Assembly: GCA_947525975.1 (NCBI GenBank)
Contig: CANNVE010000010.1
Location: forward strand, 1-64,000
Direction of reading: 5' to 3'
DNA length: 64,000 nt
Origin: an uncultured Muribaculaceae bacterium
GTDB lineage: Bacteria; Bacteroidota; Bacteroidia; Bacteroidales; Muribaculaceae
In this document: one piece after another, positions 1 to 64,000 of the stretch
Numbering within the stretch: the first letter of the stretch is position 1
Layout: each line of letters starts with the position of its first letter
Notes under the pieces: generated by a model
Seen by the model: only the letters and a program-made list of their open reading frames with translations
Databases searched by the model: none
What the model was told of the DNA's origin: nothing
Made by a program: the position numbers and the translations under genes

Positions 1-692
1 ATCCGTGAAATCCGTGGTGTTCCGTGTTATTGGGTCAAGGTCGGCGCTATCGGGCGATGGGACATCGCCCCTCCAAGTGGCATCCGGAGGATGCCGAATT
101 ATAGTAACGCCGTATGACGCAGCGCAGCGTAGTCATGCGGCGTTATCGTCACAGGGAGGGCGGCATTCGGAGAAAGCCGAAAGAGTCCCGTTCGGCTTTC
201 TTACGAATGCCGAGCGTAATGCTTGCCCAGCCGGGCATGCCTTCGCTAAACTTCGGCATACCCGGATACTATAAATCGGCATCCTCCGGATGCCAAGCCA
301 TGACGGGGACCGGCATAAGCAAGCCCGCTCACCGCGGGCTTGCCTATGCCCAATAAATACGGACACGTATTTGTGAAAAAATAATCCGTGAAATCCGTGG
401 TGTTCCGTGTTATTGGGTCAAGGTCGGCGCTATCGGGCGATGGGACATCGCCCCTCCAAGTGGCATCCGCGGGCTTTTCAGCGTCGCATGAAAATTATCC
501 GTGAAATCCGTGGTGTTCCGTGTTATTGGGTCAAGGTTGGCGCTATCGGGCGATGGGACATCGCCCCTCCATGCGGCATCCGCGGGCTTTTCGGCGTCGC
601 ATGAAAAATTAATCCGTGAAATCCGTGGTGTTCCGTGTTATTGGGCAAGGCTGCTTCCATGCGGGTGCGGGCGCGATTTATCGCGCCCCTAC
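1..692. repeat. Four-copy ATCCGTG-type intergenic repeat
   Basis: The gene-free first 780 bases hold four copies of one unit, starting at 1, 384, 497 and 612. Each begins with three spaced TCCGTG blocks followed by GTTATTGGG. Copies 1 to 3 continue with a small hairpin (GGGCGAT paired with ATCGCCC, for example 51-69) and a CCCCTCC end. Copies 2, 3 and 4 are spaced 113 and 115 bases apart, with a shared GCGGGCTTTTC.GCGTCGCATG spacer between 2/3 and 3/4. Copy 4 switches after TTGGG into another repeat motif (GCGCGATTTATCGCGCCCCTAC, 670-692), whose relative reappears at 21088-21116. Units of this style are common intergenic repeats in Bacteroidota; no gene is evident here. Confidence 0.8.
78..295. 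repeat. Nested inverted-repeat element (multi-branch hairpin)
   Basis: A 29-base outer arm at 78-106 is the reverse complement of 267-295 with one mismatch. Inside it are three further hairpins: 106-118 with 132-144 (one mismatch), 162-181 with 191-211, and 231-241 with 255-265 (one mismatch). A separate hairpin pairs 312-328 with 334-350. As RNA or extruded DNA, the block would fold as a closed stem carrying three arms. It sits between repeat copies 1 and 2 and has no convincing coding content. It could be a structured repeat of the REP/MITE type or a structured RNA; the sequence alone does not decide. Confidence 0.7.
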
Positions 693-721
693 ATTTGGAG
701 ACATTCCTTTTTGTTGGCTTT

Positions 722-755
722 TTTGTGGGGGATTGGGAAAAAATCGCTAACTTTG
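722..755 (+). promoter_or_regulatory. Bacteroidota-type promoter for the RelA-like gene
   Basis: TAACTTTG at 748-755 matches the -7 consensus TAnnTTTG. A TTTG at 722-725, 22 bases upstream, can serve as the -33 box. The predicted transcript starts near 762, giving a leader of about 25 bases before the ATG at 787. Confidence 0.6.
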
Positions 756-786
756 GAGATTATTTATTAAGGTCAACTATTTCGTC

Positions 787-2985
787 ATGGTAAAAGGTTA
801 TTTCAACGAAGAAGAAAGCGCCTTGCTCCCGGGGCTTTGCCGCCGGGTGCTGTCGGCTTGCCGGGCGGTGATGCAGCCCGGTGATTTCCGCAAGGGGCGC
901 GCGCTGATAGAGCGCGCCATCGAGCAGGGCCAATACCAGCGTGACCGTTACGGCATCAATCCCGTGATCCACAATCTTAACACCGCCGCCCTGCTCTGCG
1001 AGAAGGTTAGCCCTGACCGCAGCATGGCTTTGGCCATACTGCTCCACAACATAGCCAAGGCGCAGGCCGATGAGGGCGATGCGCTCTATGACTGGGATGA
1101 TGATGTGAAGGCTCTGCTCGCAGGCCTGATTAAGGTGTCGATGCTGTATTCCAAGCAGGCAGCCGTGGAGAGCGAGAATTTCCGAAAGCTGCTCATAGCT
1201 TTCGCCCACGACATACGCGTCATCATCATCATGATCATCGACCGCGTGGCGCTGATGCGGGCCATCAACCATCACCCCAACGACAAATTCGTGCACGACG
1301 TGGCCTACGAGGCCAACTACCTCTACGCGCCGCTTGCCCACCGCCTTGGCCTTTACTCGCTGAAGCAGGAGCTCGAGGATATGTCGCTGAAATACACCGA
1401 CCGCGACAAATACACCGAAATAGCCCACAAACTTAAGCAGAAAAAGGGCGAGCGCGACGAATACATAGCGGCATTCGTGAAGCCGATCAAGGAAAAGCTC
1501 ATGGCCGAGGGATACGACTTCGAGATCAAGGGCCGCCCGAAATCGATATATTCGATCTGGAACAAGATGCGCAAGCAGAAGAACGATGTGGAGGACATAT
1601 TCGACCTCTTCGCCATACGCATCATCCTCAATTCGCCCGCCGACCGCGAGAAGGCGCAGTGCTGGGGCGTGTTCTCGATCATTACCGACATGTACCGTCC
1701 CAATCCGGCCCGCATGAAGGACTGGATCAGCATACCCAAGAGCAACGGCTATGAGTCGCTGCACACCACCGTCTATGGCCCTGCGGGCAGATGGGTGGAG
1801 GTGCAGATACGCACCCGACGCATGGACGAGATCGCCGAAAAGGGCCTTGCCGCCCACTGGAAATACAAGGGCGGAAAGAGCGAGAACGACCTCGACAAGT
1901 GGATGAACAACGTGCGCGACATTCTGGAGACGGCTGAGACCGGCCCGATGGAGCTGATGAAGAATCTCACGATGGACGTCTACGACAAGGAGGTCTTCGT
2001 GTTCACTCCAAGAGGCGACCTCTACAAACTGCCGATGGGCGCCACGGTGCTCGACTTCGCCTTCAATATACACACCGGTCTTGGCTGCAAGTGCACGGGA
2101 GGAAAGGTGAATGGACGCAATCAGAAGATCAACTATAAGCTGCGCACGGGCGACACCGTGGAGGTGCTTACCTCGTCGACGCAGAAGCCGAAGGTTGACT
2201 GGCTGAATTTCGCCGTGACCTCTAAGGCTCGCAATAAGATACGCTCAAGCATCAAGGAGCAGGGCGGCTCGCTTGCCGACTACGGAAAGGAACTGCTGCA
2301 GCGTCGCCTCAAGAATCGCAAGATAGAATTTGAGGAGGGCGCCGTCGCGAAGCTCGTGAAAAAGCTTGCCTTCAAGACCGCCACAGACTTCTTCGACGCT
2401 CTCGGGCGCGAGGAGATCGACGTGAAGGATGTGATAGATCCCTACGTAGAAATCCTCAACAAGGCTATGGAGGCGCCCAAGAGCGTGTCGGCCGACGGGT
2501 TTGTGATGCAGCCGGTGCGCGACGAAGAGGCGAAGAGCGAAGAGATCCTCACCATCGGAAATGACGTGAAGGGCATGAAATACAAATTCGCGCGTTGCTG
2601 CAATCCGATATACGGCGATGACGTGTTCGGATTCATCAGCCTCGAGGGCGTGGTGAAGATACACAAGCGCGACTGCCCTAACGCGGCCAACATACACCAC
2701 AAATATCCCTACCGCATCATCCGCACGCGCTGGTCGGGCAAAATGGGCGGACAGTTTGCCGCGAACCTCAGTATCGTGGGGCGCGACGATATAGGCATTG
2801 TCACAAACATAACATCAATAATCAACAAGGAGAAGGACGCGAGCCTGCGCAGCATTTCGATCGACTCGCATGATGGCATCTTCCACGGATACCTGATAGT
2901 GGGGGTGTCTGACGCCGACAGTCTCGACGCCCTGATCAAGAAACTCAAGACAGTGAAAGGAGTGAAAGATGTACAACGCAATTAA
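787..2985 (+). CDS. relA: RelA-type (p)ppGpp synthetase with degenerate hydrolase domain
   Basis: This is a 732-residue long RelA/SpoT homologue that makes the alarmone (p)ppGpp from ATP and GTP or GDP. The order is a pseudo-HD domain (about 40-165), synthetase (about 235-360, with GRPKSIYSIW, IPKSNGYESLHTTV and EVQIRT), TGS (about 402-460, VFVFTPRGDLY), a Cys-containing domain (ARCCNPIYGDD, about 602) and a C-terminal ACT domain. In the HD domain the metal-binding HD pair is HN (87-88) and the ED pair that follows in hydrolases is AK. The first His (62) and a later Asp (152) remain. The protein is therefore probably a synthetase only, like E. coli RelA, and a second hydrolysing homologue would be expected elsewhere. 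The next gene overlaps its end. Confidence 0.9.
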   Translation: MVKGYFNEEESALLPGLCRRVLSACRAVMQPGDFRKGRALIERAIEQGQYQRDRYGINPVIHNLNTAALLCEKVSPDRSMALAILLHNIAKAQADEGDALYDWDDDVKALLAGLIKVSMLYSKQAAVESENFRKLLIAFAHDIRVIIIMIIDRVALMRAINHHPNDKFVHDVAYEANYLYAPLAHRLGLYSLKQELEDMSLKYTDRDKYTEIAHKLKQKKGERDEYIAAFVKPIKEKLMAEGYDFEIKGRPKSIYSIWNKMRKQKNDVEDIFDLFAIRIILNSPADREKAQCWGVFSIITDMYRPNPARMKDWISIPKSNGYESLHTTVYGPAGRWVEVQIRTRRMDEIAEKGLAAHWKYKGGKSENDLDKWMNNVRDILETAETGPMELMKNLTMDVYDKEVFVFTPRGDLYKLPMGATVLDFAFNIHTGLGCKCTGGKVNGRNQKINYKLRTGDTVEVLTSSTQKPKVDWLNFAVTSKARNKIRSSIKEQGGSLADYGKELLQRRLKNRKIEFEEGAVAKLVKKLAFKTATDFFDALGREEIDVKDVIDPYVEILNKAMEAPKSVSADGFVMQPVRDEEAKSEEILTIGNDVKGMKYKFARCCNPIYGDDVFGFISLEGVVKIHKRDCPNAANIHHKYPYRIIRTRWSGKMGGQFAANLSIVGRDDIGIVTNITSIINKEKDASLRSISIDSHDGIFHGYLIVGVSDADSLDALIKKLKTVKGVKDVQRN

Positions 2986-3802
2986 GTATCTGGCCATCGC
3001 CGCTGTGGCGGCGTCGGCCCTGGCATCATGCTCAGGCGACGAGGACAAGGAGCGCGTAGAGGGCCTGCTCGTGGAGATCAACCAAAGCCTTGAGGCAGGC
3101 GACTATGCCAACGCTCTGGCGCTGATGGACACCATCGATCAGCGCTATCCCTCGCAGATCGAGGCCAGGCGCCAGGTCACAGCCCTCAGGCCCAAAGGCA
3201 TAGAGAAGGAGACGCTGGCAATGATGGCAGCCGCCGACAGCGCGATAGCCTTTGCCCAGGCCGACCTGCAGGGGCTTGAGCCGAAGATGAAGCACATACC
3301 GGGCGATGAGCTTGAGGGATATTATGTGGCCGCTGACGCCTATAATCCGTCGTTCATCAACACCACGGGCGTTGAGGCACGCGTAAATGACGCTGACTTC
3401 ACATACTACATCGTGGCGCAGACCATAGGACGCAGGCAGGGCATAACTGCCGTGGAGCTTAAGTCGGCAGCCGGGGCCACGGCCCAGTCTGACGCCATAC
3501 CGGCCGGCAGCGAGCGCCGCTTTGAGATTGAGGGCAGCGAATCGGCTGTGTTCATACCCGAAGAGGTCGACAGGCTTGGCGAGTGGGCGCAGGCCGCCGG
3601 ACAGATAGCTTCGGCCCGCATCGTGACTGCCAAGGGTGGTGTCGACGTCAAGCTTAAGGGCGGACAGCAGTCGGGTTTCGCCACAGCGTGGCAGTACGCT
3701 GATGCCCGCCGCAGGCTATACGATGCCACCAACCGCCGCGCCATGCTTGAGCGTCGCCTGCAGATAGCGCGCGACCAAATCGCTAATTCAATTAGTAATT
3801 AG
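2969..3802 (+). CDS. Putative lipoprotein of unknown function
   Basis: The 277-residue protein has a lipoprotein signal peptide ending in LASC (lipidated Cys about residue 21). It continues with an alpha-helical, TPR-like segment (about 28-60, DYANALALMDTIDQRYPSQ), a mixed region and a helical C-terminus rich in Arg. No enzyme motif is recognised. The ATG at 2969 lies inside the end of the upstream synthetase gene (17-base overlap in another frame), so the two are probably translationally coupled. The stop codon lies within a 7-base tandem repeat. It is likely attached to an envelope membrane; the function is unknown. Confidence 0.8.
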   Translation: MYNAIKYLAIAAVAASALASCSGDEDKERVEGLLVEINQSLEAGDYANALALMDTIDQRYPSQIEARRQVTALRPKGIEKETLAMMAAADSAIAFAQADLQGLEPKMKHIPGDELEGYYVAADAYNPSFINTTGVEARVNDADFTYYIVAQTIGRRQGITAVELKSAAGATAQSDAIPAGSERRFEIEGSESAVFIPEEVDRLGEWAQAAGQIASARIVTAKGGVDVKLKGGQQSGFATAWQYADARRRLYDATNRRAMLERRLQIARDQIANSISN

Positions 3803-3821
3803 TAATTAGTAATTAGTAATT
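3791..3821. repeat. 7-base tandem repeat (ATTAGTA, 4.4 copies)
   Basis: ATTAGTA is repeated head to tail at 3791, 3798, 3805 and 3812, followed by ATT. The repeat contains the stop codon of the preceding lipoprotein gene (3800-3802). A change in unit number would alter only the untranslated part after the first TAG. Confidence 0.9.
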
Positions 3822-3861
3822 GGGGATTTATATTGAATCATTATCATATATTTATACATAA

Positions 3862-6006
3862 ATGAAAAGTAAATTAGCATCTATTGCAATGGCAGCGACA
3901 TTGACTCTCGCATCGTGCTCGGGCAATAAGGAGGCTGAGAATCCTTTCTTCGAGCCTTTCGACACGCCTTACAGCACCATCCCGTTCTCTAAAATCGAGA
4001 ACAAGCATTATATGCCCGCCATCGACCGGGGCATTGAGAAGGCAAAGGCCGAGATTGACGCTATCGTCAACAATCAGGAGGCTCCGACTTTCCGAAATAC
4101 GATCGAAGCTCTCGACAACAGCGGAGCCGACCTTGATCGCGTGCTCAACGTCTTCTTCAATCTTCTTGAGGCTGATTCTGACGATGAAATGATGGAAATT
4201 TCGCTCGAAGCGTCGAAGAAACTCAGCGACTATTCAGCAGACATCATCCTCAACGAAGGCCTTTGGAACCGCGTGAAAGCCGTGTACGAAGGCCGCGACA
4301 GCCTCAATCTGACTCCCGAACAGCAGATGCTGCTGCAAAACACGTATGACGACTTCGCCAACTCGGGCGCCAATCTCCAGGGCGAAGACCGCGAGACATA
4401 CCGCAAGCTGAGCTCTGAACTGTCGGAACTCACCACCGTATTCGGCCAAAATGTGCTCAAGGAAATGGCCACTTACGAAATTTGGCTCACGAAGGACGAC
4501 CTCGAAGGCCTTCCCGAGTCAGTGACCGCAGCCGCAGCCGAGGCCGCCAAGGAAAAAGGCCGCGAGGGAGAATACCTCTTCACCCTGGCACAGCCCACCT
4601 ATATCGCCTTCATGAAGTACAGCTCTCGTCCCGATCTGCGCGAAAAGATGTACCGCCTCTATCAGGGCCGAAACACCAAAGGCGAATACTCCAACCTTGA
4701 GAATATCAAGAAAATCGCCGAGCTTCGCCTGCAGATAGCCAATCTGCTCGGCTATGAGACTTTTGCCGACCAGAAGCTGCAGAAGACGATGGCCCGCACT
4801 CCAGAGGCTGTGTATCAGCTGCTCGACCAGCTGCGCGACGCTTATGCGCCCGCGCTTAAGGCCGAGATGGACGAGCTCACCGCCTTCGCGTCAAAATACG
4901 AAGGCAAGCCCGTCACCATCAATCCCTGGGACTACAGTTACTACAGCAATAAGCTGAAGGCCGAGAAATACTCATTTGATGAGGAGGAACTGCGCCCGTA
5001 TTTCCCTCTCGACAAGGTGATCGACGGCGTATTCGGCTTTGCCAACACGATGTACGGCATCAACTTCACGCCCACCGACAGCATCGACGTATACCATCCC
5101 GACGTTAAGGCCTACAAGGTGACTGACGCCGACGGATCGTACCTGGGCATGCTCTACACCGACTTCTTCCCCCGCGAATCAAAGCGTCCCGGCGCTTGGA
5201 TGACCGAATTCAAGGGGCAGTGGACCGAGGAGGACGGCACCAATTCGCGTCCGCTCATCTCGATCGTGATGAACTTCAACAAGCCCACCGCCGATAAGCC
5301 CGCTCTGCTCACCCCCTACGAGGTGGAGACATTCCTGCATGAATTCGGCCACGCGCTTCACGGTCTGCTCACGCAGTGCAAGTACAAGTCGCTTTCGGGC
5401 ACTTCCGTATACCGCGACTTCGTGGAGCTTCCCTCGCAGTTCAACGAGAATTATCTCACAGAGAAGGAGTTTCTCGATTCATTCGCCAAGCACTATCAGA
5501 CCGGCGACTCCATCCCACAGACCCTCATCGACCGTCTCGTGGCCTCGCAGCGCTATGGCGCAGCCTACCAGTGCATGCGTCAGCTGATGTTCGGATACCT
5601 CGACATGGGCTGGCATTCGATCAAGGAGCCTGTGACCGAGCCTGTCGACTTCGAGCGCAAGGCCTACGAGTCAGTGGCCATCTTCCCCTACGTTGACGGT
5701 ACCATGGTGTCTCCGCAATTCAGCCACATCTTCTCGGGCGGCTACGCTGCCGGCTACTACAGCTACAAGTGGGCTGAGGTGCTCGACGCTGACGCATTCG
5801 CCAAATTCCAGGAAGAGGGCATCTTCAATCAGGATGCGGCAAAGGCATTCCGCGAGAATATCCTCGAAAAGGGCGGTACAGAAGATCCCGCCAAGATCTA
5901 CCGCGATTTCCGCGGACAGGATCCCACCATCGACGCCCTGCTCATCCGCGATGGCATCAAGCATCCCGCTGACAAAAAGACAATCGTCGCCGAAAAGAAA
6001 AACTGA
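3862..6006 (+). CDS. dcp: M3 family zinc peptidase (dipeptidyl carboxypeptidase-like lipoprotein)
   Basis: The 714-residue product matches the M3 oligopeptidase family (Dcp/OpdA type), which cleaves short peptides. The zinc site HEFGH is at residues 493-497 (His493, Glu494, His497), in the segment TFLHEFGHALHGLL. The length fits the family. The N-terminus has a lipoprotein signal (LASCSG, Cys about residue 19), which would place it in the periplasm or on the envelope. An AT-rich leader with TATATTTAT precedes the ATG at 3862, and a strong terminator follows, so it may be a single-gene unit. Confidence 0.92.
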   Translation: MKSKLASIAMAATLTLASCSGNKEAENPFFEPFDTPYSTIPFSKIENKHYMPAIDRGIEKAKAEIDAIVNNQEAPTFRNTIEALDNSGADLDRVLNVFFNLLEADSDDEMMEISLEASKKLSDYSADIILNEGLWNRVKAVYEGRDSLNLTPEQQMLLQNTYDDFANSGANLQGEDRETYRKLSSELSELTTVFGQNVLKEMATYEIWLTKDDLEGLPESVTAAAAEAAKEKGREGEYLFTLAQPTYIAFMKYSSRPDLREKMYRLYQGRNTKGEYSNLENIKKIAELRLQIANLLGYETFADQKLQKTMARTPEAVYQLLDQLRDAYAPALKAEMDELTAFASKYEGKPVTINPWDYSYYSNKLKAEKYSFDEEELRPYFPLDKVIDGVFGFANTMYGINFTPTDSIDVYHPDVKAYKVTDADGSYLGMLYTDFFPRESKRPGAWMTEFKGQWTEEDGTNSRPLISIVMNFNKPTADKPALLTPYEVETFLHEFGHALHGLLTQCKYKSLSGTSVYRDFVELPSQFNENYLTEKEFLDSFAKHYQTGDSIPQTLIDRLVASQRYGAAYQCMRQLMFGYLDMGWHSIKEPVTEPVDFERKAYESVAIFPYVDGTMVSPQFSHIFSGGYAAGYYSYKWAEVLDADAFAKFQEEGIFNQDAAKAFRENILEKGGTEDPAKIYRDFRGQDPTIDALLIRDGIKHPADKKTIVAEKKN

Positions 6007-6027
6007 CCGGCGATAGCCACTCAAAAC

Positions 6028-6073
6028 AAAAAAGACACGGATTGCAGCACCTCTGCAATCCGTGTCTTTTTTT
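6028..6073 (+). terminator. Strong bidirectional terminator hairpin
   Basis: Bases 6028-6047 pair perfectly with 6053-6073 around a five-base loop. The outer part is A-rich on the left and T-rich on the right, so it can terminate the peptidase gene (+) and the dinB gene (-) that converge here. Confidence 0.9.
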
Positions 6074-6106
6074 GTTCCGCGCAGAGGGCATACCAAAAAT
6101 CCGTGG

Positions 6107-7213
6107 CTATACTATGAATTCGGAGTAGGTGTCGAGGTCGCGGATGGTGGGGATAGGGGCGGGGGATGAGGGTGATGTTTCGTGCTGGTCGGGGTTTGAG
6201 ATCGAGAGGCCGAGGAGGCGTATGGGGCGTTCTTCGCTGTAGTCTGTGGATTCGAGCAGTGAGCGGGCGGCTTGCATCAGCGATGCTTCGGATGTGTCGA
6301 AATATTCGTCGGCAGAGATGCTGCGTGTGATCTGGCTGAAGTCGAAAAATTTCACTTTTAGGGTGAATGTGCGTCCGCGAAACTCGGCTTTTCGCAGTCT
6401 TCCCCTAAGGTCGATCACAAGCGATTGCAAAGCCTCGGCTATGTCGAGCGGTCGGTAGATGTCGGTGAGGTAGGTCTCTTCGCAGCCTACGGATTTGCGC
6501 ACGCGCTCTGTCACCACGGGTCGATTGTCGATGCCACGGGCGAACTCATAGTATACGGCGCCTTGCTTGCCGAAATGCGTGGAAAGGAATTCGAGAGATT
6601 GAGAGCGCAGCTGCAGCCCGGTGTAGATGCCGAGCGAATGCATTTTCTCGGCTGTCTTTGGCCCCACACCCCAGAAATCCTCAATCGGAAGAGACGAGAT
6701 GAAATCGAGAGCGCGGCTGGGGTGCACTGTGAACAGGCCGTTGGGCTTGCGGTAGTCGCTGGCTATCTTCGCCAGAAATTTATTGAAGCTTATCCCTGCC
6801 GATGCGGTGAGGCCGGTGCGCTCCCATATCTTCTGTTTTATCTCGCGGGCTATGGTCTGCGCCAGTTCGATTCCGGGCTTATTGACAGTCACATCGAGAA
6901 AGGCCTCGTCGATGGAAATCGGCTCGACCAGATCAGTGTATTCCCGAAAGATCTGATGCACCTGTGCCGACACCTCTTTGTAGAGCGCGAAATGGCAAGG
7001 CACCACCACCAGATGCGGGCACAGCTGCTTGGCCTTGACCATGGGCATGGCCGACCTCACGCCGTAGGGACGGGCCTCATAGCTGGCAGTGCACACTACG
7101 CTGCGGTTGCCGTCATACCCCACGGCCACAGGCTTCCCCTGGAGCGACGGATTCTCGCGTTGCTCTACAGAGGCGAAAAAGGCGTCCATGTCGATATGTA
7201 AGATTTTCCGCAT
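6107..7213 (-). CDS. dinB: DNA polymerase IV (Y-family)
   Basis: This translesion polymerase begins MRKILHIDMDAFFASVEQ. The palm acidic residues are in HIDMDAFF and in SIDEAFLDV. The YEARPYGVRSAMP segment follows, then the helix-hairpin-helix WGVGPKTAEKM and the little-finger domain. I chose the Met at 7213; a longer form starting at 7240 would add nine residues not typical of the family. The last 25 residues (NPDQHETSPSSPAPIP...) form a Pro/Ser-rich tail; a short tail could hold a clamp-binding motif but none is clear. It converges on the terminator at 6028-6073. Confidence 0.95.
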   Translation of the reverse strand: MRKILHIDMDAFFASVEQRENPSLQGKPVAVGYDGNRSVVCTASYEARPYGVRSAMPMVKAKQLCPHLVVVPCHFALYKEVSAQVHQIFREYTDLVEPISIDEAFLDVTVNKPGIELAQTIAREIKQKIWERTGLTASAGISFNKFLAKIASDYRKPNGLFTVHPSRALDFISSLPIEDFWGVGPKTAEKMHSLGIYTGLQLRSQSLEFLSTHFGKQGAVYYEFARGIDNRPVVTERVRKSVGCEETYLTDIYRPLDIAEALQSLVIDLRGRLRKAEFRGRTFTLKVKFFDFSQITRSISADEYFDTSEASLMQAARSLLESTDYSEERPIRLLGLSISNPDQHETSPSSPAPIPTIRDLDTYSEFIV

Positions 7214-7293
7214 TTGCATAAGGGGAGGGGATCGTGTCAATGAAAAACGCGGAAATTGACCCGATTATTGTGCTGCGGCGTGTTGGGGCCGGA

Positions 7294-8811
7294 TTATTTG
7301 TAGATATAGAGGGCGTGCCAGCGCTTGTTGTCGTTGAGGATGGCGATAGCCGAGACGGTGTCTCCATCAGCAACGCCGTAGAGCATTGAAGCCGGAACAT
7401 AGGCCCCGTCGATAAAGCCGTAGACTTTCGAAGGCTCAGGGCTCTTGATCGATATGGGCCCCGTCACTATCTTAAGCCAGGGAAGTGGATCGTGGAGCAT
7501 ATCGGGCACGATGCTCACGATCTGGCCTTGGCGATCGGGCGATATGTAGGCTCTGAAAACGCTGCCATTGTGGGCCTTGGGGCCGAGCAAATGTTTTCTG
7601 GGCTTTATCCATATTTCCTCGTCATCATGCCTCAGGAGCCACGAGGAATCGCTTCGCGAGGCTGATCCTCGCTGCTCCCATACTTTCACATACACCTTTG
7701 AGGGGAGGCCCGCGAAAGCATAGGCGTTGGCCATGACGCTGTATTCCGAATAGAGCAAAGCGTTGTCGGCCGGATACGATCCGTGGGGCAGACGGTGCAT
7801 GAGGTCGTAGTATCGGCGCTTCAGCGACCATCCTCTCGCCTCCACTATGTCTCTGAAGCGATTAAGCTCGGTCAAGGCATTGGCGTGATAGCCTTTGTCG
7901 ATCAGGCACTCTGCAAGCCTCAGGCGCATTCCCAGGGCTACATCGTCGGTCTTGGATTTCGCAATGGATACGCACAGCATGCCGATGACCATGTCCGGGT
8001 CGTCGATCAGCCTGGCCAGATCGTCCCACAGATAGTGCTTGTCGGGAGTGCGTCGCAGCATCTGCCTGATGATATCAATAGCCGCATGCCTGTCTCCGTC
8101 GATGGCTTGCAGATGGGCGGAGTATCGGTAGAGGTGGAGGTTGCTTGGATAGGCGTCGATGGCCTTAGAGAGCAGGCTCTTGAATTTGTCGTCGGGCGAT
8201 GCACCGGCATTGGCGATGGCCGTCATGTACGCTCCGATTATTTTCTCAACGAGGGCTGACTGCTTATGCTCTTCTTTGCCGTCGTGCTGCACCCAGTCAT
8301 CGGGGCGCAGATTGTCAAGATTCCAAGCCTTTACGAAGGCTATGAAGCGGTGGCCGCGCGATTCGGCTTTTTCCGCTTTCACGGCTTCGGCGATCATGAG
8401 CGAATTGAGCAGCGACTGGCCCGGAGACATTGTGTTGGCGAAGCGCTCGATCAGCTTCCACTTTTCGTCGGCCGGCATCGAGTCAGATTTTCGCAGGCTC
8501 TGGTATATCTGCCAGCCTTCTCTCTCGGCGGCGTCACAGCGCATCATGCTTTCGGCCACAGCCAGCGCCTTCCCTGTCACTTGATTGTCAGGGTCGTGGT
8601 CGAGTCTCAGGCTCTTCATGCGCGAGAGTGTCTCGTGCATGCCGGCCTCTTCAGCGTTATAGCCTGCGCGCTGCAGCCGGTCGTTTAGGCACCAGAAGAG
8701 TGCTATGGCCTCAAGCTTGCCGGGGCTTTCAGCGTATTCGTGTTCAGCCATGCGAGTGGCGTCCTCCAGGAAACCTTTTTTCCGAAGGTCGTTAATTTCC
8801 TTATAGGGCAT
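7294..8811 (-). CDS. Helical-repeat (TPR-like) protein with C-terminal beta domain
   Basis: A 505-residue protein with no signal peptide or membrane segment. Residues 1 to about 340 are helical with TPR-like pairs (for example AYPSNLHLYRYSAHLQAIDG and LRLAECLIDKGYHANALTEL). The last about 130 residues are predominantly beta, ending with KVYGFIDGAYVPASMLYG and DGDTVSAIAI, which resembles small OB/S1-like barrels with a G-FI-DGDxV pattern. That resemblance is my inference from pattern, not a family match. It has its own promoter and is probably monocistronic and cytoplasmic. The function is unknown. Confidence 0.75.
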   Translation of the reverse strand: MPYKEINDLRKKGFLEDATRMAEHEYAESPGKLEAIALFWCLNDRLQRAGYNAEEAGMHETLSRMKSLRLDHDPDNQVTGKALAVAESMMRCDAAEREGWQIYQSLRKSDSMPADEKWKLIERFANTMSPGQSLLNSLMIAEAVKAEKAESRGHRFIAFVKAWNLDNLRPDDWVQHDGKEEHKQSALVEKIIGAYMTAIANAGASPDDKFKSLLSKAIDAYPSNLHLYRYSAHLQAIDGDRHAAIDIIRQMLRRTPDKHYLWDDLARLIDDPDMVIGMLCVSIAKSKTDDVALGMRLRLAECLIDKGYHANALTELNRFRDIVEARGWSLKRRYYDLMHRLPHGSYPADNALLYSEYSVMANAYAFAGLPSKVYVKVWEQRGSASRSDSSWLLRHDDEEIWIKPRKHLLGPKAHNGSVFRAYISPDRQGQIVSIVPDMLHDPLPWLKIVTGPISIKSPEPSKVYGFIDGAYVPASMLYGVADGDTVSAIAILNDNKRWHALYIYK

Positions 8812-8880
8812 TATGCGACGTAAAATTTTTCAAATAGGATCAGATGTGAATCAAAAATATTATCAGTAACAGGAATGTTG

Positions 8881-8912
8881 CAAATGTAACAATTATTTCT
8901 CTGTTTTCCAAA
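8881..8912 (-). promoter_or_regulatory. Promoter of the TPR-like protein gene
   Basis: On the minus strand, TTTG (8912-8909), a 20-base spacer and TACATTTG (8888-8881) match the -33/-7 consensus. The predicted start is near 8874, giving a leader of about 60 bases. The rest of the 8812-8987 gap is AT-rich with no other feature seen. Confidence 0.75.
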
Positions 8913-8987
8913 TGATTTAGCGTATTTTATAGTAAATAATGTTAACGAATTTAAAGTGATGAAAAAATGAAAAGATGAAATTTAAGG

Positions 8988-9563
8988 TCAGGATTCAAGG
9001 GGAAGCGAACGGAATGCGCGTGATGAGATCAGATAAAGGAGCAGGCCATAAGACGCGCCTATGGCGGCGCCTACCAGAATGTCGCCGGGATAGTGCACGC
9101 CGAGGTAGATGCGCGAATAGCATTGGGCCAGGGCCCAAAGGAAGATGAAGATGGCGTAGGGGCGCCACCGCATGAATAGGGATGAGCTCACTGCCAGCGC
9201 GAATGTGTTGGTGGCATGGCACGAGGGGAAGCCGTAGGCCCCTCCGCGATATCCGTTGACGATATGCACGAGGGCCGACAGGGGGTTGTCAGGGTTGGCC
9301 GGGCGCAGCCTTTCCACCACAGGGCGGATTAGTCTGGCGCAAGTGAAGTCAGAACAGGCGGCAGCGATGCCGATGGCGGCCACGGCGACAAGCCCGCGCT
9401 TCCAGCCAAGCCTGCGCACCAGAAGCCAAGCAATAGCCACATAGAGCGGAATCCAGATGAAACGGCCTGAGAAGACATACATCAGCTGATCCATGCAATC
9501 GGCGTGGAGGCCATTGATGGCGAGAAAAGCGCGAGTGTCTATGTCAACCAGGAAGTCTATCAT
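8988..9563 (-). CDS. PAP2-family membrane lipid phosphatase
   Basis: The 191-residue integral membrane protein carries the three PAP2 phosphatase motifs: RLIRPVVERLRP, FPSCHATN and SRIYLGVHYPGD, with catalytic histidines in the last two. Members remove phosphate from lipid pyrophosphates such as undecaprenyl pyrophosphate or phosphatidylglycerophosphate. Its start overlaps the stop of the LTA-synthase-like gene by four bases, so it belongs to the operon 13347 to 8988. In that context it may recycle or dephosphorylate a lipid product of the neighbouring transferase (inference). Confidence 0.88.
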   Translation of the reverse strand: MIDFLVDIDTRAFLAINGLHADCMDQLMYVFSGRFIWIPLYVAIAWLLVRRLGWKRGLVAVAAIGIAAACSDFTCARLIRPVVERLRPANPDNPLSALVHIVNGYRGGAYGFPSCHATNTFALAVSSSLFMRWRPYAIFIFLWALAQCYSRIYLGVHYPGDILVGAAIGASYGLLLYLISSRAFRSLPLES

Positions 9564-11437
9564 CGGCGGGCAATGTCATTGTAAAGGTATTGGTAATATG
9601 CCTGCAGCAGCGGCAGCAGGTTGGCGTCAAAGCCATCGACAGCCTCTGATGTGGCCACGTTGATCTCGGCTTGGCGCTCACCGTCGGTCACGGCTATCCA
9701 CGAAGGCTCGCTGAAGAATGCCAGGGCCGGGCGGCGCGGATCGAGAAGATTGTGGCTGAATTCAAATTTCGACGCGTCTGCACCGGCGAGGGCAAGGATT
9801 GTGGCCGCAATGTCGGTCTGCGATCCTGCTCGGCTGAGCGCCTCGGGGGCGGCGTCAAGGTATTTGGCCGCTCCTCCGGCAATCACCAAAGGTACGCGGT
9901 GGCGCTGGATATGGTTTTCAAGATCGTGAGGATAAGAGCCGTAGTGGTCAGGCACTATCACTATCAAGGTGCTGTCGTAAGCGGCTGTGAGCTTGAGGCT
10001 GTCTACGTAAGCGCCAAGACAAGAGTCGGCGTAAGCGAATGCGTTGGCGGCCTTGTCGGCGAATCTGCCAGAATATGGCACTTCATAAGGCTCATGCGAG
10101 CTCGATGTCTGCACCACTGTGAAGCGTGGCTTGCCGCCGGGGCTGCGGCTCATGTCGGCAAGAGCGCGGGCAAAGACGGCGTCGTCATGGGCGCCCCATT
10201 TGCTCAATCGCTCTGACAGCGGGAAATCTTTGTCGCTGACGATGCGGTCAAAGCCGCCCGCCACGAGAAGGGCGTTCATGTTGGTGAAATTGGCGTCTCC
10301 GCCGTAATAATATTCAGTGGCGTAGCCGGCATCGCGCAGAGATGATGCAATGGCCGGCAGGGAATCGAGTTTGCCCACATACTTCATGATGCTTGATGTG
10401 GGCTGGGCCGGATATCCGTTAAGGATAGCGGCAAGAGCGCGGTCGGTGCGGAATGAGCTTGCGTAGATGTCGGTGAACAGCAATCCCCCGCGGGCTATGC
10501 TGTCAAGGCGCGTGGCCACAGGCTCGCCTCCGAGCGATGGCATAAGGTGAGACGAAAAGCTTTCGAGGATAATAAGCTGCACATGAGGCTTGAAGGGCAG
10601 GGGAGCGAATGGCGCTACGGAGTCAACCGGCTCGGCATAGTCTATCGACTTGAAAGCGCGCATGGCATCGGCGTCGTCCATGAAACGGAACTGGCGGCGG
10701 AAGTCGTCAGCGTGGCTGAGCGAATACATCAGGCTGAAGAGCGGATCCATGGCGGCATGGTTGAGCCTTAGGTCTTTGCTGAAATATGCCCGGCTGGGAT
10801 TCATGGTTGAGACTGTGAATCCGCCCCTTATTGGGATGAAAAGCAGGGCTGTGGCCAATGCCATCATGCACGTGCCGATAGCGCGACGGCGCGGAATGAG
10901 CACTCCCTTGCCGAGATTGTAGCATACGGAGAGGGCTTTTTTGCACAGGCACACCATGAGGGCTATCGTCACGGCTGCAGCACCGATCTGCCAGAAGGCT
11001 ATGCTGGCCATGGCTGATGATGGAGACGAGAAGAAATAGAAAAGGGGAGTCTGGTCAAGCGGGAACCGCCAGTAGGGATAGAGGCAGGCGTTGAGAACCA
11101 CTCCGAAGGTGATTAAAGCTGATGATATCCAGAAATACGTCTTTACGGCTATGCGCAGTATGGCCGTGGTCTTTGTGGGGACGGCGCCGGATCGCGGAGG
11201 ACACAGGGTCCATGCCGGAGCTTGCTTCCAGTGAGGGTCGGTCCAAAGGAGGGCGATGGTGAGCAGAGCCGGCACCACGGTGAGATAGCCGGCCATTGTC
11301 ATGTCCATCGGCAGGCCGTGGGCCATGACCTGTATGGTCTCTGCAAAGGTGTATCCGCCCACATAGAGCACAAACACCACCTTGCCCAGCGCGAGCAAGG
11401 CCGTGTAGCAAAGAAAGACGAAAAGAATCTGGATCAT
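9560..11437 (-). CDS. LTA synthase-like sulfatase-family membrane transferase
   Basis: The 625-residue protein has several N-terminal membrane helices (within about 1-215) followed by an extracytoplasmic alkaline-phosphatase/sulfatase-fold domain (about 275-600). The domain opens with LIILESFSSHLMPSLGG, has the nucleophile region SSFRTDRALAAILNGYP (Thr about 328) and a metal-binding VPDHYGSYPHD. This matches the LTA synthase/phosphoglycerol transferase branch. Gram-negative members transfer phosphoglycerol or phosphoethanolamine to glycans or lipids; the acceptor here is unknown. It sits between a sugar-nucleotide dehydratase and a PAP2 phosphatase, suggesting decoration of a surface glycan. 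Confidence 0.87.
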   Translation of the reverse strand: MIQILFVFLCYTALLALGKVVFVLYVGGYTFAETIQVMAHGLPMDMTMAGYLTVVPALLTIALLWTDPHWKQAPAWTLCPPRSGAVPTKTTAILRIAVKTYFWISSALITFGVVLNACLYPYWRFPLDQTPLFYFFSSPSSAMASIAFWQIGAAAVTIALMVCLCKKALSVCYNLGKGVLIPRRRAIGTCMMALATALLFIPIRGGFTVSTMNPSRAYFSKDLRLNHAAMDPLFSLMYSLSHADDFRRQFRFMDDADAMRAFKSIDYAEPVDSVAPFAPLPFKPHVQLIILESFSSHLMPSLGGEPVATRLDSIARGGLLFTDIYASSFRTDRALAAILNGYPAQPTSSIMKYVGKLDSLPAIASSLRDAGYATEYYYGGDANFTNMNALLVAGGFDRIVSDKDFPLSERLSKWGAHDDAVFARALADMSRSPGGKPRFTVVQTSSSHEPYEVPYSGRFADKAANAFAYADSCLGAYVDSLKLTAAYDSTLIVIVPDHYGSYPHDLENHIQRHRVPLVIAGGAAKYLDAAPEALSRAGSQTDIAATILALAGADASKFEFSHNLLDPRRPALAFFSEPSWIAVTDGERQAEINVATSEAVDGFDANLLPLLQAYYQYLYNDIARR

Positions 11438-11452
11438 GACTGCTCAATGGCG

Positions 11453-12442
11453 TTAGCGGTTGTAGACTTCGCTCTTGTATCGGCTCAGATTCTCGGGCCG
11501 GGTCATCCATTCGATGGTGAGCCGCAAGCCTTCCTCGATGCCTATGCGCGGGCGCCAGTCGGTGAGTTCGGTGATCAGCCTGTTGTCGCCGCAAAGCCTG
11601 AACACTTCGCTTTTGCCGGGGCGCAGGCGCTGAGGGTCTACCACATAGTCCACATCCTTGCCCATGAGGCTCGCTATGAGTTCGAGAGTGTCACGCATCG
11701 AAATTTCGGTGCCAGTGGCTATGTTGATTTCGCGTCCCTCGATGCCCTCGGCATTGGCGAGCGCGAGGAATCCGCGGCACGTATCAGTCACGAAATTGAA
11801 GTCGCGCGTAGGCGAGAGATCGCCTACCTTTATGCTGGTGGCGCCGTTGGCTATCTGGGTTATGATAGTGGGGATGATGGCTCTGGCGCTCTGCCGCGGG
11901 CCATAGGTGTTGAAAGGCCTTGCCACCACCACCGGAAGGTCGAAAGCGTTGCGGAAACTGAGCGCGATGGCGTCGGCTCCGATTTTGCTTGCCGAATATG
12001 GCGATTGCGGCTGCCGGGGGTGGGCCTCGTCGATCGGGACGTACTTCGCTGTGCCGTAGACTTCGCTGGTAGAGGTGACTATGATGCGGTCGAGCCCTCG
12101 GTCGCGCGCCGCCTGGCACATGTTGAGCGTTCCTTTTATATTTGTGTCGACGTAGCTGTCAGGAGCCACATAGCTGAAGGGAATGGCGATCAATGCCGCC
12201 AGGTGGAATGCGGTGCCCACTCCGGTGCAAATCTCCCGACAGAAGTTGGGGTCGCGCACATCGCCGCTCACCACTTCGAGCCCCGGGTGGCGGTTTCCTT
12301 CGAGCCAGCCGAGGTAGTTAAACGAATTGTATTGCGCCAGCGCCCTCACCTTGTATCCTTCAGATAGGAGCAGGTCGGTGAGGTGCGAGCCGATGAATCC
12401 GTCGGCCCCTGTGACGAGCACTGTCTTGTTTTTGTCAATCAT
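11453..12442 (-). CDS. legB: NAD-dependent 4,6-dehydratase, LegB-like (SDR)
   Basis: The 329-residue extended short-chain dehydrogenase has the NAD motif TGADGFIGSH at the N-terminus, the catalytic TSTSEVYG with YSASK (Tyr/Lys), and RPFNTYGPRQSARAIIP. The segment LAQYNSFNYLGWLEG and the QSPYSASKIGADA and SPTRDFNFV blocks are those I associate with LegB, the UDP-GlcNAc 4,6-dehydratase that opens the legionaminic acid route. No other leg genes are in the window, so the sugar could be used in a different pathway. It is 15 bases upstream of the LTA-synthase-like gene and 32 bases after the DUF1460 gene. Family certain; LegB subtype moderately so. Confidence 0.82.
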   Translation of the reverse strand: MIDKNKTVLVTGADGFIGSHLTDLLLSEGYKVRALAQYNSFNYLGWLEGNRHPGLEVVSGDVRDPNFCREICTGVGTAFHLAALIAIPFSYVAPDSYVDTNIKGTLNMCQAARDRGLDRIIVTSTSEVYGTAKYVPIDEAHPRQPQSPYSASKIGADAIALSFRNAFDLPVVVARPFNTYGPRQSARAIIPTIITQIANGATSIKVGDLSPTRDFNFVTDTCRGFLALANAEGIEGREINIATGTEISMRDTLELIASLMGKDVDYVVDPQRLRPGKSEVFRLCGDNRLITELTDWRPRIGIEEGLRLTIEWMTRPENLSRYKSEVYNR

Positions 12443-12474
12443 AGCGTTTATGGCTTATGGATGGCCGGTCGGTG

Positions 12475-13347
12475 TCAACGGTTATTGATGCGGAACACGC
12501 GCACACCGGCGAATTGGCGGTTCTTCTTCATGAATTCGGCGAGCGGGAGTTTAGTGGTGACCACTTTTCCCTCTGACGATGACGCATGCATCACGTATGG
12601 CTCGCCTGCCTCAATCACTATGATGCCCATGTGTGCCACATCGAGATTCTTCAGGGTGGACACGAATCCTACTATGTCTCCGTTGCGGAAATTGGCCTTG
12701 ATCTCCTTGCGGGGAAGGTCGATCGACTTCACGTAGGGGAACTTGTAGGATCGGTATCCGCTTTCGGTGTTCATGATGCGCGCGAGGTTGGCGCTGTCGG
12801 CGAGGGCGGGATATTTTGATGCGTTGGCCGACATGAAGTCGATGGTGCGGGTGATGGTGTTATATCGGTCAAATGTGTTGGTCACATCCTTCACCACGCC
12901 TCTGTACATATTGTCGACCGCCCAGTCGCATACGTAATGCAGGCGGGATGGGTAGCCGTCGATCTCGCCGTCGCGGTATCTCACCCGCTGCAGGTTGTAG
13001 ACGAAATCGCGCCATGATGACCGTCCCTCGTCGAGGGTGAGCGCCATGGCCAGCATATTCTCCACGAATGTCACGCAGTCGAATTCGTCGATGTTGACAG
13101 TGAGCCTTTCAGGCTCGCCTTCGAGAGTGGCCGCCACATATGGCGCGCCCAGGAATTCCCTGCCGCAAAGCACGAGGTATTTTCCCGGCAGGCGAGAGTC
13201 GCCTTTCTGCTTGATGTCGATCAGTAGATTGTTGATGCGGGTGGTGTCATTCTTCTCGTCGTGGAAGCGCACCTTCGAAAGGTCAACGGCGTATGCGCCC
13301 GATGCTGAGACTGCAGATATGAGTAAAAGTAAAAGTTTTCGCAACAT
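12475..13347 (-). CDS. DUF1460 cell-wall amidase/endopeptidase-like protein
   Basis: The 290-residue secreted protein (signal peptide to about residue 20, ...SASGAYA) matches the DUF1460 family, whose known Bacteroides structures have an NlpC/P60-like cysteine peptidase fold acting on peptidoglycan. The catalytic Cys is in FDCVTFVENML (about residue 91) and a catalytic His lies in VAHMGIIV. It heads the operon with the LegB-like, LTA-synthase-like and PAP2 genes. Activity on N-acetylmuramoyl-L-alanine bonds is known for relatives but not shown here. Confidence 0.88.
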   Translation of the reverse strand: MLRKLLLLLISAVSASGAYAVDLSKVRFHDEKNDTTRINNLLIDIKQKGDSRLPGKYLVLCGREFLGAPYVAATLEGEPERLTVNIDEFDCVTFVENMLAMALTLDEGRSSWRDFVYNLQRVRYRDGEIDGYPSRLHYVCDWAVDNMYRGVVKDVTNTFDRYNTITRTIDFMSANASKYPALADSANLARIMNTESGYRSYKFPYVKSIDLPRKEIKANFRNGDIVGFVSTLKNLDVAHMGIIVIEAGEPYVMHASSSEGKVVTTKLPLAEFMKKNRQFAGVRVFRINNR

Positions 13348-13371
13348 TGTATCCGTAATTCTTTATTATTG

Positions 13372-13379
13372 CAAAATTA
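13372..13379 (-). promoter_or_regulatory. -7 box for the DUF1460/legB/ltaS-like operon
   Basis: The minus strand reads TAATTTTG here, matching TAnnTTTG, about 25 bases before the DUF1460 start codon. No clear -33 TTTG lies at the expected distance. Confidence 0.5.
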
Positions 13380-13451
13380 CAAAAAAGTTTTCACTTTTAC
13401 CCTTCTAAATCATTTTTAATTTATATCGGGGTTAAACTAAAAAAAATTGCT

Positions 13452-13459
13452 TAACTTTG
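13452..13459 (+). promoter_or_regulatory. -7 box for the 5'-nucleotidase operon
   Basis: TAACTTTG precedes the ATG at 13488 by 28 bases. The region between the two divergent promoters (13380-13450) is very A/T-rich. Confidence 0.6.
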
Positions 13460-13487
13460 TACGTCAATAATTTTAATTATCTGAAAC

Positions 13488-14984
13488 ATGACCAAATTTC
13501 GCAGAATATGCATCGGGGGGATGGCGTTGATGTGCGCCACGTCGATGTTTGCCGAGAATCTGGTGATCATGCACACCAATGACACCCACTCGCAGATTGA
13601 CCCATTTGCCACTGATGGCATGGGCGGAGTGGCTCGACGCAAAGTGCTGGTTGACAGCATACGCAATGCCAATGCCAACTCTCTGCTCGTGGATGCCGGC
13701 GACATAGTGCAGGGCACTCTGTTTTTCAACCTCTACAAGGGGGAGGTGGAAGAGAAGCTGATGAACGCCCTCGGCTATGACATACGCATTCTCGGCAACC
13801 ACGAGTTTGACAACGGCATGGAGAAGTTGGCCGACAACCTGAAGATGTCAGATGCGAGTCTGCTCTGCGCCAACTACGATGTGCGCCATACGCCTCTTGA
13901 CGGCGTATTCAAGCCTTACAAAATCTATGACGTGGATTCGGTGCGCATAGCGTTCATGCCCATCAACCTTGAGCCTGAAGGCATGATCTCTGACCGCAAT
14001 TTTGAGGGTATGGGTTATCTTGACTATGCCGACTATGCCGACCGCATGGGCTGGTACCTGAAAAATGTGGAAAACGCCGACATGGTGATAGCCGTCTCGC
14101 ACATCGGCTATTCGCCTGATACGGCCCTTGTGGCTAAGACGTCGAATATCGACGCTGTCATAGGCGGCCACAGCCATACGGTGATTGATCCGTCAGATCC
14201 CAAGTCGTCGCCACATTTTGTGAAGAACGCAGCCGGCAAGGATGTGCTTGTGGCCCAGACCGGCAAAGGCGCCCGCTATCTTGGAGAGATAACCATAGAC
14301 CTCGACAATTTGGGCGCCAAGCCCGCATATAGGCTGATTCCTGTGGATGCGCGCCTTGACTCTCGCACCGACGGCACGGTAGAGGCCATCGTGGCGCCAT
14401 ACCGCGCCGAGGTTGAGGCTCTGAACCACAAATACATCACCAAGGCTCCCAAGGCACTGCCGAAAGACGGGCAGGCTCTGCTCAATTTCGTATCAGATTT
14501 TGTGTTTGAGCGCGGAAAGGAACTCTATGGAGACGTAGATATGGCCCTGATCAACAAGGGCGGTCTGCGCAACGACATTCCCAAGGGGCCTGTGAGCGAA
14601 GGCCAGATCATAACCCTGATGCCATTTTTCAACCGCATACAGGTGATTGAGATCAGCGGCAGGAATCTGCTTGAGGCATTTGACAACATGGCCAGCCAGG
14701 GCGGCCAGGGCGTGAGCGAAAATGTGCGCGCCGAATACCGCGACGGCAAGTGCGTGAAGGCGACCATCGACGGAAAGCCAATCGACCCTGACGCCACATA
14801 CACTCTGGCCACGATCGACTACATAGCCAACGGAGGAGACTACTATTCGTCGCTTATCGACCATAAGACTTTGGCAGAGAGCGACTACCATCTCTTTGAC
14901 GATCTGATCCGCTACTTCAAGTCAGGAAGCGGGCAAGGCACGGAGATGAAAGCCAACGACAAGATAAGAATGAAACAGATATGA
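13488..14984 (+). CDS. Secreted 5'-nucleotidase / metallophosphatase (UshA-like)
   Basis: The 498-residue periplasmic enzyme has a signal peptide (MTKFRRICIGGMALMCATS...) and the two-domain 5'-nucleotidase layout. The dinuclear metal motifs are MHTNDTHSQ, LVDAGDIVQG, LGNHEFDNG and GGHSHT. The C-terminal domain carries INKGGLRNDIP, typical of substrate binding. It would remove phosphate from nucleotides or sugar-nucleotide products. The next gene overlaps it by four bases (ATGA), so the two are co-translated. Confidence 0.92.
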   Translation: MTKFRRICIGGMALMCATSMFAENLVIMHTNDTHSQIDPFATDGMGGVARRKVLVDSIRNANANSLLVDAGDIVQGTLFFNLYKGEVEEKLMNALGYDIRILGNHEFDNGMEKLADNLKMSDASLLCANYDVRHTPLDGVFKPYKIYDVDSVRIAFMPINLEPEGMISDRNFEGMGYLDYADYADRMGWYLKNVENADMVIAVSHIGYSPDTALVAKTSNIDAVIGGHSHTVIDPSDPKSSPHFVKNAAGKDVLVAQTGKGARYLGEITIDLDNLGAKPAYRLIPVDARLDSRTDGTVEAIVAPYRAEVEALNHKYITKAPKALPKDGQALLNFVSDFVFERGKELYGDVDMALINKGGLRNDIPKGPVSEGQIITLMPFFNRIQVIEISGRNLLEAFDNMASQGGQGVSENVRAEYRDGKCVKATIDGKPIDPDATYTLATIDYIANGGDYYSSLIDHKTLAESDYHLFDDLIRYFKSGSGQGTEMKANDKIRMKQI

Positions 14985-17935
14985 TGACATCATTGATTAT
15001 CGCGCTGGCTGAAATCACCGGCGCCATGTGCGCGGTGCCTGACCGCAGCCCGCTGCAAGACCTGATCGAAACGCCCGAGTGCGTCCATTGGGTCGATTCG
15101 GTCTATGCCTCGCTTGATGAGCGCGAGCGTGTGGCCCAGTTGGTCATAGCCCATATCACGCCCGAGCCGTCAGCGGCCAACAAGGCCACAGTCAAGAAGC
15201 TTGTGGGCAAAGACGGAGTGGGGGGCATCCTCTTCAGCAAAGGGTCGCTCGCCGACTATGCCGAGATGGTAGACTATGCACAGGAACAGGCGCGTGTGCC
15301 GCTGCTGATGACGTTCGACGGCGAGTGGGGGCTTTCGATGCGCATACCTGAGGCCCCGCGTTTTCCCTACAACATGGGGCTTGGCGCCATACAGGATGAC
15401 CGTCTGCTTTATGACTACGGCATGGAGATGGCCCGCGAGTGCAAGGCACTTGGCATACAGGTGAATTTCGCCCCTGTGCTCGACGTAAATTCCAATCCGC
15501 AGAATCCGGTCATCGGCAAGAGGTCGTTTGGCGAAGTGGCGTCGAAAGTGGCGCGCCTTGGCACCGCCTACGCCCTTGGTCTTGAAAGCGGAGGCGTCTT
15601 GTCGACCTCAAAGCATTTTCCCGGGCATGGAGACACGGATGTGGATTCGCATAAGGCTCTCCCCACTCTTAAGCAGAGTCTCGATGAGCTTCGCGCCACT
15701 GAATTCGTGCCTTTCATTGAATATTCGCGAGCCGGCCTCGGCGGAGTGATGGTAGGCCATATGGCCGTGCCTTCAATAGATTCCACCCTCACCCCGGCAT
15801 CGCTTTCGCGCCCTATCACCACCGGCATACTTAAAGATGAAATAGGATTTAAGGGGCTTGTGTTCACCGATGCGCTTGGCATGAAGGGCGCTTCGACTGA
15901 CGGAAACGCTTGCGTCAAGGCATTGCAGGCCGGAGCCGACGTGCTGCTCAGCCCGGTCAATGTGGCTTCGGACATCGAGGCAGTGATGAAGGCCATAGCC
16001 GACGGCGAGGTGGCGGAAACCCAAGTGGATAAAAGCGTGAGAAAGATGCTCGCTTACAAATACGCTCTCGGCCTCACCAAGCATACGCCCGTCGACCGAG
16101 CCAACATCAAGGCTATACTGAATGCGCCGGAGGCTGATGCCCTTAACACAGCCCTGGCCGACGCCTCCATCACCGTAATAGGAAACTCGTCAGGCATACT
16201 GCCGATTTCCGATCTCGCTCACAACAGAATAGTTGTGGTCAACATCGGAGGCGACGGCAAGGACTTTGATCTGATGTGTCGCCAATACGCCGATGTCAAA
16301 GTTTATGACGGAGCGGCGCTTTCGGCTTCTGACATGGATGAGTTGAAGAAGTGCAACACGGTGGTGGCAGCCGTCTTTGGCGAGAATGCAGCGTCCGTGG
16401 CCGAGTTTTCCCGCCTGGCGAAGATGCCCGGGCTGGTGGCGGTGTTCATGATCAACCCATATAAGGTGTCGAAATTCAGCGGCTCTCTTTCATCCGCCAA
16501 GGCTGTGATGCTGGCATACGATGACACCCCCTACACAAGGCGCGCAGCCGCCAAGGCTCTTTTTGCCGGAATCGACGTGACGGGGCGTGTGCCTGTCAAT
16601 ATCGCAGGCGTGGCCAAGGCCGGCGACGGCGTGTCATACGCCAAGACTCGCCTGGGCTATTCCTCGCCTATAGCCGTAGGCATGGATCCGAGCCTCACCT
16701 ACAAAGTAGACAGCATCATGAACGAAGCCATTGCCAAGGGAGCATGTCCCGGTGGCCAGGTGCTTGTGGCGAAGAACGGAGACATCGTGCTCAACCGCAA
16801 TTACGGCCTAACCACCAAAGGCGGAAAGGCAGTCAATGATTTCACGCTTTATGATCTCGCTTCTGTCTCAAAGACCGTGGGCACATTGCCGGGCGTGATG
16901 AAGGCGTACGACCTGAACCTGTTTGATCTCGATGCTCCGGCCAGCGGCTACATTCCGGGCCTGAATGTCGACGGAAAGGCCGACATCACTCCGCGCATGC
17001 TGCTTTACCATGAGTCGGGTATGCAACCGTCGCTTCCTATGTTTGACATAATGATGGATTCCACCACCTACGAGGGCAAGCTGCTGCGGTCAAAATATGA
17101 CAAGAACCACAAGATAAAGATATACAATAATCTTTATGGCAACCAGAATGCCCGCATGCGCACTGACATAGCCTCACGCAATCGCGGCGACGGATTTGAG
17201 ATTGAGGCCGCCAAGGGGCTTTACCTCAATGAGGCGGCATTCGACACCATCATGAGCAATATCTACAGCTCGAAACTGCGCGACAGCCGCGACTACACTT
17301 ATTCGTGCCTCAATTTCTGCCTGTTGATGGATATGGAGCAGAGGCTTACCGGAAAGGATCATGACCGGTGGGTCACCGACAGCGTTTGGGCTCCGATTGG
17401 CGCCTATGGATTCCGTTATCGCCCAACTCTCACGGCAGATCCATCTGATATTGCCGCAACGGAGAATGACACCTATCTGCGTCGTCAGCACCTGCAGGGA
17501 TACGTGCACGATGAGCTCGCGGCATTCTCCGGAGGCGTGCAAGGCAACGCCGGTGTCTTCGGCACCGCTACTGATGTGGCTAAATTGTGCCAGACTTGGC
17601 TCAACGACGGCGCATATGGAGGCGAGCGCATCTTCTCGGAGGAGACCACAAATCTATTCACCGACAGCAAGAGCCCGAATTCGCACCGAGGACTGGGCTT
17701 TGACAAGCCTTATCTTGATGATCCGAGGTATTCGTCGACTGTGGAGAGGGCGAGCGCTTCGACCTATGGCCACACCGGATACACCGGCACTGTATTCTGG
17801 GTTGATCCCGAGCAGGATCTGATTTTCGTATTCCTCAATAACCGGGTAGATCCCACGCGCAATAACTCTGCATGGTCTAAGCTCGGTGTGAGAGGATCGC
17901 TGATGAATGCGGTATATGACTCTCTCGGCCTTTGA
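14981..17935 (+). CDS. GH3 beta-N-acetylglucosaminidase fused to a serine beta-lactamase-fold domain
   Basis: The 984-residue protein joins two enzymes. Residues about 30-370 are a NagZ-type glycoside hydrolase family 3 domain with KHFPGHG (211-217) followed by TDVDSH, plus LVFTDALGMKGA around 292. A GH3 C-terminal alpha/beta domain follows (to about 560). Residues about 570-975 are a class C beta-lactamase-type serine hydrolase with SxxK at SVSK (Ser628) and a YxN in YSCLN. A short N-terminal signal-like segment suggests export. This GH3-beta-lactamase architecture is known in Bacteroidota and points to peptidoglycan or muropeptide recycling. It overlaps the genes on both sides by four bases. 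Confidence 0.9.
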   Translation: MMTSLIIALAEITGAMCAVPDRSPLQDLIETPECVHWVDSVYASLDERERVAQLVIAHITPEPSAANKATVKKLVGKDGVGGILFSKGSLADYAEMVDYAQEQARVPLLMTFDGEWGLSMRIPEAPRFPYNMGLGAIQDDRLLYDYGMEMARECKALGIQVNFAPVLDVNSNPQNPVIGKRSFGEVASKVARLGTAYALGLESGGVLSTSKHFPGHGDTDVDSHKALPTLKQSLDELRATEFVPFIEYSRAGLGGVMVGHMAVPSIDSTLTPASLSRPITTGILKDEIGFKGLVFTDALGMKGASTDGNACVKALQAGADVLLSPVNVASDIEAVMKAIADGEVAETQVDKSVRKMLAYKYALGLTKHTPVDRANIKAILNAPEADALNTALADASITVIGNSSGILPISDLAHNRIVVVNIGGDGKDFDLMCRQYADVKVYDGAALSASDMDELKKCNTVVAAVFGENAASVAEFSRLAKMPGLVAVFMINPYKVSKFSGSLSSAKAVMLAYDDTPYTRRAAAKALFAGIDVTGRVPVNIAGVAKAGDGVSYAKTRLGYSSPIAVGMDPSLTYKVDSIMNEAIAKGACPGGQVLVAKNGDIVLNRNYGLTTKGGKAVNDFTLYDLASVSKTVGTLPGVMKAYDLNLFDLDAPASGYIPGLNVDGKADITPRMLLYHESGMQPSLPMFDIMMDSTTYEGKLLRSKYDKNHKIKIYNNLYGNQNARMRTDIASRNRGDGFEIEAAKGLYLNEAAFDTIMSNIYSSKLRDSRDYTYSCLNFCLLMDMEQRLTGKDHDRWVTDSVWAPIGAYGFRYRPTLTADPSDIAATENDTYLRRQHLQGYVHDELAAFSGGVQGNAGVFGTATDVAKLCQTWLNDGAYGGERIFSEETTNLFTDSKSPNSHRGLGFDKPYLDDPRYSSTVERASASTYGHTGYTGTVFWVDPEQDLIFVFLNNRVDPTRNNSAWSKLGVRGSLMNAVYDSLGL

Positions 17936-18954
17936 ATATCCTGCCTATGCATAGAATCCTGCTAACAGCCGTCGGCCTGCTGTTTGCGCTGCTCACTGCG
18001 GCGCAGACGCAGGCCGACAGCGTCTTGACCTATGATGAGTGCGCCGCCGGGCTTCGGCCTTGGCATGGCTTCCACTGGGGGCGTACAGCCACAAGCTTAG
18101 GCCTTCGTGTGGGCATGCGCCTGGCCGTAGATCAACTGATAAAAAACAATGTACATGCTCTGCGTCCCGATGGATCAGACCACAGGTCGTTTCCTTCGCG
18201 TCATTCTACGTGGGCATACGGCATGGCCGGCACCGTCACGTATGTGCTTGGCCCTTACTCGCCATGGTGGGCGGTCGGAGCGCAGGCTGCGGCCAATGCC
18301 GTGGGCTTTCAGCGAGTGATGACGCGCAGGCACTATCCGGGCGATGTGCTCGCCGGCGCCGGAATAGGCGTCACTATCGACATCGTCTCAAGATTGATTG
18401 CCAACGCTATTTTTGGTTCGGAGAATATGTTTGGCTGCTGGAGATACGCCGAAAACAGTTTTCAGCCGTCTATTTCAGTTTCCACAGGCGCTTCTTTTCC
18501 GCTTATGTCTGACTTCAGCGGCTATCGGCTGGGCACCGCGCTGATGACGGCGGTGAGGTATTCGGCTCCGGTCGGCGATTGGGCTGGAATCTCGGTTTCG
18601 GCCGCGTTGATGTCCTCTCCCGTCAAGGCCCGGGGGCAGGCGGTCTGTATGCGTCCGCTCAACAGTGTGACGCTCGGTCTTGGTCCCTGCGCCCATTGGC
18701 ATATTGGCGACGGCCCATTTGCGATATGCGCGCGGGCGGAGGGTGGATACATGGCCAATTTCAAGCCCCGTGGCTATTCTGTCAGCGGCGGCTCGGCCTT
18801 CATCAGCGTTTCCGCCTCGGCCTCGGTGATGCTCACGCGCAGCCTCGCTTTGGGGGCTGACGCCGGCATGTCGGCTTTCAGCCTCCGCATAGGCGATGCA
18901 AGGCGCAAGGTGGCCGCGCCGAATGTGGGCATATTCACCAGGGCCACATTCTGA
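17932..18954 (+). CDS. PAP2 phosphatase fused to a C-terminal outer-membrane-like beta domain
   Basis: The 340-residue product has a signal peptide, then a PAP2 phosphatase domain with K-x6-RP (KNNVHALRP), SFPSRHSTWAYG and MTRRHYPGD. From about residue 180 it changes to alternating Gly/Ser/aromatic strands (SISVSTGASFPLMSDFSGYR onward) ending in Phe, the pattern of a small outer-membrane beta-barrel. The barrel reading is inference. The start could also be the Met five codons downstream (17947). It overlaps the preceding gene by four bases, linking it to muropeptide and nucleotide hydrolysis at the envelope. Confidence 0.82.
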   Translation: MNILPMHRILLTAVGLLFALLTAAQTQADSVLTYDECAAGLRPWHGFHWGRTATSLGLRVGMRLAVDQLIKNNVHALRPDGSDHRSFPSRHSTWAYGMAGTVTYVLGPYSPWWAVGAQAAANAVGFQRVMTRRHYPGDVLAGAGIGVTIDIVSRLIANAIFGSENMFGCWRYAENSFQPSISVSTGASFPLMSDFSGYRLGTALMTAVRYSAPVGDWAGISVSAALMSSPVKARGQAVCMRPLNSVTLGLGPCAHWHIGDGPFAICARAEGGYMANFKPRGYSVSGGSAFISVSASASVMLTRSLALGADAGMSAFSLRIGDARRKVAAPNVGIFTRATF

Positions 18955-18976
18955 TGTCTGTCTTAAATGATGATTT

Positions 18977-19672
18977 ATGTTTAGTTTCAAGCGATTTTCA
19001 GTCAATGATGCCAGATGCGGCATGAAGATATGCACCGACAGCGTCTTGCTTGGTGCATGGGCCGCTGTGGATGATGCCTCTCGGGTGGTTGACCTCGGGG
19101 CTGGCAGCGGCCTGCTGTCGCTGATGGTAGCGCAGCGCAATCCGTATTGCTCCATCACAGCGGTGGAAATTGATCCGGAGGCCTGCCTTGATGCAGCCGA
19201 CAATTTTCGCGCGTTCTCTGCCGGCGGGGCACTGACTGTGGTCAATGCCGATGCGTTGGCGTTCGAGCCGGTCGAGGCTCCCGACCTGATCATTTGCAAT
19301 CCGCCATATTTCACAAGTGAATTGAAATCGCCTGATGCGGCCCGCGCCTGCGCCCGCCACGGCGCCGGTCTGTTGCCGGAGACTGCCGTAGGCCTCGCTG
19401 CCAAGTGGCTTTCGCCTGCCGGGCGGCTCGCCATGGTAACGCCGGCTGACGGCGCATCCGATCTCGTTTTCTCCGCCGAGATGTCGCGCTTGCATCTGCG
19501 TCGGCAATGTTTTGTGTCGCAGGTCGAAGGGAAAACTCCGACACGCATCCTGTGGGAGTTTTCCAAGGTTGACGGCCCGGTGGGCAAAGAGGCGATCAGC
19601 ATTCGCGACCGCCGCGGAGACTACACCCCTGACTATATCAATCTCACAAAAGATTTCTATCTAAAATTCTGA
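18977..19672 (+). CDS. trmN6: tRNA1(Val) adenine-37 N6-methyltransferase
   Basis: The 231-residue class I methyltransferase has the opening FKRFSVNDARCGMKICTDSV with LLGAWA, the SAM motif VVDLGAGSGLLSL and the N6-adenine catalytic NPPYF. This combination matches YfiC/TrmN6, which methylates A37 of tRNA1(Val). It follows the PAP2 fusion gene by 22 bases on the same strand. Confidence 0.9.
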   Translation: MFSFKRFSVNDARCGMKICTDSVLLGAWAAVDDASRVVDLGAGSGLLSLMVAQRNPYCSITAVEIDPEACLDAADNFRAFSAGGALTVVNADALAFEPVEAPDLIICNPPYFTSELKSPDAARACARHGAGLLPETAVGLAAKWLSPAGRLAMVTPADGASDLVFSAEMSRLHLRRQCFVSQVEGKTPTRILWEFSKVDGPVGKEAISIRDRRGDYTPDYINLTKDFYLKF

Positions 19673-19691
19673 AATTTAAAAATATCAGTGT

Positions 19692-20531
19692 ATGCAATTT
19701 AACGTCACACTCGGCAAGCGATTGCTGTTCTTGCTTTTCGCATTTCTGATAGGCTACTCTATCGTGGCTCTCCTCTCGGCTTTCCTCGTGTATAAATGGG
19801 GCTCTGACAGCACCCCGGCCATGCGCATCATGGCTGTGCTGCAGGATATATTCATGTTCATCGCCCCGGCTGTGCTCACGGCAGTGGTGGTCACGCGACA
19901 GCCGGCCTCACTGCTCGCCATTGACTCGCGTCTCAATCTGCGCATGCTCATCCTTGGCGTGTGTGTGATGATATGCGCCATGCCGGCGCTGAATTGCGTG
20001 ATATGGCTCAATGGTCAGATACCGCTTCCCGCCGGGGTTGAGGCGGCATTCCGCTCGATGGAGGACAGCGCGGCGGCCATGGTTGTCACCCTTCAGGGCG
20101 GCCACACGATCCCCAACCTCATCATGTCCGTGCTCATTGTGGGTGTCTTCGCCGGATTGAGCGAGGAATTGCTTTTCCGAGGGGCGCTGCAGCGCCTGAT
20201 GTCGACGGGCGGACTAAATGCTCATGCCGCCATATGGATTGCCGCCATCATCTTCAGCCTCATGCACATGCAATTCTATGGTTTTGTGCCACGCATGCTC
20301 CTTGGCGCATTTTTCGGCTATGCCCTGCTATGGAGCCGCTGCCTTTGGCTGCCGGTCATGCTCCACATCCTTAACAACGCCGTCTACGTTATATCTCAAT
20401 ACTCGTCGACGGATTCAGCATCCGCCATCGACACATTCGGCGCAGGTTCCGATTGGGCCTACGTCGCTGCTTCCGTGATAATGACCGGCCTCGGCCTCAA
20501 TCTGATGCGCAAGGCCGCCCCTAAAATCTAA
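19692..20531 (+). CDS. CPBP-family intramembrane metalloprotease
   Basis: The 279-residue polytopic membrane protein has the CPBP (ABI/Rce1-like) motifs: GLSEELLFRGAL (EExxxR) around residue 158, FSLMHMQFYG with His, and MLHILNNAV with His/Asn. The glutamates and histidines form the putative metal site. The substrate is unknown. It sits in a tight same-strand run between trmN6 and a TonB-C protein. Confidence 0.88.
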   Translation: MQFNVTLGKRLLFLLFAFLIGYSIVALLSAFLVYKWGSDSTPAMRIMAVLQDIFMFIAPAVLTAVVVTRQPASLLAIDSRLNLRMLILGVCVMICAMPALNCVIWLNGQIPLPAGVEAAFRSMEDSAAAMVVTLQGGHTIPNLIMSVLIVGVFAGLSEELLFRGALQRLMSTGGLNAHAAIWIAAIIFSLMHMQFYGFVPRMLLGAFFGYALLWSRCLWLPVMLHILNNAVYVISQYSSTDSASAIDTFGAGSDWAYVAASVIMTGLGLNLMRKAAPKI

Positions 20532-20541
20532 TTCCTGGTAT

Positions 20542-21036
20542 ATGAAACGCTTTTTTTTGTTGATCACAGCCATCGTCGCTGTCGGCCAATGCTATGTGGC
20601 ATCTCAGAATCTCGATACAGACAGCATTGACAACGCCGCCACGAAGATAAGAAAGACCGATACAATTTCTAACGATACAATTATTGCGGCGGCGATTGGT
20701 CATTTTTCCGATGGTTATACGTGCGTAATTCTGGCGAGACCCACAGTTTCCTTCCCCGGAGGAAATGATAAACTTTACGAATTCATTAAGAAGACTATGT
20801 ATTATCCTGAAGACGCTATAAAAGAAGGAGTACAGGGGCGTGTCGTCGTACAATTTATAGTTCATGCTGACGGCTCGCTCACTGACATCAAAGTGGTGCG
20901 AGGGCGTCATCCATCACTCGACAAAGAGGCATTGAGAATTGTGCAATCGATGCCCAAATGGGAAATGAAGGACTGTGGTATCAATGGTTTCAATACCGTT
21001 ACATACAATATTCCAATCACCTTTAGGCTGCCGTAA
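20542..21036 (+). CDS. TonB C-terminal domain protein
   Basis: The 164-residue protein has a signal peptide or anchor (MKRFFLLITAIVAVGQCYV) and a TonB C-terminal domain (about 72-163) with FPGGNDKLYEFIKK, QGRVVVQFIVHADGSLTD and RIVQSMPKW. There is no proline-rich linker and little spacer, so it is unlikely to be a classical energy-transducing TonB. Short secreted TonB-C proteins are common in Bacteroidota with unknown roles. A terminator follows at 21126-21156. Confidence 0.85.
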   Translation: MKRFFLLITAIVAVGQCYVASQNLDTDSIDNAATKIRKTDTISNDTIIAAAIGHFSDGYTCVILARPTVSFPGGNDKLYEFIKKTMYYPEDAIKEGVQGRVVVQFIVHADGSLTDIKVVRGRHPSLDKEALRIVQSMPKWEMKDCGINGFNTVTYNIPITFRLP

Positions 21037-21087
21037 ATGGGCTGCCTGGATCGTCCTGATCGAAAAATGTTTTTTGCATAGACGCTT

Positions 21088-21116
21088 GTAGGGGCGCGGT
21101 AAATCGCGCCCGCCTA
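21088..21116. repeat. Inverted repeat related to 670-692
   Basis: GTAGG(N)GGCGCG pairs with CGCGCC(N)CCTAC around GTAAAT. The right half of the first repeat region (CGCGATTTATCGCGCCCCTAC, 671-692) carries the same core on the other strand. It is a dispersed intergenic hairpin. Confidence 0.65.
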
Positions 21117-21125
21117 CGACAAAAA

Positions 21126-21156
21126 GAGGGTGTGCCAAAATTCATGGCACACCCTC
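21126..21156. terminator. Hairpin between convergent genes
   Basis: GAGGGTGTGCCA (21126-21137) is the exact reverse complement of 21145-21156 with a seven-base loop. An A-run precedes it on the left, so on the minus strand a T-run follows, suiting termination of the CobW-family gene. It may also end the TonB-C gene on the plus strand. Confidence 0.75.
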
Positions 21157-21160
21157 ATGG

Positions 21161-22387
21161 CTATGCGTCGAGGCAGGCGTCGAGGTCGCGGATGATCTGA
21201 TCTCGATCCATGCCGCGGCCTATGAACACGATTTTTTGCATGCGGTCGCCGTATTTCTCGTCCCAGTCACGGGCGAGGCCCGGATCGCGGCGCATGAACT
21301 CCGCGAGTTCTTCTTCGGGGGCAGTTGCGAACCATTGGCCAGCTTCTGAAAGGCGTTTCTGGCGGCCTGCCTGCTCAAAGAGGTATGACATGTCGGGATT
21401 CTGCGAGAAATAGCATACTCCCTTGGCACGGATCACGCTTTGAGGCCAACGCGAGGCCACGAAATAGTCGAATTTGTTTAGGTCTAATGCCGGGCGGCGG
21501 CAGTAGACAAATGTGCCTATGCCATATTCCTCGGCCTCGCCTTCGCCTTCATGGTGGTGGTGATGGTGGTGGTGATGACCGTGCTCATGTTCGTGATGAT
21601 GTTCGTGGTGATGCTCATGTTCATGCTCATGCTCATGTTCATGGTGATCGTGGTGGTCTTCAAATTCGTCAGCGGGGCGCTCCATCTCCTTTACCCATGT
21701 GGCCGAGAGGGCAACCTTTTCGAAGTTGAATTTATGGGTGTTGATCAGCAGTGATAGGTCTACGTCGGCGTAGTCGCACTCTATGATTTCGGCTTCGGGC
21801 TGTATGGCACGCACTATCTTGCGTATGTTGTCGAGTTCGGCAGGCGTCACCTCCGAGGCTTTGTTCAGGAGGATTATGTCGCAAAATTCGATCTGTTGTA
21901 TGATGAGGTTTTCGATGTCTTCGTCGTCTATGGAGTCGGATCGCAAGGAATCTCCGCAGGCAAATTCATCGCGCAGGCGCAAGGCGTCGACCACCGTGCA
22001 GACGCAGTCGAGACGGGCCGGGGCGCCCATGCGGGGCATCATGCAGATGGTCTGGGCTATCGGCTCAGGCTCGCAGATGCCGCTGGCCTCGATCACGATA
22101 TAGTCAAAGCGGTCCATGTCGATGATGTCCTGGATCTGCTTTACAAGGTCCATCTTGAGGGTGCAGCAGATGCATCCGTTCTGCAGGGCTACAAGGCTGT
22201 CGTCGGCCTGGCCCACAACTCCGCCTTTCTGTATGAGGTCGGCGTCGATGTTGACCTCGCCGATATCGTTGACGATGACTGCGAAGCGTATGCCGCGCTC
22301 GTTTTTAAGGATGCGGTTGAGCAGGGTGGTCTTTCCGCTGCCGAGGTAACCGGTGAGCAGGAGCACCGGCGTATTGTTCTTTTCCAT
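21161..22387 (-). CDS. CobW/ZNG1-family GTPase metallochaperone with His-rich stretch
   Basis: The protein (about 408 residues from the chosen start) has a P-loop in TGYLGSGKTTLLNR, the metal-binding C-x-C-C of NGCICCTL and a C-terminal CobW domain (ending ...RDLDACLDA). Between the domains is a His/Asp/Glu stretch of roughly 40 residues, mostly HE, HH and HD repeats, which would bind zinc or another divalent metal. Such GTPases hand metal to client enzymes. I chose the Met at 22387 rather than 22408, because the promoter at 22412-22442 places the transcript start at about 22405. No Zur-type operator is evident. Confidence 0.9.
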   Translation of the reverse strand: MEKNNTPVLLLTGYLGSGKTTLLNRILKNERGIRFAVIVNDIGEVNIDADLIQKGGVVGQADDSLVALQNGCICCTLKMDLVKQIQDIIDMDRFDYIVIEASGICEPEPIAQTICMMPRMGAPARLDCVCTVVDALRLRDEFACGDSLRSDSIDDEDIENLIIQQIEFCDIILLNKASEVTPAELDNIRKIVRAIQPEAEIIECDYADVDLSLLINTHKFNFEKVALSATWVKEMERPADEFEDHHDHHEHEHEHEHEHHHEHHHEHEHGHHHHHHHHHEGEGEAEEYGIGTFVYCRRPALDLNKFDYFVASRWPQSVIRAKGVCYFSQNPDMSYLFEQAGRQKRLSEAGQWFATAPEEELAEFMRRDPGLARDWDEKYGDRMQKIVFIGRGMDRDQIIRDLDACLDA

Positions 22388-22411
22388 AGTTTCTGTAGTG
22401 TTTGACACCGC

Positions 22412-22442
22412 AAAATTAACGTTTTTTCCGCAAAGGCCAAAA
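22412..22442 (-). promoter_or_regulatory. Promoter of the CobW-family gene
   Basis: On the minus strand, TTTG (22442-22439), a 19-base spacer and TAATTTTG (22419-22412) fit the -33/-7 consensus. The predicted start, about 22405, makes the Met at 22387 the first well-placed start codon. Confidence 0.7.
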
Positions 22443-22490
22443 TCAGTGATGGGGGAGTATGGCGGAAAAAAGGGTTAAACTATGTGAATG

Positions 22491-22523
22491 TTTGCCCGTC
22501 TAATTGTTTATACGTTATATTTG
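22491..22523 (+). promoter_or_regulatory. Promoter of the alpha-2-macroglobulin gene
   Basis: TTTG (22491-22494), 21 bases and TATATTTG (22516-22523) match the Bacteroidota consensus closely. The transcript would start near 22530, excluding the in-frame ATG at 22484 and supporting the one at 22568. Confidence 0.78.
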
Positions 22524-22567
22524 CAAAAAGAAGCGCCACGCTTCAAACTAACTCCAAAGACCCGCTT

Positions 22568-25500
22568 ATGAAAAATCATGGCATCTTGACTTTTTTAATC
22601 TTCGCATTCCTGTCTATGAACATCGACACATCAGCGCAGGTGGGAAAGCCCGATTTCGCTTTCCCCGCCACAGTATCAAAAACGGCCAAAGCCGACCTGG
22701 CCAAGGCCGAGGCCTCGAATGAGCCTCACAAGGCGCTCAACGCCCTGATCAGGCTAACGGTGGCCGACGAGATGGTCGACCCTGCGTCGTTGCAGCAGTC
22801 GATCAGGCTCACGGAGAAGGCGGCAAAGCAATTTGCAGGCGCGCCCGAGGGCGGACTTTATGACTGCCTTCTGGCCACGATGTATGACGCTATGTACAGC
22901 GCCAACAGATGGAAATACGACAAGCGAGAATTGCCTCTGACGCCTCTGCCCGAAGACCTGACCGAGTGGAGCGGGGAGCAATTCCGCGCCAAGATACAGA
23001 GCCTGTCGGCATCTGCCTTGGAAAAGGCCGACGCTCTCTCGAGACTTAAGATATCAGATTACGCCGATGTGATCGTGGCCGACAAGCTCACGGCCACGTA
23101 TTATCCAACGGTGCTCGATTTCGTGTGCTCCTCATTGAAGCGTCTCGATGGAGGCAAGCAGAAAGAAGAAGCGGTGCGCGTAGCCATGCTGCACGCACCG
23201 GAGGGCTCGCCGGCCCGCATTCTATGGATTTCGCAGGCAAAGAATGCCTACGATGATCCGGCATATTTCCTTGACGCATACAATAAATATAGCGATAATC
23301 CCGCCGCATCGCTGCTCCTCGGGAAGTATGTGCAGGCAAGGGAGAACGGCTCTGACGTCGACATCGAGGATTCCGCGGAGGAGACGGAATGGTTCCCTGA
23401 ATGGGCGGTGCCGGAGATAGACTCTTATCTAAAGCGTTGCCCCACAGCCTACATGGCCAATTGGCTCAAGAGCCTGCGTGAGGGCATGGTAAGGCAGACC
23501 GCAAACCTGAGCATGCCGGCTTTCTGCATGGCCGGTGACACGGTCAGTGTGGACTGCAACGTATTCAACGCGCCGGAGGTGACGGTGGCTTTGTACTACA
23601 TCCCAGGGGCTTCGGTCGACGAATCTAAGCTCGACAGCAAATACTTCGCGGCCCACAAGCCTGAGGCCATGAAGACGCTGAAATTTGCGGGCGAGGCCCC
23701 GTTCAAGGCCGAAGGGAAGGCTAAATTCCTGATAAAGAAATATGGATACTATGTGGCTGTGCCACGCATCGGAGCGAAGAGCAAACTCAACTACGTCAAC
23801 GGCAAGATGCGCTGCATGCCAGTTTATCCCATCGCGCTCAATGGCCTCGAACGCCCGATGGTGGCTGTGGTGGATCCGAAGGACGGCAAGCCATTGGAGG
23901 GCGCGCTCGTCAGCCTTAAGCCATCCAACGGGACGGCTTCAAAGGAGGTTAAGACAGACGGAGATGGAGTGGCAAGCTTCATAGAAAAGCCCAAAGGGCG
24001 CAACTGGGGTGAAGTGTCCGTAAGATACCGGGGAGAAGTTTTCACCTTCGGTGGCGTTTATCCTTCCGCTTCTAATGGTCAGAATCAAAAGGAGCGCAAG
24101 GCAGTGAGTGTGCTCACCGACCGCGGCTTGTATCATCCCGGCGACAAGGTGCATTCCCTGGTAGTGGCATCACGCATGGTGGCTGTAGCCGACGGCGAGA
24201 AGCAAGGCTCGGTGTGTGCAGGAGAAAAGCTGACATTGGAGCTGAAGAATGCCAATGGCAAAAAGGTGGACAGCGCCGATCTTGTCACTGACGATTATGG
24301 CCGCGCCACCGCGGATTTCACGCTTCCCGCCGACGGAATGACAGGCCGATTCTCGCTGTCGGTGCACGGCAATGGTTTTGACGGATCGGAACTGATAATG
24401 GTGAGCGACTACCGCATGCCCGATTTTGAGGTTGAGGTGACTTCAACCATGAGGGATGAGCCATCGGCAGGATGCATCACCCTCAAGGGCGTAGCCAAAT
24501 ATTATTCCGGCATGCCCGTGGCCGATGCCAAGATTTCTGTAAATCTGACGCGATCATCATTCTGGAGGTGGTATTCCTCACAGCAAAGCGTATATTCAAC
24601 CGACATCGTGACAGACGCTGATGGACGATTCAGCGTGACATTCGACAGCAATCAGCTTCAAAGCGACGGCCAGAATTGGCGTTATACGGCCATGATGAGC
24701 GCAGTGTCGCCATCAGGCACCACGGCCACTTGCCAATCGACATTCGCTGTCGGCAAGCGATACTCCATCGAGATAGCCGATGCCGGCGAAATTGATGGAG
24801 AGAAGCCGTTCGCGCCCAAGGTGAAGGCCATAGACGCTGATGGCAACGAAGCGGAAATAGCAATGACGTGGAGCCTGACAAAGGACGATAAGGCTGTGGC
24901 AAATGGCAAGTTCGGCTCGCCGGCTGATCTCACAAAGGTCAGGCCGGGGAAGTATGATCTGAAGGTGACAGCCGTAGACACCGCTTTGGCTGCGCCCGCC
25001 GAAGCCGAGGTGGAGATATACAACGTTAAGTCGGGCATCTCGCCGACAAAGGGCCTGTGGGCGCTTCAAAGCTCGATAGAGGCCACAGCAGGCAAGCCAA
25101 TGGAGGTGTTGGTTGCGACGGATGCAGAGGCTTCGGTCTACTGCATGGTTAATTCCGGTGATAGGCTCCTCAGCCTTGAGGTGATTGAACTCAAACCCGG
25201 ATACAAGACGCTGAAGATCGACTTGCCCGAGGGCCAAACGCCCGATGGCATCGTTGTGCTCACATCGGTGCGCGATTTCAAAGCATCGATGCAAACCATC
25301 CGTTTTGCTCCGAAGAAAGAGGCGGAATTGAAATTGGTTGGCGAGACATTCCGCGACAGGCTCATGCCCGGTAAGGCGGAAACTTGGCGGATCAGGCTCA
25401 CCGATGCCGCCGGCAATCCCGTGAACGGCGCAGTGGCTCTCGATATGTTCAATAAAGCCCTCGACGCTATACAGCCTTATGCTCCAAGGGTCAGATTCGC

Positions 25501-28000
25501 CGACCTGTATACAAACAACAGTCTGTACGTAAATACGCTATATGGCTACAATCAGCAGAGTGGCGCGTATGTGGCTGTTCCTAAAATCGAATTTCAGATG
25601 CTCAAAAATCCTGAGTTCGAGACCTACGTTTATAGTCTGGGGGACGGAGGAATCATGATTCGTGGATATGGTTCGTCAAGGGTAATGGCTAAGATGGCTG
25701 GTGCGTCTAATGGAGTAATGGACCTTACGTCGGAAGTTTTGCGTGAAGAAGTGGCCATTGTGGCTGAAGACTCCGATGGAGGAGGGGAGCAGACATCCCA
25801 GGCCTTCGACTATCGCGACGCCGACGTGCCTTTGGCTATCTGGGCGCCCATGCTGTCGACAGATGCCGAAGGCAATCTTTGCTACACATTCACAGTGCCT
25901 GACGCCAACACCACCTGGGCTCTTACAGCCATGGCTTGGACAAAGGATCTGAAGGCTGGCCGCCTCTCACGCGATTTCGTGGCTTCGAAGCCCATCATGG
26001 TCACCCCCAACGCTCCGCGTTTCCTGCGTCAGGGCGATGCCTGCGAGATAGTGGCCTCGGTGCTCAATAATTCCGACACCGCTTGCGTGGCATCGTCAAA
26101 GATAGAGATCTTCAATCCCGCCAACGGCGTTGTCCTTGGCGAGAAGACATTCACCGATGCCATCTCGCCCAAAGCCTCGGCGCAGATATCAGTAGAGGTT
26201 AAAGCCGGCTATGACCTGGCCGCCATAGGCTACAGGGTGCGCACCGACAACGGCCTCGGATTTGCCGATGGGGAGCAGGCGGTGATTCCTGTGCTCACAT
26301 CAAAGGCCGCATTGGTTGAGACGCAGCCTTTCTACCTCAATCCCGGCGAGAAAGCCTATTCAACTATGCTTCCCGATGCCGAGGGGGCGCGGCTGTCTCT
26401 GACATTCTGCGAGAATCCATCATGGACCATCGTCACCGCCCTTCCCGGCCTGCGCGATCTTGATGCCGACTACGCCAACAGCGCGGCAGCGTCGATCTTC
26501 TCCGCCGCTGTAGCCAAGGGAATAATCGCCGACAACCCCGATATAGCCAAGGCTCTTGAAGCATGGCGCGAGAATCCGGCTGACTCGGCCCTCATATCGA
26601 TGCTCGACCGAAACGAAGACCTGAAGATAGCCATGCTCAATGCCACGCCCTGGGTGCAGGCTGCCCAGTCGCAGTCAGAGCGCATGGCGGCTCTTGCCAT
26701 GATATTCGACGGCAAAGATGCCGACAAAGCGATAGCAAAGGCCGTGGCCTCGCTCCGGAAACTGCAGCGCGCCGACGGCGGCTGGGCCTGGGGACAGTGG
26801 TGCGACGGCTCTTCGCTCTGGACCACATTGAACGTGCTCGACATGCTCGGGCAGCTCAAGGCCGCAGGCTGGATGCCCAAGGGTCATGGCATAGATGAGA
26901 TGGTGGAGAAAGCCGTGAAATACGCCGATGCCAAGGTGAAAGGTGAAGACATAGTCTACGCTATAGTCCGCTCCCGCTATCCTGAGATTCCTGTAAGCCT
27001 CAACGGGCAGAAATCCATAGCCAAGACCACCGCCTCCATACTCAAGCATTGGAAGCAATACGCCGATCCGGCCTATAAGGCAATCGCCACCGAAGCCTTG
27101 TACCGCAACGGATACAAGACTAAGTCAAAAGAACTGATGCGCTCAATCACTGAGTTTGGAGTGATGACTCCCTCGCAGGGGCTTACATTCCCATCCGTCA
27201 ACTCCCTGGCTTCTTACTGCCAGATACTCCGCGCCTACGCTTTGATAGAGCCATCGGCTCCGCAGGTCGACGGCCTGCGCCAGCAACTCATAGTGCGCAA
27301 ACAGGGCACTGACTGGGGTTCGGCCGTGGTCACTACCGAGGTGGTATCGGCCATCCTCGCCTCCGGGTCAAAATGGACTGTGCCTGCAGATGGCGCCGTC
27401 ATCACAGCCGGCGGCCATGAGATCAAGGCAAATCACGTAGAGACAGCCACAGGCTCGCTGCGTGCCGACTTATCGGCATTCGCCGGCAAACGTCTCAGCA
27501 TCGCTACTTCGGGCGACGGTCCGGCCTACGGAGCCGTATTCGCCCAGTTCGACAAATCGATGAGCGAAGTGAAGGCGCAGGCCTGCGGTGACCTTGACAT
27601 CGAAAAGTCGCTGACCGTGCGCCAGCCCGACGGCTCGTGGAAATACGCCGAGGCGCTGCGCGTGGGCGACCGCGTGAAGGTGCAGCTCACCATTCACTGC
27701 AAGCGCGATTTGCAGTATGTCGAGATTCTTGACGAGCGTCCCGCAGCATTCCAGCCCGCCGACCAATTGCCCGGATGGGTGTGGGCCGAAGGCACAGGAT
27801 TCTACCGCGAGAATCGCGATTCATACACCGCGCTTCACGTCGAGAGCCTCCGTCCGGGCACATATATCCTCTATTATGAGATGAATGTGGGCCAGGCAGG
27901 CGCATATTCATCGGGCGTGGCGTCAATCCAAAGCCAGTACGCTCCCGAAATAAGCGCCCACTCATCAGGCACCGCGATAAAGATACAACCCGCGCAATGA
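22568..28000 (+). CDS. Bacterial alpha-2-macroglobulin-like protein, thioester motif absent
   Basis: The protein is about 1810 residues with a signal peptide (MKNHGILTFLIFAFLSM...). It has an N-terminal helical region, macroglobulin beta domains (for example VLTDRGLYHPGDKVHSLVV, the MG2 pattern, and WAPMLSTDAEGN with FTVPDANTTWALTAMAWT) and a C-terminal helical toroid region (ADGGWAWGQWCDGSSLWTT, about 1400). After NPSWTIVTALPGL (about 1281), where thioester-bearing relatives have a CxEQ motif, the sequence reads DLDADYANSAAAS, so no thioester can form. Relatives trap or inhibit proteases in the periplasm; the thioester-less form is frequent in Bacteroidota. It is a single-gene unit with its own promoter. 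Confidence 0.9.
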   Translation: MKNHGILTFLIFAFLSMNIDTSAQVGKPDFAFPATVSKTAKADLAKAEASNEPHKALNALIRLTVADEMVDPASLQQSIRLTEKAAKQFAGAPEGGLYDCLLATMYDAMYSANRWKYDKRELPLTPLPEDLTEWSGEQFRAKIQSLSASALEKADALSRLKISDYADVIVADKLTATYYPTVLDFVCSSLKRLDGGKQKEEAVRVAMLHAPEGSPARILWISQAKNAYDDPAYFLDAYNKYSDNPAASLLLGKYVQARENGSDVDIEDSAEETEWFPEWAVPEIDSYLKRCPTAYMANWLKSLREGMVRQTANLSMPAFCMAGDTVSVDCNVFNAPEVTVALYYIPGASVDESKLDSKYFAAHKPEAMKTLKFAGEAPFKAEGKAKFLIKKYGYYVAVPRIGAKSKLNYVNGKMRCMPVYPIALNGLERPMVAVVDPKDGKPLEGALVSLKPSNGTASKEVKTDGDGVASFIEKPKGRNWGEVSVRYRGEVFTFGGVYPSASNGQNQKERKAVSVLTDRGLYHPGDKVHSLVVASRMVAVADGEKQGSVCAGEKLTLELKNANGKKVDSADLVTDDYGRATADFTLPADGMTGRFSLSVHGNGFDGSELIMVSDYRMPDFEVEVTSTMRDEPSAGCITLKGVAKYYSGMPVADAKISVNLTRSSFWRWYSSQQSVYSTDIVTDADGRFSVTFDSNQLQSDGQNWRYTAMMSAVSPSGTTATCQSTFAVGKRYSIEIADAGEIDGEKPFAPKVKAIDADGNEAEIAMTWSLTKDDKAVANGKFGSPADLTKVRPGKYDLKVTAVDTALAAPAEAEVEIYNVKSGISPTKGLWALQSSIEATAGKPMEVLVATDAEASVYCMVNSGDRLLSLEVIELKPGYKTLKIDLPEGQTPDGIVVLTSVRDFKASMQTIRFAPKKEAELKLVGETFRDRLMPGKAETWRIRLTDAAGNPVNGAVALDMFNKALDAIQPYAPRVRFADLYTNNSLYVNTLYGYNQQSGAYVAVPKIEFQMLKNPEFETYVYSLGDGGIMIRGYGSSRVMAKMAGASNGVMDLTSEVLREEVAIVAEDSDGGGEQTSQAFDYRDADVPLAIWAPMLSTDAEGNLCYTFTVPDANTTWALTAMAWTKDLKAGRLSRDFVASKPIMVTPNAPRFLRQGDACEIVASVLNNSDTACVASSKIEIFNPANGVVLGEKTFTDAISPKASAQISVEVKAGYDLAAIGYRVRTDNGLGFADGEQAVIPVLTSKAALVETQPFYLNPGEKAYSTMLPDAEGARLSLTFCENPSWTIVTALPGLRDLDADYANSAAASIFSAAVAKGIIADNPDIAKALEAWRENPADSALISMLDRNEDLKIAMLNATPWVQAAQSQSERMAALAMIFDGKDADKAIAKAVASLRKLQRADGGWAWGQWCDGSSLWTTLNVLDMLGQLKAAGWMPKGHGIDEMVEKAVKYADAKVKGEDIVYAIVRSRYPEIPVSLNGQKSIAKTTASILKHWKQYADPAYKAIATEALYRNGYKTKSKELMRSITEFGVMTPSQGLTFPSVNSLASYCQILRAYALIEPSAPQVDGLRQQLIVRKQGTDWGSAVVTTEVVSAILASGSKWTVPADGAVITAGGHEIKANHVETATGSLRADLSAFAGKRLSIATSGDGPAYGAVFAQFDKSMSEVKAQACGDLDIEKSLTVRQPDGSWKYAEALRVGDRVKVQLTIHCKRDLQYVEILDERPAAFQPADQLPGWVWAEGTGFYRENRDSYTALHVESLRPGTYILYYEMNVGQAGAYSSGVASIQSQYAPEISAHSSGTAIKIQPAQ

Positions 28001-28026
28001 CAGACTGATATGTCGCTTTGAAATAG

Positions 28027-28060
28027 TCGGGGACTCGCATTTTGGCGGGTCCTCGACTGC
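28027..28060 (+). terminator. Imperfect hairpin after the alpha-2-macroglobulin gene
   Basis: GTCGGGGACTCGC can pair imperfectly with GCGGGTCCTCGAC around ATTTTG, followed by TGCTTTTC. It is a plausible but weak terminator. Confidence 0.45.
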
Positions 28061-28110
28061 TTTTCAGAGTTAAGCCTGCGAAAAAAAATCAAAAAAAATC
28101 GGCGAAACAC

Positions 28111-28141
28111 TTGTGTGATTCAAAAAAAGTGCGTAACTTTG
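28111..28141 (+). promoter_or_regulatory. Promoter of the tRNA-Ser gene
   Basis: TTG (28111-28113), 20 bases, then TAACTTTG (28134-28141), 40 bases before the mature 5' end of the tRNA. Confidence 0.65.
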
Positions 28142-28180
28142 CAACGTCAAAAACGAAAAGGGCGTAAGCCCGCCACCAAA

Positions 28181-28268
28181 GGAGAGGTGGCAGAGTGGTC
28201 GATTGCGGCGGTCTTGAAAACCGTTGAGGGTCACACCTCCGGGGGTTCGAATCCCTCCCTCTCCGCCA
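28181..28268 (+). tRNA. tRNA-Ser (anticodon UGA)
   Basis: The 88-base gene has acceptor arms GGAGAGG (28181-28187) and CCTCTCC followed by discriminator G and an encoded CCA (28266-28268). The D arm is GCAG...TGC, the anticodon loop is CTTGAAA with TGA, and there is a long class II variable arm (TGAGGGTCACACCTCCG region). The T arm is GGGGGTTCGAATCCCTC. The long variable arm and UGA anticodon identify serine. The AT-rich accessory region begins directly downstream. Confidence 0.96.
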
Positions 28269-28302
28269 AAAAGCCGTTGCGGCCAAAGCCGCAACGGCTT
28301 TT
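28269..28302 (+). terminator. Terminator of the tRNA-Ser transcript
   Basis: GCCGTTGCGGC (28273-28283) pairs exactly with GCCGCAACGGC (28288-28298), with an A-run before and TTTT after. Confidence 0.88.
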
Positions 28303-28412
28303 GATTTTCCAGCGGAATAAAAAGGTTCTTTAATTCAATGAATTTCGAAGGAGATTTAAAGAACAGATAATTGTGGTCACTTCAGAATAAATAAATCTCT
28401 TGTCTCTGATTT

Positions 28413-31034
28413 ATGGTAACATCAGTTGTTATAATAATCTCTTTGGTAGTGATAGTAGTTGTTGTCACAATAATAATGCGCTTTCGACTAAACAAACGCG
28501 TGCAGGGATTATCTGAAAAAATTAATAACCTCTCACCTTATAGTACTGGAAATAGTTCTGGATATGCGCATGAAAGATTGTCAAAACTAAACAATTCGGT
28601 ATTCGTAAATATACCAACTGATATAGAAAATAGTTTCCATGACAAGATAATATCAGCGACACAGGGAATCGGTCTTGTTGATCATTATTCAAAATATTAT
28701 AATGAGGCTAATTCGTTGGTAAATATGTTAAAAGTGTTTAACATCAGTCCTTCTGAATCAATTTCTAATTTAATCCATGATTATTGTAGGATAAGGGACT
28801 ATATAAAATTGCATAATGAAAAGGTCATAAACAAGTTGTTGTCTGTGCACAAAGACTTTTTTGATCATTGTCTGCAGTACCCATTGGATGGCCAGCAGAG
28901 GCGTTCAATCGTTTCTGAAGAAGATAATTGTTTGGTGGTTAGCAGTGCCGGTAGCGGTAAAACGTCGTCTATTGTCGGAAAAGTTAAATATCTCACGGAG
29001 ATTAAAGGTATTGATCCCAAAAAAATACTGTTAATCAGTTACACCAATAAGGCCGCTTCCGAACTCACAGATAGAATAAATACTGATGGATTAAGGGGGT
29101 ACACATTCCATAAATTGGCCATTGATATAATCGGACAAATGACCGGTGTCAAACCATCCATTTGTGATAATACGGACGCTTTATTTGTCGATATATATCA
29201 TAGACTGTTGAACGATATTAATTTTAAGAAAAGTGTATTGGATTATTTCATAGCGTATACTAATGAAGAATCCATTTGGGAACAATGTAAAAGTGAAAGG
29301 CGTGAACAATTGTCTGAACAAAAAAAGGCTCGTCTGAAAACATTGTTCCCGGATATGGACGGCAAACCCGTCTACGTTCGTAGTGAACAGGAGCGAAAGA
29401 TATGTTTTGTGTTATCTTCTCTTGGAATTAATTACAGGTACGAAGAGGACTATGAATACCCATTGGCAAATGAAATACACTCTCAATACCGTCCTGATTT
29501 TTCCATATACTTTAATAAGGATGGCGTAACCAAGCGCATATATTTGGAGCATTTCGGAATTGATGACCATGGCTGCGTGCCCATTTGGTTTGCAAAGGAT
29601 AAGAATATCACTTACGAAGAGGCCAATAGAAAATATAACGATGGAATAACATGGAAAAAAGCCGCTCACGAGAAGTTTGGGACACAGCTTTTGGTGACAT
29701 CAAGCGCTGATTTCCATTATTCTGACATAAAAGACCGATTGAAGAATCAATTGATCAATGCGGGAGTGCCAATCTTTGAAAAGACCGATGATGATTTGTA
29801 TGGCTTTTTATTGCCCAATAATAGTAAACAGGAAAAAGCTTTCATAAGGCTTATTGTCACTTTCGTTACATTATTCAAATCAAGCTGCAAATCTATCGAT
29901 TTGGTTTTGAAGCAGGCAGAGATGGCGAATGATGGCCGGAGTGTATTTATAATAAAGAATATACTTCAACCTGTATATATCCGCTATGCTCAAACGTTGA
30001 TTGAATGTAAGCAAATAGATTTTACTGATGCCATACTCCAGGCTACAGACCTTTGCCGCAACAATCGTCTTTGCGAATATGAATATATTATCGTCGATGA
30101 GTTTCAAGACATATCCGTTGACCGTTATAATTTCCTGAAAGCATTGCGTGACGGACAACGCCCCGCAAAACTTTATTGCGTCGGGGATGATTGGCAATCC
30201 ATATATCGCTTTTCAGGCAGTGATATGGCTCTGTTTAATCAATTCCCGGAATATTTTGGCGCGACTGAAATTAATAAGATAGAGACTACATATAGATTTG
30301 GCGAACCTTTGGTTTCCTTATCATCCAATTTTATCCAACGGAATAATGCCCAAATTCAGAAGAATATTAGGTGTTTCAATGCCGGAGTGAATACGAATTT
30401 AGTGTTCTGTTCATACGAAAGGGGGGATTATTGCAATGAAGTTGGGCGGATTATATCCTCTATTCCGACTGATAAATCCATATTTCTTTTAGGTCGTTAT
30501 TCTTTTGATGACTATTACTTGTCATTCATGTATAAGCCTATAAAAGAAGGCAACCGATTCTTCTATTTAATAGCGGGTAGAAAAATCGAATTCTTGACCG
30601 TGCATAAATCGAAGGGGCTTGAAGCGGATTACGTTATTTTGCTTCAATGCAATAAAGACACATACGGTTTCCCATCGCTTGTAAGTGATGACCCGGTGCT
30701 AAAGTATGTTCTTACAAAGAGTGACCAATTTCCATTTGGTGAGGAACGTAGATTGTTCTACGTAGCAATTACAAGAGCGAAGGTGAAAACTTTTGTGCTT
30801 TATGACATGCGTTTCCCATCTGTATTTGTAGACGAGTTTTTGCATCCCGAAAAATTAACTGAAAGGAGTTATGACAGACACCCTAATGCCAATAAGCGAT
30901 GGACACGTAGTGCTGACAATCTCCTTTTGCGACTTCACGAAGAGGGAAAAAGCATCAGGCAGATTGCGATGAAGATGGGCCGAAGCCAGACATCGATTGT
31001 GATGCGGCTTGGGAAATTAAAGGCGAATGGCTGA
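28413..31034 (+). CDS. UvrD/HelD-like superfamily I helicase with membrane anchor and C-terminal HTH
   Basis: The 873-residue helicase has Walker A SSAGSGKTSS (about 176-185), motif II VDEFQD (about 561), motif III GDDWQSIYRF and motif VI VAITRAK. Between the two halves is the nuclease-like insert seen in helicase IV relatives (YRPDFSIYF, IYLEHFGI; about 320-430). Two ends are unusual: residues 4-22 form a hydrophobic membrane segment, and the last 40 residues form a helix-turn-helix (SIRQIAMKMGRSQTSIVMRL). Codon usage is markedly more AT-rich than in the flanking core genes, suggesting transfer. It starts 145 bases after the tRNA and is followed by a gene remnant. A defence or DNA-repair role is inference. 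Confidence 0.85.
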   Translation: MVTSVVIIISLVVIVVVVTIIMRFRLNKRVQGLSEKINNLSPYSTGNSSGYAHERLSKLNNSVFVNIPTDIENSFHDKIISATQGIGLVDHYSKYYNEANSLVNMLKVFNISPSESISNLIHDYCRIRDYIKLHNEKVINKLLSVHKDFFDHCLQYPLDGQQRRSIVSEEDNCLVVSSAGSGKTSSIVGKVKYLTEIKGIDPKKILLISYTNKAASELTDRINTDGLRGYTFHKLAIDIIGQMTGVKPSICDNTDALFVDIYHRLLNDINFKKSVLDYFIAYTNEESIWEQCKSERREQLSEQKKARLKTLFPDMDGKPVYVRSEQERKICFVLSSLGINYRYEEDYEYPLANEIHSQYRPDFSIYFNKDGVTKRIYLEHFGIDDHGCVPIWFAKDKNITYEEANRKYNDGITWKKAAHEKFGTQLLVTSSADFHYSDIKDRLKNQLINAGVPIFEKTDDDLYGFLLPNNSKQEKAFIRLIVTFVTLFKSSCKSIDLVLKQAEMANDGRSVFIIKNILQPVYIRYAQTLIECKQIDFTDAILQATDLCRNNRLCEYEYIIVDEFQDISVDRYNFLKALRDGQRPAKLYCVGDDWQSIYRFSGSDMALFNQFPEYFGATEINKIETTYRFGEPLVSLSSNFIQRNNAQIQKNIRCFNAGVNTNLVFCSYERGDYCNEVGRIISSIPTDKSIFLLGRYSFDDYYLSFMYKPIKEGNRFFYLIAGRKIEFLTVHKSKGLEADYVILLQCNKDTYGFPSLVSDDPVLKYVLTKSDQFPFGEERRLFYVAITRAKVKTFVLYDMRFPSVFVDEFLHPEKLTERSYDRHPNANKRWTRSADNLLLRLHEEGKSIRQIAMKMGRSQTSIVMRLGKLKANG

Positions 31035-31085
31035 TTATGATTGTATTGCTCCGGCTGATGAAATTATCTTCGTATGCTGGATTGA

Positions 31086-31313
31086 CCTTTTTATTCTGCC
31101 GCCGGTCTAAAAAAACTCGGTTTTTCGGCCATGAAGGCCTTTTACCGCTCGATAGGCATGCCCGCAAGCATCCCCGAGCTCATAGGCAGAAAAGCCACAG
31201 AGGCCGAACTCAGCGAACTGGCCTTGAAATGCAGCAGGGGAGGCTCGTCGGTCAAGCCCCTGACGCAAGCCGATGTGCTGAAGGTTTATGCCATGGCCAA
31301 CTCCGCTGACTGA
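31086..31313 (+). pseudogene. C-terminal remnant of an iron-containing alcohol dehydrogenase
   Basis: An open frame of about 75 codons from 31086 encodes AAGLKKLGFSAMKAFYRSIG, then MPASIPELIGRKATEAEL and finishes with VLKVYAMANSAD. This is the C-terminal end of group III Fe-dependent alcohol (butanol-type) dehydrogenases. The upstream frame is closed by TGA at 31083 and the preceding DNA is the end of the helicase gene. The Rossmann and metal-binding parts are therefore missing. A short product could start at the ATG at 31131 but would be non-functional as an enzyme. Base composition resembles the core genome, in contrast to the helicase before it. Confidence 0.78.
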
Positions 31314-31388
31314 AATCGCCCTTTCACAGAGCCCGCTCGCCGCGGGACATTTTCGGGCGCATGGTAAAAGTCTCTGCTGTTGCTGTCT

Positions 31389-31467
31389 GCTTCTGCCATG
31401 TTATTGTTGCAGTTGGAAAAAAGTTTTGCTTCTGCCGTGAAATGGCAAACATGTACGCTAACTTTGC
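31389..31467 (+). promoter_or_regulatory. Promoter and tandem operator of the WYL regulator gene
   Basis: TAACTTTG at 31459-31466 is the -7 box. Just upstream is the palindrome-like TGCCGTGAAATGGCA (31433-31447), preceded by GCTTC. A second, weaker copy starts at 31389 (GCTTCTGCCATG...), 39 bases earlier. The 40-base block 31428-31467 matches 36281-36320 at 30 positions, with the palindrome centre 19 bases before the -7 box in both. The site would overlap RNA polymerase contacts, as expected for autoregulation by the WYL protein (inference). Confidence 0.72.
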
Positions 31468-31494
31468 CATCATAATAGTAAAACCACATGAAAC

Positions 31495-32412
31495 ATGGCA
31501 GCATCAGTTAGACTTATGCGCAGATACGTCTGGCTTGTCGAAACCATACGCCGGGCCGGACGCATTTCGCTTGACGAGATCAACTCTCGCTGGCTCTCCA
31601 ACTATGCGTTAAATCCCGACCATGAGGCCGAGATTCCGGAGCGTACATTCCACCGCCACCGTGAGGCTGTCGCCGAAATGTTTGGCATAGAGATATCCTG
31701 CGACAGGGCTTCCAACACCTATTGCATAAAAGACGATTCCGCGCTCCTCGGCCCGTCGTTCACAAATTGGCTATTCAATGGCGTTGCCCTCGACAATGAG
31801 TTGATGAGCAATGAGGGAGTGAAACGGAAAATACTCTTTGAGGATACGCCGGGCGGAGTGGAGCATCGACCAGCGATAATCGAGGCGCTCTCTACCAACC
31901 ATGTGTTGAGATTGAGATATAGGAGCTACAACAATCCTGTCGAAACGGAATGGGAAATTGAGCCGTGCGGCATGAAGCAATATCGCCGCCGCTGGTACGT
32001 CATAGGGTGCAAGGTATGCGAGGATTCTCCCTTGACGTTCGCTCTTGACCGCATCGTCAGCCTGCAAATCGCAGACAGGATATTTGAGCCGGACGATGGT
32101 GAAGACGTCAACGCGCTATTCTCGGAGGTGGTAGGCGTATTTGTAGATCCCGATCTTGATGTCGAAGATGTAGTTGTGAGGGTTTATGGCAGGCAGCGCA
32201 ATTACTTTGAAGGGACGCCTCTGCACCATTCGCAGACAATCATTGCTCGCACATCTGATTATACCGACTATCAGTTCAGGCTTCGCCCGGAATATGAATT
32301 CCAACATGAAATCCTTCGGCTCGGTCCCGATGCCGAAGTGTTGTCTCCGCAGTGGCTTCGCGGTGACATGAAATGGTATGCCGAGGAGTCTCTCAAACGA
32401 TATAAATATTAA
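31495..32412 (+). CDS. WYL-domain transcriptional regulator
   Basis: The 305-residue protein has an N-terminal winged-helix region (about 1-95, with GRISLDEINSRW and IPERTFHRHREAV), a WYL domain (about 125-205, with EPCGMKQYRRRWYVIGC) and a C-terminal WCX-like extension (LRPEYEFQHEILRLGPDAEVLSPQWLR). WYL regulators bind nucleotide or nucleic-acid ligands, and related proteins (BrxR/CapW type) repress phage-defence operons through palindromes overlapping the promoter. A palindrome lies in its own promoter and a matching one lies before the gene at 36324. A small membrane-protein gene starts six bases downstream. Confidence 0.87.
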   Translation: MAASVRLMRRYVWLVETIRRAGRISLDEINSRWLSNYALNPDHEAEIPERTFHRHREAVAEMFGIEISCDRASNTYCIKDDSALLGPSFTNWLFNGVALDNELMSNEGVKRKILFEDTPGGVEHRPAIIEALSTNHVLRLRYRSYNNPVETEWEIEPCGMKQYRRRWYVIGCKVCEDSPLTFALDRIVSLQIADRIFEPDDGEDVNALFSEVVGVFVDPDLDVEDVVVRVYGRQRNYFEGTPLHHSQTIIARTSDYTDYQFRLRPEYEFQHEILRLGPDAEVLSPQWLRGDMKWYAEESLKRYKY

Positions 32413-32417
32413 CGGCG

Positions 32418-32606
32418 ATGGAATTCTTCAAACCATTTTGGATCAGGATTGTGCCATCCCTTTTGGTGGCTTTGGCTGTCAACTTGGCGATATTGTTTGT
32501 TATTCCACCTACCACTACTTTCGGAATCATAGTAAAGGATGTGGTGTCACTGTCAATTGCCGCATTGATTTGCTTCAAGATTCTGTATGGAGGTCAATGC
32601 GACTGA
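32418..32606 (+). CDS. Small membrane protein (62 aa)
   Basis: The product is mostly two hydrophobic helices (IVPSLLVALAVNLAILFVIP and IVKDVVSLSIAALICFKIL). Its ATG is five bases after the WYL gene stop, so it is likely in the same transcript. No family is recognised. Small two-helix proteins beside defence regulators are sometimes pore-forming effectors; nothing in this sequence proves that. Confidence 0.62.
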   Translation: MEFFKPFWIRIVPSLLVALAVNLAILFVIPPTTTFGIIVKDVVSLSIAALICFKILYGGQCD

Positions 32607-32671
32607 CCATTATTTCATTTTTTATGCTGAAAAACATATCCGGGAGCGGGCTTCAGTAAAAAAATAATGTC

Positions 32672-32679
32672 TAACTTTG
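32672..32679 (+). promoter_or_regulatory. -7 box upstream of the small-protein cassette
   Basis: TAACTTTG here would start transcription near 32686, just before the ATG at 32699. No TGCC palindrome is present, so this promoter is not obviously under the WYL operator. Confidence 0.5.
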
Positions 32680-32698
32680 TAAATGCTGAAGCAAATTC

Positions 32699-32980
32699 AT
32701 GGTTCAAGAGAGAGCCATTGCGTCAGAAACATATCGCAAAGCATTATTGCAGAGTCCCATTCAAGAAAATCCGGCCAGATTTATGGAGGACGAAGCGACT
32801 GATGCTCACTCCCTTTGTATATACCCCTCAACACGGCATATACGGAATGGACGTGAGGCTATCAGTCTACTTCCATTCCATAAACGGGTTCCTTGGCCGG
32901 AATTGCCCAAGCCTCGCGCTGCGGCAAGCCCATTGAATGATGGACAGCAGACAATAGTCTTCGCGTCCATTTTCGTTTAA
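32699..32980 (+). CDS. Doubtful small protein (93 aa)
   Basis: An open frame of 93 codons starts 20 bases after a good -7 box. The first half (RAIASETYRKALLQSPIQEN) is protein-like and hydrophilic, while the second half is Pro/Arg-rich and less convincing. An overlapping frame (32667-32936) is equally long but begins before the expected transcript start. No similarity is recognised. The stretch may be non-coding or a decayed gene. Confidence 0.33.
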   Translation: MVQERAIASETYRKALLQSPIQENPARFMEDEATDAHSLCIYPSTRHIRNGREAISLLPFHKRVPWPELPKPRAAASPLNDGQQTIVFASIFV

Positions 32981-33000
32981 CCAACTAACTCAAATCAATC

Positions 33001-33216
33001 ATGACAATCAACATCATTCAAATCGTAATCGGCACAATTCTCTTAGGAGAATTAATAATGTGTATAATGATGAGTAAAGCCGCCTCAGACTATACTTACT
33101 ATATGTGCCGTCCGTTTGGCATTCCCTTCAGTATGGGGATAGGCTCGATCGTTCGCCTTGTATGTGCCGTGCTCGGAAGCATGCTTCTTTATAGAGGTAT
33201 AATAGGATTAATATAA
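33001..33216 (+). CDS. Small membrane protein (71 aa)
   Basis: The protein has two hydrophobic helices (IIQIVIGTILLGELIMCIMM and GIGSIVRLVCAVLGSMLLYR) joined by a short polar, Tyr-rich loop. No family is recognised. It opens a run of same-strand small genes (33001-34103) with gaps of only 4 to 52 bases. Confidence 0.65.
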   Translation: MTINIIQIVIGTILLGELIMCIMMSKAASDYTYYMCRPFGIPFSMGIGSIVRLVCAVLGSMLLYRGIIGLI

Positions 33217-33220
33217 ACAA

Positions 33221-33349
33221 ATGAGGTATAACTATAAAAAAAGTGATATGGCAGATAATGATTCAGTAGACTATGATGACATCGTCGAAGAACTCCTTGA
33301 TTTGGTATTCCCAAATGATGAAGACCGAGATGCATATATGAATGATTAA
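33221..33349 (+). CDS. Acidic micro-protein (42 aa)
   Basis: The ATG at 33221 lies four bases after the preceding stop. The product, MRYNYKKSDMADNDSVDYDD then IVEELLDLVFPNDEDRD to the end, is highly acidic and probably one amphipathic helix. A second in-frame Met is at residue 10. The close spacing and protein-like sequence support it as a real gene. Its charge complements the cationic proteins encoded next (inference only). Confidence 0.5.
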   Translation: MRYNYKKSDMADNDSVDYDDIVEELLDLVFPNDEDRDAYMND

Positions 33350-33381
33350 TATTCATAGTCCAATCTTTGACAAAAACATAA

Positions 33382-33525
33382 ATGTATATAGGTTATATGT
33401 ATAGATCAAAACTTGATAAAGTGATTGGTTCACAGACTAAAGAGCCGTCTTTGGTTAAAACCGTTGTTAAAGCGGCAATCGTTGGAACTATCACTGGAGC
33501 CGTTAAGCTACTGTCTAAAAAATAA
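33382..33525 (+). CDS. Cationic micro-protein (47 aa)
   Basis: The product has a basic N-terminal half and an amphipathic to hydrophobic C-terminal helix (SLVKTVVKAAIVGTITGAVK), ending in lysines. Such a helix could insert into or lie on a membrane. Its stop is followed four bases later by the next start. No family is recognised. An internal Met at residue 6 is an alternative start. Confidence 0.5.
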   Translation: MYIGYMYRSKLDKVIGSQTKEPSLVKTVVKAAIVGTITGAVKLLSKK

Positions 33526-33529
33526 TGTC

Positions 33530-33694
33530 ATGAGAATATTCAGGTGTTGTCAGTGTGGAAGCCCAATGGAATATATAGGGAATGGGGTGTACCAATGCCC
33601 TAATTGTGGCGATATAATGGACTATTCAGAATTGGTTAATGGCGCCAAATCATTGATTAAGTCATTGATCGATGCATTTGTTAAAATCAGATAA
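33530..33694 (+). CDS. Zinc-ribbon micro-protein with amphipathic tail (54 aa)
   Basis: Residues 1-30 form a zinc ribbon with two Cys pairs (CCQCGSPMEYIG and YQCPNCGD). The remainder (LVNGAKSLIKSLIDAFVKIR) is a cationic amphipathic helix. The ATG at 33530 is four bases after the previous stop. No named family is recognised. Confidence 0.6.
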   Translation: MRIFRCCQCGSPMEYIGNGVYQCPNCGDIMDYSELVNGAKSLIKSLIDAFVKIR

Positions 33695-33746
33695 TAGCCG
33701 AATTACCTGTTTTATTAAACCAAATATTTACTATCAGTAGAAAAAT

Positions 33747-34103
33747 ATGTTACCTGTATTAATAGGCCTTGGAGCCGTTGTTGCTGCTACTGTCGGAATT
33801 TGTTATTCGGTTGAGAAGCGCGGGCAAAAACTTCAAAAAGAACTCGATGCCGAAATTAAAAGATTGGGAGGTATGAGTAAGTTGAACGCCATTCAACTTG
33901 TATCTGCAAACTACAAAGGAAAAATAAAAGTATACGGTAACGGTAAATCCCTATCAGTTTCAGGATATGATTGGACTGATTGTGATTTCGAAATGCGGTT
34001 GGCCGCGCTTCGCTCTGGCTGTGAAGTAGTTTTGCAATATTACAAAACAGGTTCTAAGAAAGAAGGTTTTACAGCTTCCGGATTAGGTTATCGGAAAGCA
34101 TAG
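33747..34103 (+). CDS. Single-pass membrane protein of unknown function (118 aa)
   Basis: An N-terminal hydrophobic helix (LPVLIGLGAVVAATVGICYS) is followed by a basic, coiled-coil-like stretch (KRGQKLQKELDAEIKRLG) and a small soluble domain with beta character (IKVYGNGKSLSVSGYDWTDC). No similarity is recognised. It lies 52 bases after the zinc-ribbon gene and 44 bases before the EcsC-like gene on the same strand. Confidence 0.68.
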   Translation: MLPVLIGLGAVVAATVGICYSVEKRGQKLQKELDAEIKRLGGMSKLNAIQLVSANYKGKIKVYGNGKSLSVSGYDWTDCDFEMRLAALRSGCEVVLQYYKTGSKKEGFTASGLGYRKA

Positions 34104-34147
34104 TGAATAGCAAATAAATAAAATAGGAAAAATGTCATTAAATACAT

Positions 34148-34867
34148 ATGGACGAGACATGGATTTCATTCTTGAACGGCATCCTTAAGATGCCTGGGGC
34201 AAAGATTAATCGTGTTGCATTCCTACGGAAAACTTTCAGGGGATTGCCAGAAGATAAGATGATAATCTGTATCAAAGAATCACCTGTAAAGATAGTGGCT
34301 CCAAGCGTTCTTGACTCCAAAGCGGCTTCAATAATCAGTTCACATACGGTAAAGGCAACGGCAATATCTACCGCATCTGGAATACCCGGGGGATTTGCCA
34401 TGCTGGCAACAATACCGGCTGATTTGGCAAACTATTATTATCATATTGTAGCTGTTGGCCAAAAACTCGGGTATCTATATGGATTTCCTGATATGGTGGA
34501 TAAAAATGGTGATCTCACGGAGGATGGTGAGATTATGCTCACTGCATTCATTGGTGTGATGAACAAGGTGGAGGCAGCAAAGAAATTGATCAAACAGTTG
34601 GCAGTGGAATTAACCAAGCGGATTTCTGAAGAAACAGTTGCGCGCGTGGTCGGAAACTTAATGTCAAAGCAGATTGTAGCTCATGGGGCAGAGGCTATTG
34701 CTAAAAAACTTGGCGCACAGATTTCCACAAAGACTGTAAGCAGATCAATTACGAAAGTGATTCCATTTGTGAGTGGAATGATTTGCGGGGGTATAACCTA
34801 TGCTACATTTAAACCGCAAGCAAGAAGGCTTCATCAAGCTCTAAAAGACAATTTGGCTAGCGAATGA
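34148..34867 (+). CDS. EcsC-like family protein
   Basis: The 239-residue protein contains the EcsC-family pattern: a Gly/Ala-rich segment STASGIPGGFAMLATIPAD followed by YYHIVAVGQKLGYLYG. The rest is helical, with a hydrophobic hairpin near the end (VIPFVSGMICGGITYATF). EcsC proteins have no settled biochemical role, but related domains occur in conflict and membrane-associated systems. The next gene, a WHH-type nuclease, starts inside its stop (four-base overlap), so the two are translated together. Confidence 0.68.
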   Translation: MDETWISFLNGILKMPGAKINRVAFLRKTFRGLPEDKMIICIKESPVKIVAPSVLDSKAASIISSHTVKATAISTASGIPGGFAMLATIPADLANYYYHIVAVGQKLGYLYGFPDMVDKNGDLTEDGEIMLTAFIGVMNKVEAAKKLIKQLAVELTKRISEETVARVVGNLMSKQIVAHGAEAIAKKLGAQISTKTVSRSITKVIPFVSGMICGGITYATFKPQARRLHQALKDNLASE

Positions 34868-35553
34868 AAAGCGCTGATGTATTCCAGGCGGCAAATTGCC
34901 TTGCGGTAGAAGACGGGATGAGCCTTCGGCAGAAGGCGGAGGCTCTTGTCGGGCTGCTGGCTTGGCTTGATTACGAGTGCTCTCCTGAAGAGAAGGATAA
35001 GGCGTGGGCGGAGCTTGATCCTCGGGTGCAGGCGGCTGTCGATGAACTTTGGGAGAAGTATTATGCTGCTCCCAAGAGCAATGGTCATTGGACGGGCGAA
35101 AGGTGCGATTCTGTTTGGATTCCTGACGATGATTATGTGCCACCAAATAAGTCGTACTCCAACATCCACGGACTGACTTGGCGTGAAATCAAGCAAAAGT
35201 ATGGTTTCAGTGGGTTGAGATGTGATCGAGGGCGATTTTGCTTCGATGAGATTGCTTGGTATAAGGTCACATTACCCAATTTTGTGGAGTTGGTTGCGTC
35301 GTCCGACAGGGAGGCGCTTCATGAGGCGGCTTTCGCCTGTCTTGCCCTGCAACTTGGCAAGTCGATTGAAGAGGTCAAAGCCATAAAGGAAAGTGCCTGC
35401 GACCACACGCCAATGGGACAGAAGAATCTCGCTTGGCATGAAGATATTGATTGCGAAACACTATACCTTGTGCCGCAGGAAATCCATGGAAATATCATTC
35501 ACTTCGGAGGTGTGGCCATGTGCCAACTCCTCCGTAATCACAATCTAATTTGA
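34864..35553 (+). CDS. WHH-type HNH-superfamily nuclease (polymorphic-toxin-like)
   Basis: In this 229-residue protein, the last 42 residues carry AWHEDID (W191-H192-E193), LYLVPQEIHG (H208) and IIHFGGV (H213). These match the W-H-H ... Q/L-V-P ... H ... H-x-GG signature of WHH/LHH-type HNH toxins. Upstream is RGRFCFDEIAWYKVTLPNFVEL, similar to the lead-in of such domains. The second position of the usual WHH triplet is H but the third is E. The N-terminal half (about 1-80) is acidic and helical, with no signal peptide or delivery domain. It overlaps the EcsC-like gene by four bases and precedes a zinc-ribbon protein, a possible partner. Confidence 0.72.
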   Translation: MKSADVFQAANCLAVEDGMSLRQKAEALVGLLAWLDYECSPEEKDKAWAELDPRVQAAVDELWEKYYAAPKSNGHWTGERCDSVWIPDDDYVPPNKSYSNIHGLTWREIKQKYGFSGLRCDRGRFCFDEIAWYKVTLPNFVELVASSDREALHEAAFACLALQLGKSIEEVKAIKESACDHTPMGQKNLAWHEDIDCETLYLVPQEIHGNIIHFGGVAMCQLLRNHNLI

Positions 35554-35554
35554 T

Positions 35555-35689
35555 ATGTTGGTCATAGAAACTTATGAGTGCCGAGACTGCGGTCATATCT
35601 TCATTCACCACACCGGCGGCTTCATACTTAAACCATCGGCTCCGCAATGCCCCAAATGCGGGTCAAAGAATGCCAAGAAAGAGAGATAA
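35555..35689 (+). CDS. Zinc-ribbon micro-protein (44 aa)
   Basis: The ATG is two bases after the nuclease stop. The product has two Cys pairs (YECRDCGHIF and QCPKCGSK) with a short beta hairpin between them, the FmdB-like or rubredoxin-like zinc-ribbon pattern, and a basic tail. Position and size make it a candidate partner or antidote of the nuclease, but there is no direct evidence. Confidence 0.65.
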   Translation: MLVIETYECRDCGHIFIHHTGGFILKPSAPQCPKCGSKNAKKER

Positions 35690-35701
35690 CAGTAATTTGA
35701 T

Positions 35702-36076
35702 ATGCAGTTTTGCCGGAATATGTTTGCACGCGAAAACACCATTGAATTAGTCAAGAAATTCTCACGCGCAATATATTGTACGCCTGATACTAAACTTAGG
35801 GATTTAGGCATTGAGCCGTTGCAAGTATTCACGAACTTAGTGCGAGATGAGCTGGTCGAATTAAGACATGACGACTCTAATACTGAGCTTGATATACAAG
35901 ACGAATATACATTGGTCTTGACCAAGCCCATATTCAAGTTTGACATTCCCATATCTGAAATAGACACATTGGAATCTCTGGCAGACGAAATTTGCAACTT
36001 CGTAACGGCGCAAGATGAATATACACGTGAAAATGGTTATGACTTTATTCAAGAAGCCGGATGTGATACAACGTAA
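35702..36076 (+). CDS. Unknown 124-aa protein with carrier-protein-like pattern
   Basis: The sequence shows CTPDTKLRDLGIEPLQVFTN and later FDIPISEIDTLESLADEICN. Order and spacing recall acyl carrier proteins (L-x-D-L-G-I ... I/T-x-E-S-L-x-D-L-x-x-x-I). The attachment Ser expected after LGI is absent (Glu/Pro there), so it should not carry phosphopantetheine. The relation is inferred from pattern only. It starts 12 bases after the zinc-ribbon gene. Confidence 0.6.
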   Translation: MQFCRNMFARENTIELVKKFSRAIYCTPDTKLRDLGIEPLQVFTNLVRDELVELRHDDSNTELDIQDEYTLVLTKPIFKFDIPISEIDTLESLADEICNFVTAQDEYTRENGYDFIQEAGCDTT

Positions 36077-36091
36077 TGTGGGGGGTACACT

Positions 36092-36307
36092 TTGGAGTCT
36101 TCGTGGGAATATAGTAAATTAGACAATAAGGCGCTTCTGTCATTTATAAAAGTTCAGTACGGAATACAAATAGAAAAAGCGACAATAACCAAGTTCAATG
36201 GAACACTATCGGAACTGTGCGAAGTGTTGACTGACAGAATCAATCGGACGATTTTGTTTCAAAATTCAAAATATTTATCCGCTTCTGCCACGAAGTGGCA
36301 AGTGTGA
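36092..36307 (+). CDS. Possible 71-aa protein or broken paralogue of the preceding gene
   Basis: An open frame starting at TTG (36092) gives MESSWEYSKLDNKALLSFIK then VQYGIQIEKATITKF and GTLSELCEVLTDRI. This repeats the C-terminal pattern of the protein before it (hydrophobic strand, then T/E-S-L-x-E-x-x-x-x-I). No ATG is available, and the frame runs into the operator for the next gene. It may be a real gene, or a truncated duplicate whose first half is lost. Confidence 0.35.
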   Translation: MESSWEYSKLDNKALLSFIKVQYGIQIEKATITKFNGTLSELCEVLTDRINRTILFQNSKYLSASATKWQV

Positions 36308-36320
36308 TGCCTAACTTTGC
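36281..36320 (+). promoter_or_regulatory. Promoter and perfect operator palindrome shared with the WYL gene
   Basis: TGCCACGAAGTGGCA (36286-36300) is a perfect 15-base palindrome, preceded by GCTTC, and the -7 box TAACTTTG is at 36312-36319. The arrangement matches 31428-31467 base for base in spacing. The start codon of the next gene is only five bases after the -7 box, so the transcript would be nearly or fully leaderless. Confidence 0.72.
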
Positions 36321-36323
36321 GGC

Positions 36324-37022
36324 ATGGAAAAGATAATAGCGCATATCCGTCCTATTGACTGGACTGAAGGAGATGTATATGGCGTACATCTCCGACTGGC
36401 AGGAACAAAACCCTTCGCAACGATAAATTGGGGAGATGGCAAAAAGGATACATATTGGGGCAATGAAATCTACTCCCACCATATCTATCCAAAGGACTCT
36501 TCTTTGTATTTCATTATTGAGGTTGAAATCAATGCAGATGAGATTCTGTACGCAGACCCTTGCGGAGGTGATGTGGAAAATATTTTGTTCGACTTCAGCC
36601 AAGCCCCGTCAACGAGAGAAATCGGAATTCAGAATTTCGAGAATGTCATATTTGACAATCCCAATCTTGAAAATCTGTCAATGACAATTATTTTGGGCAA
36701 GGAGTATGACCTGTCGAAATGTCCCAATCTTAGGCACCTTATCTTCTCTCCCGCTACCGGTATGGGATGTCGGAAACTTGATCTTTCCAAATGTCATAAG
36801 CTTGAGTCGTTCTCATGCTGGGGTTATTTGGGCCCTGACTTGAAGAATCTGATAATAGCCAATGACGCGCCGCTGAAGGAAATTGACATAACGGGGCATG
36901 ACCTGCACCACTCTTGTCTTGCGGCTATACATCGCATAATTGAGCGCAACAACGGAACTATAGCCGGCGAATTAGAAGAACTTGATGATGAAGAACAGGA
37001 TGAGAGCATATATGGATTCTGA
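36324..37022 (+). CDS. PKD-like / leucine-rich-repeat-like protein
   Basis: The 232-residue protein has no signal peptide. Residues about 30-95 contain ATINWGDGKKDTYWG and YSHHIYPKDSSLYFIIEVEI, the W-G-D-G ... H-x-Y pattern of PKD-type beta sandwiches that precede repeats in many Bacteroidota proteins. Residues about 115-200 contain irregular leucine-rich repeats (YDLSKCPNLRHLIF, LDLSKCHKLESFSCWG). The C-terminus is acidic. The operator palindrome in its promoter matches that of the WYL gene, so it is a predicted target of that regulator. Its function is unknown; a sensing or binding role is possible. Confidence 0.72.
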   Translation: MEKIIAHIRPIDWTEGDVYGVHLRLAGTKPFATINWGDGKKDTYWGNEIYSHHIYPKDSSLYFIIEVEINADEILYADPCGGDVENILFDFSQAPSTREIGIQNFENVIFDNPNLENLSMTIILGKEYDLSKCPNLRHLIFSPATGMGCRKLDLSKCHKLESFSCWGYLGPDLKNLIIANDAPLKEIDITGHDLHHSCLAAIHRIIERNNGTIAGELEELDDEEQDESIYGF

Positions 37023-37084
37023 CGTTGAAAGATCATCCGCAATCATAAAATTATTTAAATTCCTTAATAACAAATAATGCGTGT

Positions 37085-37639
37085 ATGCAAGAAATTGATA
37101 TTGTCATTGATGGGATCTATCTGGAATCTATCAAAATAGACCTCAATGAGTGTGAGGTGAATGGGGGAATGGGGGAGACTAACATCTTCGGTCGACGTGT
37201 GCGTAAGTCAATAATCTTTCCTATAGCAAAACTCAACTATGCAGGAGATAAGCGGGTGGAAAGCGTAAAATACAATCGGAGCATAGATCTTAAAGATGCC
37301 GCATTGACTGTCTCCAACTTTGAAGGGGCCGGTTGTGGCAAGACATATTTCGTGGTGAGCAACACGAAAACTTATTCCCTATACGACATAAACGGGCATT
37401 TCCTTAGGTATATACCCATCACCGAGTATGGTAGAATCATCTGCCTGGGCGCTTTGAGTTTCGTCACGAAATCTGATAGCGGCACTTTGCACTTGTGGAG
37501 TTGTAAGGGCGTCTGCTCGGAGGGCTTTCCCGCCACGCCGGAAAATATTAAATACTATGGTTGGCAGAAGGGAAAACTAATCAAAAAATCAGAAAGTTAC
37601 AGCTTCCCTTTTCCTGAAAATGAGGACCTTTATTTTTAA
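37085..37639 (+). CDS. Conserved-looking protein of unknown function (184 aa)
   Basis: The protein is rich in beta strands, with segments such as NIFGRRVRKSIIFPIAKLNY and CGKTYFVVSNTKTYSLYDIN. It has no signal peptide or membrane helix and no recognised motif. It follows the PKD/LRR-like gene after 62 bases on the same strand and is the last gene of the AT-rich accessory region. Confidence 0.62.
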   Translation: MQEIDIVIDGIYLESIKIDLNECEVNGGMGETNIFGRRVRKSIIFPIAKLNYAGDKRVESVKYNRSIDLKDAALTVSNFEGAGCGKTYFVVSNTKTYSLYDINGHFLRYIPITEYGRIICLGALSFVTKSDSGTLHLWSCKGVCSEGFPATPENIKYYGWQKGKLIKKSESYSFPFPENEDLYF

Positions 37640-37658
37640 TCATTTTAAATATAATGCT

Positions 37659-37673
37659 CACAATGCAATTGTG
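37659..37673. promoter_or_regulatory. Perfect short palindrome at the island edge
   Basis: CACAATGCAATTGTG is a perfect palindrome of six-base arms with a GCA centre. It lies in the gap 37640-37765 between convergent genes. Nothing else was found in the gap. It could be a protein-binding site or part of a weak terminator. Confidence 0.35.
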
Positions 37674-37765
37674 CGGATGCTCTGATTGCGGGACTTATCT
37701 GCATGGAAATCATTACAGCGTATAGTGGAGCGAAACGGCGGAATCATAATAGATGAATGATTAGG

Positions 37766-38386
37766 TCAGGCGGCGAGAAGGGCTATCATCCACGGCACGG
37801 CGAGGTCTATCACTGTGCCATGGAGTATGGCGGGAGCGGTGTAGGCATCGCCGCAGCAGCGGCGTATCGCGGGCAGGCAAACGTCGACTGATGTCACTCC
37901 CGCAGCTGAAATCAAAGCCCTCGGCCCGAAGATGCGCGCTATGGCGGGGGCGAAGACGAGCGTCAAGAGTTCGCGGACGATATTGGCGAGCAGGGCCACT
38001 GCTCCTATTTCGGCAATGGCCGATGCTCCGGTGTCGGGAGATTTCAATTGGGGGATTATAATCGACGACAAGGAATAGTAGCCACAGGCCGAGTTGATGG
38101 CCAGGCAATCGCCGAGGCTCACGCCTGCCACCAATGGAGATGCGAGCAGCGTGAGGAAAAGAGTGCCGGCTATTGTGACCACGGGGTAGGCGAAGTCGCG
38201 CAGAGTCAGTCTGCGCAGCATGTCCGGCAGGTCAGGGTCTGCGCCAACGCCGAGCCCCACAAGCAGCATCAGAAGATAGAGCAGCCACATGGAGGCATCA
38301 TCCATCCAAGCGAATGAGTGCCCGGCAAGCACGCCGGCAAGCAGGCCCGCCGCGAAGCATGTCAATACGATGACGCTGCCTTTCAT
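37766..38386 (-). CDS. LysO-family exporter, C-terminal part (split gene)
   Basis: The 206-residue polytopic membrane protein matches the larger C-terminal part of LysO/YbjE (DUF340), an L-lysine exporter of about 300 residues in E. coli. Recognisable parts are LLYLLMLLVGLGVGAD, INSACGYYSLSSIIIP and SAAGVTSVDVCLPAIRR. It begins inside the end of the 86-residue upstream ORF that corresponds to the N-terminal part. Together they equal one full-length protein. Confidence 0.82.
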   Translation of the reverse strand: MKGSVIVLTCFAAGLLAGVLAGHSFAWMDDASMWLLYLLMLLVGLGVGADPDLPDMLRRLTLRDFAYPVVTIAGTLFLTLLASPLVAGVSLGDCLAINSACGYYSLSSIIIPQLKSPDTGASAIAEIGAVALLANIVRELLTLVFAPAIARIFGPRALISAAGVTSVDVCLPAIRRCCGDAYTAPAILHGTVIDLAVPWMIALLAA

Positions 38387-38643
38387 CTCCGCATGGATTT
38401 GATCAGGACGAATGTGGCGAGCACAGCGCCTATGGTGCCTGCTGCGCCAAGCACTATCGATTTGAGCCCAAGCCTCGGCAATGCCGATGCAACCTGTCGG
38501 TCAGCTCCAACTGAATATCCGAGAAGGCACACAAGCAGGCACACTGTGGCGGAGAGCAACAGCGGCAGGGGGAGTTTGGCGCGATGGCTCATCAGGCGCC
38601 CGACAATGACGCCTATAATCATGAAAATGATAAGTTTTAGCAT
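38383..38643 (-). CDS. LysO-family exporter, N-terminal part (split gene)
   Basis: The 86-residue protein has three hydrophobic segments (LIIFMIIGVIVGRLMS, LLLSATVCLLVCLLGYSVG, IVLGAAGTIGAVLATFVLI). It corresponds to the first about 90 residues of LysO. Its stop overlaps the start of the C-terminal ORF by four bases, so the exporter is probably made from two coupled polypeptides. I believe this split arrangement also occurs in other Bacteroidota, in which case it is not a fresh mutation. It lies 24 bases after the GNAT gene. Confidence 0.75.
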   Translation of the reverse strand: MLKLIIFMIIGVIVGRLMSHRAKLPLPLLLSATVCLLVCLLGYSVGADRQVASALPRLGLKSIVLGAAGTIGAVLATFVLIKSMRR

Positions 38644-38667
38644 ATTATAAAGGTATGGGCAGGGTAT

Positions 38668-39120
38668 CTATGGCGCCTGCTTTTCAAGATAGACCATGTC
38701 GCGAAGAGTGACACCCTCCTCGACTATCGGATGGTCATAATTCAGGGTGAAAAAGTCTTTTACTCTGTGATGATACGCATATCCGCATCTTTGGTAGAAA
38801 AGAAGGGTGGAGGGGGTCTCGCCGGTGCCGAGTCTGAAAGTGGCCCCGGAGTAGAGAGCCTCTGCGTGCCGCAGCATGGCCCGGCCCAACCCCTGCCTTC
38901 TGAAGGCGGGTGAGACCGCGAGATTCTTTACCTCGACCGATCCGTCGGTCTCCGGAGTCAGCGCGCAGCAGGCCACAGCGCATCTGCCGCAGAAAGCGAT
39001 GAAGAGGCGGGCGCGGTCGAGGTATCGGTCGATCATATCCTCCTGCTCGTCGCCCATGAGCAAAAGGTCGATGTACTGGCGCTTATCGCAATTGATCTCA
39101 CGAATCTCAATTTTCGCCAT
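38668..39120 (-). CDS. GNAT-family N-acetyltransferase
   Basis: The 150-residue protein has the acetyl-CoA-binding motif VSPAFRRQGLGRAML and the C-terminal FYQRCGYAYHHRVKDFF pattern of GNAT enzymes. The acceptor is unknown. Its start lies within the end of the MFS exporter gene (14-base overlap), placing it in an exporter operon with LysO. Confidence 0.88.
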   Translation of the reverse strand: MAKIEIREINCDKRQYIDLLLMGDEQEDMIDRYLDRARLFIAFCGRCAVACCALTPETDGSVEVKNLAVSPAFRRQGLGRAMLRHAEALYSGATFRLGTGETPSTLLFYQRCGYAYHHRVKDFFTLNYDHPIVEEGVTLRDMVYLEKQAP

Positions 39121-40330
39121 GTTTCATCAGATCAGTGTTCGACTGTTGGCTGATAGGCGCAGAGGCCGCAGGCTTGCCGGGAAAGGATAGCGCGAGGGTG
39201 GCTGCTGCCAGCAGCATAAGCAATATCGGAGTGCTGACGTGAGGCTCTGCCATGCCTTCAAGGGCGGTGACCACGCCTCCGGCGAGATATCCCACCGCGC
39301 CAAGCAGAGCAGAGGCGGCGCCGGCTTGGTGTCGGCCGGCTTCCATGGCCAGGGCCACGGTGGCGGTGTTCAGTGCTCCGAGGCCAAGATATGTGGACAA
39401 AAGGCCTGTTTCATAAATCCACAATGACGCTCCATGCCAAAGGGCCATCGACGTGATAGCAGCGCCTGCCATGATCGTGATTGCCGAAAACCACATCACC
39501 CTCTTTTGGCTTGGCGCGCGGCTGCTCAGCAGGGCTGCTATGCCAAGAGAGATAGAGTTGATGCCGAGCAGGAGGCTGATGCCGCCTTCGTCGAGCCCCA
39601 TCGACTTGAAAATGAACGGGGCAGACGACAGATTGACTATTATGAGCGACATGAACATGGCGAATCCGATGCATGGCATCAGGAATCGCTTGTCGGCCAA
39701 TAGCGACCGCATGCTTGCATACATAGCCGACGGCGACACTGCTATGCGCCTATGAAGCGGCAGCGTCTCGCGGAAGGCCACGGTGCAGGCAAGCATTGCT
39801 GCGCCGATCGCAAGAAGCGCCCAGAACACACCTTTCCAACCCCATAGCACAGCGAGCACGCCCCCGAGCACCGGGGCCATGACCGTGGCGACTCCGTTGA
39901 TGGTGCCCACCACGCCGTACATGCGCGTGAGCCGGTCGCCCCGGTAGCAGTCGGCTACGATAGAGCGGGTGAGAACTACTCCGCCCGAGGCTGCCACTCC
40001 TTGCACAAAGCGCAAGGCTATGAACCATCCCATGCAGGGCGAGAAGATGCAGCCTGCCGTCACAGCCGCGTATACGGCCAGAGATACAAGGATCGGGGCT
40101 TTCCTTCCCAGGCTGTCGCTTATGGAGCCAAGAAACAATTGGCCTACGGCAAGGCCGGCCACGCACGACGCGAGCGACATCTGCGCCTCCGAGGCTGAAG
40201 CCGAGAAATAAGCCGCGAGCTGTGGCATCGACGCAAGATAAGTGTCCATTACGAAGGGAGCGAATGCGCTGAGGACACCAAGATACATGACAAGAAATAA
40301 TTTCCCGTTTTCTGTCTGTTGAGTCTTCAT
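39107..40330 (-). CDS. Bcr/CflA-type MFS drug exporter
   Basis: The 407-residue, 12-helix major facilitator opens with LGVLSAFAPFVMDTYLASMP, the Bcr/CflA signature. It has the MFS motif GSISDSLGRKAPIL after helix 2 and RFVQGVAASGGVVLTRSIVAD around helix 4. Members export drugs or small metabolites by proton antiport. It leads the operon MFS-GNAT-lysO. A divergent AraC-type regulator lies upstream and may control it. Confidence 0.9.
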   Translation of the reverse strand: MKTQQTENGKLFLVMYLGVLSAFAPFVMDTYLASMPQLAAYFSASASEAQMSLASCVAGLAVGQLFLGSISDSLGRKAPILVSLAVYAAVTAGCIFSPCMGWFIALRFVQGVAASGGVVLTRSIVADCYRGDRLTRMYGVVGTINGVATVMAPVLGGVLAVLWGWKGVFWALLAIGAAMLACTVAFRETLPLHRRIAVSPSAMYASMRSLLADKRFLMPCIGFAMFMSLIIVNLSSAPFIFKSMGLDEGGISLLLGINSISLGIAALLSSRAPSQKRVMWFSAITIMAGAAITSMALWHGASLWIYETGLLSTYLGLGALNTATVALAMEAGRHQAGAASALLGAVGYLAGGVVTALEGMAEPHVSTPILLMLLAAATLALSFPGKPAASAPISQQSNTDLMKHGEN

Positions 40331-40355
40331 TTTTGTGCCTTATAATTTCCGCTTG

Positions 40356-40363
40356 CAAATGTA
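40356..40363 (-). promoter_or_regulatory. -7 box for the MFS/GNAT/lysO operon
   Basis: The minus strand reads TACATTTG here, 26 bases before the MFS start codon. No good -33 box is seen. Confidence 0.55.
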
Positions 40364-40441
40364 GGAATAATTTCAGGGCGTGTCTATTGCATATTGTTGC
40401 GGTTTTATGTCATTTTTGGAACTTGCCGATAAAAAAATAGC

Positions 40442-40449
40442 TATCTTTG
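40442..40449 (+). promoter_or_regulatory. -7 box for the AraC-type regulator gene
   Basis: TATCTTTG matches TAnnTTTG. A transcript from about 40456 would exclude the in-frame ATG at 40447 and favour the one at 40474. About 80 bases separate this box from the divergent MFS -7 box. Confidence 0.65.
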
Positions 40450-40473
40450 CGCCGACACATAAACAAACCTTGC

Positions 40474-41310
40474 ATGGAACCGCGACTTGAATACCGAAAC
40501 ATGACTTCAGCCGACCTCGACGGCTCGCCATGGCGCATACCTGATTGCTTCTATATAGCCGTGACGGCAGGGCACGCCGTCTTCGACGTAGGAGCCGACA
40601 GCTATGATATGGCGCCTCAGACTGAATTCAACATGCCGTCAGGCTGTCTGGTGCATTGCTCTGAAGCTACTCCCGATTTTGCCATAAGGGTGGTGACGTA
40701 TCCCCACAGCCTCCTGGAGATGGCCATGCGGCTTATAGACAGCAAATGGTTTGAGTGGAATGCGGCTCACCCTCACTACACGCACACCCCCGACCGGCGC
40801 AGCCAGCGCACCTGGCGCGAGCTGATGACGTGGATGGACATGGCCGAAGCCCTTTTCTCCGACAAGTCAGTGATATTGTTTCAGGCCATGCAGCAGGAAA
40901 ATTTCATAGAGGGATTCTGGTTGTGGAACGTAGGCACCATTCAGGCAAAAGTGGAAAGCACCCTCCCTCAAAGCCGCACACAGAGCCTCTACCGCAAGTT
41001 TGTCAGGTTGGTGAATGAAAACTGCATGCGTGAGCGCAAGGTTGAGTTCTATGCCGGCGAGCTGCACATCACCCATCGCTATCTCAGCCGCATAGTAAGC
41101 GAGCAGACGGCGGGCAAAACACCAAAAGAGGTGATCGACCGCCGTCTGCTAATAGAAATCAAAGATCTGCTTGCCACCACTGACCTTACGGTGTCGCAGA
41201 TAGCCTACAGGCTCGGATTCCAGGACCAATCGTCGATCAGCCGCTATTTCCACCGCCATTTAGGCATGTATCCGTCTGACTACCGCAGATCACTCATGCC
41301 TCGTGGATGA
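40474..41310 (+). CDS. AraC-family transcriptional regulator
   Basis: The protein (about 278 residues) has an N-terminal domain of unknown ligand and a C-terminal AraC-type double helix-turn-helix: ITHRYLSRIVSEQTAGKTPK and TVSQIAYRLGFQDQSSISRY followed by FHRHLGMYPSDYRR. The start follows from the promoter at 40442. It is divergent from the drug-exporter operon and is a candidate regulator of it. Its last 21 bases overlap the end of the convergent nucleoside permease gene. Confidence 0.88.
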   Translation: MEPRLEYRNMTSADLDGSPWRIPDCFYIAVTAGHAVFDVGADSYDMAPQTEFNMPSGCLVHCSEATPDFAIRVVTYPHSLLEMAMRLIDSKWFEWNAAHPHYTHTPDRRSQRTWRELMTWMDMAEALFSDKSVILFQAMQQENFIEGFWLWNVGTIQAKVESTLPQSRTQSLYRKFVRLVNENCMRERKVEFYAGELHITHRYLSRIVSEQTAGKTPKEVIDRRLLIEIKDLLATTDLTVSQIAYRLGFQDQSSISRYFHRHLGMYPSDYRRSLMPRG

Positions 41311-42621
41311 TGGCCTGAATGCCAACACGAACAAGACCGCTACAGCGAGGGCGAATGCGGCGAATGCCAGCCATGCCGCCTTCCAATCGCCTGTCAGGAA
41401 AGCCATCCCGGGCATCGACTCCGCAGGCCCCCAGTGGCAGTATCTGTCGACGACCATGCCTGCGAGCACAGTGCCCACCGAGGCGCCGATGCCGTTTGAT
41501 GCCGTCATCCACAGCCCCTGGGCCGATGCTGTGACCGATCTGTCGGTCTCCCGCTCAAGATAGATGGCGCCAGCTATGTTGAAGAAGTCAAAGGCTATGC
41601 CATAGACAATCATCGACAGGATCAGCATCCAAAGACCGCTTCCCGGATCTCCGAATCCGAATAGGGCGAACCTTAGCGACCACGCCACCATAGACATGGC
41701 GAGCACGGTCTTCGCGCCAAACCGCTTCATGAAGAATGGTATCAGCAGGATGCAGAAAGCTTCCGAAGCCTGGGAAATTGTGGTCAGCAGGGTGGCGTTT
41801 TCGGCCGAGAATGTGCCGCTGTAGGCCGGATCGGCCATGAATCCGGTGATGAAAGGGCCAGCATAGGCGTTTGTCACCTTCACGCACATGCCCATCAATA
41901 TCGAAAAGATGAAAAAAACGGCCAGTTGGCGCCGCTTTAGCAGGCCGAGGGCGTTGAGTCCCAATTTCTCCGCGAGCGATGCTTTGGCGCCGGCTCCGCT
42001 GACATCTATCTTAGGCAGCGCGAACGAATAGGCTGCGAGGATCAGGCTAAGGATCGACGAGGCCAGGAATTGCCAGCATTGGAATTGGAATCGCTCGCTG
42101 CCTGTCGATGAAAAATGCAGATAGCCGCCCTTCACAGTGGCGAAATTTACGAATATCATGGCCACGATGAATCCCACAGTGCCCCATACCCTGACACGCG
42201 GGAAAACCTTTACTGTGTCGAGCCCGCATTTGCGCAGCGATTTGAAGGCTATGGAATTGCATAGGGCCACAGTGGGCATGAAGCAGGCTGAGCTGAAGGT
42301 GAACATAGTCGTGAACATCACCTTGTCGGGATTTGGAGAGGCATATCCCATCCACCACATGGCCGCCATCCCTGCCGCTGCGCCGATGTGGCAGAGCGGC
42401 AGCAGGCGAGTGGGCGAGACATAGCGGTCGGCTATGATGCCCAGCACCGGGGGAGTGACCAGGCACACAAGGCCTTGTATGGCGAAAAACCAGGGTATGA
42501 GCATTCCCATCGAGGCGCTCCCCATGTAATTGCTCATGCTCGTCAGGTAGGCTCCCCAGACGGCGAATTCCAGTGCTTCCATCAGCGACAGGCGCGCTTC
42601 AGGGGCTTTCAGTTGTCTCAT
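41290..42621 (-). CDS. Nucleoside:H+ symporter-like MFS permease (NHS/NupG family)
   Basis: The permease (about 443 residues, start MRQLKAPEARLSLMEALEF) has 12 hydrophobic segments and resembles NupG/XapB. Recognisable parts are FAVWGAYLTSMSNYMG, LGIIADRYVSPTRLLPLCH and RVRVWGTVGFIVAMIF. It should import nucleosides with protons. An in-frame extension to 42687 would read through the terminator at 42642-42680, so I use the Met at 42621. It overlaps the AraC-type gene tail-to-tail by 21 bases. Confidence 0.85.
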   Translation of the reverse strand: MRQLKAPEARLSLMEALEFAVWGAYLTSMSNYMGSASMGMLIPWFFAIQGLVCLVTPPVLGIIADRYVSPTRLLPLCHIGAAAGMAAMWWMGYASPNPDKVMFTTMFTFSSACFMPTVALCNSIAFKSLRKCGLDTVKVFPRVRVWGTVGFIVAMIFVNFATVKGGYLHFSSTGSERFQFQCWQFLASSILSLILAAYSFALPKIDVSGAGAKASLAEKLGLNALGLLKRRQLAVFFIFSILMGMCVKVTNAYAGPFITGFMADPAYSGTFSAENATLLTTISQASEAFCILLIPFFMKRFGAKTVLAMSMVAWSLRFALFGFGDPGSGLWMLILSMIVYGIAFDFFNIAGAIYLERETDRSVTASAQGLWMTASNGIGASVGTVLAGMVVDRYCHWGPAESMPGMAFLTGDWKAAWLAFAAFALAVAVLFVLAFRPSSTRHE

Positions 42622-42641
42622 GCGTGTAAAGTCTGTTAAAA

Positions 42642-42680
42642 AAATGCAGAGGCCTCGAATGGCTCCGATGCCTCTGCCTG
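42642..42680 (-). terminator. Terminator of the TonB receptor transcript
   Basis: GCAGAGGC (42646-42653) pairs with GCCTCTGC (about 42670-42677), and on the minus strand a run of seven T follows. It lies between the receptor stop and the permease start. Confidence 0.78.
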
Positions 42681-42697
42681 CGTTCATAATCGATATA

Positions 42698-44596
42698 TCA
42701 GAATTCGATGTTGAGTCCGGCCATCGCTATGGTGCGTGGCATCGGGAATCCGTAGATAGTCTCGTAGCGGGTGGCGGTGATGTTGTCGACCTTGCAGAAG
42801 GCTGTCAGGCGATGCTTGTCGGTGAACCTCCATTTGTAGGCCACCCTGCCGTTGAGCAGCGAATAGTTTTCCTTCTCCGGGCCTCCGGTGCGCATGCTCC
42901 ATACGGTGTTGGACTCGAGCGAGAACTGCCAATTACCGGGAGTGAAGCTGACGCTCGCGAACAGTTTGTTCTTCGGTGCGTAGAGCACATTGTCTGTTGT
43001 GTAAAGGAAACTGTAGTTGGCTGTTGCGCTCCATTTGTCGCTGATCGCGTAGGTGGCATCGAGTTCAAAGCCTTTGTTGCGGAAATCGCCGATGTTCTTG
43101 TTCATCATCTGGCCGCCGGTATAAGGATTCTGCTCCTTCACTGTCTGAATCATATCCTTGCCGTCGATATAGAAGAGCGAAAGGCCGGCGTCGAGGCGTC
43201 CGTTGAGGAAGAGCTGACGCACCTCTACTTCGTAATTCCACATATATTCGGGCTTGAGGTCAGGATTGTGGGGCGGATAGAGATAGAGCTCGCGAAGGTT
43301 GGGGCTGCGGAATCCCTTGCCCCAAGAGAATTTTATGGTATTGCCTTGGATCAGGCGTGCGATGAAGCCTGCCTGAGGCACAAGGATATTGCCAAACTGC
43401 GAGGAATGCTGCAGGCGGAGGCCGGCGTTGACTGACACTTTGTCTTCAAGGAAACCTTGCTGCATCATCACGTATCCGGCCACTTCGTTGACGTGCTTGT
43501 CCACGCCGGGCTGGTCGGGCGAGCCGTCGGCCATGGAATTCCACGTCTTGCCGCCCCAATGCTGGAAATCGACGCCGACCGATGTGGTGTTCATCTGCCA
43601 GGGACGTATGTCCTGATATGCGTTGATGCCCATGTTGTAATCTTTGGAGTGGAAAAGATAATCGCGGGGCACGCCTCCGTTGGTTGCGGTGCCTGAAGCC
43701 GAATACCCGTCGTTGACCTTGTGGTTGCCCCAGTTGGCGTAGAATTGCACCTGGCCTGACGATACGTCATACGTATTGTTGAGGTAAAGCGCCGCCGTGC
43801 CTCGGAAGATTCGGGTCCACATATCGTTGAGCGGATCATCGATAGAGCCGGGGTTGTGAGGCTTGGTTTCGGTCAGAGTGACGTTGGCGCCGGCTTTCCA
43901 ATGGCTTGAGAATCGATATTGCAGCGACGCGAACTGGCTTGCGAGCCATGTCTGGCTGTTGCGCCGGTCGCCGTCGGTGCTCTCGTATGACGCACTGAGG
44001 AAGGCATTAAGCCTGCCGTTGTTGTATCCGAGATTGACGCCGTATTTCTGGGTGCCGTAGCTGCCCCACATCATGCGGGCCGAGCCGTTGAAACCTTTCA
44101 TTGTGGCGTGCTTGGTGATGATGTTGACCGATCCGCCCATGGCGTTGGAGCCATATAGAAGCGACGACGGACCTCTGACCACCTCCACTTTCGAGACATC
44201 GCCCGAAGTGTATGTGTCGGGGAGTGAGTGGCCGAATATCGAAGCCCACTGGGGCTGGCCGTCAATCATGAAAAGCACCTTGTTGCCTCCGCCGACGCCT
44301 CTGATGTTGACAGAGCCGGCTGCGCCTCCCGACACGCCGTAGCCCATGATGCCGCGCTCGGTGACGAAAAGGCCCGGGACATGGTTGGCGAGCACAGGCA
44401 ATATGTTGGTTTCGGCGCTCTCCTCTATTAAATCGGATCCAATTATCGAAACGCTCAGCGGCAGAAGCTCTACAGGAGCTTTAGGCGTGGCGAAAACCTC
44501 CACTTCGTGGAGGTTGAGAGTGTCTGTCGGCAAAGATTGAGCCATGGCTCCGATGCCCATCGCGCCAATGGCTAAGAAAGTGGCAGAATTCTTCAT
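42698..44596 (-). CDS. TonB-dependent outer-membrane receptor
   Basis: The 632-residue receptor has a signal peptide (MKNSATFLAIGAMGIGAMAQ), a plug domain (about 28-150, with NIRGVGGGNKVLFMIDGQPQ and VEVVRGPSSLLYGSNAMGG) and a 22-strand-type barrel ending in NIEF with terminal Phe. Size and lack of a SusD partner suggest the BtuB/siderophore/heme group rather than a glycan SusC. The ligand is unknown. It follows a methyltransferase gene by 36 bases, on the same strand as the aryl-polyene-type cluster and with no clear promoter between, so co-transcription is possible. Confidence 0.9.
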   Translation of the reverse strand: MKNSATFLAIGAMGIGAMAQSLPTDTLNLHEVEVFATPKAPVELLPLSVSIIGSDLIEESAETNILPVLANHVPGLFVTERGIMGYGVSGGAAGSVNIRGVGGGNKVLFMIDGQPQWASIFGHSLPDTYTSGDVSKVEVVRGPSSLLYGSNAMGGSVNIITKHATMKGFNGSARMMWGSYGTQKYGVNLGYNNGRLNAFLSASYESTDGDRRNSQTWLASQFASLQYRFSSHWKAGANVTLTETKPHNPGSIDDPLNDMWTRIFRGTAALYLNNTYDVSSGQVQFYANWGNHKVNDGYSASGTATNGGVPRDYLFHSKDYNMGINAYQDIRPWQMNTTSVGVDFQHWGGKTWNSMADGSPDQPGVDKHVNEVAGYVMMQQGFLEDKVSVNAGLRLQHSSQFGNILVPQAGFIARLIQGNTIKFSWGKGFRSPNLRELYLYPPHNPDLKPEYMWNYEVEVRQLFLNGRLDAGLSLFYIDGKDMIQTVKEQNPYTGGQMMNKNIGDFRNKGFELDATYAISDKWSATANYSFLYTTDNVLYAPKNKLFASVSFTPGNWQFSLESNTVWSMRTGGPEKENYSLLNGRVAYKWRFTDKHRLTAFCKVDNITATRYETIYGFPMPRTIAMAGLNIEF

Positions 44597-44632
44597 CTGT
44601 AATAGTAGAAACGTTGTTTTGGGGTTATTACG

Positions 44633-45244
44633 CTATGCGTTTTTCGTTATGATTGTTATGTAATAATCGTCTGAATCGACGTATTTGAGCACGTTCAGGC
44701 CACCGGCTTCAAGCCACTCTGCAAATTCTTTGCCTTCGACAAGTTTGTCGGAGTGCACCGATCCGTCATTGTGGCGGTGGATGCCGTTGATGGCGTTTCT
44801 GCTTTCCGGAAACGCTATGACAAGCCTGCCACCGGGATTGAGATTGATCTTCACGAGCCAGCGAAGAGTCTCAAGCGGTCTTTCGAGGTGGGGATACATG
44901 CAATATAGAGTTATGACATCGTATGAGTCGTCGATGATGTCTTGCTCCGCATCGAGGTTGAGGAATCTGACGTTGGCGAAATGGCCGTATTTCAGGGCCG
45001 CAACCTTAAGCATCCCTTCAGAAATATCCACGGCGTCGATGGCGCCCTCCGGGTCTATTGTTTCCTCTATGTAGGGAATCAGCACGCCTGTGCCCGTGCC
45101 TATGTCGAGCACATGGTCTCCGCGCTTAAGTCCGGCCATCTCAAGGATATGACGTATCTTCGCACCGTTTACCTCTGTGATGGCGTCCCAGTTTGGAGCC
45201 ATCTCATTAAAAAAATCTCTATTTGTTTGTTTACCACAGGACAT
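44633..45244 (-). CDS. Class I SAM-dependent methyltransferase
   Basis: The protein (about 203 residues from Met at 45244) has motif I VLDIGTGTGVLIPYI, the acidic loop AVDISEGML and YDVITLYCMYPHLERP. It begins MSCGKQTNRDFFNEMAPNWD, a UbiE-like opening. A longer start at 45280 would add 12 unlikely residues. The substrate is unknown. It lies between the AMP-ligase gene (47 bases) and the receptor gene (36 bases). It could tailor the polyene or serve the receptor's ligand. Confidence 0.82.
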   Translation of the reverse strand: MSCGKQTNRDFFNEMAPNWDAITEVNGAKIRHILEMAGLKRGDHVLDIGTGTGVLIPYIEETIDPEGAIDAVDISEGMLKVAALKYGHFANVRFLNLDAEQDIIDDSYDVITLYCMYPHLERPLETLRWLVKINLNPGGRLVIAFPESRNAINGIHRHNDGSVHSDKLVEGKEFAEWLEAGGLNVLKYVDSDDYYITIITKNA

Positions 45245-45291
45245 TGGCGAATAGTTGAAAAGTGTACGTAGGATAAACAACTGAGGGAGTG

Positions 45292-46614
45292 CTATTGTTC
45301 AGTGGCATTGGCGTAGCTCTTTCGGTCAAGTTTTCCGTTGAATGTGCGCCTGATGCTTTCAACGACAGAATAGAGCAACGGCACTTTGTGGCGTTCGAGC
45401 CTTGAGGCCAGAAACGCGGCAAACTGTTTCTTGTCGAGTGGCGCGTGGCCATTTGTCACCACCAAAAGGCGAAGCGATGTGCCAAGCACAGGGTGGGGGG
45501 CCGGGATGCAGATGCAATCCTCGACTGCGGGATGCGCCATCGCCACATCCTCCACTTCTACGGGATTGATTTTATATCCCCCGGTATTGATCACATCTCC
45601 GTCCCTTCCTGCGAGGCGTAGTCTGCCTTCGCTGTCAATGCTTCCTCGGTCAGCGGTGTGCACGGCTCCGTCGTGAAGCACCTTACGCGTGGCTTCATCG
45701 TCGCCAAGATATCCGGTCATCAGCGTTGCTCCAGAGCATGAGATGAAGCCGTCGGCGCCAATTGATATGGACGAATGCCGCATGGGCTTGCCAAGGCATC
45801 CGGCTTCGCATACGCCGGCATTGAAATCGTGGGTGGCAATGATGCCTGTTTCGGTCGAAGCGTAAGTGTTGTAAAGGCGCGTATGAGGCAGAGCCGCGCA
45901 CCATGCTTCCATGTCGGCCTGGGCCATAGGTGCCGCTCCGGTCTCGATGAAGTCAAATCTGTCAGATCGCTCGGCTATATGTCTGCGTGCCATTTGCATC
46001 ATCATGCGCAGCGAGGCCGGCACTTGGAATGTGGCCACCTTTCCCTCGGCCATGTCGACGGCGCCGAAGAATGCGGAGAGATCCTTAAGCCCATCAAGCA
46101 GGTGCACTGTAGCCCCAACCGTCAAGCACGGCCATATCTTGCTAAGGCTGCCAATGTGGTTGAGCGGACCCGTGATGATGAAAGTCAGGGAGGGTGAGAA
46201 CCCTTGCGCTCCGATCAGGTTTTCGGCGTCGGCCATGATTGCCGAGTGGCTTATCATTGTGCCTTTGCGGTTTCCGGTGGTGCCGGTGGTGAAGAGTATG
46301 TCGGCTACGCCTTCGGGTATGTCTGCTTTGGCAGCCAAGTCGGTGATTCTATCCATCTCTTCTGCCGAAGCGTCCCTTTCAAGCGGCACGGCTGCCACTC
46401 CGGCCTCATGGCAGGCGAGGTATCTGATGATGAAATCAGCAGAGGGGGAGGCTCTGAACACCAGGGCGCGGGTGCGGGGCATCGACGCAGCAGCCTCTGT
46501 CACGGCTCGGAAAAGAGACTCGTATGACAAGGTGTTGCCGTAGGCATCGATAAGCGCAGTCTTCGAGGGGGTTGATGCGGCGTGCCTTTTAAGGCAATCG
46601 GTCAGCGCGGTCAT
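45292..46614 (-). CDS. Acyl/aryl-AMP ligase of the polyene cluster
   Basis: The 440-residue adenylate-forming enzyme has the ATP loop LFTTGTTGNRKGT (about 108-120), YASTETG, GRDGDVINTGGYKINPVEVE and the C-terminal NGKLDRKSY with the catalytic Lys. It would activate a starter acid, probably 4-hydroxycinnamic or 4-hydroxybenzoic type, and load it onto a carrier protein, as ApeH does in aryl polyene pathways. It is slightly short for the superfamily (about 500), with a reduced N-terminal part. It overlaps the carrier-protein gene by four bases. Confidence 0.88.
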   Translation of the reverse strand: MTALTDCLKRHAASTPSKTALIDAYGNTLSYESLFRAVTEAAASMPRTRALVFRASPSADFIIRYLACHEAGVAAVPLERDASAEEMDRITDLAAKADIPEGVADILFTTGTTGNRKGTMISHSAIMADAENLIGAQGFSPSLTFIITGPLNHIGSLSKIWPCLTVGATVHLLDGLKDLSAFFGAVDMAEGKVATFQVPASLRMMMQMARRHIAERSDRFDFIETGAAPMAQADMEAWCAALPHTRLYNTYASTETGIIATHDFNAGVCEAGCLGKPMRHSSISIGADGFISCSGATLMTGYLGDDEATRKVLHDGAVHTADRGSIDSEGRLRLAGRDGDVINTGGYKINPVEVEDVAMAHPAVEDCICIPAPHPVLGTSLRLLVVTNGHAPLDKKQFAAFLASRLERHKVPLLYSVVESIRRTFNGKLDRKSYANATEQ

Positions 46615-46838
46615 TTCTTGCTCTCGAGTTTCGCCTGCACCATGGCCACGATGTTGTCAAGGCTTTTCAGATTGCGTGGGGTAGCGTCGGAGGCGTCGAG
46701 TTCTATGCCATATTCAGATGACAGGGTCATCATTATAGTGGTGACGCCGAGCGAATCGAGTTCGGCGAAAAGGAAATCGGTGTCGAAGTCTACGAAAGGA
46801 AGCAGATCTTCGAGCATCTCACGGATATGTTGTTTCAT
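46611..46838 (-). CDS. Acyl carrier protein (first of three)
   Basis: The 75-residue protein has the phosphopantetheine site in AELDSLGVTT (Ser about 29) and the usual four-helix pattern ending LDNIVAMVQAKL. Overlap with the AMP-ligase start suggests that this carrier receives the starter acid. It is clearly different in sequence from the carriers at 57700 and 61404. Confidence 0.9.
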   Translation of the reverse strand: MKQHIREMLEDLLPFVDFDTDFLFAELDSLGVTTIMMTLSSEYGIELDASDATPRNLKSLDNIVAMVQAKLESKK

Positions 46839-46872
46839 ACGCTGAAGTTAAATCAGAAAATAAGTTTAAGTG

Positions 46873-49800
46873 TTATGGAATATAATGTAGATTCGAGACT
46901 ACGCCTTCAGCCGCATATCGGGCTATTTCGCGGCGTTCGTCATCCGGCTCTCTCACCTCAAGCACAACATCAGGATGCACAAGGGCCGATAACAGCATGG
47001 TCTCGCCGTATCCGGTGTTGCGAAGGCTTATTATAGCGTGGGCTTCGCATTCTAAGGCGGGCAAGGCTGCTGATTTTAGATTGCGTTTGACTTCGGCCAG
47101 CAATTCCGCGCCTTTGTATCTGTATCGGTCAATGACAAGGCCTTTGAAATAGTCAGGGGTCTCGAGGCAGGCTCTCATTTCTGAGTATCCGGCCATCATC
47201 ATGGCTCTGACAGATCGGGTCATATCGGCGTAGTCGTCGCTCCAGAGCGGAGAGCCGGGGGCGATGCGACGACCGATGCGCATTGTCACCTGACCGCTGT
47301 AGCAAGCAAAGCTCTTGACCGGCATTATATGGTTGACGCCGTGTATCAGCACGGGAAGCACATCGATGCCAAGCTCTCGGGCTAGGTAGAATGGACCTTT
47401 GTGATATCGCACGATGCTTGATTCGGGATTACGCAGCCCTTCAGGGAAGAAGGCTATGCTGTATCCTCGGCCTACGTAGTCCTTAAACGTAGAAATATCA
47501 CGCTCAAGCGTGGAATCTTTCCAGGCCGTGAAATTGCCGCGCCGTATGGTGTAGAATCTGAGCCAGCGGAACATACGGCTCACTATCGGGTTGAGGCTCG
47601 ACCTCTCGTTGGCCACTATCAATATCTTTGGACTCCAGGCCATGAACAGCATGGGGTCAAGCATCGACTGGTGGTTGCAGACTATCACGCATGGGCGGTT
47701 AAGTTCTTCGCCATACGGATTCTCTATGCGGAATTTCACCCCGGGCATGATGCGGAGGTCAAATCGGTGAGCCTTGGTGACAAAGCGCCGGAGTCTCGCC
47801 TCAGACTTCTCGTTGCGCCCGCAGACGGCGAATGTCACCGCGCCGTAGACGTAGCCCACGGCAAGCTGCGATAGCCACCATGCTCCGCAAAACCATGTGC
47901 GCATCAGGGGGCCGAGCGTCAGTGGGCGCTTGCGGTAGGATCCGCCGCTCTTTGTGAGCCAGTCAAACACCACAGGAGGCAGGAGGAATGCCATCAGCAC
48001 CACCGAGAACATGCCCACCACCGTCACCTCTGCCAACGACCGGAGGGCCGGGTGCCGGGCCACTATGAGAGTGCCGATGCCGATGAACATTATCAGCGCC
48101 GACACTATGATCGAGCTCTTGTAGGAAGCAAGCATCCTGCGCCTGAAAGCATATTCGTAGCAACACCCTTCGGTCATGAATATGGTGTAGTCGTCGCCCT
48201 GACCGAATATGAAAGTGGCGAGGATGATGTTGACGATGTTGAAGCGTATGTCAGCCAATCCCATGATGCCGAGAATCCAGATCCAGCTGACAGCCATTGG
48301 CAGAAAAGAGAGCATGGCGAGTTCGATCGATCCGAAGGAGAACCAGAGAAACAAAAAAACGATCAGACCGCATGCCCAACCTATGTAGTTGAAATTGTCA
48401 GACAGCCCGCCCGCAATGGCGCTGTTCATTCCCCCGACGTCGAAGCAGAAATGATTGCCCTCTGACTGCGAAATCATGGCCTTCAGATGGTCAACTTCGG
48501 CGGCGGGCGCGTAGATCATGTCGACAGCCGCAGTGAGATCTTCGTTGCTGACAGCGGATCGCGAATTGATGGCTGACAGAGGAGCGAATCCTGAATCAGG
48601 CATAGGCTTAAAGTCGGCATTGATCAATGTTGCGAACGGGACGAAAGCTTCAGCGCTGAACCCGGCTGCGGAGCCGGCTCTCGCGAAAGTATCAGTCAAT
48701 ACCGCGCGGTGAGCAGCGATAAACTCGTTCCATCTGTCGATGCGTCGTTGCTGTTCGGCCTGCGATGGCATGAAACGGGATGCCGGCGACAAGGTCGCGC
48801 CGTCGATGTCAAGGCATATGCGGTCAAGATAGGGCGCGAGATTGGCCGATGACTCCAAGGCGTCGTCAAGAGTGTGTCCCTCCGAGACTACATACACGCA
48901 GGCTTTGCCGGCTGATGCGCCATCGTTGAGGCGGTGGAGATATTCAAGGTCAGCCTTCTGCTCCTCGGTCATGTAGTTGATATGGCTCATGTCGGAGTCA
49001 AAGCCGGTGCGCAGGCTGAAATAAGAGAATACGGCAGTGAGGGCGACAACGGCCCATACGAGCCAACGTTTGCGCTCGGGGCGCACATTGGCCATGATTT
49101 CGAGCCATTTGGGCTGGCGCCGGCTTTCAGCCTCGCTATTGCATTTGCTGTCTCTGACACAGTGAGGCAGGTACACGATAGTGAATAATATGGTGCCAAT
49201 GAGTATCAGGGCGCTGAATATGCCGAGATCGCGCAAGGCCGTGGCCTTAATGGGCACGAGGGCGAGAAAAGCGCCAACGGTGGTGATGTTGCCGATGATG
49301 AGCGGGGCTATTATCTCTCGCAGAGCCTGCCGCATCGAAAGCGAATGCCCCCTGTGGGCTATCAGATGCAGAGGGTAGTTGACGGCGATTCCGAGAATTA
49401 TGCTCGAAATGCCTACGACGATGAGGGAGACGCTGTCCCGGGCCACGCTTATCATGGCCATAGCGAATAGCCATCCCCATCCCACGGATACCGCTATCAG
49501 CAGTATATTGCGCAGGCGCCTGAAAACCGACAGCAACAGGGCCAGTATGAGGATAGACGCTATGGAGATGGATATGATGCTGTCAGTCTTTATTTGCGAT
49601 GAATTGCCGACCGCGATGGGAGGGCCGCCTATGAAGTGCACCTTCACCTGAGGCACTTCTGCCCGGGCCACGGACGCGGCTTTGTCGAGCATGGCCATCA
49701 GCTCGGCGTTGTGGCGCGTCTCACTGTTTCCGTATGGAGAATCCATGATTATGACGGCGCGGCTCATGTCGGGTGTGAGGATGTAGCCGTCGTACATCTC

Positions 49801-50391
49801 CATGCCTGTCTCTGCTCCTGATGCCAGCTTGGCCACTACGGGCGAGAAAAGGTCGAGCGGGTCTTTTGAAATGGTGGAGGACATCAAGCCTGAAGAGGGG
49901 AACATCAGCATCTGCATATCCTGCCGGAGCCGGTGAGGAATATAGCCGGAGACCGCCAAGAGGCTATCGATGCGCAGATAATCCGCATCTGTGAGGAAAT
50001 ACGGTATGTTGGCATAGACGAAATCAGTCACTTCAGTCATTTTCTCAAGGTCGACTTCGTAAATCACGTCCTTGATCATGGAGGCGGTGTCGGTGAGCGC
50101 GAGCGCATCGACAAATGCGTCGACGCCGGCCACAAGCGCGTCGGGATCGACGCCCGTGGTGTCGGCGTTCTGCACAATCGCGAGTATGCGGCTTGCGCCC
50201 GAAACTTCCTGATACACCGATATGGCCTGGCGTTGTCGTCCCTCGAGCGGCAGAAAAGCTGATATGTCTTCGCTGAAATCAAGCCGCAGCGTCAGGGCGG
50301 CCAATATCGATGTGGCCGCGATGAACGAAAGCGCGCACCAGCCCTTGTGGGCCAGCATGACGTCATATATCTTTAGTATAATCCTTGTCAT
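46873..50391 (-). CDS. MMPL/RND exporter fused to acyltransferase and a degenerate Rossmann tail
   Basis: In this 1172-residue protein, residues 1 to about 800 are an MMPL-type exporter with two six-helix halves and two periplasmic loops (ISISIASILILALLLSVFRR; FGQGDDYTIFMTEGC). Residues about 870-1075 are a PlsC-like acyltransferase with NHQSMLD (about 900) and FPEGLRNPES (about 986). The last about 90 residues (LRNTGYGETMLLSALVHPDV with EVREPDDERREIARYA) look like a SAM-methyltransferase fold without a proper glycine loop. Exporter-acyltransferase proteins accompany aryl polyene clusters and should move the lipid-linked pigment out of the inner membrane. Confidence 0.88.
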   Translation of the reverse strand: MTRIILKIYDVMLAHKGWCALSFIAATSILAALTLRLDFSEDISAFLPLEGRQRQAISVYQEVSGASRILAIVQNADTTGVDPDALVAGVDAFVDALALTDTASMIKDVIYEVDLEKMTEVTDFVYANIPYFLTDADYLRIDSLLAVSGYIPHRLRQDMQMLMFPSSGLMSSTISKDPLDLFSPVVAKLASGAETGMEMYDGYILTPDMSRAVIIMDSPYGNSETRHNAELMAMLDKAASVARAEVPQVKVHFIGGPPIAVGNSSQIKTDSIISISIASILILALLLSVFRRLRNILLIAVSVGWGWLFAMAMISVARDSVSLIVVGISSIILGIAVNYPLHLIAHRGHSLSMRQALREIIAPLIIGNITTVGAFLALVPIKATALRDLGIFSALILIGTILFTIVYLPHCVRDSKCNSEAESRRQPKWLEIMANVRPERKRWLVWAVVALTAVFSYFSLRTGFDSDMSHINYMTEEQKADLEYLHRLNDGASAGKACVYVVSEGHTLDDALESSANLAPYLDRICLDIDGATLSPASRFMPSQAEQQRRIDRWNEFIAAHRAVLTDTFARAGSAAGFSAEAFVPFATLINADFKPMPDSGFAPLSAINSRSAVSNEDLTAAVDMIYAPAAEVDHLKAMISQSEGNHFCFDVGGMNSAIAGGLSDNFNYIGWACGLIVFLFLWFSFGSIELAMLSFLPMAVSWIWILGIMGLADIRFNIVNIILATFIFGQGDDYTIFMTEGCCYEYAFRRRMLASYKSSIIVSALIMFIGIGTLIVARHPALRSLAEVTVVGMFSVVLMAFLLPPVVFDWLTKSGGSYRKRPLTLGPLMRTWFCGAWWLSQLAVGYVYGAVTFAVCGRNEKSEARLRRFVTKAHRFDLRIMPGVKFRIENPYGEELNRPCVIVCNHQSMLDPMLFMAWSPKILIVANERSSLNPIVSRMFRWLRFYTIRRGNFTAWKDSTLERDISTFKDYVGRGYSIAFFPEGLRNPESSIVRYHKGPFYLARELGIDVLPVLIHGVNHIMPVKSFACYSGQVTMRIGRRIAPGSPLWSDDYADMTRSVRAMMMAGYSEMRACLETPDYFKGLVIDRYRYKGAELLAEVKRNLKSAALPALECEAHAIISLRNTGYGETMLLSALVHPDVVLEVREPDDERREIARYAAEGVVSNLHYIP

Positions 50392-50415
50392 CTTCAGATA
50401 ATCTAATGTCGCGGA

Positions 50416-51252
50416 CTAAAGTTCGAGGGCTTTTACCCATTCGAGAAATCTTGATTTCCATTGACGGCACTCTTCTGTGCCTTTGTGCGATGAGGCGCCA
50501 AAGCCGTGGCCGCCCGTGGCGTATTGCAGATATTCATGGTCAATGCCCTTGGCCGTAAGGGCGGAATCGAGCAATATCGAATTGCGGTAATCCACAATCG
50601 GGTCGTCTACGCAATTGACAAGGAACACCGGAGGGCAATCAGCCGGCACGTGCCTTTCAAGCGACAGGGAGTCGCGCAGGCGGGCGTCGTTCTGCCTGTT
50701 GTCGCCGAGCAGGCCGCGGCGTGAGCGCTTGTGCGCGCAATCCTCTGTAAGAGTAACCACCGGATACACCGGAACCACGAATGCGGGTCTGTCTGCTGAG
50801 TCGAAGAGTTCGGCGCCCGACATCACGAGATGACCGCCCGCCGAGAACCCCATAGCGCCTACCTTGGCGGGATCGATTCCATAAAGGGCTGCATTTTCGC
50901 GCACCACCTTCAAGGCCTGGAGCAGATCATCTTGAGGGTCGGGATAGCGGTTGCCTCGGAAGATGTATCTGTGGTGGAAAATGAATGCCGGGACTTTAGC
51001 CGTGCGGTAGTCGAGCACAAACGCCGAAATGCCGTTGGATTGCAGCCAGCGGGCCACTTCCATGCCTTCGACTTCAGTGTCATGCCAGAAGTAACTGCCT
51101 CCCGGACACACGATCACCGCGATGTTGCCATTGCCTTCAGCCGGGAATGGCGTCAGCTTCACTTTGCGGCCTGTGCCTTCCCATATATTGATCTGTGCCA
51201 TGGACATAAGGCACATGGCCGACATCAGGGAGATTAAGAATAAGCGTTTCAT
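50416..51252 (-). CDS. Secreted alpha/beta hydrolase
   Basis: The protein (about 278 residues) starts MKRLFLISLMSAMCLMSMAQ (signal peptide), overlapping the previous stop by four bases. The esterase motifs are CPGGSYFWHDTE (oxyanion region), GFSAGGH (nucleophile Ser), NCVDDPIVDYRNS (Asp) and ATGGHGFG (His), closest to acetyl-esterase/xylan-esterase-like hydrolases. It may trim or transfer the acyl chain of the pigment in the periplasm (inference). A longer in-frame extension to 51639 is antisense to nothing but runs inside the oxidoreductase gene and is rejected. Confidence 0.85.
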   Translation of the reverse strand: MKRLFLISLMSAMCLMSMAQINIWEGTGRKVKLTPFPAEGNGNIAVIVCPGGSYFWHDTEVEGMEVARWLQSNGISAFVLDYRTAKVPAFIFHHRYIFRGNRYPDPQDDLLQALKVVRENAALYGIDPAKVGAMGFSAGGHLVMSGAELFDSADRPAFVVPVYPVVTLTEDCAHKRSRRGLLGDNRQNDARLRDSLSLERHVPADCPPVFLVNCVDDPIVDYRNSILLDSALTAKGIDHEYLQYATGGHGFGASSHKGTEECRQWKSRFLEWVKALEL

Positions 51253-52745
51253 AGGAGATTGAGTTTGTTGATTAGATAATCCCTGCCGAAGATGGCCTCG
51301 CAAGTTTGCACTGCTGTCAGCGTCACGCCGCAGAATCCGTGCATGTTCACGTTTTGCCCTGTGAGGAATATGTTGGGCACACGGGTGTTGACCGGGAGGA
51401 AGGGAATAGGATCGGCGCAATCGTTGAGGTAGCCGCACATGGCACCGCGCCTCGCTCCCGTGTAGTCTCTTATGGTCAGAGGCGAAGCCGTGTCGATAGC
51501 CTCGATAGCCTCTGGAAGCGAGGGCAATGACGCCGAAAGCTTTGAAATGGCGAGAGCAGCCATCTCCTGCTTGAATCGATGATAGGCATCCCCCCGGCGA
51601 CCATGCGTTGTGCTTTCCCACCGGCTGACCGCTTCCCAATGCATAGGCACTATGGCGCAGAATGTCTCGGCATTGCGGCCCTGACCGATCATAGGCGGAG
51701 TCATGTACATGATTTTTTCAGCCTTCATCCCTTGGTCGGCCGACCAGGCTGCCTCTGTCCCCTCAAGATAGAAGCCTATGCTGTCGCTGTATTCCATGGC
51801 ATCCGGCTTGATCTTGGCATTGATGATAAAGGCAGAGACTGAATCACGCTTTTTTTGAGGTATGGTGCGATAGGTCCTTGAAAAGAGCCTGTCATCATCC
51901 ACCATAGAGAGCATTGCCTCAAGCGGCAGCGATGAAATCACAGCATCAGCCTCAATGCGACGCCCAGAAGCGGTTGTCACAGATGTCGCCGAGCCTCCGG
52001 AAGTGGAGATAGCGCAGGCGGCATCGCCGGTGATAATGACTCCGCCGTGGCTCTTTATGCAGCCCGCGAGGGCATCGGCGAAAGTGGAGTATCCACCCGC
52101 CACCCTGCAGGCTCCGTTTAAGAATATCGAAGTGATGGCGCAATGCAGATAAGCCGGGGTGGTTCCCTTTACGCCTCCGTATAGGATATTGACTGATGCG
52201 AGGATAGCGCGCAGCCTCGCATCGGTGATGTATTTGCCGATGAAGGCATCGGCGGGAGTCAAGAAGTCTTCGCTACGGGGCACAGGCATCCGCGGCGTGG
52301 AGCGCAGGTGGAAGAGGTCAAGGTCTTCCATCACACGGCCAACCGCATCCTTGTATCTTTCAAGTCCGGCTCTTTGTGATGGGAATATGGATGAGAGCGA
52401 ATCGACGAATCTATCGCCCGAAAGAGATACGGCGTATCTTTCTTTATCCTGACCGAAGAAAACCTCCGCAGTGCTGTCAGTGTCAAAATCTATAGTGGTG
52501 AACGAATCCTCAATGCCGAGGTATCGGCATATGCGGCGTATGTTTCCGTCAGCGTTCATGCCGCCGAATACGTGCATTCCGGTGTCGAAGATCGCTCCAA
52601 AGCGTGAGTAGCTCTGCAGGCACCCGCCTGCCTTGGCGTTTTTCTCCACGACAGTCACGCCATAACCCTCTTTCGAGAGAATGGCGCCGCAAACGAGGCC
52701 GCCGAGGCCGCCTCCTATGATCACTATGTTCTTATCAGGCTTCAC
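51249..52745 (-). CDS. CrtI/phytoene desaturase-like FAD oxidoreductase
   Basis: The 498-residue enzyme has the dinucleotide-binding motif IIGGGLGGLVCGAILS at the N-terminus with VVEKNAKAGG, and the C-terminal FLTGQNVNMHGFCGVTLTA of phytoene-desaturase/retinol-saturase relatives. In this setting it would oxidise or reduce the polyene or the starter ring. Similar oxidoreductases occur in flexirubin clusters. It overlaps the GT2-acyltransferase gene (11 bases) and the hydrolase gene (4 bases). Confidence 0.87.
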   Translation of the reverse strand: MKPDKNIVIIGGGLGGLVCGAILSKEGYGVTVVEKNAKAGGCLQSYSRFGAIFDTGMHVFGGMNADGNIRRICRYLGIEDSFTTIDFDTDSTAEVFFGQDKERYAVSLSGDRFVDSLSSIFPSQRAGLERYKDAVGRVMEDLDLFHLRSTPRMPVPRSEDFLTPADAFIGKYITDARLRAILASVNILYGGVKGTTPAYLHCAITSIFLNGACRVAGGYSTFADALAGCIKSHGGVIITGDAACAISTSGGSATSVTTASGRRIEADAVISSLPLEAMLSMVDDDRLFSRTYRTIPQKKRDSVSAFIINAKIKPDAMEYSDSIGFYLEGTEAAWSADQGMKAEKIMYMTPPMIGQGRNAETFCAIVPMHWEAVSRWESTTHGRRGDAYHRFKQEMAALAISKLSASLPSLPEAIEAIDTASPLTIRDYTGARRGAMCGYLNDCADPIPFLPVNTRVPNIFLTGQNVNMHGFCGVTLTAVQTCEAIFGRDYLINKLNLL

Positions 52746-54249
52746 GGTCTAATTCATTGCATAGATTTTCATATTTTTCTTTGTAGAAACGTCTCATTGA
52801 CTTGCATATCTCCCTCTCCGTGGCACCAAACTCGCCTAAATCAGAGGTCTCTATGCTGTCGCATATCTCGAGGCAGATGGGCCATCGGTGCATCCACCAT
52901 GTGCCCTTCGGGAGCACCCTGTTGGCGCCATACAGCACCATTGGCGTGACGGGCAGGCCCAATGCTGCGGAAAGATGGAACGCACCCTTGTGGAATCTCA
53001 TTATTTCACCGTCGGACGAGCGCGTGCCCTCGGGAAAAACACAAACGCTGTAGCCGCTATCTGTCAACTCCTTCAATTTTGGCGTCAGCGCGTCGATGCC
53101 CTCTGATACCGGATAGTAGCCGGCGTGGCGTATGAAATAGCCGAAAAAAGGACTTTTCCACACCCAATCGTTGGTGAGGAAAATGATTTTTGGAGTAAGG
53201 CTCAGGAGCACCATAAGATCGAGATGACTCTGGTGGTTGCATATCAGCACAGACGGCTTGGAGAAATCATGGCTGTGGCGGTCGCGGACTGTGACCTTGA
53301 CGCCGAAAAGCCCAAGCAGACGGGTGACAAGGCGCCCAAACCAATGCAGCAGGGAGTTGAGCCTCCATGGCTTTTCGCCTCTTAAGCGGCACAACGGCAC
53401 ATAGACGAGCGAGAATGGCATGATCACCCCCAAGGTCCCGAAGAGATAGACAAACAGCGAAAAACACGTGAATATCAATGATCCGGCTCCGCGCCACAGG
53501 GCCAACGGCAATGCGTAGACTATGGCAAGGACGCACAGCGCGGTATTGAGCACGGAGATGCGTGCGAAATCGGCTCCGGGGCGGAAATGTGACACCCTTT
53601 CCTCAATCGGCGGATAGTATACGTTGACCTCCACCGGGCGTATCTTTACGCCGTGCCATGCGGCAAATACGAGGAGCTCGAGCTCTGCCTCATATCGTGA
53701 TGTGAGCAATGATAGCCCGTGCAATTTCTTAAGCGGATAGAGGCGGTATCCTGTCTGTGTGTCAGGCAAGCGCCTTAATGTCTGCACCGCAAACCAGAAA
53801 TTGCTGAATGAGTTGGCGAATCTGCTTCCTGCGGTCCTTTGGGCATCTCCAAACCGACGGCTACCCACAATCAAGGCGTCGGGCTGCCGGATATTCGCAT
53901 CAAGCAGCGCCGGAATATCCTCGGGAAAATGCTGGCCGTCGGAATCGAGGGTGATGGCATAGGCGAATCCAAGTCTGAGCGCGTGCTCAAATCCGTGCTT
54001 CAGCGCGGCTCCCTTTCCGGAATTGCTCTTCAGCAACACAATCTCTATGCCGCTTATCGAATGCAATATTTCCGCAGTGGAGTCGGTGCTTCCGTCATTG
54101 ACCACAATGACATCGTCGCAATGCGCCAATGCCCGCATGACTACATCACGCAGGGTCCCCGCATTGTTGTATGTGGGGATTATGACACAAATGCCACGCT
54201 CACGCAATAATTGCCTGCATTGAGATTTTAGCATAAACGGTCGCGGCAT
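52735..54249 (-). CDS. Glycosyltransferase family 2 fused to PlsC-like acyltransferase
   Basis: The 504-residue protein joins a GT2 domain (about 20-235: VIIPTYNNAGTLRDV, VVNDGSTDST, TLDSDGQHFPED), two membrane helices (about 245-300) and an acyltransferase domain (about 325-490: NHQSHLD, FPEGTRSSDGE). The GT2/acyltransferase fusion matches ApeJ-type proteins, which would attach a sugar or acyl group to the polyene. The start may instead be the Met five codons in (54234). Either way it lies inside the upstream hotdog gene (35- to 50-base overlap). Confidence 0.88.
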   Translation of the reverse strand: MPRPFMLKSQCRQLLRERGICVIIPTYNNAGTLRDVVMRALAHCDDVIVVNDGSTDSTAEILHSISGIEIVLLKSNSGKGAALKHGFEHALRLGFAYAITLDSDGQHFPEDIPALLDANIRQPDALIVGSRRFGDAQRTAGSRFANSFSNFWFAVQTLRRLPDTQTGYRLYPLKKLHGLSLLTSRYEAELELLVFAAWHGVKIRPVEVNVYYPPIEERVSHFRPGADFARISVLNTALCVLAIVYALPLALWRGAGSLIFTCFSLFVYLFGTLGVIMPFSLVYVPLCRLRGEKPWRLNSLLHWFGRLVTRLLGLFGVKVTVRDRHSHDFSKPSVLICNHQSHLDLMVLLSLTPKIIFLTNDWVWKSPFFGYFIRHAGYYPVSEGIDALTPKLKELTDSGYSVCVFPEGTRSSDGEIMRFHKGAFHLSAALGLPVTPMVLYGANRVLPKGTWWMHRWPICLEICDSIETSDLGEFGATEREICKSMRRFYKEKYENLCNELDREA

Positions 54250-54571
54250 CAGAGCATATCTGGGCGCGCGCCGATACAGTGGCGCCCACGATTGAGATTT
54301 TAGATATGTAAACGCTGACGTAAGGAGACTCAGGTGTCAGGGCTGTGAGAAATTTGGCGTTTTTAAGCGTCCCGATCTTGAGTTTCCTCCCTACGGCTGT
54401 CTCAAGCAATTCCTTCACCATCTGCACAATGCACACGCCGGGGGTGATGGGCATTCCCGGGAAGTGGGCTTTGTATATGGGACTGTCCTCGCGCAGGCGA
54501 ACCTCGAATCGGGATTCGGATGCTCCGGTGTCGGCTGACACAAGGTCATATAAGTTATTCAGCAGAGTCAT
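54200..54571 (-). CDS. Hotdog-fold dehydratase-like protein (FabZ/ApeI-like)
   Basis: The 123-residue protein contains YKAHFPGMPITPGVCIVQM, the H-F-P-G-x-P ... P-G-V segment of FabZ-type 3-hydroxyacyl-ACP dehydratases. The position where FabZ has its catalytic Glu (L/I-E-A) reads V-Q-M, so the catalytic pair is altered. It may be one half of an unequal dehydratase pair with the protein at 60064, as ApeI/ApeP are. It overlaps genes on both sides. Confidence 0.78.
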   Translation of the reverse strand: MTLLNNLYDLVSADTGASESRFEVRLREDSPIYKAHFPGMPITPGVCIVQMVKELLETAVGRKLKIGTLKNAKFLTALTPESPYVSVYISKISIVGATVSARAQICSDAATVYAKISMQAIIA

Positions 54572-54980
54572 TTAGCAATCTGAATGTGTAGTTGATTTTA
54601 TGCTTTTTGTCGGTGTAGGCATCGGAGCCTTGCTTCATCATGGCCAACACCTGCTTTAGATCTGAGCGCAGGGTGCGCCTGATATACCACTTGTCTAATT
54701 TCTTTGTGACTGATACCAGCTTCACCTTTTGCCTTTTTTCGTCGAATGTGAAATCAATCAGGCTGAATCCGAATTCGTTGACGAGGCTCGCGCTTATCAG
54801 GTCGGGCTCGGTGAGAGCCATCACGAGTATGCCGCTGACATATGCCTTGGGCATCTCTATCATGAATTCATACTTCACCCTCTGTCCAGGCTCTTCAGGA
54901 TACGTCAGGCTTGCCGATAGGCGCAGAAAGGCGCAGACGAAGAGCAGAGGCAGGAAGACGCGCTTAAAATTGGGTCTCAT
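54555..54980 (-). CDS. Small exported protein, possibly LolB-like
   Basis: The 141-residue protein has an N-terminal signal sequence (FKRVFLPLLFVCAFLRLSAS) and then a beta-rich domain (VKYEFMIEMPKAYVSGILVM; EFGFSLIDFTFDEKRQKVKL). The fold pattern recalls the LolA/LolB beta sheet, and it lies directly after a LolA-like gene (17-base overlap). No lipobox Cys is obvious. It may help to carry the lipid-linked pigment across the periplasm (inference). Confidence 0.65.
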   Translation of the reverse strand: MRPNFKRVFLPLLFVCAFLRLSASLTYPEEPGQRVKYEFMIEMPKAYVSGILVMALTEPDLISASLVNEFGFSLIDFTFDEKRQKVKLVSVTKKLDKWYIRRTLRSDLKQVLAMMKQGSDAYTDKKHKINYTFRLLNDSAE

Positions 54981-55575
54981 CTACAGGCTCGTTTTTCTTG
55001 ATGTCAAAAAGGCGTATCGATGTGTTGTCACCGTTATTCTCAAAGAGCTCGACAGTGGTGACCATGGCGAGAGACCTGTCGAAATGCAGCACAATCTTTC
55101 CGAACATCTGCCTGAGCGTCTTCTTCTGTGGAATAAGGGTGGCTACGTATGAGTTGCCCTCGGAAGAGACCGTGACCTTGAAGTTTTTCTTGTCGGTCAG
55201 GCATTTCCCGAGCACGCTGTCCATCATGATGCGGGCAATCTCGCGAAACATCTTGTTGGTGTTGACGTCAATCACGTCTGTGCGCTCGCCTTTCAATATT
55301 GTCACCTTGCTGCCGTTGAGGATGAAGGTGTAGGCGTAGGGTGATAGATATTCCCATCTGAGTTTGTCAGGTTGGCTGCATATCATCAGGCCCTTTGACA
55401 CGAGCTTGTCTCCGAGCATCTTAAGGGTTTTGGTCTGCTCGAAACCGCATTGCATGGTCTTGACCGAGGCTGCTGCTTCGCTTATCTCCTTGATGGCTCT
55501 TTCCGAGTCTGTCTGCGCGAAAGAGGCTATAGCCGATAGGGCGCATATCAAAATATGAATGAGAATACGTTTCAT
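54964..55575 (-). CDS. LolA-like periplasmic lipid carrier
   Basis: The protein (about 203 residues, start MKRILIHILICALSAIASFA) has a signal peptide and the LolA-type pattern: VKTMQCGFEQTKTLKMLGDK, KGLMICSQPDKLRWEYLSPY and ILNGSKVTIL. LolA relatives in aryl polyene clusters are thought to carry the hydrophobic product to the outer membrane. Its end overlaps the next gene by 17 bases. An in-frame extension upstream runs through the transporter gene and is not used. Confidence 0.85.
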   Translation of the reverse strand: MKRILIHILICALSAIASFAQTDSERAIKEISEAAASVKTMQCGFEQTKTLKMLGDKLVSKGLMICSQPDKLRWEYLSPYAYTFILNGSKVTILKGERTDVIDVNTNKMFREIARIMMDSVLGKCLTDKKNFKVTVSSEGNSYVATLIPQKKTLRQMFGKIVLHFDRSLAMVTTVELFENNGDNTSIRLFDIKKNEPVDETQF

Positions 55576-55604
55576 TTTCTTTTGGGGTGTTAATGGTTTG
55601 CCGG

Positions 55605-55988
55605 TCATTTGTCGCTTATCATCACGCATCCTATGATAATAAGGGCCACGCCAGCCCATTGTCTGAATCCCACTGATTCGTGAAATATGCATGAGGCGGC
55701 TATAAGACCGAAAACATAGCTGAGGCTCACAAGAGGATAGGCCATGCTCAGGGGATAATGCTTTATGATGTGCATCCAGAGCAGGCTCGCCGCGCCGAAG
55801 CAGATGCCCGAGAGGGCGAATTGCCAATTGAGCAGCGCCGATTTCCAGAATTCGGCATTCCAGCCGAATGGCAGCATCCTCGAAAGACCGAGTTTCAGAA
55901 AAACCTGACCGAATGCCAGGACTGCGCTTTGCAGGAGAGCCAAAGGCAGGATAGCGCCTGCGGTGAATATCTTTATTAAGTCGGCCAT
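55605..55988 (-). CDS. EamA/ArnE-like small transporter
   Basis: The 127-residue protein has four hydrophobic segments. The end pattern YPLSMAYPLVSLSYVFGLIA and RQWAGVALIIIGCVMI is that of the EamA/SMR superfamily, such as the ArnE/ArnF subunits that flip lipid-linked aminoarabinose. A flippase role for the glycolipid-like intermediate of this pathway is plausible. It starts one base before the end of the ketosynthase gene region. Confidence 0.8.
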   Translation of the reverse strand: MADLIKIFTAGAILPLALLQSAVLAFGQVFLKLGLSRMLPFGWNAEFWKSALLNWQFALSGICFGAASLLWMHIIKHYPLSMAYPLVSLSYVFGLIAASCIFHESVGFRQWAGVALIIIGCVMISDK

Positions 55989-55989
55989 A

Positions 55990-57696
55990 TCATTCGTTTT
56001 TGCTTATCACCATGCTTTTCGATACCAAGCGGGCGCTTGTCTCAATCCCCGCGAGGTTGAGCCTGCGGTTGAATCCTTCGGGCAGATAGTCGTGAAGGCC
56101 CACAAGCACGTTGCGCGCATGCCCCTCGGATATGATGCGTGAGGCTTCTGCAAGTGCGTGGTCAAGCGATTGCTCTCCGTGAGAGTAGGTCATGTTCCAT
56201 CCGTGGCATTTAAGCCTTATGGCGAGAGAGCCGGCTATGGTGTTGTGGGTGCTCTGCATGAAAAGGGTGGGGCTCAAGCCTTCCTCGCCGTAGGCGGAGA
56301 TGTGTTCGAGCATCTTTTCGCCTTGTTCGAGCATGCCATAGTTTGTGGCGACGATTATGGCGTCGGGAGATTCGATTCCGGCCTCTTCAAGAGCCTTGAG
56401 AGATGTGAGGGTGGCTGCTTTCATCAGCAACGACATGCGCCTGCGCTCCATCGGGCCTACATATTTCCCGAGTTCGCCGAGCTCGGCTTCATCGCTTATT
56501 TCTACGGACGAAGAGCATTTCACATCAGCAAGCCCGAAGCATGGCAAATCGACAGGGGTATCAGAAATTATGATCGCCGAGTCATTGCCTCCGAATCCGA
56601 ATGAATTGCAGAGCACATGGCGCAGGTCAGCGCTAATAGCCTCCGTGACAGGCACAATGCACTGCTCATCGCGATTTTCCCATCGCAGGTTGGCCGGGAT
56701 CATACCTTCGGCCATGGCTTTGAGGCAGATTACGGTCTCGATGCCACCGGAGGCAGATGTGGTGTGCCCGGTGAGCGATTTGGTGCTTGACACGGGCGGC
56801 ACGACATCGCCGAATACGCGTCGGAGGGCGGCTGATTCGCTTCGGTCATTGTCGGGAGTGCCTGTGCCATGCGCATTTATGTAGTCTATTTCATCGGCTT
56901 TCAGGCCTGACATACGCAGGGCGTCGGTCATGGCCAGGTATGCGCCATCGCCGTTTTCTGACGTCGCGGTCTGGTGGTGGGCATCGCATCTGTTTCCGTA
57001 TCCGGCCACATAGCCAAGCGTCTTCGCTCCTCGCCGCATAGCATCATCGGCTCTCTCAAGCACCACGAATCCGGCGCCTTCCGCAAGGTTGAGGCCTTGC
57101 CGGCAGGCGTCGAAAGGTCTGCAAGGAGCAGAATCAAGAATCTTGAGGCTGTTGAATCCGAGCAGATGGAATCGGGTCAGCGCTTCAGCTCCTCCGGCAA
57201 TGGCAATGTCGGCTTCGCCGGTCAGGAGCATCCGTGCGCCTTGTATTATGGCGTTGAGTGCCGAGGAGCAGGCTGTGGACACCGTGCTCCGGTAACAGCG
57301 GCCCAATCCGCAAATATCGGCTATCTCCTCAGTGTTTGCTCCGCAATGATGATGAGTGAGCAGCGCGGCGCACCGGGCATCAGAGAGCATTTCGGAGAAA
57401 TGCCTTTCGGTGATATCCATGCCGCCTACGGTGGTGCCGGAGATGAATGCCACGCGCCTGCCGGAAATGCGCTTGATGTCGAGATTGGCATCCATGATCG
57501 CCGCCTTCGCCGCCGTGGCCCCGAGCAGCGACGTGCGGCTCACCTCCGTCTCCGCGCTTATGCCGAGACGGTCTTTCAGGTCGGCGTTGGTGAACGGCAC
57601 CTCCCCGACTGGCAGATCAAGAGCGTGAAGATGACGCGGACGCTCCAACGAACGTCCGTAGATGGCTCCGGCTCCTGTTATCGCTATGGCGCTCAC
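55990..57696 (-). CDS. Ketosynthase fused to chain-length-factor-like domain (KS A)
   Basis: In this 568-residue protein, residues 1 to about 385 are an elongating beta-ketoacyl-ACP synthase with the Cys in VSTACSSALNAI and both His residues in NAHGTGTPDND and SLTGHTTSASG. Residues about 415-560 form a second, incomplete thiolase-fold lobe (RMSLLMKAATLTSLKALEEAG; FMQSTHNTIAGSLAIRL). The S-x-H-N-x-x-A-G element is that of ApeC-type chain-length factors, with no active Cys. A KS with a built-in factor lobe would set polyene length (inference). It lies three bases before the carrier-protein stop. Confidence 0.87.
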   Translation of the reverse strand: MSAIAITGAGAIYGRSLERPRHLHALDLPVGEVPFTNADLKDRLGISAETEVSRTSLLGATAAKAAIMDANLDIKRISGRRVAFISGTTVGGMDITERHFSEMLSDARCAALLTHHHCGANTEEIADICGLGRCYRSTVSTACSSALNAIIQGARMLLTGEADIAIAGGAEALTRFHLLGFNSLKILDSAPCRPFDACRQGLNLAEGAGFVVLERADDAMRRGAKTLGYVAGYGNRCDAHHQTATSENGDGAYLAMTDALRMSGLKADEIDYINAHGTGTPDNDRSESAALRRVFGDVVPPVSSTKSLTGHTTSASGGIETVICLKAMAEGMIPANLRWENRDEQCIVPVTEAISADLRHVLCNSFGFGGNDSAIIISDTPVDLPCFGLADVKCSSSVEISDEAELGELGKYVGPMERRRMSLLMKAATLTSLKALEEAGIESPDAIIVATNYGMLEQGEKMLEHISAYGEEGLSPTLFMQSTHNTIAGSLAIRLKCHGWNMTYSHGEQSLDHALAEASRIISEGHARNVLVGLHDYLPEGFNRRLNLAGIETSARLVSKSMVISKNE

Positions 57697-57699
57697 TTC

Positions 57700-57978
57700 T
57701 TATTTGGTGCGGTTTTCGCAGACATAGCGGGCTATGTTCTCCACGCTCGTGAATATTTTCTTTCCTTCGCCGGCATTTGCCAGTCTTATGCCGTAGTTCT
57801 TCTCCAGAAGCACTATTATTTCAAGCGCGTCAATAGAGTCGAGGCCAAGACCGTCATCGCCGAAAAGCGGAGCGGAAGCGTCGATGTCTGCCGGCGTCAT
57901 TTCTTCAAGGTTCAGCGCCTCGATGATGCTTGCTTTGAGTTCTTCTATTATGTCGTTCATTTCCATGCTAAAGGTCAT
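57700..57978 (-). CDS. Acyl carrier protein (second of three)
   Basis: The product is 86 to 92 residues, with the phosphopantetheine Ser in GLGLDSIDALEI. The start may be Met1 (57978, overlapping the KS B stop by four bases) or the Met at residue 7 (MNDIIEELKASI). It lies between the two KS/factor fusions and is the likely carrier during chain extension. Confidence 0.9.
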   Translation of the reverse strand: MTFSMEMNDIIEELKASIIEALNLEEMTPADIDASAPLFGDDGLGLDSIDALEIIVLLEKNYGIRLANAGEGKKIFTSVENIARYVCENRTK

Positions 57979-59663
57979 ATTTTGTTAAACAAATGTATGT
58001 CAGCCTCAAAGTTGAGGTCGTCGATGTATTCAATCCATCCGCTCACCAGGCTCCGGGCAGAGGCATCAAGCATCATGGCGCGGTTTACCTGCTCCATGGC
58101 CGCCCAATCCTTGTTTTCGAGCATTATGAAGAGTGTCTCGTCATTGTAGTGGTTGCGTATGGCCACTTCGCCTGCGGTGATGTTGGGCAGGGTATAGACG
58201 AAGAGCGAAGGTGAGGGGAAAAAAGCGTCAGGGCTCTTGATTGTCGAGATGTATTCGGTGTCGGTCTTTATGGAGCCTGAATGGCTGAAGAAGACCACGG
58301 CTCTTGATGAAGGCTCTATGCGCTCAAGCCCATTGTCGTATTTAAGCAGGAGCTCTGTGGCCACAAAAGCGAGGCGCGAGAGGGAATCCATCTTGTAGAA
58401 TTTAGGATAATCGCCTATTTCTGACTTGTATATCGCCGTCAGCATCGAGGCTCCGGTCTCCTCACTGACTTTCTTGCCGTCGACGAAAGCACCCGCAGGC
58501 GTGAGCCTTACGTGGCGTGAGCTCGAAAGATTAGGTTGGTTCACTGCAGTTGCTGCGGCTTCCTTTTTGTCGAGCAGCACGGCGCAATTGCATCCTCCAA
58601 ATCCTGATATAATTTTCAGGAAGGCTGTTTTTGACGTATGGAGCATTTCGCGCGTGACATCTATTTTCCCGCTCACTCCGATTTCTTCAAAACCTCTTGT
58701 GGGCAAGATCACGCCTTTTTCGAGAGCATGCATCGTTAGCACGGTCTCTACAATTCCGGCTGCGCCCATTGTGTGACCCAGATAACCTTTAAGCGCATTG
58801 ACAGGTAGGCCGCCAAGTCCGGCGCGGCTTATGGCTTTCGATTCCATCTGGTCGTTGTACATCGTGGCTGTGCCATGCGCGTTGATGAGAGCGATGTCTG
58901 TGTCATTATCAGCCATGACAGCCTTTATGGCCTGCATGCATCCTTCGCCTGACGGGGAGGGATTGGTGATGTGCATGGCGTCATTGCGCGATGAAGCGCT
59001 GACTATGCGGTATTGGCCTTCGGCGTTCGTGTCATCAGCCTTAAGCACCACGGTGGCGGCTGCCTCTCCGAGATTGAGGCCAAGGCGCTCTATGTCGAAA
59101 GGCCTGCATTCGTTCAGATCCAATGCTTTGAGCGAATGGAATCCGCTGATGATGAAGGGGCTTTGCACGTCGGCGCCGCACACGATAGCGTAGTCGTATT
59201 CTCCGCCAGAAAGAAGCCTGTGGGCAAGTGCGAGGGCCGACACGCCAGATACGCAGGCATTGCACACGGTGAGCGGAGTGGTGGTGACGCCGATAGCCTC
59301 GGCCAGCTTCGCGGCAGAAGCCGGCAATATGATGTCGGTGAAGTCAGAAACTCCGTCATAATCCCCGATGTTGCCTTTGGTGCTGCTCAGGATGAAAACC
59401 GTGCGGCGGTCAAAAGGCACATCACAATCGGCCAAAGCCTTTCTTATAGATGTGAGCGCGAGGGATTCAAACCTGGAAAAGCCGTCGACCATGAACTCTC
59501 GCTCCATCTCACCGCTGAATATCGATGCCGTGAAGTCAAACGGAAGCCCGGGCACAGGCGCATGGCGCTTCAGGCCTGTCTTGCCGGCAAGTATGGCATC
59601 GAGGGTGTCGGAGGCGGAAAGCCCCAGTGGCGATAATATGCAGTCGGCGATTATTGTTGCCAT
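57975..59663 (-). CDS. Ketosynthase fused to chain-length-factor-like domain (KS B)
   Basis: In this 562-residue protein, residues 1 to about 370 are a KS domain with Cys in CNACVSGVSAL, His in INAHGTATMYND and in GYLGHTMGAAG. After a linker, residues about 410-560 form a factor-like lobe (GDYPKFYKMDSLSRLAFVAT; LFVYTLPNITAGEVAIRN) without an active Cys. In other Bacteroidota the two parts are often separate genes (my recollection). It overlaps the thioesterase gene by 13 bases. Confidence 0.87.
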   Translation of the reverse strand: MATIIADCILSPLGLSASDTLDAILAGKTGLKRHAPVPGLPFDFTASIFSGEMEREFMVDGFSRFESLALTSIRKALADCDVPFDRRTVFILSSTKGNIGDYDGVSDFTDIILPASAAKLAEAIGVTTTPLTVCNACVSGVSALALAHRLLSGGEYDYAIVCGADVQSPFIISGFHSLKALDLNECRPFDIERLGLNLGEAAATVVLKADDTNAEGQYRIVSASSRNDAMHITNPSPSGEGCMQAIKAVMADNDTDIALINAHGTATMYNDQMESKAISRAGLGGLPVNALKGYLGHTMGAAGIVETVLTMHALEKGVILPTRGFEEIGVSGKIDVTREMLHTSKTAFLKIISGFGGCNCAVLLDKKEAAATAVNQPNLSSSRHVRLTPAGAFVDGKKVSEETGASMLTAIYKSEIGDYPKFYKMDSLSRLAFVATELLLKYDNGLERIEPSSRAVVFFSHSGSIKTDTEYISTIKSPDAFFPSPSLFVYTLPNITAGEVAIRNHYNDETLFIMLENKDWAAMEQVNRAMMLDASARSLVSGWIEYIDDLNFEADIHLFNKI

Positions 59664-60064
59664 TTCTTTTTCCAGGCTTCAAAAAATTCCGGATTGAAGA
59701 GTACGAGGTTGTAATCCATATCCATGAAGACCTGCACTGTGCGGGCCTTGCAGTAGAGGGTGTCTGAGTCTCGGTCGCGAATTTCGTAGTCAAACACGAT
59801 TTTTGCGGCTTCGGTGGGGCGGTATGTGATGTCGACACGAGCATTGCAGCCATATCGCAGGGGCTGCAGGTATTTTATCTGCATATCGACAATTGGAGCG
59901 AAATGGTGATTGTCGAGATAGCCCTGATATGAGAGACCGTACTTCGCGCCAAAAGCCTCGCGCGCATCCTCGAGATAGAGGGGATAGGCGCCGTGCCACA
60001 CCACTCTCATCATGTCGACCTCGCTGAATCGGATATCAATATTTTTGGAAGCCTTTAATTCCAT
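59651..60064 (-). CDS. 4HBT-type hotdog thioesterase
   Basis: The 137-residue protein contains RFSEVDMMRVVWHGAYPLYL followed by EDAREAF, the D-x-x-x-x-V-W-H-x-x-Y ... E-x-A-R signature of 4-hydroxybenzoyl-CoA thioesterase-like enzymes, with the Asp as likely catalyst. It may release the finished polyene or edit stalled carrier proteins. Start and upstream stop share one base (TGATG), so translation is coupled to the dehydratase gene. Confidence 0.88.
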   Translation of the reverse strand: MELKASKNIDIRFSEVDMMRVVWHGAYPLYLEDAREAFGAKYGLSYQGYLDNHHFAPIVDMQIKYLQPLRYGCNARVDITYRPTEAAKIVFDYEIRDRDSDTLYCKARTVQVFMDMDYNLVLFNPEFFEAWKKKWQQ

Positions 60065-60525
60065 CAGTCCTTTATCGCTATTTTAATTTCTGTTTCCGCC
60101 AAAACCTCGCCGCCTTCCGACACTGATGCTTTGGCGAGAATCATGCCGAATACCTCCTCAAGGATCTCAACCTCGGTGGCGATGCGCTCTCCCACATTGG
60201 GAAGGCGTTTCACTTCGAAATTGTGTATCGCGCCGATGAATCCAATCTGTATGCCCTTGCGCAGCACGTATTTGTTGATGTACCCGATGCGCGCGGCGCA
60301 GGTCTGGGCCATATTTTCAATTATGCCTGAAGCGGAAAGGGCGCCGTCGTCGACAAAAATGTTGTCTTTCTCCACAACCAGGGAAGTGACTACGCGCTTC
60401 ATGTCGAAATGCTCGAGGCGCGACACCATGACGAATGGCTCCTGCTGCGGCAGGAGAGTGCGTATGTCGATTCCGCGCACGAAGTCATCGGCGGGTGTTT
60501 CAGTATGTGACGGTTCAGTATTCAT
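60064..60525 (-). CDS. 3-hydroxyacyl-ACP dehydratase-like protein (FabA/Z, ApeP-like)
   Basis: The 153-residue hotdog protein has IRTLLPQQEPFVMVSRL, the opening of FabZ/FabA proteins with P-F in place, and GALSASGIIENMAQTCAAR with the catalytic-type Glu. The His usually found in H-F-P-G is not at its normal place (DDGALSASG), so it may pair with the protein at 54200, which retains the His. It overlaps the acyltransferase gene by four bases. Confidence 0.85.
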   Translation of the reverse strand: MNTEPSHTETPADDFVRGIDIRTLLPQQEPFVMVSRLEHFDMKRVVTSLVVEKDNIFVDDGALSASGIIENMAQTCAARIGYINKYVLRKGIQIGFIGAIHNFEVKRLPNVGERIATEVEILEEVFGMILAKASVSEGGEVLAETEIKIAIKD

Positions 60526-61397
60526 TTCCAGAATTCAAAGTAGTTATACCATTGAGTGGGATAGAGGCTCACCACGCGCTGTAATTCGCTGACGTAAGAG
60601 CGGCTGAGGCTCGCTATCTGCTCCCGCCTTGGCGCGCTGCTGTCATAGGGCAGGGCGGTCACTATGATTTTGTATCGCCGCAGGCCGGTTTTGACCACAT
60701 TGACAGCGATGGCCTTAAGCCCGCGCATCGTGGCTATGGCGAATGGCCCGTAGGGGAATTTGGCCGTGGCTCCAAGGAATTGGAGTTCTACGCATTTGTC
60801 AGATCCAAGCAGCCTGTCGGCTGGCATGCTCACGGTCTCGCCCTTGGCAAGAGCCTCGTTGATCTCAAAGAGATGCCCCATGTCGGAGCGGATGGCGATC
60901 ATGCTGACGTTGGTAGAAGAAAACATTTTGCGTCTGTTCTCCATCACAGATTCCTTTTCGCCGGCGAACACCAGGGCATTGAAACGCTTCTTCTCGGCCC
61001 GGAGCGTGTATCCGGCAATTTCGTAATTGCCTATGTGCGCGCTCATCTGTATGAATCCGTCAGGAGACTCCGCCAAGGCCTGGAATGTGTCGTAGCCTTC
61101 AACTTCCACCTCAAAGCGCTTTCCGGCGTACATGGCGAATCTGTCGATCACCACCTGCGCGAAGCCGCAATGATTTGAATAGGTGAGCCATGCTGACTTG
61201 ATGCGTCCGTATCCGTGGCGCTTTCGGAAGTATCTGTATGCGATGCCCCGGCTTGGATTGACGGCGAGGCAGACCGGAATAATGAATATGGCGGTGAAAG
61301 CATACAGGATGCGGACATCCACGTGCTTGAGCATGCGTATGAGCCATTGGTGCATACGCCCGGAGCCATAAGTCGTGCCAGCCCACTCCTTTTCCAC
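60522..61397 (-). CDS. LpxL/HtrB-family acyltransferase
   Basis: The 291-residue, single-helix membrane protein has the acyltransferase motif MSAHIGNYEIAG (H-x4-E type) and the later MPADRLLGSD, as in lipid A late acyltransferases. Aryl polyene clusters encode such an enzyme (ApeD-like), thought to join the polyene or a fatty acid to the lipid scaffold. It starts 6 bases after the carrier-protein stop. Confidence 0.87.
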   Translation of the reverse strand: MEKEWAGTTYGSGRMHQWLIRMLKHVDVRILYAFTAIFIIPVCLAVNPSRGIAYRYFRKRHGYGRIKSAWLTYSNHCGFAQVVIDRFAMYAGKRFEVEVEGYDTFQALAESPDGFIQMSAHIGNYEIAGYTLRAEKKRFNALVFAGEKESVMENRRKMFSSTNVSMIAIRSDMGHLFEINEALAKGETVSMPADRLLGSDKCVELQFLGATAKFPYGPFAIATMRGLKAIAVNVVKTGLRRYKIIVTALPYDSSAPRREQIASLSRSYVSELQRVVSLYPTQWYNYFEFWK

Positions 61398-61403
61398 TTT
61401 GGC

Positions 61404-61646
61404 TTAAGAAATCTTCTTTTCGATGTAGTCGCAGAATTGTCCCAATGTCTTCACTCCGGTCATTTCTTCCGGCTTGATCTTGAAGCCGAAGATTTTGTCG
61501 ACAATGACCACAATGTCGACATAATCGAGGCTGTCGATACCGAGATCGTCCTTAAGCAATGCCTCGGGCACCAGTTGATCCTCCTCGATTTCGAGTTCAT
61601 CGATCATGAAGCCCTTGACTTTTTCGTCTATTTCTTCGCGTGTCAT
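61404..61646 (-). CDS. Acyl carrier protein (third of three)
   Basis: The 80-residue protein has the classical DDLGIDSLDYVDIV phosphopantetheine site and a helical end GQFCDYIEKKIS. It resembles fatty-acid-type carrier proteins most closely of the three and lies next to the LpxL-type acyltransferase, which suggests it supplies an acyl group to that enzyme. Confidence 0.92.
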   Translation of the reverse strand: MTREEIDEKVKGFMIDELEIEEDQLVPEALLKDDLGIDSLDYVDIVVIVDKIFGFKIKPEEMTGVKTLGQFCDYIEKKIS

Positions 61647-61704
61647 ATATTGTTGGATGATAAATGATTTGATTTAATTTCTTGTATGATGCGGCGATGC
61701 GGTT

Positions 61705-62811
61705 CTATCTCGCTCTCACCGCCTTGATGATGCTGTGACCTTGCCCGAGGTTGTCATATATTTCTTCTATCTTCAGCCCTGCGGCATCGATGCAGGAGGC
61801 CATGTCCTCGGTGTTGTACATTTTGCTGTTTCCGTTGGCGATGGCTGTGAAGTATAGGCTCGTCATCGTCAGGCAGAAAGCCGCCGGCTCAAATCGCTGG
61901 CGGTCCCACAGCGTCTCCATGATGTAGAGTTTTGTGTCCGGCCCCATCGCATCGCGGGCTCGGGAGAGGATGCCGGTGATTTCCTCCATAGAGAAGCAGT
62001 CGAGAAACTGGCTCATCCATATGGCGTCGGGCGCGGTTTGCTCTGCCGGGAATTTTGCGTCGGGGTCAAGCAAGTTTATGCCTACGCCGCTTATGCGGTC
62101 GGCTCCGTTATGCCCTTTTATGTTTTCGCACATCATCTCTATCTGCTGGGGAAGGTCAAATACGGTGACGCTGACTTCGGGATCATAGTCTACGCATCGG
62201 AGCGCCCACTTGCCGGTGTTTCCGCCCACGTCATAGAGGCTGCGGGTGCGGTTTTTCCGGAATACGATTTCCAACGCTTCAGGGAAAGAGGAGTCGCTGT
62301 AGAAATGGTCAAATCCGAACCAAGATTCGCGTGCTTTCTCCGGGAGCGACGACAGTCCTTCATAGACCGTGGGCCAATCCCCGAAATGCTTCAGTCCTTC
62401 AGGCTTGCCATTGACGAGCGATTCTTCAAGGCTGTGCCATCCGATGTAGTTGACGTCATGGTTGAAGTCAATATTCACCCGCGTGGCAGGGTCGTTGAGC
62501 AGGAACCAACCTGTCTTCGACAGGCGGAAGCGGTCAGTGTCGGCATCGACATAGATTGTGCCGATGGAGAGAGAGGCCTCGAGCAGGCATTTCACGGCAT
62601 AGTCGCTCAAGCCTGCGCGCTCCGCTATTTCGCGGCGGGTGAGGCCGCCGTCGGCATCCCTGAGCATATCGAGTATGCCGAATTTCACCATAAGCCTTGA
62701 AGCCTGGAACACAGCCGGCCCCCAGGCGATAAACTCGGCGAGACGCTGCGCCTCGCGCGCGCTCATGCGGTCATTGGTGTATCTTTTGCTAAGTTCGGGT
62801 GACAGATTCAT
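61705..62811 (-). CDS. SAM-dependent O-methyltransferase with winged-helix dimerisation domain
   Basis: The 368-residue enzyme has an N-terminal winged helix (about 20-95: GLTRREIAERAGLSDYAVKC), the SAM-binding YDVGGNTGKWALRC (about 195), DAIWMSQFLDCFSMEE and a C-terminal NLGQGHSIIKA. This is the plant COMT/hydroxyindole O-methyltransferase layout. It probably methylates a hydroxyl of the aryl head group. It lies 11 bases after the first ketosynthase gene. Confidence 0.87.
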   Translation of the reverse strand: MNLSPELSKRYTNDRMSAREAQRLAEFIAWGPAVFQASRLMVKFGILDMLRDADGGLTRREIAERAGLSDYAVKCLLEASLSIGTIYVDADTDRFRLSKTGWFLLNDPATRVNIDFNHDVNYIGWHSLEESLVNGKPEGLKHFGDWPTVYEGLSSLPEKARESWFGFDHFYSDSSFPEALEIVFRKNRTRSLYDVGGNTGKWALRCVDYDPEVSVTVFDLPQQIEMMCENIKGHNGADRISGVGINLLDPDAKFPAEQTAPDAIWMSQFLDCFSMEEITGILSRARDAMGPDTKLYIMETLWDRQRFEPAAFCLTMTSLYFTAIANGNSKMYNTEDMASCIDAAGLKIEEIYDNLGQGHSIIKAVRAR

Positions 62812-62822
62812 TGATGCCGTAT

Positions 62823-64000
62823 TCAGATTTTTTTGATGATCAGGGCGCTGTTGGTGCCTCCGAAACCGAATGAGTTGCTGAGGATCGTGTTAAGGTCGCG
62901 GTCTACAGCCTTGGCCGGGATGTTGAGCTTTTCGGAATATTCATCAGGATGCTCAAAGTTGATGTTGGGAGCCACGAATCCGCCGCGCATCATCAAGATC
63001 GAATAGACGAGCTCGGATGCGCCGGCCATCCAGCATTCGTGACCGGTCATCGATTTGGTGCTGCTCACAAGCGTGTGTCCGTCACCGAACAGACGTGTCA
63101 GTGCCATTGCCTCATACATATCGCCCTGGGGCGTGGATGTGGCGTGGGCATTGACATAGTCGATGTCGGCTGCTGTGACATTGGCGTCGGCCATGGCGCG
63201 CTGCATGGCTATGGCGCATCCTTCGTCGCTGGGCTGCGATATGGCACCTCCATTGCTTGAAAATCCATAGCCTACGACCTCACAAAGGATATTGGCTCCG
63301 CGGGCCACGGCGTGGTCATAGTCTTCAAGCACCAGGGCGGCTGCTCCACCCGAGGGTATCAGTCCGTCGCGATCGCGGTCAAACGGTCGGCTTGCTTTTT
63401 CGGGTTCGTCCATGCGCATCGAGAAGGTGCGTATTGCATCGAACGAAGACATGGAGTACATGTTTGTCTCCTGCGCACCGCCGCACAGCACTGTCTGCTG
63501 CATGCCCGATTTGATCATCAGGTAGGCGAGGCCTATCGAGTGGCTGCCGCTGGCGCAGGCCGCGCTGACGGTGAAGTTGATGCCGCGAAGGTGGAAGATG
63601 GAGCAGAGATTCATGTTGACGGTGGAGTTCATCGACTGGAATATGGATCCTGAGCCCACGAGTTCGGAATCATGCTTCTCTTCCATCACGGTGTATCCGT
63701 CGATCACGGCCTTGGCTGATGAATCATTGCCAAAGATGCAGCCTACTTCATTGGCCAGCAGATAATCTTCGTCGATCCCGGCCTGCTCGAATGCCTGACG
63801 GGTGGCCATAAAGGCGTATTCGGCCTCTTCCGATAGATTGGCGCGCCTGCGTCGGTCAAGCAGGCCTTTGAGTTGCGGTTTCTCGACCTGTCCGGTCAAT
63901 CCGGAGCGAAAGCCGTAGGCTTTTCGGCTTTCGTCCATGACGATGCCCGATCGGCCTTCGCGCAGAGCGGTCTCTACGCTTTCTATATCATTTCCAAGGC
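62823..64000 (-). CDS. Beta-ketoacyl-ACP synthase, 5' end outside the window (KS C)
   Basis: The open frame continues to the window edge (the last codons read LGNDIESVETALREGRSGI), so the N-terminus is missing. The family motifs are TVSAACASGSHSIGLAY (Cys), NAHATSTPQGD (His), STKSMTGHECWMAGASE (His) and NSFGFGGTNSALII. Close to FabB/FabF and ApeO/ApeR-type synthases, and unlike KS A and KS B it has no added lobe. It would carry out standard two-carbon extension. Confidence 0.9.
   Translation of the reverse strand, partial: LGNDIESVETALREGRSGIVMDESRKAYGFRSGLTGQVEKPQLKGLLDRRRRANLSEEAEYAFMATRQAFEQAGIDEDYLLANEVGCIFGNDSSAKAVIDGYTVMEEKHDSELVGSGSIFQSMNSTVNMNLCSIFHLRGINFTVSAACASGSHSIGLAYLMIKSGMQQTVLCGGAQETNMYSMSSFDAIRTFSMRMDEPEKASRPFDRDRDGLIPSGGAAALVLEDYDHAVARGANILCEVVGYGFSSNGGAISQPSDEGCAIAMQRAMADANVTAADIDYVNAHATSTPQGDMYEAMALTRLFGDGHTLVSSTKSMTGHECWMAGASELVYSILMMRGGFVAPNINFEHPDEYSEKLNIPAKAVDRDLNTILSNSFGFGGTNSALIIKKI

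Follow-up and report, generated by a model that had tools for sequence, protein, structure and literature searches.

A single operator design, the palindrome TGCC-N7-GGCA followed at a fixed distance by a TAnnTTTG box, recurs far beyond chance around the WYL regulator encoded in the window (the whole 64,000-nt stretch of DNA analysed here) and its relatives. Comparison across these relatives supports the view that this design goes with the window's WYL clade, where it stands before WYL genes and before PKD/LRR-like genes. A single WYL regulator probably switches the island through both promoters, and the placing of the sites suggests an island that is turned on rather than held off. The initial annotation had proposed that this part of the window is one WYL-controlled block. 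The operator design shared and conserved between its two promoters, together with its defence-like cargo, is consistent with that proposal, and the region from 31.4 to 37.6 kb is plausibly one WYL-controlled unit.

Two operators and their boxes

Operator 1 (TGCCGTGAAATGGCA, of the form TGCC-N7-GGCA; 31433..31447, forward strand) lies in the WYL promoter and is also found before close WYL orthologues. Operator 2 (TGCCACGAAGTGGCA; 36286..36300, forward strand) lies upstream of the PKD/LRR-like gene and occupies the same place before its orthologues in genomes G228 and G250. Each is followed on the same strand by the box TAACTTTG; box 1 (31459..31466), which we take to be a -7 box, lies 28 nt before the WYL ATG, and box 2 (36312..36319) lies before the ATG at 36324. 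The two sites had been described as equally distant from identical boxes, and both 15-mers indeed end exactly 11 nt ahead of TAACTTTG; the reported identity of the surrounding blocks, 30 of 40 bases, was reproduced for 31428-31467 against 36281-36320. Box 2 ends 4 nt before the PKD/LRR-like ATG, likewise in G228 and G250, so that the message would need to be leaderless or the start to lie further on, and the box might not be the -7 element at this promoter.

The two 15-mers differ at three positions (5, 6 and 10). Changes in one arm were thought to be matched several times in the other; one matched double change is present, from T-A to C-G at positions 6 and 10, and "several" is too strong, the G to A change at position 5 being unmatched, with its partner T11 unchanged. 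When 39 distinct sites are compared, positions 6 and 10 are complementary in 18 of them, where 11.3 would be expected (p 0.004); this value is biased upwards, because only sites with four or more of six positions paired had been selected. The pairs 3/13, 4/12 and 5/11 are not clearly enriched for complementarity in the same sites (p 0.35, 0.05 and 0.16). What had been taken for a second copy of the operator 39 bases upstream is a half-site: the 9-mer GCTTCTGCC (31389..31397, forward strand) lies 39 nt ahead of the identical 9-mer in operator 1 and so preserves the left half, and neither a right arm nor a box at 11 nt was found in the adjoining sequence. This 9-mer occurs five times in the window against 0.86 expected.

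Taken alone, the 15-mer is not significant in the window, where 21 matches with up to three mismatches compare with 14.6 expected and 9 of 100 shuffles reach 21; the signal is thus the composite of the 15-mer with its box. With up to three mismatches this composite has two matches in the 2.9-Mb window genome (none for the reversed control), and an exact but looser form also has two (reversed control, one).

The WYL regulator

The WYL regulator (31495..32412, forward strand; 305 aa) consists of an N-terminal winged helix-turn-helix (wHTH) domain followed by WYL and WCX domains, as read from profiles, in which the latter two score above cut-off, and from a structural model. The modelled N-terminal region comprises helices at 2-21, 26-35 and 49-63 and strands at 67-70 and 75-78. 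The linker that follows, where DriD-type activators have a three-helix bundle in contact with RNA polymerase, is poorly modelled (block pLDDT 51-75 over residues 81-120), with helices at 82-85, 89-105, 107-112 and 122-134. NCBIfam yielded no name for the protein.

The initial annotation assigned the regulator to the BrxR/CapW group of repressors. Its wHTH-WYL-WCX plan is that of the group, and palindromes before the WYL gene and linked genes fit as well, yet the activators PafBC and DriD, rather than BrxR or CapW, are its nearest solved relatives. A profile search with the WYL alignment scored PafBC at 1.1e-16 and DriD at 3.2e-12, against 2.9e-4 for BrxR (7qfz) and 4.6e-4 for CapW (7tb5), and DriD ranked first in a fold search. 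The window protein is thus near DriD in both sequence and fold; whole chains superpose at an rmsd of about 14-15, domain orientation differing, and the WYL-WCX part at about 4.5.

In the groove of the WYL domain the second arginine (R186) is invariant in 16 proteins, and in the window protein and several relatives the first seems to be replaced by Ala or Ser, on a mapping to PafBC that is our own; the groove motif reads F-A-L-D-R-I in the window protein versus W-R-L-D-R-M in DriD. Both groove arginines are needed for the binding of single-stranded DNA (ssDNA) in PafBC, and the apparent loss of the first counts against reading the window protein as an activator. The CapW structure 9c5g also holds ssDNA, so that ssDNA is no mark of activators.

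Cargo of the island

All features of the island described here lie on the forward strand. Directly 3' of the WYL gene is a small hydrophobic ORF (32418..32606; 62 aa), recognized by reading of the sequence, and beyond it a conserved non-coding hairpin element of about 300 nt (32665..32968), with TAACTTTG near its start, present in the four closest loci. A coding gene was rejected for this element (no codon position concentrates the differences, and the reading frame is disrupted by indels), as was a known RNA, no Rfam family being found at E values up to 1. A pattern of its exact core, which would miss diverged copies, has one match in genome contigs (a Muribaculum MAG) and none in viral contigs.

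Further downstream are a zinc-ribbon-like ORF that falls below Pfam cut-offs (33530..33694; 54 aa), an ORF of 118 aa (33747..34103), the defence candidate PDC-S30 (34148..34867; 239 aa; PADLOC 6.8e-70), a nuclease-like protein of the WHH type (HNH/Endo VII superfamily; 34864..35553; 229 aa; PF14414 at 1.5e-7, above cut-off), a zinc ribbon (35555..35689; 44 aa; PF09723 at 1.2e-8, above cut-off) and an ORF of 124 aa (35702..36076). The C-terminus of the WHH nuclease-like protein recurs in related islands, and the 44-aa zinc ribbon has relatives in other islands. Operator 2 then precedes the PKD/LRR-like gene (36324..37022; 232 aa), which is followed by an ORF of 184 aa (37085..37639) presumed, from strand and position, to share its transcript. 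Domain and PADLOC scans assigned no family to the ORFs of 118, 124 and 184 aa, and no BREX or CBASS family was found among the window proteins scanned. The comparison of cargo drew on 61 proteins hand-picked from the relatives' gene maps.

The earlier PKD/LRR label is supported by a confident model (pLDDT 86.7) and matches to PKD and LRR domains in the viral library. Seven aligned relatives share an invariant WGDG motif. Against solved structures no match reached E 0.001; the best were LRR proteins from 0.05, and the fold is not contradicted.

Conservation and spacing in relatives

Loci were picked by rank of WYL similarity into a close-clade set (16 loci) and a paralogue set (25 loci), and 20 further loci, which had been chosen for a gap of 11, were left out of the gap histogram. 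Gene maps of the relatives were drawn by greedy ORF choice and not by a trained gene finder. In the close clade, 30 of 32 pairs of palindrome and TAnnTTTG box have a gap of 11 nt, with one pair each at 12 and 19 and none at the remaining gaps from 3 to 19. Given the counts at the other gaps, the Poisson probability of 30 pairs at one gap is 3e-60, an overstated value, as the sites of related loci share history and are not independent; the other P values from relatives overstate independence likewise. In the paralogue loci 20 pairs have the gap of 11 and 11 are spread over the other 16 gaps.

The scan of related genomes that the initial annotation called for finds the palindrome before WYL genes: an operator lies in the 200 nt ahead of the WYL gene in 10 of the 15 scored close-clade loci, and in 10 of the 11 whose last 150 nt contain any TAnnTTTG box. 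Five of the 15 WYL genes (L038, L043, L044, L047 and L050) have no site by the set criterion. L038 carries a run of N across the 5' part of its WYL gene. One close-clade locus (L049) and one paralogue (L084) were dropped from operator scoring, the start lying too near the contig end. The operator also stands before the PKD/LRR-like gene in all three close orthologues, the window included. Absence of the palindrome before orthologues of both genes had been named as an outcome that would overturn a shared design; close orthologues of both keep the palindrome. In a scan of 49 genomes of the genus, the first match outside the window genome precedes a WYL orthologue.

Activation or repression

The sequences favour activation over repression, a preference held with some confidence and no more. 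The WYL protein would bind TGCC-N7-GGCA as a dimer at both promoters through its wHTH domain, the two half-sites flanking the -33 region. The bound dimer would most likely replace a poor -33 contact and recruit RNA polymerase in the manner of DriD, since the site overlies the position of the -33 box and stands a constant 11 nt from the -7 box. The switch may be a nucleic-acid-type signal, from DNA damage or phage infection, received in the WYL domain; it would induce the WYL gene by feedback, together with the downstream run that holds PDC-S30 and the WHH nuclease and with the PKD/LRR-like unit. Of 31 operator promoters, 3 have a TTG 19-20 nt ahead of the box, versus 52 of 192 other promoters, a modest difference (p 0.04) against a control set that contains false promoters; the right arm of the operator itself contributes one at 14 nt in 21 of those 31.

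A doubtful but serious alternative is that the WYL protein is a repressor of the BrxR/CapW type, which covers the -33 region in quiet cells until a ligand in the WYL domain derepresses the island. Besides the shared domain plan and defence-like cargo, the window has palindromes both in the regulator's own promoter and in that of a linked defence-like gene, both being putative binding sites of the WYL protein. The same two-site logic is described in PMC9122601 for BrxR of E. fergusonii, with boxes before brxR and before brxA. Written as TGCCR-N5-TGGCA, moreover, the operator matches the 5-nt half-site spacing of Acinetobacter BrxR, whose sites overlap -35 according to PMC9122589. A repressor over -33 could equally be fixed in place, which was counted against activation. 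The greater distance of BrxR and CapW, compared with PafBC and DriD, argues the other way, as does the spacing: fixed in 30 of 32 pairs here, it contrasts with the WYL-repressor sites of three papers (PMC9122601, PMC9122588 and PMC9122589), which taken together lie downstream of -10, over -35 or over -10.

Improbably, the palindromes could mark a promoter type of another dimeric regulator or a sigma factor, their proximity to WYL genes being coincidental. Genes such as RtcB follow some of the gap-11 sites of family genomes, and among the 150 family matches listed 51 of 82 gap-11 sites are not within 12 kb of a listed WYL gene. The other 31 are, against none of the 68 listed sites with other gaps (Fisher 3e-10); sites stand before WYL genes themselves, and the sole two found in the window genome are both inside the island. 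As 293 of 297 genomes have a WYL gene at E 1e-30, and the counts hold only among the matches listed, scattered sites may be controlled by WYL genes elsewhere in the genome. Chance, or recent duplication of one promoter segment, would suit the agreement between the two segments and is rejected as vanishingly unlikely on the gap histogram, its Poisson value overstated by relatedness, and on other genera, where close orthologues of the two genes keep operator and box and the flanks have diverged.

Implications

To our knowledge, published WYL control of defence islands involves mainly repressors in Proteobacteria. No word beginning with "bacteroid" occurs in the main text of PMC9122601, PMC9122588 and PMC9122589. 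In the literature searched, no paper was found that joins WYL, Bacteroidales, defence and transcriptional regulator; some papers contain both WYL and Bacteroidetes. By title, none of the papers found on DUF6140 or WHH nuclease concerns these islands. If the rigid site works as an activator site, gut Bacteroidales would switch defence islands on by an activator, and the 34-nt composite would be a cheap, sequence-only marker for new island and defence genes in these bacteria. A clean test is available, since an activator and a repressor should give deletion phenotypes of opposite sign and should differ in how far they tolerate altered spacing.

More tentatively, TGCC-N7-GGCA-N11-TAnnTTTG could define a regulon of the Bacteroidales in which DriD-like WYL proteins activate exchangeable defence modules and RtcB-type nucleic-acid stress genes on a nucleic-acid signal, islands of the window clade also making a structured RNA of about 300 nt that might serve the WYL protein as ligand or partner. 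The modules named for this regulon are PDC-S30, JukA-like, GTPase and HED/WHH nuclease sets.

Comparison with known systems

BrxR and CapW, repressors of BREX and CBASS, resemble the window system in domain plan, own-promoter palindrome and defence-like cargo; they differ in that their sites, as described in PMC9122601, PMC9122588 and PMC9122589, are longer (about 20 to 27 bp) and placed elsewhere in the promoter, and they are more distant in sequence and fold than PafBC and DriD. PafBC, the ssDNA-gated heterodimeric activator of mycobacteria and relatives, is the best profile match (1e-16) and substitutes for the -35 contact (PMC11804915). It differs in being a PafB/PafC pair, whereas the window has a single gene and a palindromic site.

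DriD, a homodimeric activator of Caulobacter crescentus, is alike in both protein and site: it shares the wHTH-WYL-WCX plan and is the best fold match and a strong profile match. According to PMC12340889, a preprint, DriD sites have the form ATACGAC(X)7GTCGTAT and lie across poor -35 boxes at one constant distance to -10; an earlier study, as told there, put them at differing positions. The window site likewise has half-sites 7 bp apart and lies over a -33 region at a constant distance to the -7 box, the difference at -33 being modest. The half-sites themselves are unlike (ACGAC vs TGCC), the proteins are about 20% identical, and DriD targets DNA-damage genes where the window holds defence-like cargo. 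According to the same preprint, driD is not activated by DriD from the adjoining site, while the window site sits in the WYL promoter, and this was counted against activation. The window protein apparently lacks one groove arginine that DriD has, and its activity as an activator is a prediction.

Operators and promoter boxes in the window genome

The two TGCC-N7-GGCA palindromes are positioned at 31433-31447, before the WYL gene (31495-32412), and at 36286-36300, before the PKD/LRR-like gene (36324-37022), and re-reading of the sequence places both palindromes and their boxes where the initial annotation had them. The gap from each 15-mer end to TAACTTTG, a TAnnTTTG box taken here as the -7 box, is exactly 11 nt. 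The 40-nt blocks around the operators agree at 30 of 40 positions, and the half-site GCTTCTGCC is found 39 nt 5′ of operator 1, both as had been described. Several arm-matched changes had also been claimed; the 15-mers have three differences, at positions 5, 6 and 10, and 6 and 10 form one matched change, the only such pair. When up to three mismatches are allowed, the composite CTTCTGCC-N2-GAA-N2-GGCAA-N10-TAnnTTTG matches at 2 places in the 2,901,635-base genome (reversed control, 0), and the looser exact pattern TGCC-N7-GGCA-N{8,14}-TAnnTTTG likewise has 2 matches (reversed control, 1).

The TAACTTTG box of the PKD/LRR-like gene (36312-36326 including the start codon) ends 4 nt before the ATG, as it does before the orthologues in genomes G228 and G250. 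So short a distance, shared by all three PKD/LRR promoters, would mean a leaderless message or a later protein start, or else a different role for the box at this gene.

Spacing and conservation among relatives

The fixed gap extends to related genomes. Sixteen close-clade loci were picked by WYL similarity (the window and 15 relatives at 44-74% identity), and a pair was counted where a TG...CA 15-mer whose arms pair at 4 or more of the 6 positions was followed 3-19 nt downstream by TAnnTTTG. These loci contain 32 pairs, 30 at gap 11 and one each at gaps 12 and 19, while 25 loci of remoter WYL proteins (about 34-41% identity) contain 20 pairs at gap 11 and 11 spread over the other 16 gaps. In a genus scan (49 genomes, one mismatch allowed), the single match beyond the window genome lies in G006, immediately 5′ of a WYL orthologue. 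The order scan gave 28 matches in 21 of 247 genomes; 17 were at gap 11, and 15 of these belong to 9 genomes other than the window's. Stretches around 13 of the 15 were fetched, and a WYL gene was within the stretch in 5 of the 9 genomes. In the family scan with the exact pattern, 120 of 297 genomes had a match. Among the 150 matches listed, 82 were at gap 11 and 68 at six other gaps together, and 31 of these 82 versus none of the 68 lay within 12 kb of a listed WYL gene (150 listed; Fisher, 3e-10).

The scan of relatives proposed in the initial annotation located the palindrome before close orthologues of both genes. Of 15 close-clade loci scored, 10 have the operator within 200 nt 5′ of the WYL gene; a TAnnTTTG box of any kind occurs in that region in 11 of the loci, which include all 10. 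In one of the five loci without a site (L038), the 5′ part of the gene is covered by a stretch of N. For paralogous WYL genes the figures are 7 of 24 loci and 7 of the 12 with a box. At E ≤1e-6 the PKD/LRR-like gene is matched in 7 of the 297 genomes, G056 among them. Its close orthologues in G228 and G250 (only 72 codons are read in G250) carry the operator at the window's position relative to the start codon, and it does not occur before the remoter copies inspected (G000:C9, in the window genome, G245, G136 and G126). Near the remoter copies in G000:C9, G245 and G136 there is a WYL gene of another clade. The window genome's second PKD/LRR-like gene (L131, G000:C9:97599-98249) is 44% identical and has no operator directly upstream. 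When three WYL and three PKD/LRR promoters are aligned, TCTGCC, AA, TGGCA and TAA.TTTGC are kept and the flanks have diverged. A site in G146 also precedes a reading starting MEK..AHIRPIDWT; the PKD/LRR search lists no match in that genome.

Probable control by the WYL protein: activation or repression

A repressor has no need of a fixed distance, which is needed by an activator substituting for the -33 contact. The fetched loci hold 192 further TAnnTTTG promoters, and in these TTG is most frequent 19-20 nt 5′ of the box (52 promoters), which marks the place of the -33 element. The operator covers this place, its dyad centre falling within about 3 bp, and TTG at 19-20 nt is found in 3 of 31 operator promoters, a modest difference (p 0.04); TTG at 14 nt, from the operator's own right arm, is found in 21 of the 31. 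The rigid distance thus favours activation. On these promoter arrangements, the WYL protein is predicted, with somewhat better than even confidence, to activate the island promoters rather than repress them.

According to a preprint on the WYL activator DriD (PMC12340889), its sites share with the window operators a half-site spacing of 7 and rigid placing; the same text tells of DriD sites at different positions in earlier work, and of driD itself not being activated by DriD. Also counting against activation, a groove arginine, judged by the PafBC arginines in PMC11804915, is apparently missing in the WYL protein. Repression of the 31.5-37.6 kb block in the manner of BrxR or CapW, as first suggested, is the less likely reading. 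In three papers on them, these repressors bind at differing promoter places, namely over the -10 (CapW, PMC9122588), downstream of the -10 (BrxR of E. fergusonii, PMC9122601) and over the -35 (BrxR of Acinetobacter, PMC9122589), whereas operators of the window type keep a fixed gap. A structure match shows that CapW is also found with ssDNA, so an ssDNA ligand would not discriminate activator from repressor. The proposal of one WYL-controlled island is supported.

Island surroundings and cargo

A tRNA gene (28181-28265, Rfam) is found just before the UvrD-like helicase gene (28413-31034) and the island, and is a possible integration spot. Just past the helicase gene, the stretch 31120-31315 looks like the C-terminus of an iron-containing alcohol dehydrogenase. 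Operator 1 is followed, in order, by the WYL gene, a small hydrophobic ORF, a hairpin element, small ORFs, PDC-S30 (PADLOC 6.8e-70), a WHH nuclease-like protein (family match 1.5e-7) and a zinc ribbon; operator 2 is followed by the PKD/LRR-like protein and an ORF without a family.

Cargo differs between islands of the clade, and additional operators are frequently present at the island's far end, oriented inwards. The 61 cargo proteins selected come from 14 loci, namely the window plus 13 relatives; family matches among them include WHH (5), DUF6140 (4) and GTPase families (2), and PADLOC hits include PDC-S01, PDC-S29, JukA and ShosA. A C-terminal nuclease-like motif, HED...LV....H....H.G (or its derived profile), is encountered in 9 of 16 close-clade loci including the window, with L047 a weak tenth, and the protein bearing it is a possible shared effector. 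This C-terminus adjoins sites in L037-L043, L045, L112, L114 and L122.

The hairpin element (32665-32968, about 300 nt, non-coding) directly follows the WYL gene and is conserved in the four closest WYL loci (G000, G250, G201 and G236), the three relatives matching at 81-86% identity. A 45-nt match lies elsewhere in G184; the remaining 292 genomes of the scan gave nothing at E 1e-5, and no Rfam family was found. Its substitutions are independent of codon position. Folding was predicted for two of the sequences, and both score better than every shuffled version (z -4.84 for the window and -6.14 for G236). Of the 97 pairs in the consensus of four sequences, 9 show changes on both sides; the majority are invariant, so covariation support is thin. 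The element could be an RNA belonging to the system or, alternatively, an inverted-repeat element.

Sites away from WYL islands

Twenty gap-11 places were chosen for not adjoining a known WYL match, and for 18 of these a profile search of the fetched stretch turned up no WYL hit (hits: L115, L117); at L122, one of the 18, a WYL gene lies just outside the stretch. Genes behind such sites include those for RtcB, AAA and MoxR ATPases and, as second gene, a cytosine-5 methylase, which hints that WYL paralogues may govern wider nucleic-acid stress regulons. RtcB RNA ligase genes are preceded by a gap-11 operator at L105 7665 and L109 3539 (two genomes of one genus). Locus L097 has three operators about 1 kb apart (5719, 6744 and 7772), each 5′ of a similar gene; a WYL gene bearing its own operator lies a few kb away, and a relative in L110 gave matches to beta-solenoid and hexapeptide models.

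Comparison with known systems

The palindrome and box observation is confirmed and its first interpretation partly supported; the block is very probably a single WYL-controlled island, likelier activated than repressed. WYL-controlled defence-like islands are known; what would be new, judging from sequence, is a box-defined, rigid and activator-like form in Bacteroidales.
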